DNA from: Flavobacteriales bacterium
GTDB taxonomy: Bacteria; Bacteroidota; Bacteroidia; Flavobacteriales_F; PHOS-HE28
Reading direction: 5' to 3'
Assembly: GCA_016788295.1 (NCBI GenBank)
Contig: JAEUSY010000001.1
Location: 1-64,000 of the forward strand
Length of the DNA: 64,000 nt
In this document: positions 1 through 64,000 of the stretch, in pieces
Position numbering within the stretch: the stretch's first letter is position 1
Layout: every line of letters begins with the position of its first letter
The notes under the pieces: model-generated
Databases searched by the model: none
Seen by the model: the letters and a program-made list of their open reading frames with translations, nothing else
Told to the model about the DNA's origin: nothing
Program-made: the position numbers and the translations under genes

Positions 1-919
<919 letters not shown>

Positions 920-922
920 TGC

Positions 923-958
923 TGCGTGTTGGCGTGTTGCGTGTTACGCGTTGCTGAA
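923..958. repeat. Left arm of inverted repeat flanking the four-helix-bundle gene
   Basis: Short GCGTGTTG/GTGTTACGCGTTGC modules follow the sufB stop directly. The 14-base block at 941-954 is the exact reverse complement of 1388-1401 on the other side of the four-helix-bundle gene. The surrounding GCGTGTTG-type modules are also mirrored, but less exactly. Confidence 0.75.
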
Positions 959-975
959 CCAGAACCATCAGAACC

Positions 976-1398
976 ATGGCTACCGTCAAACAGTTCGAAG
1001 ACCTGGATGTCTGGAAGGATGCCCGGGCATTGAACAAGAAGATCTACACTATCACACGACGCAAGGTGTTCAATGAGGACTTCGACCTGCGGAGGCAGAT
1101 ACGCAAGGCCTCGGTTTCGATCATGTCCAACATCGCAGAAGGATTCGAGCGGAACAACAACAACTCCTTTATTCAATTTCTGACCATCGCAAAGGGCTCC
1201 TGTGGTGAGGTCCGTTCACAGCTCTATTGCTGCCTCGATGGCGAGTTCATCTCCGAGAAGGACTTCGAGCCCCTGAAACAAGAGGCCAAAGCTCTAGGTG
1301 AGCGTATCGGCAAATTCATCACCTACCTCGACGGTTATCAGACCCAACAAGGCGGGAAAGCGCGGAACACGGTCGCGAGCCGAACACGCAACGCGTAA
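976..1398 (+). CDS. Four-helix-bundle protein (S23/IVS-protein family)
   Basis: A 140-residue protein of the family first described from intervening sequences in 23S rRNA genes, related in fold to the Avd accessory proteins of diversity-generating retroelements. Family marks are the FEDLDVWKDAR start, the RKASVSIMSNIAEGFER segment and the later KGSCGEVRSQLY helix. Its molecular role is not established. It sits between sufB and sufC, where no gene is normally found, and lies inside an inverted repeat. The right repeat arm overlaps the last codons, so the polar tail (ARNTVASRTRNA) is partly encoded by the repeat. That arrangement suggests a mobile or recombining cassette rather than a SUF component. 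Family assignment is good, function unknown. Confidence 0.85.
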   Translation: MATVKQFEDLDVWKDARALNKKIYTITRRKVFNEDFDLRRQIRKASVSIMSNIAEGFERNNNNSFIQFLTIAKGSCGEVRSQLYCCLDGEFISEKDFEPLKQEAKALGERIGKFITYLDGYQTQQGGKARNTVASRTRNA

Positions 1399-1419
1399 CA
1401 CCCCAACACGCAACGCACA
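1384..1419. repeat. Right arm of inverted repeat flanking the four-helix-bundle gene
   Basis: ACACGCAACGCGTAACAC-type modules. Bases 1388-1401 are the exact reverse complement of 941-954. The arm overlaps the last codons of the four-helix-bundle gene and ends nine bases before the sufC start. Confidence 0.75.
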
Positions 1420-1427
1420 CTCTACCA

Positions 1428-2173
<746 letters not shown>

Positions 2174-2174
<1 letters not shown>

Positions 2175-3457
2175 TGAGCACGATGACCGCCACCGATCCC
2201 AAGGCCACCGTGCTCCCGCAGCTCGAGGGAAGCACCTGGCCCGGCGCCGCCGAAGCACTCGCCCAGGTGCACGCGCTGCCCGTGCCCACCAGCAAGACCG
2301 AAGCGTGGAAGTACACCCGCGTGGGCAAGCTGTTCAGCCAGCCCTATGCTGCACCGACGGGTGATGCGAACGTGGCGTTGCCCGCCCGCCTTCCCTTCAA
2401 TACCACGCGTGTGGTCTTCGTGAACGGCCACTTCCGCGCGGACCTCAGTGACGACCTGAAAGGTCAGAAGGGTGTCGTTATCGACAGCCTGAAGCACCAC
2501 CTCGCCCACGGCCCGGTGAAGGAGCACTACGGCACGCTGGCGCCCACCAGCGAGCGGCTTTTCACCGCCATGAACACCGCCGCTCCCACCGACGGCCTTA
2601 TCCTGCTTGTGACCAAGGGCGTGAAGGTGGAGCGTCCGATCCACGTGCTGCACATCACCACGTCAGCACGCCAGCTGGTGCAGCCGCGTGATCTCTTCAT
2701 GCTCCATGAAGGAGCGGAGGCGGAAGTGATCATCGAGCATACAGCGGCGCCCTTCGACTCCGCTCAGGGAACGCCGCAGTCACTCGTCAACAGCGTGCGC
2801 GAGTGCGTGGTGGGCGAAGGTGCGCGCCTCACGGTCCACAAGCTGCAGCACGAGATCGATGGCCCGGCGAACATCAGCTTCGAGGGTGTACGCGTGGCGG
2901 CCAAAGGCCACTTCAGCATCAGCACCACGACACTGGATGGCGCACTGATCCGTAATGAGGTTAAGGTGTCGCTGGCCGGTCCGGAGGCGCATGCCGAACT
3001 GAACGGCGTGTACCTGCTGAACGGCACCACGCACTGCGACAACCACACGTATATCGGTCACGATGTGCCGGACTGCACCAGCGACGAGCTCTACAAGGGC
3101 ATCGTGGCGGGCAAGGGCACCAGCGTGTTCAACGGCAAGGTGTACGTGAAGCAGGACGCGCAGCGCACACGGGCCTACCAGAGCAACGCTAACATCCTGC
3201 TGGGCGACGATGCCAAGGTGTACACCAAGCCTGAGCTGGAGATCTACGCGGACGACGTGAAGTGCAGCCACGGGTGCACCATCGGTCGCCTCGACGAGAA
3301 GGGCCTCTTCTACCTGCGCAGCCGCGGGGTGAGCGAGGCCGAGGCGCGCAAGCTGATGGCCCATGCCTTTATCACCGAGGTGGTGGAGCGGGTGCAGAAC
3401 GAGGAGTGGAAGGCGGTGTTGACCAGTCTCATCGACGCCAAGCTCGCAACGCTATGA
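2174..3457 (+). CDS. sufD: Fe-S cluster assembly protein SufD
   Basis: Partner of SufB in the SufBC2D complex. The chosen ATG at 2174 overlaps the sufC stop and gives 427 residues. An in-frame ATG at 2153 lies inside sufC and is less likely. The C-terminal half has the SufBD core, with NGVYLLNGTTHCDNHT and DVKCSHGCTIGRLDEKGLFYLRSRG, the latter holding the conserved His/Cys region. An odd feature is a copy of a short repeat (CTTCGACTCCGCTCAG core, 2752-2767) inside the frame, which adds a PFDSAQGT peptide around residue 195 that looks like an insertion in a surface loop. Confidence 0.95.
2750..2769. repeat. Short repeat inserted within sufD
   Basis: The repeat holds the core CTTCGACTCCGCTCAG with short CCC/GGG ends. 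The same 16-base core occurs at 5004-5019 inside sufE, read there in another frame. Here it is translated as PFDSAQG and keeps the sufD frame open. Confidence 0.7.
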
Positions 3458-3462
3458 GAGTT

Positions 3463-3556
3463 AACCGCTACGACGCAACGACGCGACGTGAGCTCACTGA
3501 ATGCAGCTCCAGCAGCGTAGTTTGCATTTGCGTTGCGTCGTCGCGTCGTCGCGGTT
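3463..3556. repeat. ACG-rich imperfect inverted repeat between sufD and sufS
   Basis: Arms 3463-3488 and 3531-3556 are reverse complements over 26 bases with three mismatches (AACCGC-ACGACGC-ACGACGC-ACG pattern) around a 42-base spacer. The element fills nearly the whole sufD-sufS gap. A single arm of the same sequence recurs at 5575-5603. It could be a non-autonomous repeat or a strong mRNA hairpin. Confidence 0.75.
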
Positions 3557-3572
3557 CAATACACTCGCATTC

Positions 3573-4808
3573 ATGAAAACCGCAGCGGTCAAACCAGCCT
3601 TCGATGTCGCCGAGATCCGCGCGCAATTCCCGATCCTGAAGGAACTGGTGCACGGCAAGCCGCTGGTGTACTTCGACAACGCCGCGACCAGCCAGAAGCC
3701 GCGCCGCGTGATCAAGGCCGAGAGCGCCTATTACGCCACGATCAACGCCAACGTGCACCGCGGTGTGCACACATTGAGCACGAAGGCCACCGAGGCCCAG
3801 GAGGCCGCGCGCGAGACCATCCGCAGGCACATCTACGCCAGGCATGCCCACGAGGTGATCTTCACCAGTGGCACCACAGCAAGCATGAACCTGGCGGCGT
3901 TCAGCCTGGGCCAGCTACTGCTGAAGAAGGGCGACGAGGTGCTCATCTCTGGCATGGAGCATCATGCGAACATCGTCCCCTGGCAGCTGGCCTGCGAGCG
4001 GCATGGCGCGAAGCTGAAGGTGATCCCGATCACGGATAGCGGCGAGTGGGACCTGACACACGTGCCGTTCTCCGATAAGACGCGCGTTCTGGCTGTTTCG
4101 CATGTGAGCAACACGCTGGGCACGATCAACCCCGTTAAGCAACTGATCGCCGAGGCGAAAAAGCGCGGCATCACCACCGTGGTGGACGGCGCACAGGCCA
4201 TCGCGCACCTGGATGTGGACGTGCAGGACCTCGGCTGCGACCTCTATGCCTTCAGCGGGCACAAGGCGTATGGTCCCACAGGCACGGGCGTGCTCTATGG
4301 CCGCGAGGAGCTGCTGGAGCGCATGCCCCCCTGGCAGGGCGGAGGCGAGATGATCGACACGGTCACCTTCGAGAAGACCACTTACGCCAAGTTGCCTTTC
4401 AAGTTCGAGGCAGGCACGCCGCACATCGCCGGCATCATCGGGCTGGGCGAGGCCATCCGCTGGATGGAGGACTACGATAAGGCCGCCATGGCCGCTTACG
4501 AGCACACGTTGTTGGAGCACGCCACCAAGGTGCTGCTCACCATCGACGGCCTGCGGATCATCGGTACGGCGAAGGAGAAAGTGGGCGTGATCAGCTTCGT
4601 GATCGACGGTGTACACCACTACGACCTCGGCACCCTGCTCGACCAGCAAGGCATCGCCGTGCGCACGGGCCACCACTGCACCCAGCCGCTGATGGAGCGC
4701 TTCGGGGTGAGCGGGACCACGCGGGCGAGTTTTGCGTGCTTCAATACGTTGGAGGAGATCGACTCAATGGTAGCGGCCACGAAAAAGGCCGTGAAGATGC
4801 TGCGATGA
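3573..4808 (+). CDS. sufS: Cysteine desulfurase SufS
   Basis: PLP-dependent group II cysteine desulfurase, which takes sulfur from L-cysteine as a persulfide and hands it to SufE. The ATG at 3573 gives 411 residues; an upstream in-frame ATG at 3501 would start inside the repeat element and is rejected. Visible motifs are YFDNAATSQKP near the N-terminus, the PLP lysine in SGHKAYGPTG (Lys231) and the catalytic cysteine in RTGHHCTQP (Cys369). The stop overlaps the sufE ATG (ATGA). Confidence 0.96.
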   Translation: MKTAAVKPAFDVAEIRAQFPILKELVHGKPLVYFDNAATSQKPRRVIKAESAYYATINANVHRGVHTLSTKATEAQEAARETIRRHIYARHAHEVIFTSGTTASMNLAAFSLGQLLLKKGDEVLISGMEHHANIVPWQLACERHGAKLKVIPITDSGEWDLTHVPFSDKTRVLAVSHVSNTLGTINPVKQLIAEAKKRGITTVVDGAQAIAHLDVDVQDLGCDLYAFSGHKAYGPTGTGVLYGREELLERMPPWQGGGEMIDTVTFEKTTYAKLPFKFEAGTPHIAGIIGLGEAIRWMEDYDKAAMAAYEHTLLEHATKVLLTIDGLRIIGTAKEKVGVISFVIDGVHHYDLGTLLDQQGIAVRTGHHCTQPLMERFGVSGTTRASFACFNTLEEIDSMVAATKKAVKMLR

Positions 4809-5254
4809 GCACCACGACCACATTGGCCCAAGCGCAACAAGAGGTCGTTGACGAGTTCGCCCTATTCTCGGACTGGCAGGACCGTTATGAGCACCTGATC
4901 GAGCTGGGCAAGGACCTGCCCGTCATCGCACCGGAGAAGAAGACCGAGGAGAACATCGTACGCGGCTGTCAATCGCGCGTATGGCTTAGCGCTGAGTACC
5001 GCGCTTCGACTCCGCTCAGCGCTGGTACGGTCCACTTCACCGCCGACAGCGATGCGATGATCACCAAAGGACTTGTCGCGCTATTGGTCCGTGTCTTGAA
5101 CGACCGTACACCGCAAGAGATCCTGAACACGCCGCTCACCTTCATCGATGCCATCGGGCTGCGCGAGCATTTATCGCCCAACCGCAGCAACGGACTGGTG
5201 GCGATGCTCGATCAGATGAAGCGCTACGCACTCGCCTATTCCTCCAAGTCATGA
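4805..5254 (+). CDS. sufE: Sulfur acceptor protein SufE
   Basis: Accepts the persulfide from SufS and passes it to SufB. The ATG at 4805 overlaps the sufS stop and gives 149 residues. The active cysteine is Cys55 in VRGCQSRVW, followed by the family segment ADSDAMITKGL. Between them lies an extra stretch (EYRASTPLSAG) encoded by a hairpin-forming repeat at 4988-5023, which makes this loop longer than in typical SufE proteins. The stop overlaps the next start. Confidence 0.94.
   Translation: MSTTTTLAQAQQEVVDEFALFSDWQDRYEHLIELGKDLPVIAPEKKTEENIVRGCQSRVWLSAEYRASTPLSAGTVHFTADSDAMITKGLVALLVRVLNDRTPQEILNTPLTFIDAIGLREHLSPNRSNGLVAMLDQMKRYALAYSSKS
4988..5023. repeat. Short palindromic repeat inserted within sufE
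   Basis: Perfect 9-base arms AGCGCTGAG (4988-4996) and CTCAGCGCT (5015-5023) enclose the CTTCGACTCCG part of the core also found in sufD. The element lies in frame just after the active-site cysteine region. Confidence 0.7.
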
Positions 5255-5571
5255 CCCCCGAGGAGAAGAAACACCTGGAAGAACGCGTCATCGACATGCT
5301 CAAGAGCGTGTATGACCCGGAGATCCCCGTGGACATCTATGAGCTGGGGTTGATCTACGAGGTGAACATCGGTGATGATGCACATGTGGGCATCAAAATG
5401 ACCCTCACCAGTCCAGCATGCCCCGTAGCCGGTACCCTGCCCGGCGAGGTGGAGCAGAAAGTAGCGAGCGTGCAAGGAGTGAGCAGTGCCAAGGTGGAGA
5501 TCACCTTCGAGCCGCCGTGGGACCGCACCATGATGAGCGAGGCGGCGCAACTTGAACTTGGCTTCATGTAA
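5251..5571 (+). CDS. DUF59/MIP18-family Fe-S assembly protein (SufT-like)
   Basis: A 106-residue single-domain DUF59 protein, the family that helps mature or transfer Fe-S clusters and is often the last suf gene in Bacteroidota and Firmicutes. The pattern SVYDPEIPVDIYELGLIYEV and the LTSPACPVAGTLPGEVE segment with its conserved cysteine are clear. Start and sufE stop overlap by four bases (ATGA), so it belongs to the same operon. The PaaD and MIP18 subfamilies share the fold, but the suf context argues for the Fe-S role. Confidence 0.9.
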   Translation: MTPEEKKHLEERVIDMLKSVYDPEIPVDIYELGLIYEVNIGDDAHVGIKMTLTSPACPVAGTLPGEVEQKVASVQGVSSAKVEITFEPPWDRTMMSEAAQLELGFM

Positions 5572-5574
5572 TTG

Positions 5575-5603
5575 AACCGCGACGACGCGACGGGAACGCA
5601 ACG
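5575..5603. repeat. Solo arm of the ACG-rich repeat before the DUF2480 gene
   Basis: AACCGCGACGACGCGACG followed, after a short change, by ACGCAACG matches the reverse complement of the right arm at 3531-3556. No second arm is seen nearby. It lies between the DUF59 stop and the DUF2480 start. Confidence 0.65.
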
Positions 5604-5609
5604 AAAGCC

Positions 5610-6128
5610 ATGAGCGACGAGAACCCCATCATCAACAAGGTCGCCTCGAGCGGGATCATCACCCTCGATCTGGAGGAACTGTACCCGGCGGGTGAGCGCC
5701 TGATCTTCGACCTAAAGCCGCTGCTGTGGCAGGAGATCGCGCTGAAGGAAGATGACCTCCGCGCCTTCTGCAAGGAGCACGATTGGGCACAGTACCAAGG
5801 CAAGTTCGTGAGCGTGCATTGCAGCGCCGATGCCATCGTGCCCACCTGGGCCTTCATGCTGGTGGCCACGCACCTGCAGCCCTTCGCAGCGTTCATCACG
5901 CAAGGCGATGCCGATCAGCTGGAGCGCGCAGTGTTCACCCGCTTCGTGCAGCAGCTGGACGTGGAGCCCTACCGCAACGCCCGCGTGGTGGTGAAGGGCT
6001 GCAGCAAGCTCCCAGTGCCGCTCAACGCCTATGTGGAGCTGAGCGCGAGGTTGTTGCCCTTGGTGAGGAGCCTGATGTTCGGGGAACCGTGCAGTACGGT
6101 ACCATTGTATAAACGGCCTAAAGCTTAG
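5610..6128 (+). CDS. DUF2480 family protein
   Basis: A 172-residue cytoplasmic protein of DUF2480, a family found almost only in Bacteroidota and commonly placed directly after suf genes; its function is not known. Family marks are the NKVASSGIITLDLEELYP start and the C-terminal MFGEPCSTVPLYKRPKA. The ATG at 5610 follows a solo repeat arm. About 50 bases after its stop there is a degenerate second copy of its last 17 codons. Confidence 0.85.
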   Translation: MSDENPIINKVASSGIITLDLEELYPAGERLIFDLKPLLWQEIALKEDDLRAFCKEHDWAQYQGKFVSVHCSADAIVPTWAFMLVATHLQPFAAFITQGDADQLERAVFTRFVQQLDVEPYRNARVVVKGCSKLPVPLNAYVELSARLLPLVRSLMFGEPCSTVPLYKRPKA

Positions 6129-6167
6129 CGCGACTCCGGGTCAGGCCTGGAGTGACAAAGAGCGGTG

Positions 6168-6228
6168 AAGGGCTTGATGTTCGGCGAGCCGTCGCACGGT
6201 GCCGCTGTACAAGGCGACGAAGGCATAG
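6168..6228 (+). pseudogene. Degenerate duplicate of the DUF2480 3' end
   Basis: The sequence reads KGLMFGEP and then, after a shift of frame near 6198, VPLYKATKA and a TAG at 6226-6228. This parallels the real gene end (RSLMFGEP ... VPLYKRPKA, TAG at 6126-6128). The copy is two bases shorter from the ATG of MFGEP to the stop. It is a relic of a local tandem duplication or a recombination scar. It has no start codon of its own and is not expected to be expressed. Confidence 0.65.
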
Positions 6229-6232
6229 GCAC

Positions 6233-6240
6233 TACCTTCG
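6233..6240 (+). promoter_or_regulatory. -7 promoter element (TACCTTCG) before the metallopeptidase gene
   Basis: It matches the Bacteroidota -7 consensus TAnnTTTG with one change and ends four bases before the ATG at 6245. It supports that start and implies almost no leader. Confidence 0.5.
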
Positions 6241-6244
6241 GGAC

Positions 6245-8359
6245 ATGCGATACTGGCTCCTATCCCTTCTTCTGCTTACATGCGGAACGAGTTGGGCACA
6301 ACCGGATACTACCAGCCTGCCGCATAGCAGCTTGGGCTGGTCGCTCTCACCACACGGCACCATTCGGATACTGCTCCTTTATGTGGAGATAGACTGGGAC
6401 GTGACCCCGGAGAAGGACCCACAGGCCAATGGTGCCGAACATTGGGAGAAGGGGCGGTTGCCAAAGTGGAAGGATGAAGTGTTCGACCCGCATCCACTGC
6501 GGCCATACAAGGGACAGGTCACGCAGTACTATCACGATATGTCCCTGGGGCGTTACACCGTGCTTGGGGACTACATCGACAAGCTGCTGGTATTAAAACA
6601 GAGCGAGTATCCCACGGTTGGTCAAGCGCACAGCGTTGGGTCCTTGGCAGTGAAGGAAGCGAACAAAATGGGGTCATTGCAGACCCGGCATGGGCTTAGT
6701 ACTGCGGACTTCGACCTGTGGCAACGCGGCGGGCGGGCTGGTATGCCCAAGCAGCTTGGTGCCGACCAGCCACATAGTTATGATCACGTGATGGTGATCG
6801 TGCGCAACAACGGTCTCACCCACAATCAAGGTAGTGTTGACAACGGAAGTGCAGGTAAGTTATTCGGCTTCGAAAGCGATTCACAAAGTCGCTTCGGTGG
6901 CATGAACGCCCTGCCATTCGAGATCCTCCAACACGAATTCAACCACCTGTTGCTGGGCGGGAACAACTTCCATAGTGGCGGCGGCAATGCATCACAATTC
7001 CAGAGCTACTTCATTGCGCTACAAGGTGGCTGGAGCATGATGGGCGGATCGAGCAGTTCCTTGTTGACCTGCTCCGGATGGGACCGCTATCGGCTGGGAT
7101 GGACACCGCAAGACAGCCCCTTCGCCATACGTGCTACAACCATGGACGGCCTCGCCATGAACGGCGATCTTGATCCCTTGAATAGGGACACGGGTCTATA
7201 TGTGCTCCGCGACTTTGTGACCACCGGCGATGCGATACGTATCCGGATGCCATACCTCAACAAGGATGAATACCCACAATTCCTGTGGCTGGAGAATCAC
7301 CAAGGATGGAAACGGAACGGCGTCCGATCGGATCGCTTCCACTACGAACTGGAAATGACATGCGTGAACGGGGTGGTTCCCGGTATCTATGCTGCCATGC
7401 AGGTCGATCGGGAGAACCGCTCGGGCAAGGACCTGTACGGCGGTCATGCGGATTATTTGCGCGCCCTGCCGGCCAGCGGGTTCTACGACATGGAACCACG
7501 TGGCGACACGGTGATCAACCAGTGCCTGTGGGGATCGCGTATGCGCCCCTTGGTGGTGAAAGAGCGTTGGAACAATCCTTTGGCAGGTGCAAGTGAACTG
7601 GAGATCCCCTTGTTCGACCCCGGCACCTCGGATCGATTGTTCCGTGCGAAAGATGGTGTGATACCACGGATCGAGGAACGTGATGGCCGCTACGTGGATG
7701 AGGCGATGTTCTTCGGCCATTCGCGGCAGGCGTTCACCCCTTCTGGCAATTCCATATTGAACAAAAGCAGCAATCCACCGCTGGCGAACATGACGACAAT
7801 GACCAGCACTTCGGGACGTAGTCTTTACAAAGGGAACAAACCGGATAATCGCATCATCCACCTCAGCGACTTCCGCATCACTGTGCGCGAGCAACGAGCG
7901 GACGGATCCATTGTGGTTCATGTGGGTCGCAATGATTTCCTTGTGGACAGGGATGTGCGATGGTGTGGCGACAGCATCGTACTACACCCTCCACTGGATA
8001 CAGGACGCTATGCCATGCTCATCGCAAAACATAGACATGTGCGCATCGACCGATCACGGACACCTTCCCGGATAGAGGCTCCGGACACCGTAGGTCGGGC
8101 ACGTTTCTTCAACGACCCGACCACGCTCGTCCTACTTGATGGTGTGCGCATGCGGCTCGAAGAAAGCGCTGTTCTGAGCCTGGAGAACGGCAGTACCATG
8201 CATGTGATGCCCGGTGCTGCCCTTGAACTGCACCCGAAAGCCCGCTTGGTCATCGATCGTACGTCGTGCATCGTGCTGCATGGCGATGCACGTGTGTTGG
8301 CCACTCCCAAGCAAATGAAGCGTTTACGGAAAGCTGGTCGTTCCAAGCGGATACCATGA
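6245..8359 (+). CDS. Secreted M6-like zinc metallopeptidase (HExxH)
   Basis: A 704-residue exported protein. The ATG at 6245 begins a clear signal peptide (MRYWLLSLLLLTCGTSWAQ); an upstream in-frame ATG at 6152 would precede it with an Arg-rich, uncoded-looking stretch and would cross a duplicate relic. The zinc site is HEFNH (His230, Glu231, His234) in ILQHEFNHLLLGGNNFH, with His243 as a possible third ligand. GGWSMMGG and CSGWDRYRLGW follow, a layout seen in immune-inhibitor-A/M6-type peptidases. The C-terminal part looks beta-rich, with no recognisable T9SS sorting domain. Its stop overlaps the start of the next gene (ATGA). Peptidase assignment is good; the subfamily is less certain. Confidence 0.75.
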   Translation: MRYWLLSLLLLTCGTSWAQPDTTSLPHSSLGWSLSPHGTIRILLLYVEIDWDVTPEKDPQANGAEHWEKGRLPKWKDEVFDPHPLRPYKGQVTQYYHDMSLGRYTVLGDYIDKLLVLKQSEYPTVGQAHSVGSLAVKEANKMGSLQTRHGLSTADFDLWQRGGRAGMPKQLGADQPHSYDHVMVIVRNNGLTHNQGSVDNGSAGKLFGFESDSQSRFGGMNALPFEILQHEFNHLLLGGNNFHSGGGNASQFQSYFIALQGGWSMMGGSSSSLLTCSGWDRYRLGWTPQDSPFAIRATTMDGLAMNGDLDPLNRDTGLYVLRDFVTTGDAIRIRMPYLNKDEYPQFLWLENHQGWKRNGVRSDRFHYELEMTCVNGVVPGIYAAMQVDRENRSGKDLYGGHADYLRALPASGFYDMEPRGDTVINQCLWGSRMRPLVVKERWNNPLAGASELEIPLFDPGTSDRLFRAKDGVIPRIEERDGRYVDEAMFFGHSRQAFTPSGNSILNKSSNPPLANMTTMTSTSGRSLYKGNKPDNRIIHLSDFRITVREQRADGSIVVHVGRNDFLVDRDVRWCGDSIVLHPPLDTGRYAMLIAKHRHVRIDRSRTPSRIEAPDTVGRARFFNDPTTLVLLDGVRMRLEESAVLSLENGSTMHVMPGAALELHPKARLVIDRTSCIVLHGDARVLATPKQMKRLRKAGRSKRIP

Positions 8360-10107
8360 AGATGCAACACGGGCGATCGTCACTGCTGATGGTCCTGCTG
8401 CTTGCTACGGTTGTCCTCGTCGTGACTGTCCGAGTGCGCATCATCGGTGACAATGGGGTTGCTTGGCAGGGTGCGATCAATAGCGATGGCGAAGGCTATG
8501 TGGCCTACCTGAACGGCCTCATCATCCATGGCGATCTGCGATCGGCAGAAGCGGCAGAGCAACACTTTACACCTGCTGGCCATCGCCACGTGATCCAGTA
8601 TTACGCAGGTACCGCCCTTCTACAAGCCCCCTTCTTTTTCATCGCCCATGTGGTTCAAAGCGCTTCCGGGTCGGTACAGGACAAGGGATATGAACTGCCC
8701 TACCAGCTTGCGATCATCGTATCGTCATTGTTCTATTTCATTCTGGGGTTGCACTTCACCAGGCTCACACTATCGGCATTGGGCCTGGCGGATCGCACAG
8801 TGGCCTTGACCCTGTTGATCATCGCATTGGGAACGGGATTACCCTATTACGCGATCATCTCTCCGGCCATGTCGCACGTTTATGGCTTCGCAGCGATCGC
8901 ATGGTGCATGTACGAAGCTCGGCGGGCCTGGACAGACCGACCATACGCGCCTGAGCGGCTCATGCTAGCCTTGGCCATTACACTGCTCATCCGCCCCACA
9001 CACGTATTGATAATCCCTTTGCTTCCAGTGGTGGCGTATGGCGATGGAAAACGCGTATTGAGCTGGATACGGCACCAGCGACCCGCACCATGGTTCCGCG
9101 CAGCACTGATCGGCACTGCTGTGTTGCTGATCCAACCACTGGCATGGCACGCACAGTGCGGCCAATGGTGGGTTGATCCTTACGCCACCGAAGGATTCCA
9201 CTGGTTGCAGCCCCGCATCTGGTCCGTGCTGTTCGGCGCGCGAAAAGGGCTCTTCTTCTATTGGCCATTACTGCTCCTCCTGCTACCCGGTATCTGGTTC
9301 CTTTTTCGCAATAGGAAGGACACAGGCCTCTCCTTCGCGATCGGGCTCATCGTCATCATTTACCTAACCAGCACCTGGTGGAGCTGGTACTACGGCCATG
9401 GATACGGCATGCGTCCTTTCTTGGACCTTCTTCCGCTAATGGCCGTGCCGATCGGCCTATGTATCCGATACCTTCCAAAAAGGTCCATGCCAGCGGCGTC
9501 TGTTGCGATAAGTGTATTGGTCGGCTTGCAAGTATTCCAATCTTGGCAATACCATGTCGGCATCATCCACCCGTTCAATATGGACCGCGAGAAATACCGC
9601 ATGATCTTCATGAACCCTTCCGTGGAAATGAGCGGGCGGATCGGTTGGGCGAACATGGCTTCACCCTACGCACCGCATGGAATGGAAGTACTGAAAACCG
9701 CACATCTAAAAGAACCTTTCACGGGGAGAGATACCCTGCACCTTGATACCGCAAAGGCATTTTCCCCGGCCATCACACTAAGCGCCGCAGAGCTGCCCCA
9801 AGGCCGTACACTTTGGGTGGATGTGAGCGTGGAACGAAGTGCCAGTTCCATTGGCGCATCGAACACCGTGGACATGGTCTATACCCTACGCCACAATGGA
9901 AAGGACAGAGCATATGGAGCCTTTCCACTGAACGATATCCGATCGGACGACGATCGCCCATGGCGTCGGTGGAAGCATGGCTTTCTTATCCCCGCTGCAA
10001 GATCCGGCGAAGAGCTCGTAGTCTACTTGTGGCAACACGGCAACGGCACGGTACTGATCAGGGACCTGAACATTACGATATCGGCCGTGCGCGAAAGACC
10101 GGAGTAG
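8356..10107 (+). CDS. Polytopic membrane protein, possible GT-C-type glycosyltransferase
   Basis: A 583-residue protein with about ten hydrophobic segments in its first 430 residues and a soluble C-terminal domain of about 150 residues that looks beta-sandwich-like. The ATG at 8356 overlaps the previous stop, giving translational coupling; an upstream ATG at 8266 would lie inside the peptidase gene. The N-terminal loop after TM1 (NSDGEGYVAYLNGLII, then AGHRHVIQYYAGTALLQAP) resembles the first periplasmic loop of lipid-linked sugar transferases of the GT-C fold. There is no decisive motif, so function is inferred weakly. Coupling to a secreted peptidase could mean a shared surface or envelope process. 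Confidence 0.6.
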   Translation: MKMQHGRSSLLMVLLLATVVLVVTVRVRIIGDNGVAWQGAINSDGEGYVAYLNGLIIHGDLRSAEAAEQHFTPAGHRHVIQYYAGTALLQAPFFFIAHVVQSASGSVQDKGYELPYQLAIIVSSLFYFILGLHFTRLTLSALGLADRTVALTLLIIALGTGLPYYAIISPAMSHVYGFAAIAWCMYEARRAWTDRPYAPERLMLALAITLLIRPTHVLIIPLLPVVAYGDGKRVLSWIRHQRPAPWFRAALIGTAVLLIQPLAWHAQCGQWWVDPYATEGFHWLQPRIWSVLFGARKGLFFYWPLLLLLLPGIWFLFRNRKDTGLSFAIGLIVIIYLTSTWWSWYYGHGYGMRPFLDLLPLMAVPIGLCIRYLPKRSMPAASVAISVLVGLQVFQSWQYHVGIIHPFNMDREKYRMIFMNPSVEMSGRIGWANMASPYAPHGMEVLKTAHLKEPFTGRDTLHLDTAKAFSPAITLSAAELPQGRTLWVDVSVERSASSIGASNTVDMVYTLRHNGKDRAYGAFPLNDIRSDDDRPWRRWKHGFLIPAARSGEELVVYLWQHGNGTVLIRDLNITISAVRERPE

Positions 10108-10116
10108 TTCCCCTGC

Positions 10117-12018
10117 TCAGTAAGCCCGCACGTTCTTGCCCTCCACGTAGTTGATGAAGGCGCGGTTCACCACACGGTTGCCACCCGGTGTGGGGTAGTT
10201 GCCAGTGAAGTACCAATCGCCACTGTGCTCGGGGCATGCGGCATGCAGCCCTTCGATGCTCTGGAACACCAGCTTCACCTCGGCATTGATGTCCGTTGGT
10301 GTGAGCAGTTCGGCGATCTTGTCACTGACCTGCTGCGCGCTGAACGGCTTGTAGATATCCTTCACCACGTTCTCCTGCTCGGCCAGCGGGCGGCCCACCA
10401 TGGCACGTGCACGGTCGTAAACATCATCGATGATGTTCTCCTGCTTGGTCTCCTTCAAGAGCGCGATGGCCGCACGGAAGGCAGCCAGGTCGCCCATCTT
10501 CGCCATGTCGATGCCGTAGCAATCGGGGTAGCGGATCTGGGGCGCACTGCTCACCACCACGATCTGCTTGGGCCCGAGGCGGTCCAGCATCTTCAGGATG
10601 CTCTGCTTCAACGTGGTCCCGCGCACAATGCTGTCGTCGATCACAACCAAGTTGTCCACGCCGGGACGCACAGTACCATAGGTGATATCGTACACATGGG
10701 CCACCAGATCATCGCGATCATCATCGTTGGTGATGAAGGTGCGCAGCTTGGCATCCTTGATCGCCACCTTCTCCAAGCGTGGACGCAACGAAAGGATCTT
10801 GCGCAGTGCAGCGGGATCCGGGTCGGTACCAAGCTCAAGGATACGACGCTCCTTCACGCGGTCCAGCTCATCCTCCATTTCCTTCAGCATGCCATAGCAA
10901 GCCACCTCTGCGGTGTTGGGGATGAAGCTGAAGACGGTGTTCTCCAGATCGTGGTCCACTGCATCGAGGATCGCAGGGCATACCGAACGGCCCAATGCAA
11001 TGCGCTCCTTGTACACATCGCGATCGCTACCGCGACTGAAGTAGATCCGCTCGAAGCTGCATGAACGTTTCTCCAGTGGTTCGCGCACCAGCTCCTCGCT
11101 GAAGGTGCCGTCCTTGCGGATGATGAGGGCGTGCCCGGGTCGAAGTTCCTGCACCTGTTCGGTGCGCAGGGCGAAGGCCGTTTGGATGGCGGGTCGTTCG
11201 CTGGCCACCACCACCACTTCGTCATCGGCGTACCAATGGCAGGGGCGTATGCCCGAAGGATCGCGCAGCACGAACGCATCGCCATGGCCCATCATGCCGG
11301 CCAATGCATAACCACCATCGAAATCGAGCGCGCTGTTCACCAGGATCTGGCGCACGTCCAGCTTCTCGCTGATCACCTTGGTGATCTGGCGGTCGTTGTA
11401 GCCCAACTGGCGGTGGATCTGCGCCAGTCGATCGTTCTCCACGTCCAGGAAGTGCCCGATCTTCTCGAGCACCGTCATGGTATCGCTGCGCTCCTTGGGG
11501 TGCTGGCCGATGGAAACGAGCAGGTCGAACAGCTCGTCCACGTTGGTCATGTTGAAGTTGCCCGCCACCACCAGATTGCGCGTCATCCAGTTATTGAGGC
11601 GGCGACGCGGGTGGCAATTCTCCAGGCTATCGCGCCCGAAGGTGGCATAACGAAGGTGGCCCAACAGCACCTCGCCCATGAAGGGCATGGACTCCTTCAA
11701 CCGGGAAGCGTCATCGGCCACGGCGGGATCCGCTGCGAGGGCATCCGCGTAACCCTTGTTCACCTTGCCGAATATCTTCTGGATGGCCTGCTTGTCGGTG
11801 CTGCGCTCGCGATCGATGTAGTTAAGCCCCGGCGTTGGGTCGATCTTGATGGAGGCGATACCGGCGCCATCCTGGCCGCGGTTGTGCTGCTTCTCCATCA
11901 GGAGGTACAGCTTTTTCAGGCCGTACAGGGGCGACCCATAGCGCTCCTGGTAGTACGAAAGTGGCTTCCGGAGGCGGATGAGCGCGATGCCGCACTCATG
12001 CTTGATGGCGTCGCTCAT
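10117..12018 (-). CDS. purF: Amidophosphoribosyltransferase (PurF-type, long Bacteroidota form)
   Basis: Class II glutamine amidotransferase fused to a phosphoribosyltransferase domain. The family transfers glutamine amide nitrogen to PRPP, the first step of purine synthesis. The start at 12018 gives MSDAIKHECGIAL, placing the nucleophile Cys at residue 9, exposed by removal of a short propeptide; the longer frame to 12051 is rejected. The segment MEKQHNRGQDGAGIAS is typical of the glutaminase domain and NLVVIDDSIVRGTT (about residue 457 on) is the PRPP loop. At 633 residues it is longer than E. coli PurF (about 505), a form seen in Bacteroidota that may coexist with a standard PurF elsewhere. 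It converges on the membrane protein gene with a 9-base gap. Confidence 0.85.
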   Translation of the reverse strand: MSDAIKHECGIALIRLRKPLSYYQERYGSPLYGLKKLYLLMEKQHNRGQDGAGIASIKIDPTPGLNYIDRERSTDKQAIQKIFGKVNKGYADALAADPAVADDASRLKESMPFMGEVLLGHLRYATFGRDSLENCHPRRRLNNWMTRNLVVAGNFNMTNVDELFDLLVSIGQHPKERSDTMTVLEKIGHFLDVENDRLAQIHRQLGYNDRQITKVISEKLDVRQILVNSALDFDGGYALAGMMGHGDAFVLRDPSGIRPCHWYADDEVVVVASERPAIQTAFALRTEQVQELRPGHALIIRKDGTFSEELVREPLEKRSCSFERIYFSRGSDRDVYKERIALGRSVCPAILDAVDHDLENTVFSFIPNTAEVACYGMLKEMEDELDRVKERRILELGTDPDPAALRKILSLRPRLEKVAIKDAKLRTFITNDDDRDDLVAHVYDITYGTVRPGVDNLVVIDDSIVRGTTLKQSILKMLDRLGPKQIVVVSSAPQIRYPDCYGIDMAKMGDLAAFRAAIALLKETKQENIIDDVYDRARAMVGRPLAEQENVVKDIYKPFSAQQVSDKIAELLTPTDINAEVKLVFQSIEGLHAACPEHSGDWYFTGNYPTPGGNRVVNRAFINYVEGKNVRAY

Positions 12019-12048
12019 GCTTTTCAGCCGGATACCCGGCAACGGCTG

Positions 12049-12056
12049 CAAAGGTA
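12049..12056 (-). promoter_or_regulatory. -7 promoter element (TACCTTTG) of the purF-type gene
   Basis: An exact match to TAnnTTTG on the minus strand, ending 30 bases upstream of the start codon at 12018. It supports that start rather than the longer frame beginning at 12051. Confidence 0.6.
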
Positions 12057-12156
12057 CAGAACCGCGCCCAGGGGCATTCGGGGCCTTCCGGCAAGCAACT
12101 TTCGGGGCCGGAAGCTTGTCTTAGGGGCGTAACTTGGCGAACAGGTCCGCAAGAAC

Positions 12157-15100
12157 GTGCTCAGGCTCTTGTCCATATGGTGTTTGGTAGCCGCATTGCC
12201 GGTGTGGGCGGCACCCTCAAAGGCACGGTTCACGGAGAACCGGGGCCAATGGCCGGAGCAGGTGCTATACCGTGCTTTGGTACCTGGTGGGGCCTTGTTC
12301 GTGGAGCGTTCGGCCTTCACCTTCGTATTGAGCACCGGTGGCGCACGGGAACACCATCCGCACGATGACGATGGCGGCACCGATCACGAGCCCTTGCGCA
12401 CCCATGCCTACCGCGTGCATTTCGTGAACGGCAGTGCGCAGGAGGCCATAGGCCGCCATGATCAAGGGTCCTATGAGAACTACTTCCTGGGGGACGATCC
12501 GGCACAGTGGGGCACGGGCTGCAGAGTGTTCGGCGAAGTGCTGTTGAAGAACGTGTGGCCAGGCATCGATCTGCGTATCGACGGCAGCCAAGGCATCAAG
12601 TACGACCTGGAAGTTTCACCCGGGGCGGACCTGAACCTGATCCAACTGCGTTATGAGGGACAGGACGCACTCGGCCTGAAGGACGGTGCGCTTCACGTGC
12701 AATTGAGCAATGGCAAGGTGGTGGAGCGTGCTCCGGTGAGCTTTGTTGAGCGACAAGGCATTTCCAAGGAAGTCGCATCGGCCTATGTTCTGAACGGGAA
12801 TACCTTGGGCTTCCACTTCTGCGGCCGCAGCGCCGTGCGGTCGGGGGCCTACTGCCTGCAGTCAGGGGACCGGATCACCATTGATCCAACGCTGGCCTTT
12901 TCAAGCTACAGCGGCAGCACGGGCGACAACTTCGGGTTCACGGCCACCTACGATGCGGCGGGCCACTTGTATGGAGGTGGCATCGTGTTCCAAACCGGGT
13001 ACCCGATCACGCTGGGGGTGCTACAGGGCGCCTTGGCCGGAGGCACCATTGACATTGGCCTCTCCAAGTGGTCGCAGGATGGTTCGCAGTTGATCTGGAG
13101 CACCTACCTCGGCGGCAGCGCGAACGAAACGCCGCACAGCCTTGTGGTGAACGATGCGGAGGAGCTTTTCGTGATGGGTGCCACGGGGTCCACGAACTTC
13201 CCTGTGACCCCGGGTTGCTTCGACAATACCTTCAATGGCGGAATGAGCGTTGATGCCGGTCTTGGTGGATGGGTGGGCGTGAGCGGCGGATATGGCTTCG
13301 GTCATACAGGCGGCACGGACATCCTGCTGGCCCATTTCAACGCCGCGGCTACCGCGCTGATCGGCTCGACCTACATCGGGGGTTCAGGTAACGATGGCTT
13401 GAACAATACGGCAGTGCTCTCGAACAATTACGGCGATGCGTTCCGTGGCGAAGTGATCCTCGATGCCAGCGGTGCGCCCATTGTCTGCACAAGCACCCAA
13501 AGCACCAACGCGCCGGTGACCGCAGGAGCGTCGCAACCTGTGTTCGGTGGAATACAGGACGCCTACTTCTTCCGGATGGACCCCACCCTGAGCAACCTGC
13601 AATGGGCCACCTATCACGGTGGGAACTGGGGTGATAGTGGCTATGGCGTTCAGTTGGATAGCAACGGCGAGATGTTCTTTTCCGGTGGCACCAATAGCGA
13701 CGACCTCCCACTGACCGGACCCTCGTTCATCAGCGCCCCGCTTGGCTCTGCCGATGGTTTCGTGGTGCGATACAGTACCGCCGGCACTTTCTTGTCCGGC
13801 ACACGTCTGGGCACATCCGCCTACGACCAGTGCTACTTCATCCAACTGAACGAGGCTGATGAAGTATTTGTGGTGGGCCAGTCCATGGGATCATATCCAG
13901 TAACTCCGGGCAAGTACAACAACCCCAACAGCCTGCTCTTCATCCACAAGCTGAGCCACGACCTCGACGCGTCCATTTGGAGCACCCGTGTAGGCAATGG
14001 CAGCACAACGGTGAAATTCTCACCAACGGCTTTCCTCGTGAGCAACTGCGACCAGATCTACGTGAGCGGCTGGGGCGGCTTGTCTGGCACGGGCGTACAG
14101 GGCATGCCCCTAACTCCCGATGCCTTCCAGAGCACTACCGATGGCGCCGACTTCCACCTGATGGTGCTGGAGGCCGAGGCCATTGGATTGAACTATGCCA
14201 CCTACTTCGGCGGCGGCGCCAGCGATGAGCACGTGGATGGTGGCACCAGTAGGTTCGACAAGAACGGCACGGTGTACCAAGCGGTGTGCGCAGGCTGCGG
14301 CAGCAACGACGATTTCCCCACCACGCCCGGGGCCTGGAGCAATACTAACAACAGCTTCAACTGCAACTTGGGTGTGTTCAAGTTCAGCCTTGGGCAGCCA
14401 CAGGCCGTGATCGGCATTTCCGGTCCTTCCACTATTTGCTTGGGGCAGGTGGCACAGTTCACGAACAACAGCGTGGGCGGCACGGAATACGACTGGGATT
14501 TCGGTGATGGCAGCGCAGGTTCCACGGACGAAGAACCCTCGCACACGTTCAGCGCACCGGGCACATATACGGTGAGCATGGTCCTGGCCGACCCAACAGG
14601 TTGTGGCGACCCGGATACCGCCAATGTGGTGATCACCGTGATCGCCGGACCCATTGCACAAGCGGAGCCGGTCCCCACGGTGTGTCCCGGTGCGCAGATC
14701 CAGCTGCAGGCCAGTGGGGGCACCACCTACCAGTGGACACCTGCCACCGGCCTTAGCGACACCAACATCGCCAACCCCACATTGAGCACAAGCACCGCAG
14801 GTACTTGGACCGTAGTGGTCGGCACCAGCTGTGGGAGCGACACCGCAACGGTGGATGTCACCTTTTTCGCGCCCACATCATCTGCTATTGGGGACACCAC
14901 GGTCTGTGAGGGCATCAGTGTTCAATTGAGCGCAACAGGTGGAGCCACCTATGCTTGGACCCCGGCCGAAAGCCTCTCGGACCCCACGGCGGCAGACCCG
15001 ATCGCATCACCCACGGCATCTACGACCTACACGGTCGTGATCACCACGGCAGAAAATTGCGTGCTCGAGGAGCAGGTCACGGTGAACGTGTTCTTCGCGC

Positions 15101-16044
15101 TGCCCGAACCGGCCTTGCAGGATACTGTGATTTGTCTCGGTGATACAGTGGTGCTGGCCACAGGCGCTGCTAACAGCTACGCATGGGAACCCCGGCCCGG
15201 TATAACCGCCCTGAACGTGCAGGCGCCCTCCTTCCACCCCACCACGGCCACCGAATATGTGGTGACCATGAGCAACTCGTGCGGATCGGTTCAGGACACG
15301 GTCTTCATTGATGTGGTGAGCGTGCAGGCCGATGCTTGGCCCAATACGATGGTCTGCCCCGGGATACCTGTGCAATTGGGCGCGAGCGGTGGCACGACAT
15401 ACACGTGGACACCGGCCACGGGTTTGGACAATGCAAGCAGTGCCACTCCTATTGCGACACCGACCGTGAGCACCACGTACTCGGTGCTGGTGTCCAATGA
15501 CTTGGGATGCACGGATGCAGCTGAGGTAACTATCTCACTTCGCCCGTTGCCCTACGTATCAGCGGGCCCGGACATGATCATCGACTTCTGGGAACCCGTA
15601 GTGTTGTATGCGGAAGGGAACGGTACGCTCAGCTGGTCACCGACCACGGGACTGAACGACCCCACCAGTGAACGTCCGACAGCACGACCGGAGGAGAGCA
15701 TGACCTATGTGGTGACCGTTACAGATGCGGATGGTTGCACGGCCACCGATATGCTCACCATCATCGTGAACGGATCACTGTATGTGCCGAACACGTTCAC
15801 CCCGAACGGCGATGGTGCGAACGACCTGTTCGGTGCCGAAGGCAAGGATATCGCCACGTTCCGGATGTCCATCTTCAACCGGTGGGGGCAGGAGATCTGG
15901 AGCACGAACTCGCTTGCCGGCAGATGGGACGGGACATACAACGGTGTGCCCTCACCCATCGATACGTACGTTTGGAAGTTGGAAGCGACGGAGCTCAGCG
16001 GGCGGACGCGCGATGCCATTGGGCATGTGAACCTAGTGCGCTGA
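12157..16044 (+). CDS. Large secreted protein with PKD/Ig-like repeats and gliding-motility C-terminal domain
   Basis: A 1295-residue T9SS cargo protein. It starts with GTG at 12157 and a signal peptide ending near WAAPSKA. ENRGQWPEQVLYRA near the N-terminus is the start of a domain common to these proteins. Residues of roughly 250-750 form SBBP/beta-propeller-like repeats (WSTYLGGS, GTRLGTSAYD and similar). A PKD domain (YDWDFGDGSAG ... HTFSAPGTYTV) follows, then about five Ig-like repeats of roughly 80-85 residues with the pattern CPG-VQL-ASGGTTYTWTPATGL. The C-terminus (YVPNTFTPNGDGANDLFG ... FNRWGQEIW ... GHVNLVR) is the gliding-motility-associated type B sorting domain, which implies outer membrane export and surface attachment. 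The ligand is unknown. Confidence 0.88.
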   Translation: MLRLLSIWCLVAALPVWAAPSKARFTENRGQWPEQVLYRALVPGGALFVERSAFTFVLSTGGAREHHPHDDDGGTDHEPLRTHAYRVHFVNGSAQEAIGRHDQGSYENYFLGDDPAQWGTGCRVFGEVLLKNVWPGIDLRIDGSQGIKYDLEVSPGADLNLIQLRYEGQDALGLKDGALHVQLSNGKVVERAPVSFVERQGISKEVASAYVLNGNTLGFHFCGRSAVRSGAYCLQSGDRITIDPTLAFSSYSGSTGDNFGFTATYDAAGHLYGGGIVFQTGYPITLGVLQGALAGGTIDIGLSKWSQDGSQLIWSTYLGGSANETPHSLVVNDAEELFVMGATGSTNFPVTPGCFDNTFNGGMSVDAGLGGWVGVSGGYGFGHTGGTDILLAHFNAAATALIGSTYIGGSGNDGLNNTAVLSNNYGDAFRGEVILDASGAPIVCTSTQSTNAPVTAGASQPVFGGIQDAYFFRMDPTLSNLQWATYHGGNWGDSGYGVQLDSNGEMFFSGGTNSDDLPLTGPSFISAPLGSADGFVVRYSTAGTFLSGTRLGTSAYDQCYFIQLNEADEVFVVGQSMGSYPVTPGKYNNPNSLLFIHKLSHDLDASIWSTRVGNGSTTVKFSPTAFLVSNCDQIYVSGWGGLSGTGVQGMPLTPDAFQSTTDGADFHLMVLEAEAIGLNYATYFGGGASDEHVDGGTSRFDKNGTVYQAVCAGCGSNDDFPTTPGAWSNTNNSFNCNLGVFKFSLGQPQAVIGISGPSTICLGQVAQFTNNSVGGTEYDWDFGDGSAGSTDEEPSHTFSAPGTYTVSMVLADPTGCGDPDTANVVITVIAGPIAQAEPVPTVCPGAQIQLQASGGTTYQWTPATGLSDTNIANPTLSTSTAGTWTVVVGTSCGSDTATVDVTFFAPTSSAIGDTTVCEGISVQLSATGGATYAWTPAESLSDPTAADPIASPTASTTYTVVITTAENCVLEEQVTVNVFFALPEPALQDTVICLGDTVVLATGAANSYAWEPRPGITALNVQAPSFHPTTATEYVVTMSNSCGSVQDTVFIDVVSVQADAWPNTMVCPGIPVQLGASGGTTYTWTPATGLDNASSATPIATPTVSTTYSVLVSNDLGCTDAAEVTISLRPLPYVSAGPDMIIDFWEPVVLYAEGNGTLSWSPTTGLNDPTSERPTARPEESMTYVVTVTDADGCTATDMLTIIVNGSLYVPNTFTPNGDGANDLFGAEGKDIATFRMSIFNRWGQEIWSTNSLAGRWDGTYNGVPSPIDTYVWKLEATELSGRTRDAIGHVNLVR

Positions 16045-16050
16045 GGCTCA

Positions 16051-17067
16051 TCACTGGAACCGCTCGCGGCCAAGGTCGAGCCACTTCAGGGCAGCGCCGC
16101 TCAGCAGCATTTCCTTGGTGGCGGCATCATAGGGCATGCTCTTGATCAACTGGCCCGGCTCCAGTTCGCCAAGGGGGAAGGGGTAATCGGTACCCATGGC
16201 CACCTTGTCAGCGCCCATTTGGTCCACCACCAGCTTCAGTACGGTAGGGTCATGCACCAACGCATCGATCCAGAACTTTCCGAGGTATTCCCGGGGGTTC
16301 ACATTGTTGTCCACCGCACACAGATCCGGGCGCACAAGGAAACCGTGCTCTATCCGGCCCAATGTTGCCGGGAAAGAACCGCCGCCGTGTGCAAAAGCCA
16401 CACGCAGCTTGGGCAACTTCTCGAAAAGCCCGCTGAAGATCATGCTCACAATGGCAGTAGTGGTTTCCACGGGCATGCCCACCAGCCAGGGCATCCAATA
16501 CTTGTCCATCCGGTCGGCACCCATCATGTCCCACGGATGCACGAACACGGCCATGCCCAGTTCCTGGCACGCCTCGAAGACCTGGAACAACCGAGGCTCG
16601 CCGAGATTCAGGCCATTGATATGCGTTCCGATCTGGATGCCCACGAGCCCGATGCGCTTGCACCGCTCCAGCTCCTGTATGGCCAGTTCGGGGTCCTGCA
16701 TGGGAATGGTGCCCAGACCCACGAAGCGTTTTGGCCAGCGATGCACAATGCCAGCGATGTGGTCGTTCAGGAACATCGAGAGGTCCAGCGTATCGTGCGG
16801 TTTCGCCCAATAGCTGAACATCACCGGCACCGTACTGAGCACCTGTACGTCAACGCGCTGCTGATCACACTCACCAATTCGTACCGCAGGGTCCCAGCAA
16901 TTGGCCTGAACCTCACGGAAGAACTTGTCATCCATCATCATCCGCGCACATCCGGGGCGGTGATGGTCCAGGTGGATGAAGCCCCTATATCCGTACTTCG
17001 ATCCGAAGTCCGGAATGTTCTCCGGCAGGATGTGCGTGTGGATATCAATGGAGAAGAACTCGGCCAT
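16051..17067 (-). CDS. 2-amino-3-carboxymuconate-6-semialdehyde decarboxylase (ACMSD)
   Basis: Zinc amidohydrolase-fold decarboxylase of the kynurenine pathway, which converts 2-amino-3-carboxymuconate semialdehyde to 2-aminomuconate semialdehyde and so diverts it from quinolinate. The 338-residue protein has the metal ligands in the expected places: His10 and His12 (DIHTHILP), His177 (VFVHPWD), His227 (AFAHGGG) and Asp294 (GTDYPFP). These positions agree within one residue with those known for the Pseudomonas fluorescens enzyme. It lies 10 bases downstream of the dioxygenase gene that makes its substrate, in the same direction, so the two form an operon. Confidence 0.95.
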   Translation of the reverse strand: MAEFFSIDIHTHILPENIPDFGSKYGYRGFIHLDHHRPGCARMMMDDKFFREVQANCWDPAVRIGECDQQRVDVQVLSTVPVMFSYWAKPHDTLDLSMFLNDHIAGIVHRWPKRFVGLGTIPMQDPELAIQELERCKRIGLVGIQIGTHINGLNLGEPRLFQVFEACQELGMAVFVHPWDMMGADRMDKYWMPWLVGMPVETTTAIVSMIFSGLFEKLPKLRVAFAHGGGSFPATLGRIEHGFLVRPDLCAVDNNVNPREYLGKFWIDALVHDPTVLKLVVDQMGADKVAMGTDYPFPLGELEPGQLIKSMPYDAATKEMLLSGAALKWLDLGRERFQ

Positions 17068-17077
17068 GCCGCAAGAG

Positions 17078-17608
17078 TTACACGAAGCGGGGGTCGGTCT
17101 CCATCACATGCCCGCACTTCTTGCAGGTGCGCATGTCCTCGCTACCATAGAACTCGCGGAAGCGGGGAATGAAATCGGTCTCGATGTTGTGCAGCACGAA
17201 GCGGTACTCGTGCAGCATGTTGTTGCACTTTTCGCAGTACCACTGCAGCCCGTCCTGCATCTGGCGATCGTCGCGTTTGCACTCGATCACCAGGCCCACT
17301 GTGTTGGGTCCGCGACGAGGCTGGTGGGGCACATTGGCAGGTAGTAGGAACATCTCCCCTTCCTTGATCGGAATGGTCACCGCCCTGCCGTCCTCCTGAA
17401 CGCCCACTTCGATATCGCCCTCGACCTGATAGAACAACTCCTCCGTTTCGTTGAAGTGATAGTCCTTGCGGGCATTGGGGCCACCGACGATCATTACGAT
17501 GTAGTCCCCGGCCTCCTTGTAGAGGTTCTTGTTGCCCACGGGCGGCTTCAGTAGGTCGCGGTTCTCTTCGATCCAACCTTTCAGGTTAAAGGGTCTGCGG
17601 ATGGCCAT
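17078..17608 (-). CDS. 3-hydroxyanthranilate 3,4-dioxygenase
   Basis: Cupin-fold non-haem iron dioxygenase that opens 3-hydroxyanthranilate to 2-amino-3-carboxymuconate semialdehyde. Iron ligands are His51 and Glu57 (HFNETEELFY) and His95 (NVPHQPRR). The C-terminal pair of CxxC motifs (Cys125/Cys128 and Cys162/Cys165) is the second, rubredoxin-like iron site typical of bacterial enzymes. Its 176 residues match the family. It is the first gene of the pair with ACMSD, with a candidate promoter element (TACCTTTA, 17629-17636) just upstream. Confidence 0.96.
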   Translation of the reverse strand: MAIRRPFNLKGWIEENRDLLKPPVGNKNLYKEAGDYIVMIVGGPNARKDYHFNETEELFYQVEGDIEVGVQEDGRAVTIPIKEGEMFLLPANVPHQPRRGPNTVGLVIECKRDDRQMQDGLQWYCEKCNNMLHEYRFVLHNIETDFIPRFREFYGSEDMRTCKKCGHVMETDPRFV

Positions 17609-17628
17609 GGGTCAGTGGTTCGGAGGCC

Positions 17629-17636
17629 TAAAGGTA
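17629..17636 (-). promoter_or_regulatory. Candidate -7 promoter element (TACCTTTA) of the dioxygenase-ACMSD operon
   Basis: One mismatch to TAnnTTTG on the minus strand, 20 bases before the start codon at 17608. Confidence 0.4.
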
Positions 17637-17657
17637 GGCGGGCACCGTGGAATGACG

Positions 17658-17684
17658 AAGGCGCCCACTGGAAGCGGACGCCTT
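17658..17684 (-). terminator. Weak terminator-like hairpin
   Basis: Nine-base stem (AAGGCGCCC with GGACGCCTT, one G-U pair) with a 9-base loop, located 25 bases downstream of the minus-strand gene that stops at 17710. There is no clear U-tract, so it may only be an mRNA 3'-end hairpin. Confidence 0.35.
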
Positions 17685-17709
17685 GGTCTATGGTGTATGT
17701 AAGTGGGGT

Positions 17710-18237
17710 TCAGTCCTTGGTGGTGCGGCCTGCCTGAAGCAAAGCCGCTCCGTTCGCCCGCATCATGCCTGCGGTGTATTGTTGATCTTGTACGAAGGCC
17801 ATGGCCTGTTTGTTCCAGCGCACAATGGCGAAGGGGAAATCCAGCACATCGGTGTCACCGCCTTCATACTTGGATTCGGGAAGCATGCTCATGGCCATTT
17901 CCAATGGTGGTATGCCGATCATTTCGACAGGGACCTTGGCCCTGGTGTCCACCAGTACGCGCTTTGGAAGGAAACCTTCCTTCTGGAAAACAAGCGCGAA
18001 CTCCTTGTTAAGCCCCAGGCCCAATCCGAAACGTCCGTTCTTATCAGTCACCTGGCGACCCACGACCTCGTTGCCTTCATAAACGACCACCTCACATCCA
18101 GCGAGCTTCTTTTCGCCATCAGTTATGCGGCCCTCGATCTCCAGGATACGTTCATCGTTCGCGGCCTGTGCAAGAAGCGATGGCGCTGTCGCGATGCATG
18201 CGGACAGGGCAAGGGTCTTGAGGACGTTGCTGTACAT
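17710..18237 (-). CDS. Secreted protein with carboxypeptidase-regulatory-like domain
   Basis: A 175-residue exported protein. The N-terminus (KTLALSACIATAPSLLAQA) is a signal peptide. It is followed by a beta-sandwich segment of about 80 residues (EIEGRITDGEKKLAGCEVVVYEGNEVV, then VTDKNGRFGLGL), typical of CarboxypepD_reg-like domains found in many Bacteroidota envelope proteins. The last 80 residues have no recognisable domain. There is no sorting domain and no lipobox, so the location is probably periplasmic. The adjacent genes give no functional hint. Confidence 0.65.
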   Translation of the reverse strand: MYSNVLKTLALSACIATAPSLLAQAANDERILEIEGRITDGEKKLAGCEVVVYEGNEVVGRQVTDKNGRFGLGLGLNKEFALVFQKEGFLPKRVLVDTRAKVPVEMIGIPPLEMAMSMLPESKYEGGDTDVLDFPFAIVRWNKQAMAFVQDQQYTAGMMRANGAALLQAGRTTKD

Positions 18238-18288
18238 GGCCGTCTTTACGCAAGCATGGACCTGATAGTTGCGCTAGTTAGGATGTGG

Positions 18289-18321
18289 AAAAAGAACGGG
18301 GCAGGAAAACCTGCCCCGTTC
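18289..18321 (-). terminator. Rho-independent terminator of the 996-residue T9SS protein gene
   Basis: Perfect 12-base stem GAACGGGGCAGG (18294-18305) with CCTGCCCCGTTC (18310-18321), loop of four, followed on the minus strand by a run of five T (18289-18293). It lies 21 bases after the stop of the minus-strand gene ending at 18342. Confidence 0.9.
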
Positions 18322-18341
18322 CGGATCATCTCAGAATACGC

Positions 18342-21332
18342 TCAGCGCACCACCACGCGCAGGTTGGTAACCTGCTGGCCCGAGGTGAGACGCACCGTGT
18401 ACATGCCCGGGGCGAAAGCACCGAGGTCCATGGTGTGGCGTTGTCCATTGGTCATTGCGCGGCCATCCTGGGCCACCACACGACCACCCATATCCACCAC
18501 TTCAATGTTCACGGTCGTATCGGCACCGCGGTAGTTCAAGGTCACCAGACCCTCGGTGGGGTTCGGGTAAATACCCCAGGTAAGCTGATCGGCCTCTGCA
18601 ACACCAATGCAGATCTCCACGGTCACGGTCACGAAGCTTGCGCTCAGCTCAAGGCAGGTGCCCGTGTTGGTCACGCCAGCGATATCGGCCCCAAATTCGG
18701 CACCCACCAGGCTACCATCGTAAGAAATGCCCCACACCTGATAGGTTCCGGCTGCCGCACTGTTGAAGTCGAGTGCGTTACCAGCGAGCAAGGTCACAAT
18801 GCGACCATTGTCATCCGTGAGCGCGTAGGTGTAATTGTTGGTGGATGTGCTGGTGGTTGCGAAATCAATGACATCCGCTTCGCTATCCTGGCAGATGTTC
18901 ACTGAAGTGGCCCCATTAGCCGTAGTTACGTCGCCACCCTCACAGGCCACACAGACCTGCACAGTGAAAGGAGCACCGACCACATCGAGGCTGGCGCAGA
19001 TCTCGCCACCGCCTTGGATCAGCAGGGCGTTCACATCGAAACCGGTGGTCACACCGAACTCAACGAGGCCGAGATCAAGGGTGTTGGGGTCGTACACCAA
19101 GGTATGTATGGTGTAGCTGCCTTCGTCATTCACCATGAAATCGGGGCTGCTGGCTGCATCAACAATGACCAGGTCCACACCTTGGGTGAGGACGAAGATC
19201 GTCTCGAAGCCATCGGGTATCACAATGTCGCCATTGGGTGTTGCCGTCAGCACGGCCATGTCATCCACAAAGCAAACGAAAGAGGCATCGGCAGTGATGG
19301 TTCCGGCCACTGCATCGCACTGGATGCACACTTGTACGGAAACCGGGGCACCTGCCACATCGAGGCTACCGCAGATATCGCCACCGCCCTGGATCAAGAG
19401 GGCGTTCACATCGAAGCCCGTGGTCACACCGATCTCGATGATACCGAGATCCAGCGTGTTAGGGTCATACACGAGGGTGTGGATGGTGTAATCGCCAATG
19501 GCGGTCACCATGAAATCCGGGCTGGGAGCTGCGTCAATGATGACGAGATCCTCTCCTTGCGTAAGTACATAGAGCGTCTCGAAACCTTCGGGGACAACGG
19601 AATTGCCATCGGGAGTTCCTGAGAACATGGCCATACCCTCTTCAAGACAAGCCACTGGTTCGGCAGAGATGGCTCCGGCATCGGCATCACAGGTCACGCA
19701 CTCTTCCACGGTCACTGGAGCACCGGCCACATCGAGGCTACCGCAGATATCGCCACCGCCCTGGATCAAGAGGGCGTTCACATCGAAGCCTGTGGTCACA
19801 CCGATCTCGATGATACCGAGGTCCAGCGTGGTGGGGTCATAGACCAGTGTATGGATCGTGTAGGCATCAGCCGATGTCACATCGAACGAAGGCGTGGCGC
19901 CCGCATTCACGATGACCAGGCCGGGGCCCTGGGTCAACACGTATACCGTCTCAAAATTCGCAGGAACGTTCTCATTACCGTCGGGCGTTGCCGTCAGCGT
20001 CGCCGAACCCTCCACCAAACAGACCGTTCCGGCATCGGCGGTCAGCGTTCCGGCATCAGCATCACAGGTCACGCACTCTTCCACGGTCACTGGTGCACCG
20101 GCCACATCGAGGCTACCGCAGATATCGCCACCGCCCTGGATCAAGAGGGCGTTCACATCGAAGCCCGTGGTCACACCGATCTCGATGATACCGAGGTCCA
20201 GCGTGGTGGGGTCATAGACCAGTGTATGGATCGTGTAGGCATCAGCCGAAGTCACATCGAACGAAGGCGTGGCGCCCGCATTCACGATGACCAGGCCGGG
20301 ACCCTGGGTCAACACGTATACCGTCTCAAAATTCGCAGGAACGTTCTCATTACCGTCGGGCGTTGCCGTCAGCGTCGCCGAACCCTCCACCAAACAGACC
20401 GTTCCGGCATCGGCGGTCAGCGTTCCAGCATCAGCATCACAGGTCAACGGCTCAGGACCCAGAATACAGATCTGCAGTCCAGAATTTGCAGGCACGTTGG
20501 AACCGAAGTGGTAGACCCTGACATAGTAGTTCTCCCCGATGGTGAGACCGGTGGCATTGAGGTTCTCTATCGAATTGCTGCTGACCACATCAACACACTG
20601 AATGCTGGTGCCATTGCAGGCACCGGTGCGGAGATCGACCACTGCGTCGAACCCGCTCAGGGTTGCAACGCGGACCGTGTGCTCGTCAGACGTAGCAGTG
20701 AAGCGGAACCATACATCATCGTTCGGCGAACCACCGCAGCTAGTGGCCGGTGCTGAAAGGGTGGCTCCCAGGATGGAGCCCGCAGTAGGGTTGCAAGTGG
20801 GGTTCGGCACCAGCTCTATGGCGCCGACACAGTTATCATTGGGCGGTACAAGGGAAGGCCCTACGCAAATGGAAAAGGTAGTTGTGGCAGGCACAGAGGC
20901 GGACCAATGGAACACCCGAATGAGGTATTGCTGACCTATGGTCAACGCGGATACATCCAAGATCTCTACGCCGCCGGCGCTCACGATATCCCGACAGATA
21001 ATTGGGGATCCATTGCAAGCACCTTCCAGGAGTTGGATGACGGCGTCAAAGTTCGGGCTACCCTGCACACGTATCTGATGAACGCTCGAGGTGGCGGTGA
21101 ACTTGTACCAAACATCATCATCCGGCGTGGCGTTGAAACCATCGCACAACACTGTACCTGGCAGACTCGCTGTGGCACCAGCCACGGTGCCTGAAACAGG
21201 AACACAGGAAGCGCCGGGAAAGAGCTCAATGGCGCCTGCGCAGTCGTCATTGGCAGGCTGAGCTTGTGCAGTAAGCGGTGCCAGCAGGACCGCCAGGAAA
21301 AGACCTAGTAGTGAAGTGTAATGTCTGAGCAT
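18342..21332 (-). CDS. T9SS-sorted repeat protein (type A sorting domain)
   Basis: A 996-residue surface or secreted protein. The ATG at 21332 begins a signal peptide (LLGLFLAVLLAPLTAQAQ); the frame can be extended three codons to a TTG, which is less likely. Two PPC-like beta domains (ANDDCAGAIEL ... and PNDNCVGAIEL ...) occupy about residues 25-290. Four tandem repeats of 124-125 residues follow, with a weaker fifth, each starting CDADAGTLTADAGTVC or similar and containing FETVYVLTQGPGLVIV and DICGSLDVAGAPV. The C-terminus (IYPNPTEGLVTLNY ... GMYTVRLTSGQQVTNLRVVVR) is a T9SS type A sorting domain. Two of the repeats are nearly identical in DNA. The binding partner is unknown. Confidence 0.85.
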   Translation of the reverse strand: MLRHYTSLLGLFLAVLLAPLTAQAQPANDDCAGAIELFPGASCVPVSGTVAGATASLPGTVLCDGFNATPDDDVWYKFTATSSVHQIRVQGSPNFDAVIQLLEGACNGSPIICRDIVSAGGVEILDVSALTIGQQYLIRVFHWSASVPATTTFSICVGPSLVPPNDNCVGAIELVPNPTCNPTAGSILGATLSAPATSCGGSPNDDVWFRFTATSDEHTVRVATLSGFDAVVDLRTGACNGTSIQCVDVVSSNSIENLNATGLTIGENYYVRVYHFGSNVPANSGLQICILGPEPLTCDADAGTLTADAGTVCLVEGSATLTATPDGNENVPANFETVYVLTQGPGLVIVNAGATPSFDVTSADAYTIHTLVYDPTTLDLGIIEIGVTTGFDVNALLIQGGGDICGSLDVAGAPVTVEECVTCDADAGTLTADAGTVCLVEGSATLTATPDGNENVPANFETVYVLTQGPGLVIVNAGATPSFDVTSADAYTIHTLVYDPTTLDLGIIEIGVTTGFDVNALLIQGGGDICGSLDVAGAPVTVEECVTCDADAGAISAEPVACLEEGMAMFSGTPDGNSVVPEGFETLYVLTQGEDLVIIDAAPSPDFMVTAIGDYTIHTLVYDPNTLDLGIIEIGVTTGFDVNALLIQGGGDICGSLDVAGAPVSVQVCIQCDAVAGTITADASFVCFVDDMAVLTATPNGDIVIPDGFETIFVLTQGVDLVIVDAASSPDFMVNDEGSYTIHTLVYDPNTLDLGLVEFGVTTGFDVNALLIQGGGEICASLDVVGAPFTVQVCVACEGGDVTTANGATSVNICQDSEADVIDFATTSTSTNNYTYALTDDNGRIVTLLAGNALDFNSAAAGTYQVWGISYDGSLVGAEFGADIAGVTNTGTCLELSASFVTVTVEICIGVAEADQLTWGIYPNPTEGLVTLNYRGADTTVNIEVVDMGGRVVAQDGRAMTNGQRHTMDLGAFAPGMYTVRLTSGQQVTNLRVVVR
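19691..20440. repeat. Near-identical 375-base tandem repeat within the T9SS protein gene
   Basis: Units 19691-20065 and 20066-20440 differ at only about five positions and encode essentially the same 125 residues. Flanking units at about 18950-19690 are related but clearly diverged. The pair is a recent in-frame duplication. Confidence 0.9.
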
Positions 21333-21379
21333 GTTGACCAAGAGAATAGTTCCGACCGTTCGTTCGGGCGGGACGGGTG

Positions 21380-21387
21380 CAAAATTC
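21380..21387 (-). promoter_or_regulatory. Candidate -7 element (GAATTTTG) of the 996-residue T9SS protein gene
   Basis: One mismatch to TAnnTTTG on the minus strand, 47 bases before the ATG at 21332. A GTGAATAA motif lies 40 bases further upstream (21428-21435). Confidence 0.4.
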
Positions 21388-21427
21388 GCGCAAGCACGGA
21401 CACCAGTGCATCCATCGATGGTGTGAA

Positions 21428-21435
21428 TTATTCAC
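21428..21435 (-). promoter_or_regulatory. GTGAATAA motif shared upstream of two T9SS genes
   Basis: On the minus strand the sequence reads GTGAATAATTC. GTGAATAACTC occurs at the matching place upstream of the neighbouring T9SS gene (24148-24155). The spacing to the candidate -7 element is 40 bases here and 38 there. It is a candidate activator site. Confidence 0.4.
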
Positions 21436-21476
21436 GATCGAGTTCGGGGTTATTCCAATTCGACCGACCAGAAACA

Positions 21477-21505
21477 AGAAGGGTGGACCTTGTGGTCCAC
21501 CCTTC
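21477..21505 (-). terminator. Rho-independent terminator of the GEVED protein gene
   Basis: Perfect 10-base stem AAGGGTGGAC (21479-21488) with GTCCACCCTT (21495-21504), loop of six, 24 bases after the stop at 21528. The T-tract on the minus strand is short (CTTGTTTCT). Confidence 0.75.
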
Positions 21506-21527
21506 CAGTATCCAATGTCGGTTCCGA

Positions 21528-24059
21528 TCAACGCACAACGATGCGCTGTTCGGTGCGGCCTTGGTCACCGCTTAGGCGAAGCACGTAGGTGCCCGCAGCA
21601 AGCTTGCCGGCCAGGTTCAACTGCACCTGTGCGCCTGCACTTACAGGGAGTTGCTCGCCATGTACCAGGCGACCGGTCATGTCCATCACCTCGAACTGTA
21701 CGAGGCCTTCGATGGAACCCGTTCCGATGGTCAAGTCGCCATTGCCCGGGTTGGGGAACACCGTAAAGGCCATGGTCTCACTGGTCGTAACGCCGGTGAT
21801 GACACCCTGCACAAAGACCGTATAGTCCTCCACCTGCCCATAAGTGCTGGTGCCGCAGGGGGTCGGGTTCGGCGTGTTGGGGTACTCGGTGCCGTCATGG
21901 GTGTCGTGCAAACGAATACGCATGCGGGTGTTACCAGCCACAGCGGTCAGAGGAATGCTGACCGAGCCCGTGTGCGGACCCGCGCCAACGGCGCTGGTGA
22001 AGACCAGTTCGCCCGGCTCGAACGAGTCGCTCTGGTCGAAGTCGATCCACACCAGGACCTGATCCTCCGGGAAGCCACCGTCGAGAGTTACTTCCAAGGG
22101 ATAATCCACACCGGCCGTCACAGTGGCCACCACAGCGGTCTGGTCATCGTAACCAACAGCTTCGGTGGTGGCATTATCAATATCCGCGAAGAGCACGTTT
22201 CCAACTAGTTCAAAGTTCGGATTGGTGGCGCTTGCAGAACAATACACACCCACTGGGCAGGCCGAGGCGGTCACTGTCAGGCTATATTCTCCTACCGGGG
22301 TCAGGTCGGGGTCCACCAATACAGGGATGTAATACGTACCAGCAGGCACCTCCAGGAAGCTCAGTGTGCACTGGTCCGTGGACACGGTGCCAGTGAGCAG
22401 ACCAGCAATGAAATCCGGGCAGCCCGAAGTGATGTTGATGAGGAAATCACCGAACTCGGAGCCTGGAACGCAATAGCCAATGTCGATGTTGGTGCATTCC
22501 GTTGTAGTGAAAGCCTCCCAAACGATGACGAACTCGGTGGGTGCGTCCAGCGTAGCACCCGTATTGTTCCCCGAGAGGGTAATGGTGCTTCCGGCAGCGA
22601 GGTTCACAGGAACGGCACCCGTGCAGTTGTCATTCTCAGGAGCTCCGCCATTCGAAATAACGACCACGGTGTAGTCCTCCACTTCGCCATATTCAGCAGC
22701 GCCGCATGGGCTGGGGTTGCCCGTGTACAACATGCGAACACGCATGCGAGTGGAGCCCAGCGTGGCACCCGCAGGAACTGCAATGTTGCCCGTGAAAGTA
22801 GCGCCACCGTTAGCGGAGGTAAGGACATAGGCTTCACCAGCATCAAAGAAGCTCTCGTTCTGGTTCCAATCGAACCAGGCAACGACCTGATCATCAGCAT
22901 AGAAGTCAGGGCCGTTCAGGACCGTCATGGGCACCACAGCTCCTTGGGCGACCGTAGTGCTGATCGAAGTAAAATCTACAAGCTCACCATCGGCACAGTC
23001 CGATGCATTGTTGATGGTGCCGAACGCCACGTTGGCAATGAACTCATCGCAGGTTGTGCCGAATGCGTCGCAGTAGCCGGCGGGGCAGGCCGATGCGCTC
23101 ACTGTGATGGAATAGGGTCCTTGCGCTCCGGGCTCCGTCAGCACTGCATAGTAGTACGTACCGGCAGGCACGTATTCGTAGAAGATGGTCACATTGCCAT
23201 CGGGGCACGTGGTCACATCGAAAGCGGCGCTCTCCACGAATCCATCATAAGGGCAACCTGTGAAAAGGTTCAGGAACGCATTCTCGAATGCAGGGTCCGT
23301 GCCGCAGTAGCTGAGCGTAAGGCTGGTGCATTCGGTCGTGGTAAAGGCATGCCAGACACTGGCAACACCAAGTCCCTCGGTATCCAAGGCACCCGTGTTA
23401 TCACCCGTGAAGTTCACCGATCCACCAACAGCAAGCGATACAGGTGTTACTGCATTGCACTGGTCGTTGGCAGGAACACCGGCCGGGGCGTAAGCACAAA
23501 TGGTAAAGCTGGAAGAGACCGGCACTGGCGACCAGTAGGAATAGAGACGAACATAGTAGGTCTGGCCAGCCACTGTGGCGATCGGGAACACCTCCAACGT
23601 GGAGTTCGGAGGAAAGGTCGCATCCATGCAGCCGATGCTCTGAAGGGCGCCACACGTACCAGTGAAGGCCTCCAGAACGGCGTCATAATCATTCACGCCG
23701 TTCACTTCAACAGTGGTCACTGGGCCATTGGCCGTAAAGGTGAACCAAACATCGTTCGCTGCAGGGGAGGTATATCCATTACACAGGATCGCAGGTTGCG
23801 ATTCTGTTGCTCCGGTGGAGGTCAGCGACTGAGGCACGCAACTGGTACCAATGACCAGCGTGGTAGCCGAAGAGCAGCCGTCATTGGCAACACCTCCGCG
23901 TTCACTCTCGGTGCGTGCAGCACGCTGATGGACCGAAGGAGCAAGGGTAGATGGGCGCATGGCCGGCTTGACCGGTTGTGGCTTGTAGGCTTGGGCGCCT
24001 ACGTCCGTGGCGGTCCATGCAAGAAGGGCCACGGTCAATGGAAGGTAGAAGTTCCTCAT
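21528..24059 (-). CDS. T9SS-sorted secreted protein with GEVED domains
   Basis: An 843-residue secreted protein. It has a signal peptide (LPLTVALLAWTATDVGAQA), then PPC-like domains (NDGCSSATTLVIGTSCVPQ, ANDQCNAVTPVSLAVGG and ENDNCTGAVPVNLAAGS). Two GEVED domains follow the pattern AWFDWNQNESFFDAGEAY ... YGEVEDYTVVV and VWIDFDQSDSFEPGEL ... YGQVEDYTVFV; these beta-sandwich domains are common on Bacteroidota extracellular proteins. A type A sorting domain closes it (FTVFPNPGNGDLTIG ... TYVLRLSGDQGRTEQRIVVR). It follows the same design as its downstream neighbour and shares an upstream motif with it. A likely structural or adhesive role is inference; no catalytic motif is seen. Confidence 0.85.
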   Translation of the reverse strand: MRNFYLPLTVALLAWTATDVGAQAYKPQPVKPAMRPSTLAPSVHQRAARTESERGGVANDGCSSATTLVIGTSCVPQSLTSTGATESQPAILCNGYTSPAANDVWFTFTANGPVTTVEVNGVNDYDAVLEAFTGTCGALQSIGCMDATFPPNSTLEVFPIATVAGQTYYVRLYSYWSPVPVSSSFTICAYAPAGVPANDQCNAVTPVSLAVGGSVNFTGDNTGALDTEGLGVASVWHAFTTTECTSLTLSYCGTDPAFENAFLNLFTGCPYDGFVESAAFDVTTCPDGNVTIFYEYVPAGTYYYAVLTEPGAQGPYSITVSASACPAGYCDAFGTTCDEFIANVAFGTINNASDCADGELVDFTSISTTVAQGAVVPMTVLNGPDFYADDQVVAWFDWNQNESFFDAGEAYVLTSANGGATFTGNIAVPAGATLGSTRMRVRMLYTGNPSPCGAAEYGEVEDYTVVVISNGGAPENDNCTGAVPVNLAAGSTITLSGNNTGATLDAPTEFVIVWEAFTTTECTNIDIGYCVPGSEFGDFLINITSGCPDFIAGLLTGTVSTDQCTLSFLEVPAGTYYIPVLVDPDLTPVGEYSLTVTASACPVGVYCSASATNPNFELVGNVLFADIDNATTEAVGYDDQTAVVATVTAGVDYPLEVTLDGGFPEDQVLVWIDFDQSDSFEPGELVFTSAVGAGPHTGSVSIPLTAVAGNTRMRIRLHDTHDGTEYPNTPNPTPCGTSTYGQVEDYTVFVQGVITGVTTSETMAFTVFPNPGNGDLTIGTGSIEGLVQFEVMDMTGRLVHGEQLPVSAGAQVQLNLAGKLAAGTYVLRLSGDQGRTEQRIVVR

Positions 24060-24101
24060 TTGTTGGTGTTATGGATTCCGGTTGGTCCGAGAGTAGAGGG
24101 A

Positions 24102-24109
24102 CAAACTTA
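24102..24109 (-). promoter_or_regulatory. -7 element (TAAGTTTG) of the GEVED protein gene
   Basis: An exact match to TAnnTTTG on the minus strand, 42 bases before the ATG at 24059. Confidence 0.6.
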
Positions 24110-24147
24110 TCACCATCACGCGGGAAGCCGGTCGTGATCGTGTCGAG

Positions 24148-24155
24148 TTATTCAC
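24148..24155 (-). promoter_or_regulatory. GTGAATAA motif upstream of the GEVED protein gene
   Basis: Reads GTGAATAACTC on the minus strand, 38 bases upstream of the -7 element. It is the counterpart of the motif at 21428-21435. Confidence 0.4.
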
Positions 24156-24231
24156 CATCCGTCACTTACACCGGTGGTCCAATGCACCACGCTTCACCCG
24201 TGGGAGGAATTCATGGGTCTACTTTTACCCC

Positions 24232-25017
24232 ATGGAGCAGACTTTGATCGGCCAGCATGCACTGGTCTGTGGGAGCACGCAAGGGATAGGTAAAGCAGTG
24301 GCAATAGCATTCGCACGGCATGGTGGCACGGTCACACTTTTGGCCAGGGACCCCGATGTCTTGAGCCGCACACTGGGCGAACTCGACCGGGGCCAAGGGC
24401 AGGAGCACCTGATGCTTCCTGTTGACATGTCGGCGACCCAGACCTTGGCCGAGGCCATAGCGCAGCATGTGCATCAACAGAAAGTGGATATTCTAGTGAA
24501 CAATACGGGCGGCCCCCCTCCCGGTCCGGCGCACGAGGCGGATATTACAGCGTTCGAAGCGGCGTTCCGGTTGCACCTGCTCAGCTACCAGACCTTGGTG
24601 CGCGCCATTGTTCCGGGCATGAAGGCTCGCCAGCACGGCCGCATCATCAATGTGATCAGCACCAGCGTGAAACAGCCGCTGCCCAATCTCGGCGTCAGCA
24701 ACACCATCCGGGGTGCCGTGGCCAACTGGTCGAAGACCCTCGCGACCGAACTGGGGCCGTTCAACATTACGGTGAACAATGTGCTTCCCGGCGCCACCAG
24801 CACCGAACGTCTGGCCGCCATAATACGCAACAAGGCAGTAAAGAGCGGCATCAGCGAAACAGAAGCGAAGCAGGAAATGATAAACGAGATCCCTCTTCGT
24901 CGGTTCGCCAAGCCGGAGGAGATCGCCGCTGCTGTCACCTTCCTTGCTGGTCCCGGCGGGGCCTATATCAACGGCATCAACCTGCCGGTGGATGGCGGAC
25001 GCACTGCCTGCCTTTAA
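24232..25017 (+). CDS. SDR-family protein lacking the usual Tyr/Lys catalytic pair
   Basis: A 261-residue short-chain dehydrogenase/reductase-fold protein. The nucleotide-binding loop is GSTQGIG (residues 14-20) and the NNTGG motif is at 90-94. Ser143 of the catalytic set is present, but the YxxxK motif is replaced by SNTIR (Ser156, Arg160). This resembles a known divergent SDR group with SN-x-x-R at that place, whose reaction is not clear. It lies among kynurenine-pathway genes (ACMSD, aldehyde dehydrogenase), and a role on a muconate-type intermediate is only inferred from that. A TACTTTTA element ends four bases before the ATG. It converges on the TonB gene with a 7-base gap. Confidence 0.8.
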   Translation: MEQTLIGQHALVCGSTQGIGKAVAIAFARHGGTVTLLARDPDVLSRTLGELDRGQGQEHLMLPVDMSATQTLAEAIAQHVHQQKVDILVNNTGGPPPGPAHEADITAFEAAFRLHLLSYQTLVRAIVPGMKARQHGRIINVISTSVKQPLPNLGVSNTIRGAVANWSKTLATELGPFNITVNNVLPGATSTERLAAIIRNKAVKSGISETEAKQEMINEIPLRRFAKPEEIAAAVTFLAGPGGAYINGINLPVDGGRTACL

Positions 25018-25024
25018 GCACCGG

Positions 25025-25762
25025 TCATATCGTGCGCACCCGCAGGGGGATCTGGTAATACACTGGTACCGGTACACCGCCCTGGCTGCCCGGGACAAAG
25101 GCCGGGAGCGCACGCAGTACACGATCGATCTCGCGTTCCACCTCGGCATTCACGCGAGGAGCACATACAAGCTTGCCGATCCGCCCCTCACGGTCGATCT
25201 CGAAGGTGACCGTGGTGCGTACCTCCCCACGAATACCAGGGGGCACCTTGAACTGACGCTCCAAGTGCTTTTGGATACGATGCTCCGTGCATTCGTCCAA
25301 GTTGCTGGGCGATCGTTTCAGGCAATCCATGAAGTAGGGCCTTACCCCAACAGAACCCCATGTGAACATTTCTGGCAGAGCACCTTCATCGGGTCCACGA
25401 AGGATCTCGGGGGCGGGATCAACGGGGTCCCCTGTTCCGTCTGTTCCGGGAGCGGGTGGTTCCGCGGGGTCTAATGAAGGCTCCGTCGCATCCACAGGGT
25501 TGACCACACCAATTGTACTGGCCACCCGAGCGCGCGGTTTCGGTGCTGTTGATGATACGGGATCAACGACGCGAATGACCACCACGTGGTCAACAGGGTC
25601 CTCCAAGGCACCGTCCCAGTCCTCGTAGGTCATCACGTGCGGTGTACCGGTGCGCCATTCGAAGGCCACCAAGGTGAGCGAGAAGGCGACCATCAGCCCC
25701 AAGGCCAAACGCCTTGTGCCATTGCGATGTACCGAATGCCAAGAATGTGCTGCGCGTTCCAT
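25025..25762 (-). CDS. Energy transducer TonB-like protein
   Basis: A 245-residue inner membrane-anchored protein with one TM segment near residues 18-34 (LALGLMVAFSLTLVAF). A Pro-rich periplasmic linker (EPSLDPAEPPAPGTDG) leads to a C-terminal TonB domain (PPGIRGEVRTTVTFEIDREGRIGKL ... ALPAFVPGSQGGVPVPVYYQIPLRV). TonB proteins pass inner-membrane energy to outer-membrane receptors. No receptor or ExbBD gene is in view. It starts 39 bases after the response regulator stop on the same strand, so it may be the third gene of that operon. It could instead be a TonB-domain protein of another function, as Bacteroidota have many. Confidence 0.78.
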   Translation of the reverse strand: MERAAHSWHSVHRNGTRRLALGLMVAFSLTLVAFEWRTGTPHVMTYEDWDGALEDPVDHVVVIRVVDPVSSTAPKPRARVASTIGVVNPVDATEPSLDPAEPPAPGTDGTGDPVDPAPEILRGPDEGALPEMFTWGSVGVRPYFMDCLKRSPSNLDECTEHRIQKHLERQFKVPPGIRGEVRTTVTFEIDREGRIGKLVCAPRVNAEVEREIDRVLRALPAFVPGSQGGVPVPVYYQIPLRVRTI

Positions 25763-25801
25763 GGGTCCGTATTTGTTTACAGAACCCCGGCCCGCAAGGG
25801 A

Positions 25802-26506
25802 TCATTGCCCCTCGCCAGCGATCAACCGGAAGCCTTGGCCATGTACATTAATGATCTCCACGGAAGGGTCATCGCGTAGGTATTTCCGCAGCTTGGCGAT
25901 GTACACATCCATGCTGCGGCCACTGAAGTAGCTGTCATTTCCCCACACTTTCAGCAACGCCTCCGAACGTTCGAGCACCTTGTTCCGGTGCAGGCACAGA
26001 AGGCGCAACAATTCCGATTCCTTGGTGGTAAGGCGGCGCTCACCCGCAGGGGTACGCAGCACCTGTTTGCGCGGATCGAAGGAGGAATCGCCGAGCGCGA
26101 ACCGTTCGGGCTCGGGTTCCGGGACGGTCACCCCATTGGTACGGCGCAACACGGCATTCACGCGCAGGATCAGCTCCTCCATGCTGAAGGGCTTGGTGAG
26201 GTAATCGTCGGCACCGCTCTCAAAACCCATCAACGTATCCTGCTTCATGCTCTTGGCCGTGAGGAAAATGATGGGCGTTGTCGCATCCTTCTCCCTGATC
26301 TCACGCGCCAGGGTGAATCCGTCCTTCAGCGGCAACATCACATCCAACAGCAGCAGGTCGTGACCGCCGCGGTCATAGGCTGCTCTTCCGAGCGCCCCGT
26401 CAGTGCACAACTCCACCTGAAAGCCTTTGGCCCTTAGATAATCGGTCAGCATGGTGCCGAGGTTGGGGTCATCCTCGACCACCAATAGCTTCTTGGCTTG
26501 CGACAT
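25802..26506 (-). CDS. OmpR-family response regulator
   Basis: A 234-residue DNA-binding regulator. The ATG at 26506 (MSQAKKLLVVEDDP) overlaps the end of the kinase gene by 38 bases; the longer frame to 26722 lies inside the kinase gene and is rejected. The receiver domain has the acidic pair at residues 11-13, phosphoacceptor Asp55 (LLLLDVMLPLKDG) and Lys in FLTAKS. The winged-helix output domain (RRLTTKESELLRLLCLHRNKVLERSEAL ... SMDVYIAKLRKYL) fills the C-terminus. It is translationally coupled to its kinase. Confidence 0.93.
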   Translation of the reverse strand: MSQAKKLLVVEDDPNLGTMLTDYLRAKGFQVELCTDGALGRAAYDRGGHDLLLLDVMLPLKDGFTLAREIREKDATTPIIFLTAKSMKQDTLMGFESGADDYLTKPFSMEELILRVNAVLRRTNGVTVPEPEPERFALGDSSFDPRKQVLRTPAGERRLTTKESELLRLLCLHRNKVLERSEALLKVWGNDSYFSGRSMDVYIAKLRKYLRDDPSVEIINVHGQGFRLIAGEGQ

Positions 26507-27905
26507 GTTCAAATGGTAGGAAGATGTGGAAGGTACTGCCCTTTCCGGGAGCGCTGTCCAAGCGGATATGACCACCATGGCGCTCCACAACGGTTCGCAC
26601 ATAGCTAAGACCAAGGCCGAACCCCTTGGCATTGTGCACGTTGCCTGTAGGTATACGGTACAATCGCTCGAAGATCTTGCGCTGCTCCGATGCAGGAATG
26701 CCGACGCCATTATCGGTGACACTGATGGTCATGCCCTCCGTATTGCTGGAAGTAGCTATGGTGATCCGCGGCTCCGTGGCGGTGTACTTCACGGCATTGT
26801 CCACCAGATTGTACAACAGGTTCGTAAGGTGGATACGATCGCCCATGACCACATGGATCTCCGCATCCAAGCGCGTTCCTATCCGGCCATTGCCCTTGGC
26901 CACTCTTATGCTGCTGCCACGCACCACCTCCTCAACCAATTTGTGCATGTCCAATTCCACCGGCTTCAGCAACATGCGGCCTTGCAGGAGCACGGCGCTT
27001 TGCAATACATTCTCCACCAAGGCGCCCAGCCGCTTGTTCTCCTCGCGGATCATGCTCACATAGGTGCGCACCTGATCCTCGGTCTTGGGCATCGAAGGGT
27101 CGGATAATGCTTCGCAGGCCAAACCGATGGTACTGATCGGTGTTTTCAGTTCGTGGGTGAGGTTGTTCACCAGGTCCGTGCGGATCTCGCTGAGCTGTTT
27201 CTGCCGTCTGATCGTGCGCAGCGTATAAATGAACGCCAGTATGATGATCAGCGTGAAGAGCACGGCAGCGAACAACATGATCCCGGTGCCGCGCAATACA
27301 ATGTCGCGCTGATCGGGCATGCTCACATGCAAAAACACCGGCAGGCCGCTGATATCGTGTCGGAAAAGACGCTCCTTGTAGGGCGACGGCTGCAGCATGG
27401 GCACCGCAGGTTCGTGCCCTCCCAGCAGCAACGGCTCACCCACGTTTGTGAACACACCATAGGCCGTGGGTGCGGGAAGATCCATGGCTATGAACTCAGC
27501 ATTCAGTAGGGAGTCAAGCAGATCGGCATCAATGCGGTCGCGTGGATCACTTTCCGCACTTGAGCGGAGGATGTCGCGCACTACGTCCGTCACCAAGGCT
27601 TCATGATCCGCATCGGTGAGCCCTGTTGTTGACCCAAGATCCAGGAGCCCGGGGGCCGGTTGCGCATGGAGCGAATCAAGATGCTGGATCAACTGCTGAC
27701 CACCGGCATGGCGCCGCAAGCGGCCGATCCGCTCCTGCAGTTCCAGCCGGTCGCTCACGGCGAACAGCGCATTGTCCACGGATTGCTCGTACTGCGAGCC
27801 ACGCAACGCGATGGTCCTGCTGAACCACACCACCTGAAGGGACAACAGGCCGACCAGCGCTGCACAGAGCGCCACGAGCAATAGGACAGACCAACGTTTA
27901 TCCAC
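26469..27905 (-). CDS. Membrane sensor histidine kinase
   Basis: A 478-residue HisKA-type kinase. It has a TM segment at about 4-28, a periplasmic sensor region of about 180 residues without a recognisable domain, and a second TM at about 208-229. The HisKA domain carries phosphoacceptor His251 (NNLTHELKTPIS), and HATPase boxes follow (LLYNLVDNAVKYT, VTDNGVGIP, KGFGLGLSYV). The start is a GTG at 27905, supported by a -7 element four bases upstream. It is the first gene of a set with the overlapping response regulator and a TonB-like gene. The signal sensed is unknown. Confidence 0.92.
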   Translation of the reverse strand: MDKRWSVLLLVALCAALVGLLSLQVVWFSRTIALRGSQYEQSVDNALFAVSDRLELQERIGRLRRHAGGQQLIQHLDSLHAQPAPGLLDLGSTTGLTDADHEALVTDVVRDILRSSAESDPRDRIDADLLDSLLNAEFIAMDLPAPTAYGVFTNVGEPLLLGGHEPAVPMLQPSPYKERLFRHDISGLPVFLHVSMPDQRDIVLRGTGIMLFAAVLFTLIIILAFIYTLRTIRRQKQLSEIRTDLVNNLTHELKTPISTIGLACEALSDPSMPKTEDQVRTYVSMIREENKRLGALVENVLQSAVLLQGRMLLKPVELDMHKLVEEVVRGSSIRVAKGNGRIGTRLDAEIHVVMGDRIHLTNLLYNLVDNAVKYTATEPRITIATSSNTEGMTISVTDNGVGIPASEQRKIFERLYRIPTGNVHNAKGFGLGLSYVRTVVERHGGHIRLDSAPGKGSTFHIFLPFEHVASQEAIGGRG

Positions 27906-27909
27906 GCAG

Positions 27910-27917
27910 CGAAACTA
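27910..27917 (-). promoter_or_regulatory. -7 element (TAGTTTCG) of the kinase-regulator operon
   Basis: One mismatch to TAnnTTTG on the minus strand, four bases before the GTG start at 27905. Confidence 0.5.
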
Positions 27918-28002
27918 CCGGTGGCCCATGGGAGCGCCCACCCCTTAACGCATGTTAACGTTCGTTCTCAACTGGTTAACAGAACCCCGTGTTTTACTGC
28001 CG

Positions 28003-28010
28003 GACCTTTG
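28003..28010 (+). promoter_or_regulatory. -7-like element (GACCTTTG) ahead of a candidate small RNA
   Basis: The element is GACCTTTG in the + direction. The next 130 bases hold no open frame and end in a strong terminator. Confidence 0.4.
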
Positions 28011-28015
28011 CCAAT

Positions 28016-28142
28016 GCGATACCGCACCACGGTGAAAGAGCGTTGGGAATGGCGGTATCGATAATACCGGTGGACGGTAGGGTTTAGTCCTGTAAAAGGG
28101 CAACAAGGGGTTGAAAGGCCCCCGCCATGGCGGGGGCCTTTT
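28016..28142 (+). ncRNA. Candidate small RNA ending in a strong terminator
   Basis: Between the divergent kinase and aldehyde dehydrogenase genes, a promoter-like element (28003-28010) is followed by about 125 bases without a plausible reading frame. The segment starts with a perfect 9-base stem (CGATACCGC 28017-28025, GCGGTATCG 28052-28060) and ends in a terminator palindrome (28117-28138) plus TTTT. It does not end any protein gene on this strand, because the nearest upstream + gene stops at 25017. The class is unknown; it could also be an attenuator-like leader for the dehydrogenase gene. Confidence 0.45.
28115..28142 (+). terminator. Strong rho-independent terminator
   Basis: GGCCCCCGCC (28117-28126) and GGCGGGGGCC (28129-28138) form a perfect palindrome followed by TTTT. 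It lies 53 bases before the aldehyde dehydrogenase start with no protein gene upstream on this strand. Confidence 0.85.
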
Positions 28143-28178
28143 GACTTGGCATACGCTCCGTCACCGACCTACAGCCGC

Positions 28179-28186
28179 TACCTTCG
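28179..28186 (+). promoter_or_regulatory. -7 element (TACCTTCG) of the aldehyde dehydrogenase gene
   Basis: One mismatch to TAnnTTTG, ending nine bases before the ATG at 28196. Confidence 0.5.
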
Positions 28187-28195
28187 CCACGTACC

Positions 28196-29638
28196 ATGGA
28201 AGACATCCTCAATCTGGTCGGTGGCGACCTTGTCCCGGCCACAGGCAACACGTGGATCGATGTGCACGAACCATCCACAGGCAAGGTTTACGCGCGACTT
28301 GCCGATAGTGATGCACGGGATGTGGAGGCGGCCGTGCAAGCGGCTGAAGCGGCATTCCCGGCTTGGGTGGCCATGGGTCGCGAAGGCCGCAGCAATGTGC
28401 TGCTGCGTCTCGCCGCACTGATCGAGAAGGACCTCGAGGGCTTTGCCGAGGCCGAATCGCGCGATAATGGGAAGCCGGTGCACCTGGCACGCAAGGTCGA
28501 CATCCCCCGGGCGGTGGCCAACTTCCGATTCTTCGCAACGGCCATCCTGCATTTCAGCACCGAGGCCCATGTAATGGACGATGTAGCGGTGAACTACACC
28601 GACCGCAGCCCCATCGGTGTGGTGGGCTGCATCAGTCCTTGGAACCTGCCGCTCTACCTGTTCACTTGGAAGATCGCGCCTGCGCTTGCTGCCGGCAATT
28701 GTGTAGTGGCCAAACCAAGCGAAGTGACCCCCATGACCGCTTACCGGATGGCCCGACTTTGTGCAGAGGCCGGCATGCCGCCCGGTGTGCTGAACATTGT
28801 ACATGGCCTGGGCCCCAAAGTGGGTACCGCCATCACCGAACACCCTGCGGTGAAGGCCATCTCCTTTACGGGTGGCACACGAACGGGCCAAGAGATCGCG
28901 CGTGTGGCGGCTCCCCTGTTCAAGAAGATGAGCCTGGAGCTTGGGGGCAAGAACCCGGTTGTCATTTTCGCAGACTGTGATCTGGAACAGGCGTTACGCA
29001 CCACCGTGCTCAGTTCCTTCCGCAACCAAGGCCAGATCTGCCTGTGCGGTTCGCGCATCCTTGTGGAACGCCCACTGTACGAACGCTTCCGCGATGCTTT
29101 CGTGCAACGTGTGAAAGCCCTGCGGGTTGGAGACCCTCGTGATGCTGCAAGCGACCTTGGCGCCGTGGTTTCGGAAGGGCATATGGAAAAGGTGCTGTCC
29201 TACATCGACCTCGCCCGGGAGGAAGGTGGCCGTGTGCTGTGCGGCGGCAAGCGGGTGCAATTGGATGGCGAACTCCAAGGTGGCTGGTACATCGCGCCTA
29301 CGGTCATCGAGGGACTGGGACCGGCCTGCCGCACGAACCAGGAAGAGATCTTCGGGCCGGTGGTGACCATAGCGCCTTTCGACACCGAGCAAGATGCGCT
29401 CAGCGCTGCGAACGGCACCCCTTATGGGCTGGCCGCGGTGCTTTGGACCAGCGATGTGAAACGGGCCCACCGCATGGCGCACCAGCTGGAGTCGGGAATT
29501 GTGTGGGTGAACTGTTGGATGATCCGTGACCTGCGTACCCCGTTCGGCGGAATGAAGCAGAGCGGTGTGGGGCGCGAGGGCGGTGTGGAGGCGTTGCGTT
29601 TCTTCACTGAAGCGAAGAACGTCTGCATCAAGCTCTGA
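28196..29638 (+). CDS. Aldehyde dehydrogenase, probably 2-aminomuconate-6-semialdehyde/2-hydroxymuconic semialdehyde dehydrogenase
   Basis: NAD-dependent aldehyde dehydrogenase of 480 residues, the usual family length. Catalytic marks are Asn150 (SPWNLPL), Glu248 (LELGGKNP) and Cys282 (FRNQGQICLCG); the ICLCG form is typical of the hydroxymuconic/aminomuconic semialdehyde group. The C-terminal MKQSGVGREGG is standard. It would oxidise the ACMSD product 2-aminomuconate semialdehyde to 2-aminomuconate, fitting the dioxygenase-ACMSD pair 11 kb away. Substrate is inferred from motif and context; a different semialdehyde cannot be excluded. Confidence 0.88.
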   Translation: MEDILNLVGGDLVPATGNTWIDVHEPSTGKVYARLADSDARDVEAAVQAAEAAFPAWVAMGREGRSNVLLRLAALIEKDLEGFAEAESRDNGKPVHLARKVDIPRAVANFRFFATAILHFSTEAHVMDDVAVNYTDRSPIGVVGCISPWNLPLYLFTWKIAPALAAGNCVVAKPSEVTPMTAYRMARLCAEAGMPPGVLNIVHGLGPKVGTAITEHPAVKAISFTGGTRTGQEIARVAAPLFKKMSLELGGKNPVVIFADCDLEQALRTTVLSSFRNQGQICLCGSRILVERPLYERFRDAFVQRVKALRVGDPRDAASDLGAVVSEGHMEKVLSYIDLAREEGGRVLCGGKRVQLDGELQGGWYIAPTVIEGLGPACRTNQEEIFGPVVTIAPFDTEQDALSAANGTPYGLAAVLWTSDVKRAHRMAHQLESGIVWVNCWMIRDLRTPFGGMKQSGVGREGGVEALRFFTEAKNVCIKL

Positions 29639-29868
29639 AGCTCTCTGCACCAGCGCGGTCCGGAGACTTCATCCCGTTGGTGAAGAACCAACCGAAGTGC
29701 GTATCGAACCACTGTTCGAAGCGGCCCAAGGCTTGAAGAAGTTGATGAAACAGGATGAACATGCGCCTTTGGGGTTGGTTCCGTTCTAACAACTCCAAGG
29801 TCATGCCGATCCGTATGTGGAGTGGCGAACGGAGCGAGGAACGGTAGGTGGGAAGAGGGCAACGTGGT

Positions 29869-30930
29869 CTACAGGCAGCTCCGCACCATCAGCCAGGACT
29901 TCCCTTCCGACGGACCCGCTTCCACCACCAGTGGTTCGGGGCATAGACGCGCCATGTCCAACAGGCCAAGGAACTGGCGGGGCAAAGCCTTTTCACGGCC
30001 CAGCAATGTATCGCGGTACAACTTCTGCCGCTCGGCCGCACTTGCATCGCGGAATATGGCAGAGTTATCCATCGTTTGTTCCATCGTGGAGTGACCCAGT
30101 GGTATCCCTAGCACCAGTGAGGGCATTCCTGCGCAACGGGTAATGGCTACCATGGCGTGCTCATTGGAGGCTCCAACATCCCGTATCCACTCAAAAGCGG
30201 CCAACATCAGGGCCTGCGTTCTTTCGGTACTGAAGACCTCTTCTTCCAACTCCTTGGGGACCACCCGCAATAGAACATGCTTCATTGGGGTCGTAAGGCG
30301 GCCTTGAAAGGCCATGATGACATCCTCCCGCGCGACCAGTTCGTGGACCTCCTTTGCCTTGGAGCGAAGTGTGCTTTCTGCGGGTGCGTCACCCAGGACA
30401 ACTGACAGCAGGAACAATTGGTGGTCGGCGTCGAGATCGAAGAACACGTGCCCCAGTTCATGGCCCGAACGCCTGGTCATTTCGATGAGACCGAGGCCCG
30501 CACCGCCCCGTTCAGAACGCGATACGCCCTGCAGCCCGCGCAGGAAAAGGTCCTTCAGTTGGGCAATGTCGAGCCCCTTGATCTGTTGGAGCGACTTGGC
30601 CAGTGCAATGGCCTCGGCACGCAGTACCGGGTCCATGGCGATGACCTGAGCACCCTGGCCTTCGTGCTGGACCCAGAAAAGGCTTCGACCGGCGCCCTGC
30701 TCCGTGATCTTGGGCAAGCGCGCACGATGACGCACAATGTTCTGGTAGGCCTCCACCATGATGAACGCCAGCTTATTGCGCTGAGTACGATCATCATCAC
30801 GGCTCAATAGACCCTCTGCCAAGGAGACCAGGCTCGCGGTAAGTTCATCATCGAAAAGGCCACTATAGAGGAACGCGGTGTGCCCTACCCCAAGGGCCTG
30901 CCAGAGTCTATGCGCGTTGGCTGCGTCCAT
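29869..30930 (-). CDS. SiaB-like GHKL-type protein kinase (DUF6272 type)
   Basis: A 353-residue cytoplasmic protein resembling SiaB, the kinase that phosphorylates the anti-sigma-antagonist-like protein SiaC in Pseudomonas. GHKL ATPase motifs are visible: the N-box Glu60/Asn64/His68 (MVEAYQNIVRHRA) and GGAGLGLIEM. The ATG at 30930 is chosen because a perfect -7 element (TATCTTTG) lies 15 bases upstream; a longer frame to 30963 would start before the promoter. No SiaC-like (DUF1987) or SpoIIE gene is beside it. It is divergent from the HD-polyphosphate kinase gene with 68 bases between starts. Confidence 0.75.
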   Translation of the reverse strand: MDAANAHRLWQALGVGHTAFLYSGLFDDELTASLVSLAEGLLSRDDDRTQRNKLAFIMVEAYQNIVRHRARLPKITEQGAGRSLFWVQHEGQGAQVIAMDPVLRAEAIALAKSLQQIKGLDIAQLKDLFLRGLQGVSRSERGGAGLGLIEMTRRSGHELGHVFFDLDADHQLFLLSVVLGDAPAESTLRSKAKEVHELVAREDVIMAFQGRLTTPMKHVLLRVVPKELEEEVFSTERTQALMLAAFEWIRDVGASNEHAMVAITRCAGMPSLVLGIPLGHSTMEQTMDNSAIFRDASAAERQKLYRDTLLGREKALPRQFLGLLDMARLCPEPLVVEAGPSEGKSWLMVRSCL

Positions 30931-30945
30931 ACAAGGCCCGATGAT

Positions 30946-30953
30946 CAAAGATA
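30946..30953 (-). promoter_or_regulatory. -7 element (TATCTTTG) of the SiaB-like gene
   Basis: An exact TAnnTTTG match on the minus strand, 15 bases before the start codon at 30930. It lies only 28 bases from the opposing -7 element of the polyphosphate kinase gene. Confidence 0.6.
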
Positions 30954-30981
30954 GCGGGAGCAACGCCGCAGTGGGTCAGGT

Positions 30982-30989
30982 TATCTTCG
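30982..30989 (+). promoter_or_regulatory. -7 element (TATCTTCG) of the HD-polyphosphate kinase gene
   Basis: One mismatch to TAnnTTTG, ending nine bases before the ATG at 30999. Confidence 0.5.
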
Positions 30990-30998
30990 CCGCCACCC

Positions 30999-33650
30999 AT
31001 GATCAACGAGCGACTGCTGGAGAAAGCGCGCCTGCATGTAAAGCGGTGGTTCGCGGCGCGCATGCCCCGCCACATGGTGTTCCATGATCTGGAGCACACT
31101 CTTTCCGTAACACGGGCCGCCTTGGGTATTGGCAGGACCATGGGACTCACGGCCCGGCAAATGCACCTGCTTGAACTGGCGGCCCTTTTCCACGACAGTG
31201 GGTATGCACTGGCGTATACAGGCCACGAGGAAAAGAGTGCCGAACTGGCCGAGGTATTCCTGAAGAAGAACGGTGTGGCCACGCGCGACATCCGAACGGT
31301 GAGGTCGTTGATCATGGCCACGCGCATGGGTGTTTCCCCACGAGGGGAACTTCAGCGCATCATGCGCGATGCGGACTCATCCAAAGCGGGCCAGATCGAC
31401 TTCCAACAGAAGAGTGAACGACTTAGAGCAGAGCTGGGCGCCGTAAGGGGAAAGAAGCCCTCCGTTGCGGAATGGCTCAAGGAAGACCTCTCCTATTTGG
31501 AGGGGCATCGCTTCCATACATCACAGGCTGAAACGCGGTATGGGGCGCAGAAGCGCATCAATCTGGAAGCGCTCCATCAGCGTGCACGAACGGCGGCCAA
31601 GAAGAAGCCTCGCATTCGTACCAAGGAGCTTTTTTTCGATCGCGATCTCAGCTGGCTGAGCTTCAACGAACGGGTGCTGCAAGAAGCCAAGGACCGCACC
31701 AACCCCTTGTTGGAGCGGATCAAGTTCATGGCCATTTACTCGAATAATCTCGACGAGTTCTATCGGGTAAGGGTGGCTTCGCTCCGCAGCTTGGCCAAGC
31801 TCCGCAAGACCTACCGCACCGCTCTGGAGGTTCCGCCAGAGAAACTGGTGGACCAACTGAACCGTAAGGCACTGAAGCAACAACAGGAATTCGGCGCCCT
31901 GTACCGGAACGTGCTATTGCCCGCATTGGCAAAGGCCGGAATTCGGCTGTTGCGCGAGGATGCCCTGAACAAGAAGCAACGGACACACCTGTTCGCCCAC
32001 TTTCGCGAGCATATTGCTCCGCTGCTGAGCACCGCCGCGATACGCACGGGCAATGCCCCGTTCATTGAGGACCGCAAGCTCTACTTCGCTTGCAGGCTGC
32101 GCACCAAGGGCCGTATCCGATTGGTGCTGCTCAATATTCCCAGTGATGAACTGGGGCGCTTCGTTACGCTGCCGGGGGCCAAAGGCAAGCAGGACATGCT
32201 TTTCCTGGATGATGTGATCCGCCTATGCATCAACGATCTGTTCACGGGGCACACCGTGCTCGGTTGCTATGCGGTGAAATTGACGCGCGACGCCGACCTG
32301 CATCTGGACGAGGAATTCGCGATGAGCGTGAAGGACAAGGTGCAAAAGAGCCTGCGTAAACGGCGCACAGGTGTGCCATCGCGGTTCCTGTATGACAGTG
32401 CCATGCCCAAGGGACTGTTGCGGGCCTTGCGCACCCTGCTCGGGCTCACCAAGCAGGACACGGTTGCCGGAGGTCGGTACCACAACTTCAGCGACCTGTT
32501 CACCCTTCCGGTAGAGGGGCACGCGGAGCTACGGGAAAAACCCTGGCCCGCGATAGCACACCCTGCCTTGCTGGGCGCCGACCCGTTCAGTGCCGTTGCG
32601 AAAGGGGACATCCTGTTGCATTTCCCCTACCACGACTTCGGTCAGTTCGTTCACCTCCTACAGCAGGCGGGCAAGGACCGGCGTGTGGAGCATATCGCCA
32701 TCACGCTGTACCGGGTGGCAAGCGGATCACAGGTCTGCGAAGCGCTGATCCAAGCCCTGCGGAATGGCAAACGCGTAACCGTGTTCGTAGAGGTGCAGGC
32801 CCGGTTCGACGAGGACTCGAACCTGTTCTGGGGTGCGGCACTTGAAAAGGCCGGTGCGCGGGTGCTTTACAGTTATGAGGGCCTGAAAGTGCATTGCAAA
32901 CTGTGCCTGATCGAACGGCGGGAACGCGGCAACTTGAAGCGGTTCGCGTACTTGGGCACGGGCAACTTCAACGAGCGCACGTCGCGGATCTACTCTGACC
33001 TCGGTCTTCTAACCGCACATGCCGGGACCACCGCTGATGTTGCCGCTGTGTTCGCCCATTTGCAGGATCGCCGATCCAGGCCCCGCACAGCGCAATTGCT
33101 GGTTGCCCCCATGGACCTGCGTACCCGGCTTGAGGCCTTGATCGACAAGGAGATCGAACATGCCCAGTTGGGACTTCCGGCGGGGATCACCGTGAAAACG
33201 AACAGCCTGGAGGATCATGCCCTGATCAGCAAGCTATACGATGCCAGCAACGCCGGGGTATCGATCCGCTTGATCGTGCGTGGCATTTGTTGCCTGGTGC
33301 CCGGTGTGCGGAACATGAGCGCCAACATAGCAGCAGTAAGCATCATTGACCGCTACTTGGAGCACGCCCGGTGCTTTGTTTTCGAGAACAAGGGCACCCC
33401 GCTCGTGTACCTGGCCAGCGCCGACTGGATGGGGCGGAACCTGGACCGCCGCGTGGAAGTGGCCTTCCCCATACTGGATACGCAGCTGCAGCGCCAAGTG
33501 CGCCACTTGCTTGAACTTCAATGGCAGGACACGGTGAAGGCGCGGATCATTGACCGCGACCAAAAGAACGTACACAGAAAGGCCGAACGGGGAACCACCC
33601 CACTTCGCTCACAGGAAGCCACCTACCGGTTCATCAAACGGGTCCGGTAA
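30999..33650 (+). CDS. ppk1: HD-domain / polyphosphate kinase 1 fusion
   Basis: An 883-residue protein with two parts. Residues 1 to about 190 form an HD phosphohydrolase domain: His29/His33 (FHDLEHTLSV), the HD pair His65-Asp66 (AALFHDSGYA), GHEEKSAELAEVFL and Asp124 (MRDAD). From about residue 208 (TKELFFDRDLSWLSFNERVL) to the end it is a complete PPK1 of about 675 residues, which polymerises ATP gamma-phosphate into polyphosphate. The phosphorylated histidine is expected at His632 (GLKVHCKLCLI), with the downstream GTGNFNERTSRIYSDLGLLT and the second phospholipase-D-like half (DRYLEHARCFVFEN, SADWMGRNLDRRVEV). No stop or frameshift separates the parts. The HD domain resembles those found beside nucleotide-signalling effectors. 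Its substrate is unknown. Confidence 0.9.
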   Translation: MINERLLEKARLHVKRWFAARMPRHMVFHDLEHTLSVTRAALGIGRTMGLTARQMHLLELAALFHDSGYALAYTGHEEKSAELAEVFLKKNGVATRDIRTVRSLIMATRMGVSPRGELQRIMRDADSSKAGQIDFQQKSERLRAELGAVRGKKPSVAEWLKEDLSYLEGHRFHTSQAETRYGAQKRINLEALHQRARTAAKKKPRIRTKELFFDRDLSWLSFNERVLQEAKDRTNPLLERIKFMAIYSNNLDEFYRVRVASLRSLAKLRKTYRTALEVPPEKLVDQLNRKALKQQQEFGALYRNVLLPALAKAGIRLLREDALNKKQRTHLFAHFREHIAPLLSTAAIRTGNAPFIEDRKLYFACRLRTKGRIRLVLLNIPSDELGRFVTLPGAKGKQDMLFLDDVIRLCINDLFTGHTVLGCYAVKLTRDADLHLDEEFAMSVKDKVQKSLRKRRTGVPSRFLYDSAMPKGLLRALRTLLGLTKQDTVAGGRYHNFSDLFTLPVEGHAELREKPWPAIAHPALLGADPFSAVAKGDILLHFPYHDFGQFVHLLQQAGKDRRVEHIAITLYRVASGSQVCEALIQALRNGKRVTVFVEVQARFDEDSNLFWGAALEKAGARVLYSYEGLKVHCKLCLIERRERGNLKRFAYLGTGNFNERTSRIYSDLGLLTAHAGTTADVAAVFAHLQDRRSRPRTAQLLVAPMDLRTRLEALIDKEIEHAQLGLPAGITVKTNSLEDHALISKLYDASNAGVSIRLIVRGICCLVPGVRNMSANIAAVSIIDRYLEHARCFVFENKGTPLVYLASADWMGRNLDRRVEVAFPILDTQLQRQVRHLLELQWQDTVKARIIDRDQKNVHRKAERGTTPLRSQEATYRFIKRVR

Positions 33651-33937
33651 GGCCTTCGGTTGAAAGGGGGGGACGGGCACCCTGCCTATCTGCCGGTCCA
33701 CGTGGTGGGCGACAGTCCCTATTGCTCCAAAACCAGCCCATCCCCACCCCTTCTAACCAATTTCCCGGCCTCCCGGCCAGTTTCTCCTATTGGTTGAACC
33801 CCGAAGGCGGTGGATCATTGTGAGATCAACGTTCTTTCACATTTGCCGGGCACACTACAGGGGGGTCTTGTGGGAGATGGTTGATATTGGACATTTGTAT
33901 ACTTTTGCGTCCCCATCCACGAATGGGTTGACATTTT
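33651..33937. other. Intergenic region upstream of tRNA-Ala
   Basis: It holds no plausible gene. It contains a 7-base inverted repeat (AACCAAT 33755-33761, ATTGGTT 33789-33795) around two CCCGGCC-type copies. The tRNA promoter lies at 33881-33907. Confidence 0.6.
33881..33907 (+). promoter_or_regulatory. Promoter of tRNA-Ala
   Basis: TTG at 33881-33883 (-33 box) and TACTTTTG at 33900-33907 (exact -7 consensus) are 19 bases apart, start to start. The tRNA begins 31 bases downstream. Confidence 0.7.
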
Positions 33938-34012
<75 letters not shown>

Positions 34013-34017
34013 ACAGT

Positions 34018-34042
34018 AAGGCGGCCCCCAAGGCCGCCTTTT
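34018..34042 (+). terminator. Rho-independent terminator of tRNA-Ala
   Basis: Perfect 9-base stem AAGGCGGCC (34018-34026) with GGCCGCCTT (34032-34040), 5-base loop, and a T-run to 34042. Confidence 0.88.
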
Positions 34043-34135
34043 CTGTTGGGCGCAACTTCATTCCTGCAACTCCTCAAGATCTGGGCGGTGGTGATCGGCT
34101 ACTTTCCCCGCCCTATGTGAAAGCGCTCTGGTCCA

Positions 34136-35020
34136 ATGTTCCTGCCCGGCACTTTGATCGAACGCGTATGTGAGGACCTGAGCCGCCATCTGGGCCAGTT
34201 CGTGGATGTGGAACTGGCGGCACCCGTAGGTGGTGGGAGCATCAACGATGCGTGGCGTCTGGAGACCGATGCCGGAAGATTCTTCCTGAAGACCAACCAT
34301 ACGGACCGGTTCCCTTCCCTGTTCGCGGCCGAAGCGCATGGACTTGCCCGACTTCGTAGAGCGGGGCCAATGCGCGTGCCCCAGTTGATCGCCACCGGCG
34401 AAGACCACGATGACAGCTACCTACTGCTGGAATGGGTGGAAAGCGGGACCAAAGGGCCGGGTTTCTGGGCAGAGTTCGGAAGGAACTTGGCGCAACTTCA
34501 CCGGCACACACAGGAAGACTTCGGTCTGGAGCGCGACAACTACATCGGCAGCCTCGTGCAGCGGAACAAGCAAGAGCCCGATTGGCCCTCCTTCCTCATT
34601 CACCAACGCTTGGAGCCACAATTGAAAACGGCTTGTGATCACAATCGCGTGGAGGCGGGCACGGCCTTTCGTTTCGAGCGGCTCTACCGTCAACTGGGCA
34701 ACCTTTTCCCACCGGAACCGCCCGCCTTGCTGCATGGCGACCTCTGGAGCGGCAACTTCCTTTGCGACCGCGAAAGCCGGCCTGTGCTCATTGATCCAGC
34801 CGTGTACTACGGTCACCGCGAAATGGACCTGGCCATGACCCGGTTGTTCGGTGGCTTCGATGCGGAACTGTACCGCACATACCGCGCCGAGTGGCCACTG
34901 GAAAAAGGCTGGGAGGAGCGTGTGGACCTATGCAACCTATACCCGCTGATGGTTCATGTGAACTTGTTCGGTGGCAGCTATGCGGATCAAGTGGGACGCA
35001 TACTCGCGCGATTCGTTTGA
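34136..35020 (+). CDS. Fructosamine kinase family protein
   Basis: A 294-residue protein-kinase-like-fold small-molecule kinase. The family phosphorylates fructosamines or ribulosamines on glycated amines, starting deglycation. Motifs are the nucleotide-binding region GGGSINDAWRLETDAGRFFLKTN, the catalytic loop LLHGDLWSGNF and the metal-binding LIDPAVYYGHREMDLAM, plus the family end FGGSYADQVGRIL. Length fits the family. A TACTTTCC element about 30 bases upstream may be its promoter; otherwise it stands alone between the tRNA terminator and a convergent gene. Confidence 0.92.
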   Translation: MFLPGTLIERVCEDLSRHLGQFVDVELAAPVGGGSINDAWRLETDAGRFFLKTNHTDRFPSLFAAEAHGLARLRRAGPMRVPQLIATGEDHDDSYLLLEWVESGTKGPGFWAEFGRNLAQLHRHTQEDFGLERDNYIGSLVQRNKQEPDWPSFLIHQRLEPQLKTACDHNRVEAGTAFRFERLYRQLGNLFPPEPPALLHGDLWSGNFLCDRESRPVLIDPAVYYGHREMDLAMTRLFGGFDAELYRTYRAEWPLEKGWEERVDLCNLYPLMVHVNLFGGSYADQVGRILARFV

Positions 35021-35029
35021 CCACTTTGA

Positions 35030-37216
35030 TCAAGGCAATTGCTGCGGGCGTGTGCTCGTAGGTGTAGTACCTCCGATGTTCACCAGTATGATGTCGCGAT
35101 CGTTATTACTTCCCGTGTATTGCACAATGCCGTCCATGTTCACATCCTCCTGTCTGTAGCCCATGATCACAGCAGTGGGTATTATGCCTCCAATAGCGTT
35201 GAGAATGGGGTCGCGATCGTTGTCGGTGTTCGTGTAGCTCAATTGGCCGTTGGGCATCACGTTTCCTGCCCAGAGCGCCATGGCGCCATCCACCGGTTTG
35301 CGCGCCTCGGAACCGAAGGTCGGTGTTGCTTCATTGCGCAGGTCGATAGCGAGCGGTGATGCGGAAAGCGCTTGTGGGCCGGCCGTCATGACCCCAAGAT
35401 GATTCCGATGCCTCACGGCCACATGATAGTTGCCTTCCACTACGCAGAAGCGTAAAGGGGAAACACCATCCTGCTCAACAATGTCGCCATCCCTTTGCAG
35501 GAGCGCGGCCCTACGGCGCAGCACGTTCGAGGGCACATTGGCATCGCGCAATTCGACCAGTACCCAATCGACGATTGCGTTGGTGCCGGACCACTGAAGT
35601 GCTGCCGCTGTGGTGGCGGTGGTATCGTCCAGCCAGAAGCCCATGGCCCTGTATGGATCATCCAAGGGCAACAGGCCACCGGTGCGCAACAGGTCGTGCA
35701 TGGGAATGAAGTCGCCGGTATACGCTGCTTCAAGGAAGACTTTGGCCGCCACCGAAACACCGGCACACGTTGGCTTCCCGTACTTGGCGGTGAACGCATC
35801 CTGGCCACCCACTGGACCAAGGAGCGTTACCCCTGAACCAGGGTCCATGTCGATGGTCTGGCGGAACTCGCCACAGATGTGGATCTTGCTCGCTGGCCCT
35901 AGAGCAACAGCGTTACTGATATCATTCTGGGCGCTGCCAATGCCCGAACCCCATTGCAGGTTGCCCCCAGCGCTGTAGCTGAGCAGGAACATATCGCTGC
36001 CCCCGAGGCCAACGATGTTCGTTGTGCCCGCCCCGGGATCGATGTCCATAGTGCCACCAAAGAACCCAGTGACATAGACCTCGTTCTGGTTGCCCGTGCG
36101 AATCCCCAGTCCCTCGCAGAGAAACCCGTTCAACAGAAAGGCCCAGACGAAGTCGCCATTCGCGTCGAGTTTCAACACGTAAGCTGGTTCGTTGAACGCA
36201 CCAGCGAGGGTGAAGACACCGGGGCCGGGGTCCATGTCGGATGGACTGTTGAGCACACCGGTGTACACAGTAGCACCAGCAAGGTCCACCGCGACGCTGC
36301 GTGCACGTTCGAAACTGGTGCCACCTGTGCGCTTGGCCCAAACAAGTGTACCACTTGCTGAAAGCTTCAAAGCGAACATGTCCGCATCGCCAGCGGATAC
36401 GAGCGAAAGCACTCCGGCACCGGGGTCCATATCGGCAGTGCCACGGAACTCGCCAGTAATGTGCACCTCGCCGTTCCCGCGCAGCGCGATGGCCCAGCCG
36501 ATATCATTGCCGCTACCGCCCACAGCAGCACCCCAAACGAAATTCCCGTTGGCATCCATTTTCTGCACAAAGACGTCCTGCCCGCCATTGCCCCCAGCGT
36601 TGTTGACACCTGCACCGGGATCAAGATCAGCGACCGCACCAACAACTCCGGTAGTGTGCACATTGCCATCGGCATCCACCGCGATACCGTTACCAGCATC
36701 ATTGCTGTTTCCCCCGAAAAGGCGCCCCCAAAGGAAATTGCCGTTCGGATCAAGCTTGATCACAAATACATCGAAGCTGGTGTTCGCACTGGTGACCATG
36801 AACACGGCTTCCGAGGGGTCCAGGTCCACTGTGCCACTGACCTTGCCCGTTACCAACACATTGCCGAAGGCATCCACGGCCACGCCCAACCCCTGGTCCG
36901 CGCCGCCAGCTCCTATGGCACGTGCCCAAAGGAAGTTGCCATCCACATCGAGCTTCTGAATGAACACATCCGAACTGCCATTACTGGTAAGGTTGCTCAC
37001 ACCTGCGCCCGGGTCCATATCGGCCGTTAGTGTGAAGGAACCTGTAGTTATCACGGACGCTTCGGCATCCACGGTCACCGCAAATGCGATCTCCTGTAGT
37101 GTTCCACCAGCTGACCGTGCCCATTCCAACGACTGCGCACTGTTTGCTACAGGTGCCATCAGAAGGACCAAGATCAGGGTTGCCCTCACCGGGCGTAACA
37201 AGTTCATGTGCTCCAT
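35030..37216 (-). CDS. Secreted SBBP/beta-propeller repeat protein with dockerin-like C-terminus
   Basis: A 728-residue exported protein. The start at 37216 (MEHMNLLRPVRATLILVLLMAPVANSAQ) gives a signal peptide; the frame to 37318 adds an unlikely N-terminal extension. Residues of about 30-480 hold about eight repeats of some 55 residues with the pattern VTGxFxGTxDxDPGAGVxxL ... DVFVxKLDxNGNFxWA, probably a beta-propeller. The C-terminus has two copies of a short Asp/Asn-rich motif (YTNTDNDRDPILNAIGG and YTGSNNDRDIILVNIGG), which look like calcium-binding dockerin-type loops. No standard T9SS sorting domain is present. It converges on the fructosamine kinase gene. Function unknown, probably at the cell surface. 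Confidence 0.72.
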   Translation of the reverse strand: MEHMNLLRPVRATLILVLLMAPVANSAQSLEWARSAGGTLQEIAFAVTVDAEASVITTGSFTLTADMDPGAGVSNLTSNGSSDVFIQKLDVDGNFLWARAIGAGGADQGLGVAVDAFGNVLVTGKVSGTVDLDPSEAVFMVTSANTSFDVFVIKLDPNGNFLWGRLFGGNSNDAGNGIAVDADGNVHTTGVVGAVADLDPGAGVNNAGGNGGQDVFVQKMDANGNFVWGAAVGGSGNDIGWAIALRGNGEVHITGEFRGTADMDPGAGVLSLVSAGDADMFALKLSASGTLVWAKRTGGTSFERARSVAVDLAGATVYTGVLNSPSDMDPGPGVFTLAGAFNEPAYVLKLDANGDFVWAFLLNGFLCEGLGIRTGNQNEVYVTGFFGGTMDIDPGAGTTNIVGLGGSDMFLLSYSAGGNLQWGSGIGSAQNDISNAVALGPASKIHICGEFRQTIDMDPGSGVTLLGPVGGQDAFTAKYGKPTCAGVSVAAKVFLEAAYTGDFIPMHDLLRTGGLLPLDDPYRAMGFWLDDTTATTAAALQWSGTNAIVDWVLVELRDANVPSNVLRRRAALLQRDGDIVEQDGVSPLRFCVVEGNYHVAVRHRNHLGVMTAGPQALSASPLAIDLRNEATPTFGSEARKPVDGAMALWAGNVMPNGQLSYTNTDNDRDPILNAIGGIIPTAVIMGYRQEDVNMDGIVQYTGSNNDRDIILVNIGGTTPTSTRPQQLP

Positions 37217-37330
37217 GGCAAGGGGTGTTGTGCAATGCCAAGCTAACACACTCCGACGCGCATACAACATGCGAGCCTTCGCCCAGCCCGCACTAGTGAT
37301 GGACCGTGAGCGATCCAATGCCCAAACTGT

Positions 37331-38317
37331 TCACCACTGAGGCCTTACGGGAGCATTGTTCAACACGTTCTCGATCTTCTCCATGACAGCCGGTGTCAGC
37401 AGGTCCTGCGCCTCGCTGGCCTTGAGGTTCTCCTTTAGTTGTGTTTCCTTGCTCGCCCCGAGGATCACCGTGCTCACATTGGGGTTCTTCAGGCACCATG
37501 CAAGGGCCATCACGGGCAGTGAGAGGCCCAGGCCATCGGCGATCTTGTTCAGCTTCTCCACGGTCTTGAGGCGATCGGGCGTGAGCTCGCGTTCACGCAA
37601 CCAATCGAGGCCTTCCATTGTGAGGCGCGTACCCTTGGTGGCCTTGATGTCGCGGTGCTTGCCGGTGAGGATGCCACTGGCCAGCGGGCTCCAGATGGTG
37701 GTGCCGAGGCCTACGGTCTTATACACCTGCCCGAACTCCACCTCCACCTTGGCGCGGTGGAACATGTTGTATTGCGGCTGTTCCATCACCGGTCCGATCA
37801 GGTGGTGCTGCTTCGCCACCATATGCGCCTCCATGATCTCCTGTGCGCTCCACTCGCTGGTGCCCCAGTAAAGCACCTTGCCGCTCATGATCAGTTGGTG
37901 CATGGTCCAAACCGTTTCCTCGATCGGTGTGTTCTTGTCCGGCCGGTGGCAGAAGTAGAGGTCCAGGTACTCCACCTGCAGGCGTTTGAGCGCATCGTTG
38001 CAGGCTTCCACCACATGTTTGCGATGGAGCCCCACCTGCGTGGGCAGTTTGCCACCCGCACCGAAGTAGGCCTTACTGCTCACGATCCAAGTGTCGCGCG
38101 ACCATTTTTGCTTCTTCAGGATCTTGCCCATCACGCGTTCGCTCTCGCCGCGGGCATAGATCTCGGCATTGTCGAAGAAGTTGATGCCGTTGTCATAAGC
38201 GGTCTTCATCAACTTCTCCGCAGTAGCGTCGGTGATCTGTTTGCCGAAGGTGAGCCAACTTCCGAGGGAGAGCTCAGAGACCTGTAGACCGGAAGTGCCG
38301 AGGCGACGGTAGCGCAT
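37331..38317 (-). CDS. Aldo/keto reductase
   Basis: A 328-residue NADPH-dependent oxidoreductase of the TIM-barrel AKR superfamily, closest in pattern to the potassium-channel beta-subunit/YghZ-like group. MRYRRLGTSGLQVSELSLGSW opens it, and the catalytic Asp and Tyr are in FFDNAEIYARGESE. GTSEWSAQEI and ATKGTRL support the group. The C-terminal SxxxxQLxENLKA NADP segment (GASKETQLKENLKASEAQ) is present. The ATG at 38317 is chosen because it begins the conserved core; the longer frame to 38413 would cross the candidate promoter element at 38367-38374. Substrate unknown. Confidence 0.93.
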   Translation of the reverse strand: MRYRRLGTSGLQVSELSLGSWLTFGKQITDATAEKLMKTAYDNGINFFDNAEIYARGESERVMGKILKKQKWSRDTWIVSSKAYFGAGGKLPTQVGLHRKHVVEACNDALKRLQVEYLDLYFCHRPDKNTPIEETVWTMHQLIMSGKVLYWGTSEWSAQEIMEAHMVAKQHHLIGPVMEQPQYNMFHRAKVEVEFGQVYKTVGLGTTIWSPLASGILTGKHRDIKATKGTRLTMEGLDWLRERELTPDRLKTVEKLNKIADGLGLSLPVMALAWCLKNPNVSTVILGASKETQLKENLKASEAQDLLTPAVMEKIENVLNNAPVRPQW

Positions 38318-38635
38318 GTGGTTACTATTGTTCGTTGGAAAGTGGGGTCGTGGAACCCAGAGGGAACAAAGATCGACGCCAATGGTTGTTGATGGACAGT
38401 GGAAAAACCGCACACTGCGTCCACCAACACTTCACATGGTCAAAACGTCTTAGAGACGCAAGCCAACGAGTTTCGCAAATACCGCAACGGATCGAACATC
38501 CGAGCACCATCATGGAAGATGGTCCTTGAGCAAAGGGCCATCGCGACCCTCACCCCAACGATACCCGGGAGGGTATTGCCCACCAATATCGGCGGGGCTG
38601 GTGATCGTCGCCTCCTGTGCGTCGGATGAAAAGTG

Positions 38636-38663
38636 GAAGGAGCCCCGGGGACGGGGCTTCTTC
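38636..38663. terminator. Terminator-like hairpin without an assigned gene
   Basis: GAAGGAGCCCC (38636-38646) pairs with GGGGCTTCTTC (38653-38663) over 11 positions with one G-U pair and a 6-base loop. There is no strong T-run on the + strand; the minus strand has a short TTTT further on. Confidence 0.4.
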
Positions 38664-38690
38664 GTGTGGTGAACCTTTGGTACGTTGTAG

Positions 38691-38698
38691 CACCTTTG
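38691..38698 (+). promoter_or_regulatory. -7-like element (CACCTTTG) of the RidA gene
   Basis: It ends four bases before the ATG at 38703, the same spacing as at many other genes in the window. Confidence 0.45.
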
Positions 38699-38702
38699 CA
38701 GC

Positions 38703-39113
38703 ATGAGCAGCATTTCCAGCAACAAGGCGCCCGAACCCGTTGGCCACTACCCGCATGCCCGCCGCGTGGGCGATCTGTTGTTCCTGAGCGGTGTGGGACC
38801 CCGCGAACGTGGCACCAAGAAGATCCCCGGCGTGGAGCTCGACGAGCAGGGCAATATCGTGAGCTATGACATCGAGACGCAGGTGCGCAGCGTGTTCCAG
38901 AACGTGCGGTGGATATTGGAGGATAGCGGCTGCAGCTGGGACAAGATCGTGGACGTGACGGTGTACCTCACCAACATGAAGGCCGACTTCCCCACCTACA
39001 ACAGGCTTTGGAAGGAATACTTCGAGAACGATCCGCCCTGCAGGACCACGTTGGAGATCAACTGCCTTCCCACGCCCATTGCCATTGAACTGAAGGTGAT
39101 CGCCGCGATGTGA
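38703..39113 (+). CDS. RidA-family deaminase, probably 2-aminomuconate deaminase
   Basis: A 136-residue YjgF/RidA-fold protein. The family hydrolyses imines or enamines; one branch deaminates 2-aminomuconate to 4-oxalocrotonate. The segment GPRERGTKKIPGVELDEQGNIVSYDIETQVRSVFQNV and the Arg of PPCRTTLEINCLP match that branch better than the general RidA type, whose proteins are shorter at this point. This would be the step after the aldehyde dehydrogenase in the lower kynurenine pathway. It stands alone, 9 kb from that gene. General RidA housekeeping activity is the alternative. Confidence 0.85.
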   Translation: MSSISSNKAPEPVGHYPHARRVGDLLFLSGVGPRERGTKKIPGVELDEQGNIVSYDIETQVRSVFQNVRWILEDSGCSWDKIVDVTVYLTNMKADFPTYNRLWKEYFENDPPCRTTLEINCLPTPIAIELKVIAAM

Positions 39114-39226
39114 TCATCCATCACGCGAGGTCCTTGAGCCGAGGCCACTGGAGCCGGAGCTTTGAACGCGACAAGAGGTCTTGGCCACGAACGCTCGGCT
39201 TGCCAACAACTGGACCTGCCGAGGCT

Positions 39227-40699
39227 TCACCAGCCGAAGAACAACATCAGCAAAAGCACCCCGATCAGGTCCATCCACACACCGGCCTTCACCATTTGAC
39301 GCATGGGAATGCGGCCGGTACCGAACACGATGGTCTGCATGGGCGATGCAACGGGCAGCATGAAGCCCAGGCTGGCGCCCATGGCCGCTGGCCACAGAAT
39401 GCTCTGCGGGTCCATACCCCAACGTTCGGCCATGGCTGCGAGAATGGGTAGCGTAAGGCTTGCAGTGGCGGTGTTGCTGCCCAATTCACTTAACAGGCAC
39501 ACGATAAGGGTGGTGGAGCCGATCAAGAGCATCATGGGCAACGAACCGATGCCAGACATGGCCTCACCGATGATGTTGCTTAGCCCGCTCTTGTCAACAC
39601 CCGATGCGAGCGCGAAGCCGCCACCGATAAGCAGCAATACACCCCAAGGCACACGGTGCTCAGCGAAGCCCCAGCTCATGAGCGCATGGCCATCCTCGTG
39701 GGTGGCGTAGGCATCCTGCGGTTCGCGCTTGTGCTTGCTGGCGGGCAACAGGAAGAGAATCACCGCGCCGAACACGGCCACGGCCGCGTCACTCACTTCA
39801 CCCAGCGATTCCGAATGTTCACGCCAACCTTTGAACAATACCAGGTCATCTTGTTCGATCGAATCCCCGGTCATCCAAAGCAGGGCCACCAATGCGAACA
39901 CGCAGCCTGCGATCCACTCGTCGCGTGAGGGACGGCCCAGCGCTTTCAGTCGCTCCTGCACGGCATCGGACGCTCCCAACGTATCGCCCTTCAAATCGAA
40001 CACCACGCGTGTGAGCAACACCCATGCAAAGGCAAGGTAGACCGCGGCCAAGGGCAGACCGGTGGCCATCCATTGCCCGAAACCAATGGCCGACTGATCC
40101 GGATAGAGCTGCTTCCATAAGGCAATGAAGACCAGGTTGGGCGGAGTACCCACCGGTGTTGCCAACCCACCTACTGTGGCGCCGTAGGCCACACCAAGCA
40201 ACAAGGGGACCGTGAGCCGCTTGCGCGCTTCAGCCGGCGCATCGTCATCATCGATCAGGCTAAGGGCGATGGGGAGCATCACCAGCGTGGCCGCCGTGCT
40301 GTTGATCCACATGCTGAGCAAGGCAGTGGCGGCCATGATACCCAGCACCAGGCGTGATGAAGAGCTGCCCATGCCCGACATGATGCGCAGTGCTATGCGT
40401 CGATGCAGGCCACAACGCTCGATGCCCAAGGCGATGATGAAGCCCCCCAGGAAAAGGAAGATGATCTCCTTACCGTAGTGGGAAGCGGTGCCCGGCACCG
40501 AATCGATACCAAGCACCGGGAAGAGCACCAGTGGCAGTATGGACGTTACCGGGATCGGCACGGCCTCGGTGATCCACCAAGTGGCCATCCATGCCACCAG
40601 TCCGGCCATCAATGCGGGCAATGGCCCATGGTGAAGCATGAGCGCATAGACCACGGCGCCAAGGGCAGGACCAGCGATGCGGAACAGGATCGTCCTCAA
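39227..40699 (-). CDS. SLC13/DASS-family anion symporter
   Basis: A 490-residue polytopic permease with about 12 hydrophobic segments. The two family signatures are visible: WINSTAATLVMLPIALSL in the first half and LSELGSNTATASLTLPILAAMA in the second. TPVGTPPNLVF is also typical. Members import dicarboxylates, citrate or sulfate with sodium. The frame starts with TTG at 40699, inside the tail of the upstream gene's terminator; a start at the Met at 40639 would remove part of the first membrane segment. Substrate cannot be told from sequence. Confidence 0.88.
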   Translation of the reverse strand: MRTILFRIAGPALGAVVYALMLHHGPLPALMAGLVAWMATWWITEAVPIPVTSILPLVLFPVLGIDSVPGTASHYGKEIIFLFLGGFIIALGIERCGLHRRIALRIMSGMGSSSSRLVLGIMAATALLSMWINSTAATLVMLPIALSLIDDDDAPAEARKRLTVPLLLGVAYGATVGGLATPVGTPPNLVFIALWKQLYPDQSAIGFGQWMATGLPLAAVYLAFAWVLLTRVVFDLKGDTLGASDAVQERLKALGRPSRDEWIAGCVFALVALLWMTGDSIEQDDLVLFKGWREHSESLGEVSDAAVAVFGAVILFLLPASKHKREPQDAYATHEDGHALMSWGFAEHRVPWGVLLLIGGGFALASGVDKSGLSNIIGEAMSGIGSLPMMLLIGSTTLIVCLLSELGSNTATASLTLPILAAMAERWGMDPQSILWPAAMGASLGFMLPVASPMQTIVFGTGRIPMRQMVKAGVWMDLIGVLLLMLFFGW

Positions 40700-40730
40700 A
40701 AGCGGAGCGGCCCCCTTTAGAGGCCGCTCC
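40696..40730 (-). terminator. Rho-independent terminator of the efflux operon
   Basis: GGAGCGGCC (40704-40712) pairs perfectly with GGCCGCTCC (40722-40730), loop of nine, followed on the minus strand by TTTT. It lies 22 bases after the RND permease stop at 40753 and reaches into the start of the SLC13 gene. Confidence 0.8.
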
Positions 40731-40752
40731 CAAGATAGCTGCGACCGCGTGA

Positions 40753-43700
40753 TCAGATGGTCACGGCAGCGGTCTTGCCCTCCACCATGAATGGCCTCGG
40801 TGCTTTGGTCCTCGACTTGCCGAAGCGGAACTTGACCTTCATCAACACAAGATACATCAAGGGTACCACCACCAGCGTGAGGAAGGTGGCGAAGGTGAGA
40901 CCGAAGATCACCGTCCAGCTCATGGGGCCCCAGAACACCGTGTTGTCACCGCCCAGAGTAAGCTGCGGATCCAGCTGCGAGAAGAGGGTGAAGAAATTCA
41001 CATTAAGTCCGATGGCCAGCGGTATCAGGCCCAGCACTGTGGTGATGGCCGTGAGCAGCACAGGACGCAGACGACGTGCACCAGCATCCTCAATGGCCAA
41101 GAGTATCTCGGACATGGGCAAACGGTCCTCCTCATCAAGGCCCAGTTCCGCCTTGCGGCGCTGTTGCAGCAGCATCATGAAATCGATGAGCACGATGGCA
41201 TTGTTCACCACCACACCTGCGAGCGAGATGATACCGATCATCGTCATCATGATCACGAACTCCATGCGGAAAATCACCAGGCCAAGGAACACGCCAATGA
41301 GGCTGAAGATCACTGAGAACATGATGATGGCCGGCACGCTGCTGCTGTTGAACTGCATGACGATGATGAGGAAGACCAGGCAAACCGCGATCAGCAGTGC
41401 AGTGCTCAGGAAGCTCATCTGCTTCTCCTGCTCCTTCATCTCACCCGTGAACTCGTAGGTGTAGCGTGGGTCCTTCTCGAAGCCCTGCATGGCCTCCTGC
41501 ACTTTGCCCACCACCTCATTCGGATTATAGTCGCCGAGCACATTGCTCTGCACCTGCACCATGCGCTTCAGGTCCTTGCGCTTCACCGCGCTATACGTAC
41601 TGGTGAACCGCGTAGTGGCCAGCGCGCTGATCGGCACCTGCCGCATCTGCCCATTGGTCTGGTCGCGGAAGGTGACGCGCATGCCTGTGAGCACTTCAGG
41701 ATCATAGCGATACTCATCCTTCAGGCGGAGGTTCACGGGGTAGTCGTCCTCTCCCAGCTTATACGTGCTTACCTCGCGGCCATAGAGCGCGGTCCGCAAG
41801 GCATCGCCAATGGCAAATGTGCTAACGTTATAGCGACGGGCCTTGGCGCGGTCAATGTCCAACGGCATCTCCGGTTTGCCGAGCTCGATATCAAGCTTCA
41901 GCTCCTCCACACCGGCAATATGCTGGCCGATGAGGAATTGGCGGAGACGCTCACCTTCAGCGATCAATCCGTTCACATCATCGCCCTTGATCTCGATGTT
42001 TATTGGTTTACCTGCGGGCGGCCCTGCGGCATCCTTATCCACAGTAACGGTCACACCTGGCACACCACGTACGGCTTCGCGAACGTCCTCCATCACATCC
42101 AATGTGTTGATGCCTCGACGCTCGGCATACTTCACGAAGCTCACCTGCACACGGCCTTTGTGCGGCGTGGCGGCCAGCGATGGCCCTGCAGCGGGATCAC
42201 TGGTGCCTTCGCCAACCTGGGCGATCACACTGCTCACCAGGAAGTTGACCGTGTCGGCTCGCACCGAGCCATCAGCCAGCGTATCGTACACCACCGTATT
42301 GTATTTCGGTGCCGCGAGCACCCTGAACACCCGCTCTTCAATGAGACGCGTGGTGGCATCGGTCTCTGCGATGTCCGTGCCAATGGGTTTTTCGATGAAC
42401 ACGTTCACATACTGTGGTTGGTTGATCGGGAAAAACAAGGTCTTCGGTGGGAAGACACCCAGCAGTGCGAACGATGCGAACAACATGCCCACGGTGCCCA
42501 AGAGCACGTAACGCGGACGCTTGCCTTGTAGCACCCACACCAGGAACGAACGGTAACGCTCCTCTACCTTGGGCATGGTCACGTTCTGGAAACGCACCGA
42601 CCACGGGTAGAGGAAATAGTGATTGATGAAGCCGAACAAGCCGAAGGTCAGCGCCAGGTTGCCCAATGTGAACAGGAAGGGTAAACCAGCAAAATGGCCG
42701 ATCAAGCTGAACAACAGACCAAGGCCTGTGACCCATGGTCCAACAACAAACGTCAGGAAGCGCGTAGGCCCATCCTGTTCCACCCGCATGAAGCGGGCGG
42801 CAAGCATGGGGTTGATGACAAGGCCCACGAACAATGAACTCGTGAGCACCACCATGAGCGTGAGCGGCAGGTACTTCATGAACTCACCCATGATACCCGG
42901 CCAGAACATGAGCGGGATGAACACGGCAACGGTGGTGGCGGTGCTACCGATGATGGGCCAGGCCACTTCGCCGACACCGTTCTTGGCGGCGCGGATGGCG
43001 GACTGGCCTTCACTCATCAAACGGTGGGTGTTCTCGATCACCACGATGCCGTTGTCCACCAGCATGCCCAGTGCAAGCACGAGGCTGAAGAGCACCATCA
43101 TGTTGAGGGTGATGCCCATGGCATTCAGCACAAGGAAGCTCAGCAGCATGCTCATGGGAATGGCGATACCCACGAACAACGCGTTACGCAGACCCAGGAA
43201 GAACATGAGCACACCCACCACGAGCAGTATCCCGAAAATGATGCTGTTCTCCAGTTCATCGACCTGTGTGCGGGTCTGGTCGCTCATGTCACCGGTAAGG
43301 CTGACGTTGAGGTCCTTGGGGAAACGATGAGCCGTGAAATCGGCGAGTATGCTCTTGATGCTATCGCTGGCCACCAATAGGTTGCGGCCGCTGCGCTTGA
43401 TCACGTCGAGCATCACTACGGGTTGGCCGTACTCGCGTGCATAGCTCTTGGGTTCCTCGTAGGTGAAGGCCACATCGGCGATCTCGCCCAAGCGGACAAT
43501 CTCCAGGTTCTCCTGTTTCACGATGATGGAGCGCACTTGGTCCATATCGGTGAACTCTCCGTTCACGCTGATGCTCCGGCGCAATCCATCCACCAGCACT
43601 TCGCCACCGCTGATGCTCACATTCTCCTGTTGAATGGCCGCGGCCACATCGTTGAAGGCCACCATGCGTGCCTCCATCTTGGGCAGGTCGAGGCTGATGC

Positions 43701-44301
43701 GTACTTCCTTTTTCGGTACGCCACGGATCTCCACCTTATTGATCTCGGGCAGGTCCTCAATGCGGTCTTCCAGCTCCTCGGCCCACGCGTTCAGCTGGTC
43801 CATGCTGTAATCGCCGCTGAGGTTGATGTTGAGGATCGGCATCATCTCAGAGAGGTTCATCTCAAAGATGTTCGGCTCAGCGGGCAGGTCGGTGGGGAAG
43901 TCGGGATCGGCCTTGGCCTTGTCCACGGCATCCTTCACCTTGCGTAGCGCCTCGGTGGGGGTAACGTTGAAATCGAACTTCACCTGAATGGTGCTGTAGC
44001 CCTGCACGCTCGTGGAGTTGATCTCGTCAATGCCCGTGATGGTCTTGATCTCCTTCTCCAGCGGGCGCGTGATCAGTTTTTCCATATCGTCCGGCGCATT
44101 GCCGGGATAGGGGGTGCCCACGTAGATCTCGGGGGTCACCACTTCCGGAAAGGCCTCGCGCGGCATGGTGCTGTACGCCACCAGTCCCGTTAAGGCGATC
44201 AGCACGGTGAGCACCATCACTGTTGCCCGGTTCTCCACCGCCCAGGTGGACAGGCCGAAGCGCTTATCGCTGGTACCGCTTTGTCCGTTGTTGCTTGACA
44301 T
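40753..44301 (-). CDS. RND-family efflux permease (AcrB/HAE type)
   Basis: Proton-driven inner-membrane pump of a tripartite efflux system. It has 1182 residues from the ATG at 44301 (MSSNNGQSG...); an in-frame ATG at 44340 would add 13 residues and cannot be excluded. The family N-terminus (RATVMVLTVLIALTGLVAYSTMPREAFPE) is followed by GMLVDNGIVVIENTHR, with the proton-relay Asp of TM4, and VVNNAIVLIDFMM in the second half. It is longer than AcrB (about 1050) because of extra hydrophobic segments near residues 510-590. It is the last gene of the TetR-TolC-HlyD-RND operon. Confidence 0.95.
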   Translation of the reverse strand: MSSNNGQSGTSDKRFGLSTWAVENRATVMVLTVLIALTGLVAYSTMPREAFPEVVTPEIYVGTPYPGNAPDDMEKLITRPLEKEIKTITGIDEINSTSVQGYSTIQVKFDFNVTPTEALRKVKDAVDKAKADPDFPTDLPAEPNIFEMNLSEMMPILNINLSGDYSMDQLNAWAEELEDRIEDLPEINKVEIRGVPKKEVRISLDLPKMEARMVAFNDVAAAIQQENVSISGGEVLVDGLRRSISVNGEFTDMDQVRSIIVKQENLEIVRLGEIADVAFTYEEPKSYAREYGQPVVMLDVIKRSGRNLLVASDSIKSILADFTAHRFPKDLNVSLTGDMSDQTRTQVDELENSIIFGILLVVGVLMFFLGLRNALFVGIAIPMSMLLSFLVLNAMGITLNMMVLFSLVLALGMLVDNGIVVIENTHRLMSEGQSAIRAAKNGVGEVAWPIIGSTATTVAVFIPLMFWPGIMGEFMKYLPLTLMVVLTSSLFVGLVINPMLAARFMRVEQDGPTRFLTFVVGPWVTGLGLLFSLIGHFAGLPFLFTLGNLALTFGLFGFINHYFLYPWSVRFQNVTMPKVEERYRSFLVWVLQGKRPRYVLLGTVGMLFASFALLGVFPPKTLFFPINQPQYVNVFIEKPIGTDIAETDATTRLIEERVFRVLAAPKYNTVVYDTLADGSVRADTVNFLVSSVIAQVGEGTSDPAAGPSLAATPHKGRVQVSFVKYAERRGINTLDVMEDVREAVRGVPGVTVTVDKDAAGPPAGKPINIEIKGDDVNGLIAEGERLRQFLIGQHIAGVEELKLDIELGKPEMPLDIDRAKARRYNVSTFAIGDALRTALYGREVSTYKLGEDDYPVNLRLKDEYRYDPEVLTGMRVTFRDQTNGQMRQVPISALATTRFTSTYSAVKRKDLKRMVQVQSNVLGDYNPNEVVGKVQEAMQGFEKDPRYTYEFTGEMKEQEKQMSFLSTALLIAVCLVFLIIVMQFNSSSVPAIIMFSVIFSLIGVFLGLVIFRMEFVIMMTMIGIISLAGVVVNNAIVLIDFMMLLQQRRKAELGLDEEDRLPMSEILLAIEDAGARRLRPVLLTAITTVLGLIPLAIGLNVNFFTLFSQLDPQLTLGGDNTVFWGPMSWTVIFGLTFATFLTLVVVPLMYLVLMKVKFRFGKSRTKAPRPFMVEGKTAAVTI

Positions 44302-44358
44302 GTTCGTTGGTTCGATGGCGACCCGTGGGTCTCCGTTCATTCATTCATCAGTACCGGC

Positions 44359-45513
44359 TCAGGCCCCTTTCAACACCTGTACTTCCTGCCCGTCCACCAC
44401 CAGGCGCGAACCCTGGTCGATGAGTGTTTCGCCACCCTGGAGGCCTTCCTGGCCGCGCTCGATAAGCAGGTCACCCGCCTGCATGCTAAGCACCGTCACG
44501 AACTCCTTGCGGGCCTTTGCCAGTCCATCTTTCTGCTCCAGCACATACACATAGCTCAAGCCCTGGCCGTTCTCCATCACCAGGCGCGCGGGCACCACAA
44601 GGGCATCCTTGGCCTCCTTGTCGCGGATGCGCACATTGGCCAGTTGGTTGGGGCGCAGTTGCTTACCATCGGTAACACGTACGGTGATGCGGAACGTGCG
44701 GTTGTTGGGGTTGATGAACTGTCCGATCTGATCGATACGCGCCTCGAACGATTCGTTGCTCTCAGGCAGTACCACTTGCACTGGATCGCCCTGTTTCACC
44801 TTCCTCAACAGGTCCTCGGCCACATCACACTCAATGCTCGCACGGCCCAGGCTCACCACGCGCGCAACCGGCTGCATGGGGGTCGTCATGTCGCCCACAC
44901 TGGGGAAGATCTCGTCCACCACACCATCGAATGGCGCGATCACCTGTGCATTGCGCAGTTGCTCCTTCAGCGCGGCCAATTGAGCCTCACCGGCCTCCTT
45001 GCGTGCCTTGGCCTCCAGGAATTGCACCTCGCTGCCCACTTTCTGTTCCCACAACCTGGCCTGCCGCTCATACACCGTGCGGGCCAGTTCCACATTGGCC
45101 TCGGCCTGTTGCACGTTCTTGCGCAGGGCGTCGATATCGATGTCCACGATCACCTGGCCTTTGCGCACCGGCGAGCCCGCCCTCACAACAATGCGGCGTA
45201 CCTCGCCACCGGTGGAACTGAACAACAAGGCATTGTCGTCAGCCTTCACGTTACCGTGCACTTCGGTAAAGTGGGAGAAATCACGCGGGGCCAACGGAAA
45301 TACGGTGACCATTGGCAACGCACGCGCGAGCTCGGGATCGTTCTTCGCCAACCAGCCCTCCACTTCGGCAATGGCCGCATTGATCTTCTCGCGCTCAGCC
45401 TTCAACGAATCGCGTTGCGCGCGCTTGGTCCTCACCTCGCCGCTGGTATCGGGCGCAGTGCCACAGGCGGCCATGAGCGCTGCAAGAATGAAGACGGAAA
45501 CTGACTTGTTCAT
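44359..45513 (-). CDS. RND efflux periplasmic adaptor (HlyD/AcrA type) lipoprotein
   Basis: A 384-residue adaptor that joins the RND pump to the outer-membrane channel. The N-terminus is a lipoprotein signal (FILAALMAACGT) with lipidated Cys17. A coiled-coil segment comes first (KRAQRDSLKAEREKINAAIAEVEGW), then the lipoyl-type half-motifs (GGEVRRIVVRAGSPVRKGQVIVDID and IAPFDGVVDEIFPSVGD) and a second coiled-coil between them (NVELARTVYERQARLWEQKVG). It lies between the TolC and RND genes with short gaps of 20 and about 18-57 bases. Confidence 0.94.
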   Translation of the reverse strand: MNKSVSVFILAALMAACGTAPDTSGEVRTKRAQRDSLKAEREKINAAIAEVEGWLAKNDPELARALPMVTVFPLAPRDFSHFTEVHGNVKADDNALLFSSTGGEVRRIVVRAGSPVRKGQVIVDIDIDALRKNVQQAEANVELARTVYERQARLWEQKVGSEVQFLEAKARKEAGEAQLAALKEQLRNAQVIAPFDGVVDEIFPSVGDMTTPMQPVARVVSLGRASIECDVAEDLLRKVKQGDPVQVVLPESNESFEARIDQIGQFINPNNRTFRITVRVTDGKQLRPNQLANVRIRDKEAKDALVVPARLVMENGQGLSYVYVLEQKDGLAKARKEFVTVLSMQAGDLLIERGQEGLQGGETLIDQGSRLVVDGQEVQVLKGA

Positions 45514-45533
45514 CGGATGAATGTGTGTTCGGT

Positions 45534-46862
45534 TCAGTAGAGGTCGAGGGCGAGGCGCAGCTCGGCGCGGGCATTGGCAAGACGGGCTATGCTTTGCACA
45601 AAGCGCTGTTGCGCAACGAGCAGGTTCGATTGCTCCTGGGTGAGCTCAAAGCTGGAAGCTGCGCCATTGGCGAACTTGAGCGCAGTGCGGTCCACGATCT
45701 CGGTGGCCAGGTCCAAATTGCGTTGTTCGGCCAGCAGGTTCTCGGTGGCCGTGCGTACGTTACCACGCTGACGTTCAAGTTCGGTGAGCAACTGTTGCTC
45801 AGTGAAGGTCCGGTTCACTTCGGCTTGTTGCAGGGCCTGGCGCGCCTGGGCAACCCGGTGGTAGCGCATCCCGCTGCTGATGATGGGCACACGCAGTGTC
45901 AGCCCCCAGAGGGTGGTAGGATAGAACTGGTACTCGCCACCGGGATCGAACGTGGGACCGTTCCACACCTGTTGGTGGTTGAAGAACCCGTTCAGTGAAG
46001 GCAACTGCTTCACCTTTTCGTTCCGCAGGCTCAACGATTGCAGGCGCACGAGGTCATCGGCGATCACCAGATCGATGTGGTTATCGCGCACGAAAGGCTC
46101 CTCCACGAGAGCGATCTCCGCCGGGTCGCGCAGCAGGGCGGCCAGCTCATCGGTAAGCACCATCGGCGTTCCCTGCGGAAGACCGAGCGTAAGGGCCAGC
46201 ATCATGCGGGCGATATCGGCCTGGCGGCGGAACTCGCGCTCCTGCACCCGCGCTTGCTCCAGCTGCACGGTCACGCGGTCCACATCGGTGCGTTCCATGA
46301 AGCCTGCGGACAGCATGGCCTGAGCCTCCGCAAGGCTCTTCTCCAACAAGGGCACGCCCTGGCTCACCAACCGCGCGCCCTCATCGGCCGCCAACGCGCC
46401 GTAGTAGGCCTTGGCCGCTTGGTTGCGCGCATCAGTGCGGGCCTTCTCCAGCTCGTCCTCACTGCGCTTGGCCACCGCCCTCGAAGCCTGCAGGCCAACG
46501 ATATAGCTGCCATCGAACAGGAGCTGGTTCAGCGAAAGGCTGCCGGTCATGGAGTGCGGCACACCGAACTGCACGGGGATGTACGCAGGCCCCTCACCAA
46601 TGAAGTTCGGGATGATCTGCGTGGGCACATCGATATAGTTGGTCATGCTGCCCTCCCCATTGATCTGGGGCAGGCCCATGGCGGTTATCTCCTTCACTTG
46701 GTGGCGCGACTTCTCCGCCTCCAGTTCGCTGTTCTGCACCGTGTAGGCCTGCTTCGCCGCCATGTCCAGCGCTTGTTTCAGCGAAAGGCTCACAGGGCCT
46801 TGTGCGCTGGCGGCCGCTGTGGCCATGGCCAGCACCGCGCTCCATACTGTACGCATCTTCAT
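45534..46862 (-). CDS. TolC-family outer-membrane efflux protein
   Basis: A 442-residue outer-membrane channel. It has a signal peptide (VWSAVLAMATAAASAQ) followed by the repeated alpha-helical/beta-strand halves of the family (SLSLKQALDMAAKQAYTVQNSELEAEKSRHQVKE; LRVPIISSGMRYHRVAQARQALQQAEVN). The C-terminus ends ARAELRLALDLY. The start codon overlaps the stop of the TetR gene (ATGA), so regulator and channel are co-translated. Substrates of the pump are unknown. Confidence 0.94.
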   Translation of the reverse strand: MKMRTVWSAVLAMATAAASAQGPVSLSLKQALDMAAKQAYTVQNSELEAEKSRHQVKEITAMGLPQINGEGSMTNYIDVPTQIIPNFIGEGPAYIPVQFGVPHSMTGSLSLNQLLFDGSYIVGLQASRAVAKRSEDELEKARTDARNQAAKAYYGALAADEGARLVSQGVPLLEKSLAEAQAMLSAGFMERTDVDRVTVQLEQARVQEREFRRQADIARMMLALTLGLPQGTPMVLTDELAALLRDPAEIALVEEPFVRDNHIDLVIADDLVRLQSLSLRNEKVKQLPSLNGFFNHQQVWNGPTFDPGGEYQFYPTTLWGLTLRVPIISSGMRYHRVAQARQALQQAEVNRTFTEQQLLTELERQRGNVRTATENLLAEQRNLDLATEIVDRTALKFANGAASSFELTQEQSNLLVAQQRFVQSIARLANARAELRLALDLY

Positions 46863-47503
46863 TTCGTGGACGTCGTTGTACCCGACGTGGTGTTTCGTTC
46901 CTTCTGGACCTTCTTGATGAGGTATTTCACCCCTTTGTCGCTGGCTATGCCGCGGATGTGGTAACGGAACATCTCCCAGATCACATCCTCAAAGTGATAC
47001 TGGTCTTGAGGGAACAACTCACCATCGAACGTGATATCGAAGCGGGAGATATAGATCCGCGCGATGACATCAATGTTGAGGTCCGGTCGGTAGAGGCCTT
47101 CGCGGATGCCCTTCCGCATATTGTCGCTCACGCACTGGTAAATGTCCGTGCGGCTGGTGGTCTGCAGGAGCTGCCACGCCTCGGGGTGGTACTTCTGCAT
47201 GTCGAAGTGCACGCTCGGGTGCATCTGCCCCACCTGTGAGGCCACGAAGCGGGTGATCTCGAAGTTCTCGTCGATGGCGTTGTGGCCCTTCGCGCAGATG
47301 CCGAGGATGCAGGAATGGTGCTCCTGGGTGATGTGCTTCACGGCCCGTTGCACCAGTTCGTTCTTGTCCTTCACGAACTGATAAAGCGTCTTCTTGCTGA
47401 TGCGCAGGTGCTGAGCGATATCGTCCATGTTCACGCTGCGGATGCCCAAGCGCATGAACACTTTGGCTGACTGATCGATGATCTGTTGCTCGCGTTGTTC
47501 CAT
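46859..47503 (-). CDS. TetR/AcrR-family transcriptional regulator
   Basis: A 214-residue repressor-type regulator. The N-terminal HTH is QQIIDQSAKVFMRLGIRSVNMDDIAQHLRISKKTLYQFVKDKNELV; the rest is a divergent ligand-binding domain. The ATG at 47503 (MEQREQQ) is preferred over the frame start at 47515, because the perfect -7 element TAGATTTG at 47513-47520 would place transcription start at or after 47515. It is the first gene of the efflux operon, so it probably regulates itself and the pump. A small inverted repeat (CGGAA-ACG-TTCCG, 47537-47549) near the -33 position is a candidate operator. Confidence 0.92.
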   Translation of the reverse strand: MEQREQQIIDQSAKVFMRLGIRSVNMDDIAQHLRISKKTLYQFVKDKNELVQRAVKHITQEHHSCILGICAKGHNAIDENFEITRFVASQVGQMHPSVHFDMQKYHPEAWQLLQTTSRTDIYQCVSDNMRKGIREGLYRPDLNIDVIARIYISRFDITFDGELFPQDQYHFEDVIWEMFRYHIRGIASDKGVKYLIKKVQKERNTTSGTTTSTK

Positions 47504-47512
47504 TTCGGGGCG

Positions 47513-47520
47513 CAAATCTA
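47513..47520 (-). promoter_or_regulatory. -7 element (TAGATTTG) of the efflux operon
   Basis: An exact TAnnTTTG match on the minus strand, nine bases before the start codon at 47503. Confidence 0.65.
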
Positions 47521-47536
47521 AATGGGTTCAACACGT

Positions 47537-47549
47537 CGGAAACGTTCCG
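47537..47549. promoter_or_regulatory. Candidate operator (CGGAA-N3-TTCCG)
   Basis: Five-base inverted repeat with a 3-base spacer, centred about 27 bases upstream of the -7 element of the TetR-led operon. TetR-family sites are usually short palindromes in this position. Weak because the arms are short. Confidence 0.35.
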
Positions 47550-47718
47550 TATGTCATTTTGTTTCCACCGTTTATCACATTTCCGCGCCGTTCACCCCTG
47601 GAGCACCATCATGGCGGGCATCGTGGGCTGCGTGCGCCTTCGTTCCTTTGCGGCCTGATGACAGTCGGCGGCAGGCAATCCCATTGTCTGACCCTCTGAT
47701 CACCTGACCTTCTTACCC

Positions 47719-49170
<1,452 letters not shown>

Positions 49171-49181
49171 GGTGCACTCGC

Positions 49182-49189
49182 GACCTTCG
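49182..49189 (+). promoter_or_regulatory. -7-like element (GACCTTCG) before the membrane protein gene
   Basis: It ends four bases before a GTG at 49194, the same spacing as at other genes here, and supports that start. Confidence 0.4.
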
Positions 49190-49193
49190 CAAG

Positions 49194-49787
49194 GTGGCCA
49201 CCACCTTTACACCACCCCGCTTCCTGCCATGGGCGCTTGTGTTCGCGTTCACACGTGCAGGTGACCTGTGGAGCACCAGCTTGTTCATGCTACAGCCTGG
49301 CGGTGCGGCCGGTGAGATGAACCCGCTCACCAGTGTCCTGGGACTCAGCTATTGGCCACTGACAGTGGTCAACATTCTGTTCAGTGCGCTCCTGCTCTAC
49401 GGTCATTGGCATTATTGCACCTATTTCGGACAACGCACCTTACCGGGTGTACCATCTAGTCGTTCCGACTACGTCTCGCTCCTCTTCTTCGGTCGGACAG
49501 GACAAGCGTGGAAGGCACTATACACCGAAGAGCGCAACAAATGCCTGCACTACAGCCAACTGGCACACGTCCTTGTAATGACCCTCGCCTGTGTAAGCGT
49601 TCTGGCGGTGACCCACAACCTCGGGCAAGTGTATGGATGGCGCTTGAACGACCTAACGCGTGAATTCCTTGTTCGTCCTTCCCTGGTCTACTACGGACTG
49701 TGCTTGCCGCTCGTGGTCTTCTTTGCGCTGCGCATGATGGATCGTGAGTTCAGGATGTGGCGGCAGAAGACGTCCGTACGAGCTTGA
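49194..49787 (+). CDS. Hypothetical membrane protein
   Basis: An open frame of 197 residues from a GTG at 49194; there is no in-frame ATG near the 5' end, and the frame runs back into asnS without meaning. The protein has about four hydrophobic segments (ALVFAFTRAGDLWSTSLFML, YWPLTVVNILFSALLLYGHW, AHVLVMTLACVSVLAVTH and LVYYGLCLPLVVFFALRM) and a basic end. GGAAGEMNPLTSVLG between TM1 and TM2 resembles a loop in small DUF5658-like membrane proteins, but I do not recognise the family with certainty. It converges on the DsbA-like gene with a 9-base gap. Confidence 0.6.
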   Translation: MATTFTPPRFLPWALVFAFTRAGDLWSTSLFMLQPGGAAGEMNPLTSVLGLSYWPLTVVNILFSALLLYGHWHYCTYFGQRTLPGVPSSRSDYVSLLFFGRTGQAWKALYTEERNKCLHYSQLAHVLVMTLACVSVLAVTHNLGQVYGWRLNDLTREFLVRPSLVYYGLCLPLVVFFALRMMDREFRMWRQKTSVRA

Positions 49788-49796
49788 ACACCACGC

Positions 49797-50789
49797 TCAC
49801 TTCCGCCGCCACACGCTCCCGTTCCGCGTATCCACGGAAGTAAGCACGCCCTTCGCTTGGGCCGCCTTCAGCTGCGCAACGGCCGTCTCATGCGGTATGC
49901 CCAGCATCACCGCCACCTCTTCCGCACACCACGAGGCGTGCACATCGAACAGCGCATCCAGTGTGGTCGGAACGGAGGAGGCCTGTACATCGGGCTTTAG
50001 CACCTTCACCGCCGCCTCGAACTGCGCATAGGGTCGCGCCCCATATACCAACTGCCGCTCGCCCGCCGCGTTGCTGAAGATGAACGTGGGGAAGCCCCGC
50101 ACACCCAGTGACCGCGCCAAGGTCAGGTCGGCCTGGAAAAGCGCGTTCGCCGCACCGGTGAAGTCCGTGTGCAAGCGGGCGGTATCCAATTGTGCGAATA
50201 CAGCCGCCGCTGCGATCACCGGCCACTTCGTGATGTTCTTCTTCTCCACCAACACCTGCTCGCGCATCCGACGCAGGAAGACCAGTGCCTTCGTGTGATC
50301 CTGCAGCTCTGCGGCTTTGAAGGCGACGCTCGGCGGATAGCTGCTGGGTAGCGGATCCTCCAACCACACATCGCCGACGATGGGCATGCGGTAGTGCGGG
50401 CTCACTTCATCCCAATGCCCGGCCACATCGCTGGGCTTGCTGATGCCGCCACTGTTGTACACGTCCCACGAAGGCAACAAGCCGCCCATGTGGTACTGGA
50501 TGTCGATGGCATCGCCGTACTCCAACTTCAAGCGGCGCAACTGTGGCTCAGTGCCCCAACAACTGCTGCAGATGGGGTCGGTGAAGTAGAGCAATGTGAT
50601 GGGCTTGGCTGCGGAAGGCAGCACAGCATCCGCACCATCCGCGTGTGTATGCACCGGGGAACCGGGCACCGCACAAACTGCGGAGTCGGGATCACAGAGC
50701 AAGGGGTTGGACGCCCGTTGCTCCGGGGCTTGGGCACAGGCTCCAGCGTACAAGCTGGCAACGAGCAGTGGGGTCAGGAGCGCCTTCAT
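49797..50789 (-). CDS. Secreted DsbA/FrnE-family thiol-disulfide protein
   Basis: A 330-residue thioredoxin-fold protein. The ATG at 50789 begins a signal peptide (KALLTPLLVASLYAGACAQ). The active CxxC is Cys74-x-x-Cys77 (LLYFTDPICSSCWGTEPQLRRL), which is the FrnE/DsbA pattern, and RGFPTFIF holds the cis-proline. The helical insert is longer than in E. coli DsbA. Predicted periplasmic or outer-surface disulfide exchange. The frame continues open to 51320, but that part lacks coding character and overlaps the ArsC-like gene. Confidence 0.85.
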   Translation of the reverse strand: MKALLTPLLVASLYAGACAQAPEQRASNPLLCDPDSAVCAVPGSPVHTHADGADAVLPSAAKPITLLYFTDPICSSCWGTEPQLRRLKLEYGDAIDIQYHMGGLLPSWDVYNSGGISKPSDVAGHWDEVSPHYRMPIVGDVWLEDPLPSSYPPSVAFKAAELQDHTKALVFLRRMREQVLVEKKNITKWPVIAAAAVFAQLDTARLHTDFTGAANALFQADLTLARSLGVRGFPTFIFSNAAGERQLVYGARPYAQFEAAVKVLKPDVQASSVPTTLDALFDVHASWCAEEVAVMLGIPHETAVAQLKAAQAKGVLTSVDTRNGSVWRRK

Positions 50790-50802
50790 GGAACGGTTCG
50801 TG

Positions 50803-50810
50803 CAAAGGTC
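50803..50810 (-). promoter_or_regulatory. -7-like element (GACCTTTG) of the DsbA-like gene
   Basis: On the minus strand, 13 bases before the start codon at 50789. Confidence 0.4.
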
Positions 50811-50879
50811 GGTGCTCTGCAGGGGTGCCGATGCGCACAAATTTTGTCCTTCGTTGTTCATTCGGCACTGCAACCGACC

Positions 50880-51230
50880 ATGAAGATCTACCACCTCGCC
50901 AACTGCGGCACCTGCCAGAAGATCCTGAAGGACATTCCGAAGATCAAGCGCTTCGAACTTCAGGACATCAAGACACAGGCCATCACACCGGCCCAATTGG
51001 ATGTCATGAAGAAGCTGGCCGGCAGCTATGAGGCCCTCTTCAGCCGCGTGGCCATGAAGTACCGCAGCATGGGCCTGAACGAAATGGCCCTCACCGAGAA
51101 GGATTACCGCAAGTACATCCTGGAGGAGTACACCTTCCTGAAGCGGCCCACGATCATCATCGGAGAGCAGATCTTCATCGGCAGCGCGCCCAAGACGGTG
51201 AAGGCGATGCTGGAGGCGGCGGGGAAGTAA
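50880..51230 (+). CDS. ArsC/Spx-family thioredoxin-fold protein
   Basis: A 116-residue protein of the arsenate-reductase/Spx/YffB group. It begins MKIYHLANCGTCQKIL with Cys9-x-x-Cys12 and has the typical RPTIIIGEQIFIGSAP segment near the end. True arsenate reductases keep one N-terminal Cys and three arginines, which are not clear here, so the activity is uncertain. The ATG at 50880 is chosen because the longer open frame upstream overlaps the DsbA-like gene. The two redox-fold genes are divergent and 90 bases apart. Confidence 0.82.
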   Translation: MKIYHLANCGTCQKILKDIPKIKRFELQDIKTQAITPAQLDVMKKLAGSYEALFSRVAMKYRSMGLNEMALTEKDYRKYILEEYTFLKRPTIIIGEQIFIGSAPKTVKAMLEAAGK

Positions 51231-51323
51231 CAATGACCCGTACACTCCTTCACCGAGCAGGAAGGTAGCGCGGACGCTGTTCCGCCAATGGACCCATGTG
51301 ACCGGGGGCCTATCGCTCAAACA

Positions 51324-51352
51324 TGAATATCGTTACCTTTGGTATAGATATT
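51324..51352. promoter_or_regulatory. Inverted repeat overlapping the promoter of the DUF4143 ATPase gene
   Basis: GAATATCGTTACC (51324-51336) and GGTATAGATATTC (51340-51352) are reverse complements over 13 bases with two mismatches and a TTT spacer. The spacer and flanks form TACCTTTG (51334-51341), an exact -7 consensus, 16 bases before the ATG at 51358. The site looks like an operator placed on the promoter. Confidence 0.6.
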
Positions 51353-51357
51353 CTTCC

Positions 51358-52506
51358 ATGATCTCGCGGTCGGACTACCTGCACCAGATACGCATCGCTT
51401 TGGGGCGCAACCCGGTGGTGATGCTGTTGGGGCCCCGCCAGATCGGGAAGACGACACTGGCCAGAGAGCTTCTTCCGGCCGGTTCTGCGCACTACTTCGA
51501 CCTGGAGCACCCCGTGGTGGCCCAGCGTTTCGCCGATCCGCTCACCGCCCTGCAGGACCTGAGCGGACTGGTGGTGATCGATGAGGCACAACGTGCGCCT
51601 GGCTTGTTCCCCGTGTTGAGGGTGCTCGCTGACCGACAACCCAACCCAGCGCAGTTCCTGCTCTTGGGCAGCGCCTCGCCAGAGCTGTCCCGCCAGGCCA
51701 ACGAATCCCTTGCGGGCCGCGTGGAGATGATCGATGTGTCCGGCTTCACCACCTTGGAAGTGGGCCATGCACAAGCCAACACGCTCTGGCTCCGTGGCGG
51801 CTTCCCGCGTTCGTTCCTTGCCGCGGATGATGCGTCCAGCATGGCCTGGCGCGACAACTTCATCCGCACCTTCCTGGAGCGCGACATGGGCCTGCTGGGC
51901 TTCGGCTACGCCCCTGCCGTGATGGCCCGGTTCTGGACGATGCTCTCCCATTACCACGGCCAACTCTGGAATGCGGCCGAGCTGGCTGCCTCCTTCGGCG
52001 TTACAGCACGCACCGTGAACCGCTACCTGGACGCGCTCGAACAGACCTACATGGTGCGTCGCCTGCTGCCGTGGCACGTCAATGTGGGCAAGCGCCTGGT
52101 GAAAAGCCCCAAGATCTACATCCGCGACACGGGCCTCTTCCATGCCTTGCAGCGCATCGGTACCATGCACGACCTGTTCCACCATCCCAAACTGGGGGCT
52201 TCGTGGGAAGCCTTCGTGCTGGAAGAAGTGATGAGCGTGCTCAAACCACGGGACGCGTACTTCTACAACGTGCACGGTGGCTCTGAACTGGACCTGTTCT
52301 TCCTACACCAAGGCAAACGCATCGGTGTGGAGGTGAAGCGCGAAGATGCCCCGCGGATGACGCGCAGCATGCACGTGGCATTGGCCGATCTGGAACTTGA
52401 CCACCTCTTCGTGATCTACCCTGGTACGCTGCGCTATACGCTTAACGACCGTGTGGAGGTGCTGCCTTTTGCGGAACTGAGCACCTTATCGAACGTTTGG
52501 AAGTGA
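51358..52506 (+). CDS. AAA+ ATPase with DUF4143 domain
   Basis: A 382-residue protein of a group widespread in bacteria and archaea but poorly understood. Walker A is GPRQIGKTT (residues 25-33) and Walker B is LVVIDEAQRAP. The C-terminal DUF4143 domain shows the PKIYIRDTGLFHAL and GASWEAFVLEEV segments and ends in a nuclease-like core (ELDLFFLHQGKRIGVEVKRED), where E-x-K could be catalytic. The ATG at 51358 is chosen because the upstream frame to 51298 would include the promoter repeat. It stands alone, consistent with frequent horizontal exchange of this family. Confidence 0.9.
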   Translation: MISRSDYLHQIRIALGRNPVVMLLGPRQIGKTTLARELLPAGSAHYFDLEHPVVAQRFADPLTALQDLSGLVVIDEAQRAPGLFPVLRVLADRQPNPAQFLLLGSASPELSRQANESLAGRVEMIDVSGFTTLEVGHAQANTLWLRGGFPRSFLAADDASSMAWRDNFIRTFLERDMGLLGFGYAPAVMARFWTMLSHYHGQLWNAAELAASFGVTARTVNRYLDALEQTYMVRRLLPWHVNVGKRLVKSPKIYIRDTGLFHALQRIGTMHDLFHHPKLGASWEAFVLEEVMSVLKPRDAYFYNVHGGSELDLFFLHQGKRIGVEVKREDAPRMTRSMHVALADLELDHLFVIYPGTLRYTLNDRVEVLPFAELSTLSNVWK

Positions 52507-52602
52507 TGCGGACCCCGTGGGTCGTGCATGAACGAACCCTGTGAGAGAACGAGCGTGTGCCGTGTCATGGAATACGCGACCTGTACCACAGCACTTGTTC
52601 GA

Positions 52603-53688
52603 TCACACCTCAAGCCTGAACGCCCCCTCCGCCATCACCCGCCCGTTCACCTGCACCTCCACCATGTGCTCGCCCGGGTAGTGCTTGCGCGTGCTGAAGT
52701 CCATGATGCGCTGGCTCTTGCTGAGCGATAGCACGCCCTTCGCGGGAAGCTCTACCTCCTTCAGCTTGAAGACCTTCCGGGATGTTGCGCCGTTCGCCTT
52801 GCGGTAGTGGATGGCGTAGTCGATAGCGAGCTGCTGGTCGCGTGCTGCTTCGGAGACCACGATGAAGGATAAGGTCATCCGGTCACCGAGCCTGATGCGT
52901 TCCGGCGATACAACAAGATCGTCCACACGCACCTTCACCTTGGTATCGAAGGCGAAGAGTGCAAGTGCAGTAGGGTCGCCGGCCTTGATCAGCGTGCGAC
53001 TGGCATGCTTCGCGATCCACGCGGTGTACGGATGCGTTCTGTCCCAACGATCGAGCAGCGCCACCATGTAGGCCGGATGGTCCTTGCTGAAGTCGTTGAG
53101 GTGGTTGGCCACGGACTTGCGGACGTAGAGCGCGTCATCCGCACGCAAACGCTCCAGGATCGGCGTGGTCAACGTGGGATCCCTCACCACGGCTTCCAAA
53201 CGGAAGGACCACGGCAAGCGCGGACGACTTCCCTCCGAGGCCAAACGCCGAACGTGTTCATCCTTATCCTCGGACCAGTTGCGCATCACCTTCAGAGTGC
53301 CCTGTGCATCGCGGCGGAAGAACTCACGCACCGCAAATTCGGAGGAGCCGAAGCCGGTGAAGTAGCGCAGCGCTTCCAAAGAGAAAGCGGGTTCATGCAA
53401 CCCATGTACACCCACGAAGTCGGGATAGAGCAATGCGGTGTAGCCCTTCGGCATGCGCGGCGCCAGGTCCTTCAACACATGCACGGCTTTGCGGTAGTCG
53501 GTGGGCAGGTGGCTGCGCAGGGTGATGGCCGCGTGGCGCATGCGGGCGTTCAGTTCGCGCCTTTCGTTGCCATGCTGCACTGCCTTCAGGAACGCCGCAC
53601 GCTTCAACGGCGGATGCACCGCTTCCAACTCCTTCGCCAGGCGCTCGAAATACGCCCGGTTGAACAACTCTTTCAACGGCTCGGCCAT
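52603..53688 (-). CDS. DNA alkylation repair protein (AlkD-like HEAT repeat)
   Basis: A 361-residue HEAT-repeat protein of the AlkC/AlkD glycosylase group, which removes alkylated bases from DNA. The N-terminal MAEPLKELFNRAYFERLAKELEAVHP and the repeats RRLASEGSRPRLPW and YVRKSVANHLNDFSKDHP are typical of the AlkC side of the family. The last 100 residues form an added beta domain (IRLGDRMTLSFIVVSEAARDQQLAIDYAIHYRKANG). A GATCTTCG element ends four bases before the ATG. Confidence 0.9.
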   Translation of the reverse strand: MAEPLKELFNRAYFERLAKELEAVHPPLKRAAFLKAVQHGNERRELNARMRHAAITLRSHLPTDYRKAVHVLKDLAPRMPKGYTALLYPDFVGVHGLHEPAFSLEALRYFTGFGSSEFAVREFFRRDAQGTLKVMRNWSEDKDEHVRRLASEGSRPRLPWSFRLEAVVRDPTLTTPILERLRADDALYVRKSVANHLNDFSKDHPAYMVALLDRWDRTHPYTAWIAKHASRTLIKAGDPTALALFAFDTKVKVRVDDLVVSPERIRLGDRMTLSFIVVSEAARDQQLAIDYAIHYRKANGATSRKVFKLKEVELPAKGVLSLSKSQRIMDFSTRKHYPGEHMVEVQVNGRVMAEGAFRLEV

Positions 53689-53692
53689 GGGG

Positions 53693-53700
53693 CGAAGATC
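53693..53700 (-). promoter_or_regulatory. -7-like element (GATCTTCG) of the DNA alkylation repair gene
   Basis: On the minus strand, four bases before the start codon at 53688. Confidence 0.45.
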
Positions 53701-53724
53701 GATTTGCGAACGTTGATCACTGGT

Positions 53725-54873
53725 TCACTTCAACATGCCTTCGATCTCGGCCTTCATCTCTTCGTAGTCAGCGTCGTTGCGCGCATGCCGGTCCTGCACC
53801 TCCCGTGCCTTCAGCAAGCTGGCCCGTGCCGCACCAGGATCCCTGTCCATGAGCGCCTGCCCCAGCCACGCGTGGAAGTAATACTCGTTCGGATACAGCG
53901 CGATCGCCCGATGCAAAAGCGCCACCACGTGGTCCATGTATCCGCTCGACTCCAGGCGCGAAAGGAGTCCGTTCGCCTCCGCCAGGTCCCACGGAAGGGT
54001 GCCATCGAGAAAGCCCCAGGTGCCTTCCAGTTCCTTCACCAGTTGGTCCGGTGGCGGTGGGGCCTGCACCAGCTTGTATGCATCATCCACCGCAGCCAGC
54101 GTATCGCGCAGCGCATACGGTGCGAAGAGCGTGGCCAGTAGATCGGGGAAGGCGATGATCGGGAGTGCCGTATGACCCGCACTGGGATACTCGCGGAGCT
54201 GCAGACGTCCCTCGGTACGGGCAGGGGCAGCACTGCGCATGGCGGCGGTCAGATCGGCGTGGTGGCCTCCATCCTTCAAGCGCTCCGTGCCGCCCACCGC
54301 CACCAGTACACGCTCATCCTTCACCCGCTGCAAGCGGTCGGCGACCAGCGGCAGTGAGCGTTCTACCAAGTGCAGGGGCGAGAGCGCGATGACCGCATCG
54401 AAGGCCTCGGGCGCCGTCAGATAGGCATACAGCGCAAAGCTGGCCGTGAAGGAATGCCCCACCAGAACAGTGATATCGCCGGGGTTGTAGGGCTCCAGCA
54501 GCGGTGGAAGCTCTTCGGTCAGCAGCTCCAGCAAGGGCATCGCGGGTTGGTCGATGCTGTCCGGGGCGCTCTCAGCCACACGGTCACCATGCGGCACCGT
54601 GACCACAATGGCTTGCGGCACCTCGTGCGTGTACTGCAGGAAACGGATGTCGTTCAGCAGCGGATCGATGAACCATTCGTGCTGCCCATCGAGCAGGATG
54701 ATCACCGGCATGCGCACCTGGGCACTGGCATAGCGCTGGAACTCGGGCAGGTGAACGACCACCGAACGCTCCGCGCCGAACGCGGTGGAGTGGAACCGAA
54801 GGGTGTCGGTATGCTGTGCCCGGCCCGCGATGGGGCACAGGAGCAGGACAAGGAGCAAATGGGTGAAGGACAT
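53725..54873 (-). CDS. Secreted esterase-like alpha/beta hydrolase with C-terminal TPR-like region
   Basis: A 382-residue exported protein. The ATG at 54873 starts a signal peptide (SFTHLLLVLLLCPIAGRAQ) and has a -7 element (TAGATTTC) three bases upstream; the frame to 54903 is rejected. The putative-esterase (EstD/IroE-like) core has VIILLDGQHEWF and the nucleophile Ser141 in VLVGHSFTASFAL, with a late His in SAGHTALPI. The last 100 residues look like TPR helices (VALLHRAIALYPNEYYFHAWLGQALMDRDP). The substrate is unknown. Confidence 0.83.
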   Translation of the reverse strand: MSFTHLLLVLLLCPIAGRAQHTDTLRFHSTAFGAERSVVVHLPEFQRYASAQVRMPVIILLDGQHEWFIDPLLNDIRFLQYTHEVPQAIVVTVPHGDRVAESAPDSIDQPAMPLLELLTEELPPLLEPYNPGDITVLVGHSFTASFALYAYLTAPEAFDAVIALSPLHLVERSLPLVADRLQRVKDERVLVAVGGTERLKDGGHHADLTAAMRSAAPARTEGRLQLREYPSAGHTALPIIAFPDLLATLFAPYALRDTLAAVDDAYKLVQAPPPPDQLVKELEGTWGFLDGTLPWDLAEANGLLSRLESSGYMDHVVALLHRAIALYPNEYYFHAWLGQALMDRDPGAARASLLKAREVQDRHARNDADYEEMKAEIEGMLK

Positions 54874-54876
54874 GGC

Positions 54877-54884
54877 GAAATCTA
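54877..54884 (-). promoter_or_regulatory. -7 element (TAGATTTC) of the esterase gene
   Basis: One mismatch to TAnnTTTG on the minus strand, three bases before the start codon at 54873. Confidence 0.45.
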
Positions 54885-54933
54885 GTGCGCGTTCGTTCCC
54901 CATCGTGTAGGGGCTCGACGGTCGGTGGACCGA

Positions 54934-55677
54934 TCAGCCCTTGCTTCCGGTGCTCCGGCGTCCCAGGGCCTCGACCACGTCCTGCCTGCGCCGGTCGGAA
55001 ACGGGCACCTCCTGTCCATCACGCAGCAGCAGCGTGCCGCCGTCGCGGTGCAGGTACATCTTCACCTGCGCCATGTTCACCACGTGGGAAAGGTGTACGC
55101 GCATGAAGCCGAAGGCGGCCAGCTGCCCCTCGAACTCCTTCAGTGTGCGCGATGCCAGCACCCGCTCACCATCGGCCAGGTGGAAACGGGTGTAGTTGCC
55201 GTCGCTTTCGCAACGCACGATCTCGTCCGGCGCGAACACATGGAAGCCCACGGCCGTGGGCACCGTGATGCGGTCCAGCAGTGCGCGGCGCAGGTCCTTC
55301 ACCTCGTCCACGGACACCGCGCCTGCGGCCTTGGCGCGTTCCATGGCCTCCTGCAGATCGGCACGGACCACGGGTTTCAGCAGGTAGTGCAGGGCGCCCC
55401 GCTTGAAGGCCGTGACCGCATGGTGGTCGAAGGCCGTGATGAAGACCACGCGGGCGCTACGGTCAGCCAACTGGTCCAGGACGTCGAAGCCCGTGCCGTC
55501 GCCGAGCCAGATGTCCAGCAGCACCACATCGGGCTTTACGGCATCCAGCAGGCTGATGGCCTCTGCGACGCTGGCGGCCTCGCCCACCACCTCCATCTCC
55601 AGGGGTATGCCGGCGAGCGCTGCACGCAGGCTGGCCCGCGCAGGGGCCTCATCATCCACGATCACCAGGCGCAGCAT
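54934..55677 (-). CDS. LytTR-family response regulator
   Basis: A 247-residue regulator. The receiver domain has the acidic residues DDE at 8-10, phosphoacceptor Asp55 (DVVLLDIWLGDGTGFDVL) and the KPVV end. The LytTR DNA-binding domain follows (FAPDEIVRCESDGNYTRFHL ... RTLKEFEGQLAAFGFMRVHLSHVVNM ... LLLRDGQEVPVSDRRRQDVVEAL). It overlaps its kinase gene by 26 bases and so forms a classical LytS/LytR pair. The target genes cannot be told. Confidence 0.93.
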   Translation of the reverse strand: MLRLVIVDDEAPARASLRAALAGIPLEMEVVGEAASVAEAISLLDAVKPDVVLLDIWLGDGTGFDVLDQLADRSARVVFITAFDHHAVTAFKRGALHYLLKPVVRADLQEAMERAKAAGAVSVDEVKDLRRALLDRITVPTAVGFHVFAPDEIVRCESDGNYTRFHLADGERVLASRTLKEFEGQLAAFGFMRVHLSHVVNMAQVKMYLHRDGGTLLLRDGQEVPVSDRRRQDVVEALGRRSTGSKG

Positions 55678-57592
55678 GCTCGGTCAAGGTTTGTGGACGA
55701 AAGCGCAGGGTGACGGTGGTGCCACCGGCCGTGCCGTCCGGGTGAAAATGATCTTGGACCAGAACGGCATCGCCGCGCCTGGCATGGCGATCGAAGAGCA
55801 GGATGCGCTGGAGGACAAGGTCGATGCCCAAGGAGTGGCCACTGCGTCGCGAAGGTCTTGTGGCGGCGGCCATCCGTCCGATGCCGTTGTCTCGCACTTC
55901 GATGTGAAGCACGCTGCCGGCGAGGTCCACCAGCACGCTGAGGTGACCGCTGGTCGCGCCGCTCAACCCATGCTCCAGGGCGTTCTCCACCACGGGCTGG
56001 ATCAGCATCGGGGGCACCGCCAGGCGCTCGGTGCCCACGTAGGGCATCACCTTCACCTCCCATGTGAAACTGCCGGGCCTCCGGTTGGCGCTTATGCGCA
56101 GGTAGTGCTCCACCAGCTCGATCTCCTGGGCCAGGGGAATGGAACGTCGCCGGCTGGTCTCCAGCACCAGACGCAGGAATTTGGAGAGGTGCCCCACATG
56201 GTCATTCGCCGCTGCCGCATCACCGCCTGCATAGAGGCCGGGTATGGTGTTGATGGCATTGAAGAGGAAGTGCGGGTCCATCTGCAAACGCAGCGCCTGC
56301 TGCTCCAGATCGGCCTCGCGCTGCAGGGCCTGCGATCGGTTGCGCTGGATGATGGCCCAGCCCAACGCGACCAGCGTCAAGGCCAGCACACCGATGCCGA
56401 TGGCGATCCATTTCTGCCGCTCAGCTCGCAGGTTAGCGCGTTCCTTGTCCATCCGAAGGCGGTCGTTGTCACGCTCCTTCCGCTCCACGCCATAGCGCAC
56501 CAGCAGCTCGTTCATCTTGTCGTCCTTCTCACTGTCCAAGAGCGAGTCACGCAGCTCGTAATAGCGCTTCATGTGAAAGAGAGCGGCCTGTGCATCGCCG
56601 ACACCCTCACGCTGCCGGGCTATGGAAAGGTGGGCCTCCTTGATATCCTCCAGGGAATTGAAACGCCGGGCTACGATGAGGCTGCTGTCCATGAAGGGAG
56701 CGGCCTCCCTGAACCGGCCCTGACCGATCAGCACTTCGCCGATGCCGTACAGGGCATGTACCTCCGCATCGGTGTCACCCACCCTACGGGCTTCATCCAG
56801 GCTCAGTCCATAGTAAAACAGTGCACTGTCCGGCACCCCGCCCTGCTCAAAGGCCAGGCCCAGGTTGGAGTGCTGGACGTGCCGACCGATCCCGCTCTTC
56901 ACCCGGTCCAGCCATTGCAGGCTCTCGTGCAGCACGGCGATGGCCGTATCGTAGCGCTTCTGTTCTGTGAGCAGCACCGCCAGACCATTGAGGCTGCTTG
57001 CCAACGTGAGGCTGTCGCTCGTCCGCTTGAGCGTGATGCTCCGTTGCATGGTGGAGATGGACTCCGGCAGCCGGTCCATGTGCCAATAGAGCATGCTGAT
57101 GTTGTTCAGCACCCGGCTCTCGCCCTTTCGGTCACCCAAAGCCTCCTTGATGGCCAGTGCGGATAAGGCGGCGTTCAGGGCCTCCACGTATCGGCCGGTC
57201 TGCTCATGTGCGGTGCCCATGTTCAGCCACATGGTGCCGAGCAGGGCCGTGTCGCCCTTCGACTCCGCCAGCGCCATGCCCCTGTGGAAATAGCCCAGCG
57301 CACTGTCAGGTTCAGAGCGCCGAAGGTGTATCACACCGATCTGCGCCAGTGCGCTGGCATGCTGTTTCCATTGGGACGGCACACCCTGCGTGCGCGCCAG
57401 CACCGACCGGGCAAGTACGTTGGCCTCGTCCATCGCCCCGCGGTCCGCCAAGCGTTTGGCGCTGTCCAGCTCGGGCCTGAAGGTGAGGGTATCGAGCGAC
57501 AGACCCTCGCGTACAGGCTCCACACCCGACCCTGGGCTACAGGCGACCAGCACAATGGACATGGTCAGCAGGAACAAGGTCGAATGACGCAT
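55652..57592 (-). CDS. LytS-type sensor histidine kinase with TPR sensor region, lipoprotein signal
   Basis: A 646-residue kinase. The ATG at 57592 begins a lipoprotein-type signal (LFLLTMSIVLVACSPGS, Cys18); a -7-like element lies four bases upstream, and the frame to 57658 is rejected. About residues 50-340 are TPR repeats (ALGYFHRGMALAESKGDTALLGTMWLNMGTAHEQTGRY and following). A coiled-coil leads to one TM segment (WIAIGIGVLALTLVALGWAII) and the kinase domain with His441 in MDPHFLFNAINTI. The ATPase boxes are NALEHGL and DNGIG. The paired regulator overlaps its 3' end. Confidence 0.9.
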   Translation of the reverse strand: MRHSTLFLLTMSIVLVACSPGSGVEPVREGLSLDTLTFRPELDSAKRLADRGAMDEANVLARSVLARTQGVPSQWKQHASALAQIGVIHLRRSEPDSALGYFHRGMALAESKGDTALLGTMWLNMGTAHEQTGRYVEALNAALSALAIKEALGDRKGESRVLNNISMLYWHMDRLPESISTMQRSITLKRTSDSLTLASSLNGLAVLLTEQKRYDTAIAVLHESLQWLDRVKSGIGRHVQHSNLGLAFEQGGVPDSALFYYGLSLDEARRVGDTDAEVHALYGIGEVLIGQGRFREAAPFMDSSLIVARRFNSLEDIKEAHLSIARQREGVGDAQAALFHMKRYYELRDSLLDSEKDDKMNELLVRYGVERKERDNDRLRMDKERANLRAERQKWIAIGIGVLALTLVALGWAIIQRNRSQALQREADLEQQALRLQMDPHFLFNAINTIPGLYAGGDAAAANDHVGHLSKFLRLVLETSRRRSIPLAQEIELVEHYLRISANRRPGSFTWEVKVMPYVGTERLAVPPMLIQPVVENALEHGLSGATSGHLSVLVDLAGSVLHIEVRDNGIGRMAAATRPSRRSGHSLGIDLVLQRILLFDRHARRGDAVLVQDHFHPDGTAGGTTVTLRFRPQTLTEHAAPGDRG

Positions 57593-58033
57593 GCGGCAAA
57601 GATGGGTCAGGGGTGGGGTGTCGAACATCAGGCGAAAGCAACAAGGACCAGAAGACAACCCAGGGCCAGCACCAGCATGATGGTGAGCACGGTGGAGCGT
57701 CTACTGTGATGGATGGACCTTTGCATGGGAAGGGAGGCACACGCCATTGTCCGGATGGTAAAGGACCCGCTCTTCGCGGGAACCTCCTCAGGCCAATGAT
57801 CTCCTGTTGCCCGCGGATGAGCCAAGAGCACAGGCCAGCGATCTCGCGTAGCATTACATCATACGGATATTGGCCCTTCCGTTCATGTCCGGGTCCACGA
57901 GCGCGCACATGTCGGCATTGCATCCCTACCGAATAGATGATCAGTGTATTGTCGCTTCCGCTCATACGGCCCGGACCCTTCAGTGAAGTTGACCAAGGGG
58001 ATTGATGAGGTAGCGGGTATTTTTGTTCCCGAC
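57593..58033. other. Intergenic region between the TPR kinase and rpoN genes
   Basis: No convincing gene. It holds the kinase promoter element (CATCTTTG, minus strand, 57597-57604) and a GACCTTTG element on the + strand (57716-57723) followed by a small CCCGC/GCGGG hairpin near 57767-57781. A 32-residue hydrophobic frame (57628-57726, minus) lacks a recognisable start signal. The rpoN -7 element is at 58018-58025. Confidence 0.5.
58018..58025 (+). promoter_or_regulatory. -7 element (TATTTTTG) of rpoN
   Basis: An exact TAnnTTTG match, eight bases before the ATG at 58034. It rules out the longer frame that begins at 57944. Confidence 0.6.
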
Positions 58034-59497
58034 ATGCTCAAACAAGGCCTTTATCAGAAGCTCCAGCAGAAGCTCTCCCCGCAGCAGATCCAATTGATGA
58101 AGCTGCTGCAGGTGCCCACAGTGGAACTGGAGCAGCGCATCAAGCAGGAGATCGAGGAGAACCCGGCGCTGGAGGAGGGGGATGACCAGGTGGATGAGGA
58201 TGTGCCCACCGAGGAACAGGCCATTGCCGAAAGCTCCGAAATGGAGGGCAACGAGGAGAACGAGCGCGACGATTTCGACCTGAGCGACTACTTCCAGGAC
58301 GACGACACGCCGGACTACAAGCTGAGCGTGAAGAACACCGGTCCGGACGAAGAGGAGCGCGAGATGCCACTGGCCGGCGGCACCACGTTCCAAGACAACA
58401 TGCGGTCGCAACTGGGCCTGCGCGACATTGACGACCGAACCGAAATGCTCGCCGAGCACCTGATCGGCAACCTCGATGAGGACGGCTACCTGCGGCGCGA
58501 ACTGGACGCCATTGTGAACGACCTGGCCTTCACCCAGAATGTGCTGGCCACCAAGGCGGAGCTGGAGAAAGCACTGCACGAGGTGCAGGCGCTGGACCCC
58601 GCTGGTGTGGGTGCGCGCGACCTGCGTGAATGCCTGCTGTTGCAGGTGCGCCGACTTCCGCACAGCCTGGAGCAACGCATCGCTGAGGCCATCTTGGACA
58701 AGCACTTCGAGGCCTTCAGCAAGAAGCACTACGAGCGCATCCTTGACCGGCTCGAGATCGATGAGGAGGCCCTGAAAGGCGCCATTGAACTGATCGTGCG
58801 ACTGAACCCCAAGCCGGGGAACACCATGCGCGAAACGGATAAACCTGTCCAGGAGATCATTCCCGATTTCTCGGTGATGGCGATCGACGGTACGCTTGAG
58901 CTTTCGCTGAACAGCCGCAACGCACCCGAGCTGCGCGTGAGCCGTACGTACCGCGACATGATGCAGGAATACGCGCGCAACAAGAAGGACAAGGACGCCA
59001 AGGAGGCCCTGCAGTTCATCAAGCAGAAGCTGGACAACGCGAAGTGGTTCATCGATGCCATCAAGCAGCGGCAGCACACACTGCTCGTGACCATGGAGGC
59101 CATCATGGAGCACCAGCGCGACTTCTTCCTTACAGGCGACGAGACCAAGATGAAGCCGATGATCCTGAAGGACATCGCCGAGCGCGTGGGCCTCGACATC
59201 AGCACCGTGAGCCGCGTGGCCAACAGCAAGTACGTGCAGACCAACTATGGCACCTTCCTGCTGAAGTTCTTCTTCAGCGAAAGCCTGAGCACCGACAGTG
59301 GCGAAGAGGTGAGCACGCGCGAGGTGAAGAAGATCCTGAAGGACGCCATTGAGGCCGAGGACAAGCGCAAACCGCTGACGGACGATGAGCTTACCGCCCT
59401 GCTGAAGGAGAAGGGCTACAACATTGCCCGTCGCACCGTGGCCAAGTACCGCGAGCAATTGAACCTGCCCGTGGCGCGTTTACGGAAAGAGCTTTAG
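58034..59497 (+). CDS. rpoN: RNA polymerase sigma-54 factor
   Basis: Alternative sigma factor that needs enhancer-binding activators. It has 487 residues from the ATG at 58034 (MLKQGLYQKLQQKLSPQQIQLMKLLQ), which is the Gln-rich region I. An acidic region II follows (EEGDDQVDEDVPTEEQ), then the core-binding and HTH domains. The RpoN box ARRTVAKYR lies near residue 464, close to the C-terminus, and contacts the -24 element. The usual length and all regions are present. No sigma-54 activator gene is in view. Confidence 0.96.
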   Translation: MLKQGLYQKLQQKLSPQQIQLMKLLQVPTVELEQRIKQEIEENPALEEGDDQVDEDVPTEEQAIAESSEMEGNEENERDDFDLSDYFQDDDTPDYKLSVKNTGPDEEEREMPLAGGTTFQDNMRSQLGLRDIDDRTEMLAEHLIGNLDEDGYLRRELDAIVNDLAFTQNVLATKAELEKALHEVQALDPAGVGARDLRECLLLQVRRLPHSLEQRIAEAILDKHFEAFSKKHYERILDRLEIDEEALKGAIELIVRLNPKPGNTMRETDKPVQEIIPDFSVMAIDGTLELSLNSRNAPELRVSRTYRDMMQEYARNKKDKDAKEALQFIKQKLDNAKWFIDAIKQRQHTLLVTMEAIMEHQRDFFLTGDETKMKPMILKDIAERVGLDISTVSRVANSKYVQTNYGTFLLKFFFSESLSTDSGEEVSTREVKKILKDAIEAEDKRKPLTDDELTALLKEKGYNIARRTVAKYREQLNLPVARLRKEL

Positions 59498-59519
59498 CCG
59501 TTCAACGCTTCACCTGCGC

Positions 59520-60143
59520 GTGTACTCCGTGGCCCGCTTCCTCTCCATTGTGCTGCATCCGTTGCTGATGCCCACGTACACGCTTTGGCTTGCCCTGCAT
59601 GTGGACCCGCGGTTGGGCTACTTCCTCGGGGAACAAGGCATGCTCGTTCTGCTGGGCATGGTGGCGCTGATGACGGTGGCCTTCCCACTGACCAGCACAT
59701 TGCTGCTGCTGCGCGCCGGGTTGATCAACAGTCTGGAAATGCCGACCCGCAGCGAGCGCATTGCGCCCTATGCGATGTCGTTGCTCTACTATGGCATGAC
59801 GTGGTACCTGCTCTCGCGCACGCCGCTACATCCGGCCGCTGTGCTGCTGGTTCCAGGCGCATTGATCGCGCTGCTGTTCACCACGCTGATCACCCTGCGC
59901 TGGAAGATCAGTGCGCACATGGTAGGCATGGGCGGAAGCCTTGGCGCACTGGCGGCGCTGGGCTACATTCACCGCTGTGCAGTGCTCGAACCGATGAGCG
60001 TGCTGATCGTGCTGGCGGGTGCATTGGGTACGGCGCGCCTGCTCACCAGCGACCACACACCAGCGCAAGTGTACGCCGGCACCGCGCTCGGGTTCGTCAG
60101 TGTGTTCGCCACGCTCTTGCTACGGCCCTCTTTGCCGTTCTGA
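59520..60143 (+). CDS. Integral membrane protein, degenerate PAP2-phosphatase-like
   Basis: A 207-residue protein with about six hydrophobic segments, starting with a GTG 22 bases after rpoN. The end (TSDHTPAQVYAGTALGFVSVF) resembles the third motif of membrane PAP2 phosphatases (SR-x-H-x-x-x-D-x-x-x-G), and ISAHMVGMGGSLGAL resembles the PSGH region, but the catalytic residues are not all present. It may be an inactive relative or a family member with another role. It could be co-transcribed with rpoN. Confidence 0.65.
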   Translation: MYSVARFLSIVLHPLLMPTYTLWLALHVDPRLGYFLGEQGMLVLLGMVALMTVAFPLTSTLLLLRAGLINSLEMPTRSERIAPYAMSLLYYGMTWYLLSRTPLHPAAVLLVPGALIALLFTTLITLRWKISAHMVGMGGSLGALAALGYIHRCAVLEPMSVLIVLAGALGTARLLTSDHTPAQVYAGTALGFVSVFATLLLRPSLPF

Positions 60144-60173
60144 CGGAACACAGCAACTTCGCAGGAGCTGAAC

Positions 60174-61721
60174 ATGCGCCGCACGCTTCAACTCCTGCTG
60201 ATCCTGCTCGGTACGTTGCCATGCTTGGGGCAGGACACCGTGCAATACTTCTGGAGCGGCGCCCTCACTTCAACCAGCATCCACATACGGGCACGTGTGA
60301 GCGCATCCAACGCGAACGTGCGCGTGATGGCCTGCGCCCTCCCCTGCGACCAGCCGCCGATCTGGTCGTCTGTGATAAGCCCCTTGGACGTGCACGACCG
60401 TGTTGCCCCTCTGGTGCTCGAAGGGCTTGAGCCGGGCACCCCGTATCAGTACCGCTTCGAGGTGAACGGAACACTCGACAACTCACCACAGCACACGGGA
60501 TACTTCCGCACGCCTCCAACTGGGCCTGCCTCCTTCTCCTTCGTGGTGGGCTCGTGCAATGGCTCCGGCGCGCACCCTGTTTGGCAGTCCATGCGCGCAC
60601 GCGATCCGCTCTTCTTCCTGAGCACCGGCGACCTGCACTACAACGATCCGAACAGCGAGGACGTGGAGATACACCGCGCACCCTATCGCGATGCCGTGCT
60701 CTCGCCCACGCCCATGACCGCGCTGCTGCACGAAGCACCGATCGCCTACGTATGGGACGACCACGACTTCTGTGGGAACACTTCCGACGGTAGCGCCATC
60801 GGCAGGTCGAACGCTGCACAGGCCTACCGCGAATACATGCCGCATTACGCGCTCCCGGACAGCGTGTCCATCGACCAATCGTTCACCATTGGTCGCGTCC
60901 ACTTCGTCCTGAGCGACCTGCGGAGCAACAAGAGCCTGGGCGCCATGATGAGCCCTGCACAACACGACTGGCTGCTGAACGAGCTGCTCTATGCCAAGGC
61001 CAATGCACTGGTGGCCTGCTGGGTAACACCGCTCACCTGGAACAGCATCGCTTGGGAAGAGAACTGGGGCTGCCAGCCCTTCGAGCGCAACATGCTCGCC
61101 GATGCACTGCGCGACCTTGGCATCGCGGACCTCTTCATACTCGCGGGCGATGCGCACATGCTGGCGATCGACGATGGCACCAACGGGGATTTCAGTACGG
61201 GCATGAACAACCCTGCGCGCTACCCGATCTTCCAGGCCGCTGCCATCAACCGTTCGGGTTCGTACAAGGGCGGAACCTTCAACCAAGGTGGCGTCTTCCC
61301 GAATCCCGATGGTTACAGGGGGCAGTTCGGTGAAGTGATGGTGGACGATGATGGCGAGCAGGTCTGCATCACCTTCAACGGATGGCGCACAGACAGCATG
61401 AGCGCGGCCATTTCACTGGTGAACACCTACACCTTCTGTCGCGCACCCGGGTCAACCTCCAGCGCGAACACGGCCCCCAATGACCGAACACAAGCCACTG
61501 CGCTGGTGGATGAACATGGCCTACAACTTCGTTGGCCGGGCGCAGCGGGACCAGGCACCATCAGGCTCTACGACAACGTTGGGCACCTGCTGTATGAACA
61601 CCGCGTGATGTGGCTGGATGGACGCGCCGAATTGCCGATGACCGACCTTCCAAACGGACCGCTCATTGTGCGCATGACCCATGCCGAAGGTGCGACAACC
61701 GTGCGGATCATTGCGCGATGA
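60174..61721 (+). CDS. Secreted PhoD-like phosphatase with C-terminal sorting-type domain
   Basis: A 515-residue exported metallophosphatase. It has a signal peptide (RTLQLLLILLGTLPCLGQ) and an N-terminal Fn3-like domain (VLEGLEPGTPYQYRFEVNG). The catalytic metal motifs of the PhoD type are FVVGSCNGSG, STGDLHYND, YVWDDHDFCGN and ILAGDAHMLAID. The last 70 residues (GTIRLYDNVGHLLYEHRVMWLDGRAELPMTDLPNGPLIVRM) read like a T9SS type A sorting domain without the usual YPNP start. It probably releases phosphate or acts on phosphodiesters outside the cell. It is followed closely by the fucosidase gene. Confidence 0.88.
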   Translation: MRRTLQLLLILLGTLPCLGQDTVQYFWSGALTSTSIHIRARVSASNANVRVMACALPCDQPPIWSSVISPLDVHDRVAPLVLEGLEPGTPYQYRFEVNGTLDNSPQHTGYFRTPPTGPASFSFVVGSCNGSGAHPVWQSMRARDPLFFLSTGDLHYNDPNSEDVEIHRAPYRDAVLSPTPMTALLHEAPIAYVWDDHDFCGNTSDGSAIGRSNAAQAYREYMPHYALPDSVSIDQSFTIGRVHFVLSDLRSNKSLGAMMSPAQHDWLLNELLYAKANALVACWVTPLTWNSIAWEENWGCQPFERNMLADALRDLGIADLFILAGDAHMLAIDDGTNGDFSTGMNNPARYPIFQAAAINRSGSYKGGTFNQGGVFPNPDGYRGQFGEVMVDDDGEQVCITFNGWRTDSMSAAISLVNTYTFCRAPGSTSSANTAPNDRTQATALVDEHGLQLRWPGAAGPGTIRLYDNVGHLLYEHRVMWLDGRAELPMTDLPNGPLIVRMTHAEGATTVRIIAR

Positions 61722-61731
61722 GCCCATTAGT

Positions 61732-61739
61732 TATCTTGA
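61732..61739 (+). promoter_or_regulatory. -7-like element (TATCTTGA) of the fucosidase gene
   Basis: It ends five bases before the ATG at 61745. Confidence 0.4.
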
Positions 61740-61744
61740 TCCGT

Positions 61745-63190
61745 ATGCTGCGCCACACAACAGTACTCTGCCTCTTCCTTATTTCCACGTTGGCCATTGC
61801 CCAAGCCCCCTATGTGGCCCCCACCGACACAGCCGTGGCCTCCAAGCTGGAACGGTGGAAGGACCTCAAGTTCGGCCTGCTGATGCACTGGGGCCCCTAC
61901 AGCCAATGGGGCGTGGTGGAGAGCTGGAGCATCTGCCCGGAGGATGAGGACTGGTGCAAGCGCAGGCCCGAGCACGGCGCCACCTACAACGAGTACGTGA
62001 AGAACTACGAGGCGCTCCAGACCACCTTCAACCCGGTGAAGTTCGACCCGGACAAATGGGCGAAGGCTGCGAAGGATGCCGGCATGAAGTACGTGGTCTT
62101 CACCACCAAACACCACGACGGCTTCTGCATGTTCGACACGAAAACCACGGACTACAGGATCACCTCGCCGCAGACGCCCTTCCACAACAGTCCCCGCGCC
62201 AACGTCACCAAGGAGATCTTCACCGCCTTCCGCACCCAAGGCCTGTGGACCGGCGCCTACTTCAGCAAGCCCGATTGGCACAGCCCCGACTACTGGTGGC
62301 CTTACTTCCCGCCGAAGGACCGCAGCGTGAACTACCTGCCCACCAAACATCCCGAGCGCTGGCAGGCCTTCAAGGACCACACCTACGCGCAGATCGAAGA
62401 ACTGATGACCGGCTACGGTCCGGTGGACATCCTCTGGCTCGATGGCGGATGGGTGCGTCCGCTGAGCACCATCGACACGAGCGTGAGCTGGCAGAAGGCC
62501 ATCACCATCGAACAGGACATCGACATGCCGCGCATCGCTACGATGGCCCGGAAGCACCAGCCCGGCCTGCTCGTGGTGGACCGCACCGTGGGCGGTGAAT
62601 ACGAGAACTACGTGACACCTGAAGGCCATGTGCCCGATGCGGACCTCGGCGTGCCCTGGGAGACCTGCATGCCCATGGGCACGAGCTGGAGCTGGGTACC
62701 CAACGAGCAATACAAGACCACCGACGAGATCATCCGCACGCTGGTGAGCGTGGTGACGCGCGGGGGAAGCCTGCTGCTGAACGTGGCGCCGGGGCCGGAT
62801 GGGCAGCTGGACTCAACGGCCTATGTGCGCCTGAAGGAAGTGGGTGAATGGCTGAAGGTGAACGGGGAGGCGGTGTATGGGACGAGGGCATCCAAGTACA
62901 ACGCTCCTGCAGCTTCGCTGGGGGCATCGGAGAGCTCGAAGACCACGAAAGGTGGAAAAGAGCAGCACTTCATGTACATCTTCCTGGATGGTTCGGCCAC
63001 AGAGATCCGCATGGACATGCACGCGCTACGAGGAAAGACCGAGGTGAAGTTGCTGGGCTCCACAAGCCCACTGAAGGTTCAGAAGACCGTGGATACTGGT
63101 GTGGTCCAGATACCTGCTGACCCAGGATCGGCACGTGTACGTGTGCTGCGCATAAGTGCACGACTACCGATCGGTATGAAGAAGCTGTGA
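61745..63190 (+). CDS. Secreted alpha-L-fucosidase (GH29)
   Basis: A 481-residue glycoside hydrolase that removes alpha-linked fucose. The ATG at 61745 starts a signal peptide (LRHTTVLCLFLISTLAIAQA); earlier in-frame ATGs at 61610 and 61718 would place a polar stretch before it or lie within the previous gene. Family marks are DLKFGLLMHWGPYSQWG, TTKHHDGFCMFDTKTTDY and the nucleophile Asp233 in VDILWLDGGW. The C-terminal beta domain is shorter than in some members. No other glycoside hydrolase or SusC/D pair is nearby, so it is not part of a typical polysaccharide-utilisation locus. Confidence 0.93.
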   Translation: MLRHTTVLCLFLISTLAIAQAPYVAPTDTAVASKLERWKDLKFGLLMHWGPYSQWGVVESWSICPEDEDWCKRRPEHGATYNEYVKNYEALQTTFNPVKFDPDKWAKAAKDAGMKYVVFTTKHHDGFCMFDTKTTDYRITSPQTPFHNSPRANVTKEIFTAFRTQGLWTGAYFSKPDWHSPDYWWPYFPPKDRSVNYLPTKHPERWQAFKDHTYAQIEELMTGYGPVDILWLDGGWVRPLSTIDTSVSWQKAITIEQDIDMPRIATMARKHQPGLLVVDRTVGGEYENYVTPEGHVPDADLGVPWETCMPMGTSWSWVPNEQYKTTDEIIRTLVSVVTRGGSLLLNVAPGPDGQLDSTAYVRLKEVGEWLKVNGEAVYGTRASKYNAPAASLGASESSKTTKGGKEQHFMYIFLDGSATEIRMDMHALRGKTEVKLLGSTSPLKVQKTVDTGVVQIPADPGSARVRVLRISARLPIGMKKL

Positions 63191-63353
63191 TCTCACTCCT
63201 TCAGGGGTCTTCGCCTCGGGATCCTGAGGCCGGTAAGTAGCCATCCTTATCCGAACGCCATTCTCTCGGCGCCTTCGACAAGCCCTTGTTTGACCCATTT
63301 AGGACGATCAGGACCTGGTCAATATGCCATCGCTCCACTGTACCTTCGCCATC
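63191..63353. other. Intergenic region before the toxin-antitoxin pair
   Basis: No gene is seen. The TACCTTCG -7 element at 63341-63348 ends five bases before the antitoxin ATG. Confidence 0.5.
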
Positions 63354-63548
63354 ATGAAAGGCGTCAGCATCATCGAGGACAAGACGAAGAAGCGTCGCTA
63401 CGTGCAGATCGACCTGAAGGCCGTGAAGGACGACAGGGAGTGGATCCAAGATGTCTTTGACCTGATGATCGCCGAAAGCCGCAAGGACGAAAAACGTGTG
63501 CCTTGGTCGACCATCAAGTCAAGGCTTAAAAAGGAAGGGCGTCTGTGA
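63354..63548 (+). CDS. Antitoxin-like small protein
   Basis: A 64-residue protein with many charged residues (KGVSIIEDKTKKRRYVQIDLKAVKDDREWIQDVFDLMIAESRKDEKRV). It sits directly before a RelE/ParE toxin and overlaps it by four bases (GTGA), the usual antitoxin-first order. The N-terminal beta-strands and the helix fit a DNA-binding or toxin-neutralising antitoxin, but the family is not recognised by motif. The ATG at 63354 is favoured by the promoter element five bases upstream. The call rests mainly on context. Confidence 0.7.
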   Translation: MKGVSIIEDKTKKRRYVQIDLKAVKDDREWIQDVFDLMIAESRKDEKRVPWSTIKSRLKKEGRL

Positions 63549-63808
63549 AGTACACGCTCGTCTTCGCCCGCTCGGCAGAGAAGGAACTCGACCAGCTCAC
63601 GGGCGGCAACCTGAAGAAGGTCGTACGCAAGCTGAACGAACTGGAGAACGACCCGCGACCGCCTGGCTGCTTGAAGCTCAAAGGCGCCGATGAGAACATC
63701 TGGCGCGTGCGGGCTGGCGACTACCGGATCCTCTACGCCATTGAGGACGTGCTGCGCATTGTGGACATCCGGAGGATCGGCCATCGAAGCGATGTGTATG
63801 ACCAATGA
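63545..63808 (+). CDS. RelE/ParE-family toxin
   Basis: An 87-residue mRNA-interferase or gyrase-targeting toxin of the RelE/ParE superfamily. MKYTLVFARSAEKELDQL, the basic region NLKKVVRKLNELENDPRPPG, and WRVRAGDYRILYAIEDVLRIVDIRRIGHRSDVY are the family layout, with the conserved RAGDYRILY core. The GTG start overlaps the antitoxin stop, so the two are translationally coupled. It is followed by another overlapping start (ATGA) of an unrelated-looking secreted protein. Confidence 0.92.
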   Translation: MKYTLVFARSAEKELDQLTGGNLKKVVRKLNELENDPRPPGCLKLKGADENIWRVRAGDYRILYAIEDVLRIVDIRRIGHRSDVYDQ

Positions 63809-64000
63809 GCATGGCCAGCATTCCTCTGCGTTCGCTGCAGCTCAGTAGTTCGCTTGTATTAGCGCTCCTCTCCCAGGCGCAGTCTCCCTTCTCCTTCCGG
63901 ATGGTCTTCACCCACCCGGCCACCGACAGCGCCTACGCAGCCGAGCACCGCATCCGCCCAGTGATCAAGACCCGCGACAGCGAGGACCCCGACTGGGGCC
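63805..64000 (+). CDS. Secreted protein, 3' end outside the window
   Basis: A frame open to the window end, giving about 65 residues. It starts with ATG at 63805, overlapping the toxin stop; a second ATG at 63811 is possible. The N-terminus has a signal-peptide-like hydrophobic stretch (LQLSSSLVLALLSQAQS) and then a mature region with FRMVFTHPATDSAYAAEHRI. Not recognised; too short to assign. The overlap means it may be co-expressed with the toxin-antitoxin pair. Confidence 0.6.
   Translation, partial: MSMASIPLRSLQLSSSLVLALLSQAQSPFSFRMVFTHPATDSAYAAEHRIRPVIKTRDSEDPDWG

Follow-up and report, generated by a model that had tools for sequence, protein, structure and literature searches.

Organization of the locus

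The window, i.e., the whole stretch of 64,000 nucleotides that was analysed, belongs to a genome assembled into 61 contigs that total 3.78 Mb. On its minus strand, a two-component operon is formed by the genes of an OmpR-family, RprY-like response regulator (25802-26497; closest NCBIfam model NF051850, with 297 bits against a cut-off of 370) and of a sensor histidine kinase (26469-27905), the latter recognized from its ORF and its HisKA and HATPase_c domains. An aldehyde dehydrogenase gene, recognized from its ORF and domains, lies on the plus strand (28196-29638); it stands outside the RNA unit described below, and it is preceded by its own -7 element, TACCTTCG at 28179-28186, as a preliminary description of this DNA had claimed. 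The name muconate dehydrogenase used there is only that of the nearest family, TIGR03216 (2-hydroxymuconic semialdehyde dehydrogenase); the score of 575 bits stays below the cut-off of that family (693), which makes this substrate assignment tentative. In most of the genus, the kinase and dehydrogenase genes lie side by side in divergent orientation. A -7-like element, TAGTTTCG at 27910-27917 on the minus strand, stands 4 nt ahead of the GTG start of the kinase gene (27905), and CGAAACTA/CGAAGCTA is conserved among many relatives. The kinase mRNA may be leaderless.

Divergently from the kinase gene, a small RNA of about 128 nt is predicted on the plus strand at 28016-28143 from its fold and from a covariance model. 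Its start (+/-3 nt) is deduced from the -7 promoter element GACCTTTG at 28003-28010 of the plus strand, which is one base off TAnnTTTG and is spaced as in relatives. The -7 element, the stretch without a frame, the 9-base stem and the GC-rich terminator reported in the preliminary description were all found where it had placed them. Indeed, the predicted fold begins with a 5' stem-loop (28017-28060) of 9 bp, in which CGATACCGC (28017-28025) pairs exactly with GCGGTATCG (28052-28060), followed by a small predicted hairpin, TACCG-GTGGA-CGGTA, at 28065-28079, near the place where other members carry a hairpin called here H2. The linker GCAACAAGGGG (28100-28110), singled out by pairwise identity among relatives as a candidate base-pairing seed, precedes an intrinsic terminator (28114-28143) whose perfect palindrome AAAGGCCCCCGCCATGGCGGGGGCCTTT (28114-28141; 12 pairs, loop CATG) forms a covarying helix in relatives and is followed by a short T run. 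This run counts four T; hence the terminator was missed by a simple scan that demands at least five T among eight bases.

Against dinucleotide shuffles, the fold of segment 28014-28145 has a z-score of -4.91, none of the 200 shuffles equalling it; without the terminator, the z-score is -2.23 and 6 of 200 shuffles do as well. No ORF of at least 80 aa was found from the kinase start to 28146. A 16-codon ATG frame, MRYRTTVKERWEWRYR, was noticed by eye from 28014; it begins at or before the likely transcription start and is without counterpart in relatives. No Rfam family matched the element at gathering score, and the sub-threshold matches (RsmY, Leu_leader, istR and others) were set aside as due mainly to the GC-rich terminator. 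The only Rfam family to reach its gathering score anywhere in the window is that of a tRNA gene at 33938-34011 (plus strand).

Distribution of the element in the genus

BLASTn searches with 28003-28112 found no match in the other 44 of the 45 genus genomes, the window alone being recovered; family- and order-level searches covered the same 45 genomes. Taken alone, this result would have suggested that the element is not conserved. When the spacer between the kinase and dehydrogenase genes was read by synteny, the same element was recognized in most genomes of the genus. A covariance model of the 3' part of the RNA (R1; 102 positions, 23 pairs) matches 30 of the 45 genomes with E <= 4e-12, at one place each. 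Among these 30 genomes, 28 had served to build the model, G002 is nearly identical to G001, and G027, which is outside the model, was matched at the same locus. At every locus that was read, the matched element adjoins this RprY-like two-component operon. Among 295 genomes drawn from the whole class and searched with stricter filters, R1 matched 8 of the 11 genus genomes and none of the 284 others at E <= 1e-6; weaker matches elsewhere (E from 1e-5 to 0.01) are probably terminators. According to these searches, the RNA element is real and apparently restricted to the genus. A generic repeated terminator was also considered and rejected, since CAACAAGGNGNYGRNNGGC has a single exact match in its own genome and is not a repeat; the linker-terminator pattern, with at most one mismatch, occurs 17 times in that genome against 6 for the reversed control.

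Two members depart from the general arrangement. In G021, about 50 nt of the 5' part of the RNA are gone, while the promoter, an H2-like hairpin, the linker and the terminator remain; this singles out the 3' module as essential. In G023, which belongs to the clade without ORF, both the boxes described below and the RNA are gone upstream of the kinase gene.

Promoter and TTAAC boxes

Three TTAAC half-sites (27945-27949, 27955-27959 and 27976-27980, i.e., 27945-27980 on the plus strand, with spacings of 10 and 21 bp) lie between the two divergent promoters and would be sites of the adjacent response regulator. This three-box pattern occurs once in the 64-kb window, where 0.02 occurrences are expected with up to 2 mismatches; for TTAACN5TTAAC, 0.01 are expected. 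The promoters of 29 element-bearing genomes were tabulated. All show TTAAC-type boxes 10 bp apart, the first box being degenerate in G044, and a further box stands 20-21 bp on in 27 of the 29, G001 and G002 being without it. In these 27 genomes, the -7 element begins 26-27 nt past the last box. The -7 elements of relatives mostly read TAnnTTTG or TAnnTTCG; those of G004, G026, G029 and G038, missed by the script pattern, were placed by eye. The flavobacterial promoter consensus given in PMC9723704 is TAnnTTTG.

Twelve genomes without the RNA were then examined for the boxes, ten of which are informative (the contig ends in G017, and G023 has no boxes). Boxes 1 and 2 are kept in all ten, one of the two half-sites often being GTAAC or TCAAC, and box 3 is found at its expected place in none. 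Since RNA-free genomes keep boxes 1 and 2 without box 3, we infer that boxes 1 and 2 serve the kinase promoter and that box 3 serves the RNA. The protein bound to these boxes would be the RprY-like regulator. RprY of Porphyromonas bound its own promoter, as described in PMC3646045, and a search by term of that source found no RprY binding motif.

Conserved core of the RNA

The positions GCAACAAGGNG of the linker have a mean pairwise identity of 0.91 among 17 ORF-less members (G002, nearly equal to G001, being left out) and of 0.96 among 11 members with a coding frame (G027 and G012 excluded). The rest of the unit is far more variable: identity falls to 0.32 (ORF-less) and 0.36 (coding) at positions 45-69 after the linker start, and to 0.28 and 0.36, respectively, in the 5' part of the RNA. 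In predicted folds, the linker is less paired than the RNA mean in 15 of the 17 ORF-less members; in the other two, G001 and G035, its pairing is slightly above that mean.

On alignment A1 (28 sequences), pairing of the terminator helix reaches 95.4%, with double changes at 8 of 14 pairs; on alignment A3 (29 sequences), which was aligned to the model and so leans towards it, pairing reaches 97.5%, with double changes at 9 of 14 pairs. For the whole structure, none of 500 shuffles attains the observed value on even one of five measures, and slid controls score much lower. The GC-rich hairpin, the covariation and the T run (four T in the window) expected of an intrinsic terminator were all found.

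Hairpin H2, just 5' of the linker, is less certain than the terminator helix. Between 64 and 65% of its cells are paired and 7-8 of its 9 pairs show double changes; it is absent from the RNAalifold predictions for A1 and A2. In an alignment-free test, its 3' arm is paired above the shuffle mean in 16 of 17 ORF-less genomes (p < 0.05 in 7), which are related and so not independent, and in 6 of 12 coding genomes (p < 0.05 in one). The window is the lone exception among the 17, H2 being absent from its own predicted fold. The refuting outcome named in the preliminary description, a lack of conservation of the two stems, was not observed: the terminator covaries over 28-29 sequences, whereas the 5' stem has a counterpart only in G044. 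In this nearest relative, an 8-bp equivalent with different letters occupies the same place; no general counterpart was found in the rest of the clade.

Coding relatives and history of the unit

In 12 element-bearing genomes, a frame of 67-246 aa lies between the -7 element and the linker, and G012 has a frame of 64 aa without the linker. By eye, the frames of the coding relatives start with a signal-peptide-like stretch. At its C-terminus, the protein of G039 carries a sorting domain of T9SS type A (TIGR04183, with 31.7 bits for a cut-off of 23; Pfam, 25.4 for a cut-off of 27). Those of G031 and G011 resemble this domain below cut-off, and the other 7 of the 10 proteins scanned have no match to it; several of the shorter proteins still end in LVIE. 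No ORF is common to the ORF-less members, and 5 of 17 are without any frame of at least 8 codons.

A quick tree was built from the kinase, the regulator and the dehydrogenase (44 rows, root not fixed). The 18 ORF-less genomes and G023, in which the unit is lost, cluster together with an SH-aLRT support of 100. Coding forms stand on both sides of the midpoint. The H2 region was also compared with the C-terminal codons of G039. The identity reaches 21/27 nt in G004, 20/27 in G003 and 23/27 in G008, with 0 of 1000 shuffles as good in each case; in G001 it is 16/27 (5 of 1000 shuffles), at another place. Over the 17 ORF-less genomes compared, the trace is not significant in the window (13/27), nor in most other members. 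Because the ORF-less members form a single group and traces of a coding end persist in three genomes, a loss of the frame is more likely than a gain.

Search for targets

The pattern CSCCTTGTTGC was found 23 times in the genome of the window against 8 for the reversed control; over 10 genomes, no consistent excess over the control was found outside that genome. Such matches to the linker complement are expected to some degree, since the codons of signal peptides are leucine-rich. The 22 matches other than the RNA itself (20 stretches) were scanned for nearby starts; six were inspected and two were followed in orthologues, wherever the locus was kept and the genome had the element (23 genomes for the first target, 11 for the second). 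In the genome of the window, the z-score of pairing is -5.75 for the first and -3.66 for the second. In orthologues, pairing does not stand out, except that the first target has a z-score of -2.29 in G043, where the pairing lies elsewhere, and an exact 7-mer stands at the same place in 2 of 23 genomes for the first (also in G021) and in 1 of 11 for the second (G000 only). Both candidates were rejected, as their complementarity is not conserved in orthologues. In the genome of the window, the start of a conserved 250-aa protein without Pfam match (L171:74-826, minus strand; G000 C13) is perfectly complementary to the linker over about 14 bp, a match that orthologues do not keep.

Interpretation of the element

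Judged by its sequence, the element resembles a trans-acting small RNA in having a promoter of its own, an intrinsic terminator and a conserved segment predicted to be accessible, the 11-nt linker, and in lacking a conserved ORF. Promoter, boxes, linker and terminator are visible in the DNA itself and conserved among relatives. The reading that we consider probable is that of an independent small RNA of about 128 nt, activated by the regulator through the boxes, with the linker as seed, and descended from a small-protein gene whose frame was lost. Under this scheme, the small RNA would be transcribed divergently from the RprY-like two-component operon, from a promoter probably activated by the response regulator of the operon through the three TTAAC boxes, and this primary transcript would end at the palindromic terminator. 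The mostly unpaired linker GCAACAAGGGG would be the functional core, acting most likely by seed pairing with target mRNAs, perhaps those of envelope or secreted proteins. The unit would descend from a small gene for a signal-peptide-like protein, still present in relatives; in the ancestor of the clade of the window, the frame would have been lost while the promoter and the 3' untranslated module were kept. Several points speak against this scheme. In the window, the -7 element is one base off consensus, H2 is missing from the predicted fold, and the coding-end trace is not significant, as in most other ORF-less members. Besides, RNAalifold does not recover H2, the linker is predicted to be slightly more paired than the mean in G001 and G035, and the two candidate targets are not conserved.

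Among the other explanations, the linker may be the site of an RNA-binding protein, as a sponge or a stability element, instead of a pairing seed. Such a role would suit a linker that is nearly invariant though two candidate targets lose their complementarity; we regard it as unlikely, since the architecture is that of pairing small RNAs such as Yfr1 and SgrS, and we know of no RNA-binding protein with such specificity in this group. It is somewhat less likely still that the unit is a relic, i.e., a promoter and a terminator left after gene loss, perhaps transcribed and without function. In favour of a relic, the coding origin of the unit is plain, boxes 1 and 2 persist in RNA-free genomes, where they probably serve the kinase promoter, and most of the 5' part is gone in G021. 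Against it, the promoter position, the linker and the terminator have been retained in 18 of the 19 members of the ORF-less clade around a remainder of near-random identity, the 11-nt linker stays 0.91 identical, and the terminator covaries.

That the product would be a very short ORF (MRYRTTVKERWEWRYR in the window), with the RNA as its mRNA, appears very unlikely. The 16-codon ATG frame at 28014 exists, and the coding relatives often have a similar FRY/YRYR motif (by eye), but the ORF-less members share no frame and 5 of 17 lack even one of at least 8 codons; moreover, the ATG of the window is placed at or before the expected start site, and G021 is devoid of the region. An attenuating or riboswitch-like leader of the aldehyde dehydrogenase, also put forward in the preliminary description, is the least probable of all. 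The RNA does lie directly upstream of the dehydrogenase gene, on the same strand, in the window and in most relatives. Yet in G001, G002 and G037 it stays beside the kinase gene while the dehydrogenase gene is elsewhere, without RNA, which contradicts that proposal. In G002, the RNA is followed by a convergent gene whose stop codon lies at the terminator, which excludes a leader in this genome and makes it unlikely in the window. Besides, the dehydrogenase gene usually has its own -7-like element near its start, RNA-free genomes included; the strict pattern is absent from 9 of 34 dehydrogenase spacers, several of which show TACCTTTCG-like variants by eye. The constant place upstream of the dehydrogenase gene that a co-transcribed cis-leader would have was not observed. 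Instead, it is the kinase locus that retains the promoter position, the 11-nt linker and the terminator throughout the genus, in agreement with the other proposal of that description, an independent small RNA. The regulator-like boxes, the conservation of the linker and the existence of relatives with a protein-coding version of the unit lay beyond the reach of that description.

The independent small RNA would be an element ordinary in kind and unusual in the clarity of its history. It may document the change of a protein gene into a gene for a non-coding RNA, with extant intermediates: a sorting-domain protein, reduced signal-peptide-like frames of 64-78 aa and a frame-less clade, all under the same promoter linked to the two-component system and nearly all with the same 3' module, which would probably have been a regulatory RNA before the loss of the frame. 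This history is put forward tentatively, as a serious possibility. To our knowledge, few small RNAs of Bacteroidota have been studied outside model genera. In the present case, the likely regulator is encoded by the adjacent operon, the core is defined and the history can be read. Provided that it is expressed, this RNA would illustrate how the 3' end of an mRNA becomes a stand-alone regulatory RNA once the protein is dispensable, the coding, reduced and non-coding forms coexisting in one genus.

Comparison with known systems

No description of the element itself was found in the literature on neighbouring subjects. Rfp18 of Flavobacterium is, as described in PMC9723704, a flavobacterial small RNA conserved in its genus, within a group using TAnnTTTG promoters; the likeness drawn here is limited to these traits. 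The architecture of a pairing small RNA is shared with Yfr1 of cyanobacteria, which belongs to another phylum and, as far as described in PMC6778093, has no tie to a two-component locus, and with SgrS. In the SgrS/SgrT system of enterobacteria, according to PMC4021124, the small RNA gene adjoins the gene of its own regulator, a 5' frame is present in some species and missing in Yersinia, the conserved pairing region lies between frame and terminator, and an extra hairpin precedes the terminator. Unlike SgrS, to which it has no Rfam match, the element of the window has a two-component system as its presumed regulator; its coding relatives encode signal-peptide-like proteins, and its pairing role is predicted.

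CpxP/CpxQ of enterobacteria offers a likeness in the way of working only. As described in PMC9438474 and PMC4817254, the gene of the periplasmic protein CpxP lies just upstream of a two-component operon that strongly induces it, and its 3' UTR, conserved above the rest of the gene, acts as a small RNA. RNase E, together with Hfq, releases CpxQ from the mRNA, whereas the RNA of the window's clade would be a primary transcript, since there is no reading frame there. A CpxQ-like 3' module behind a small secreted-type ORF, an ORF that the window lacks, is found in the 12 coding genomes of the genus.
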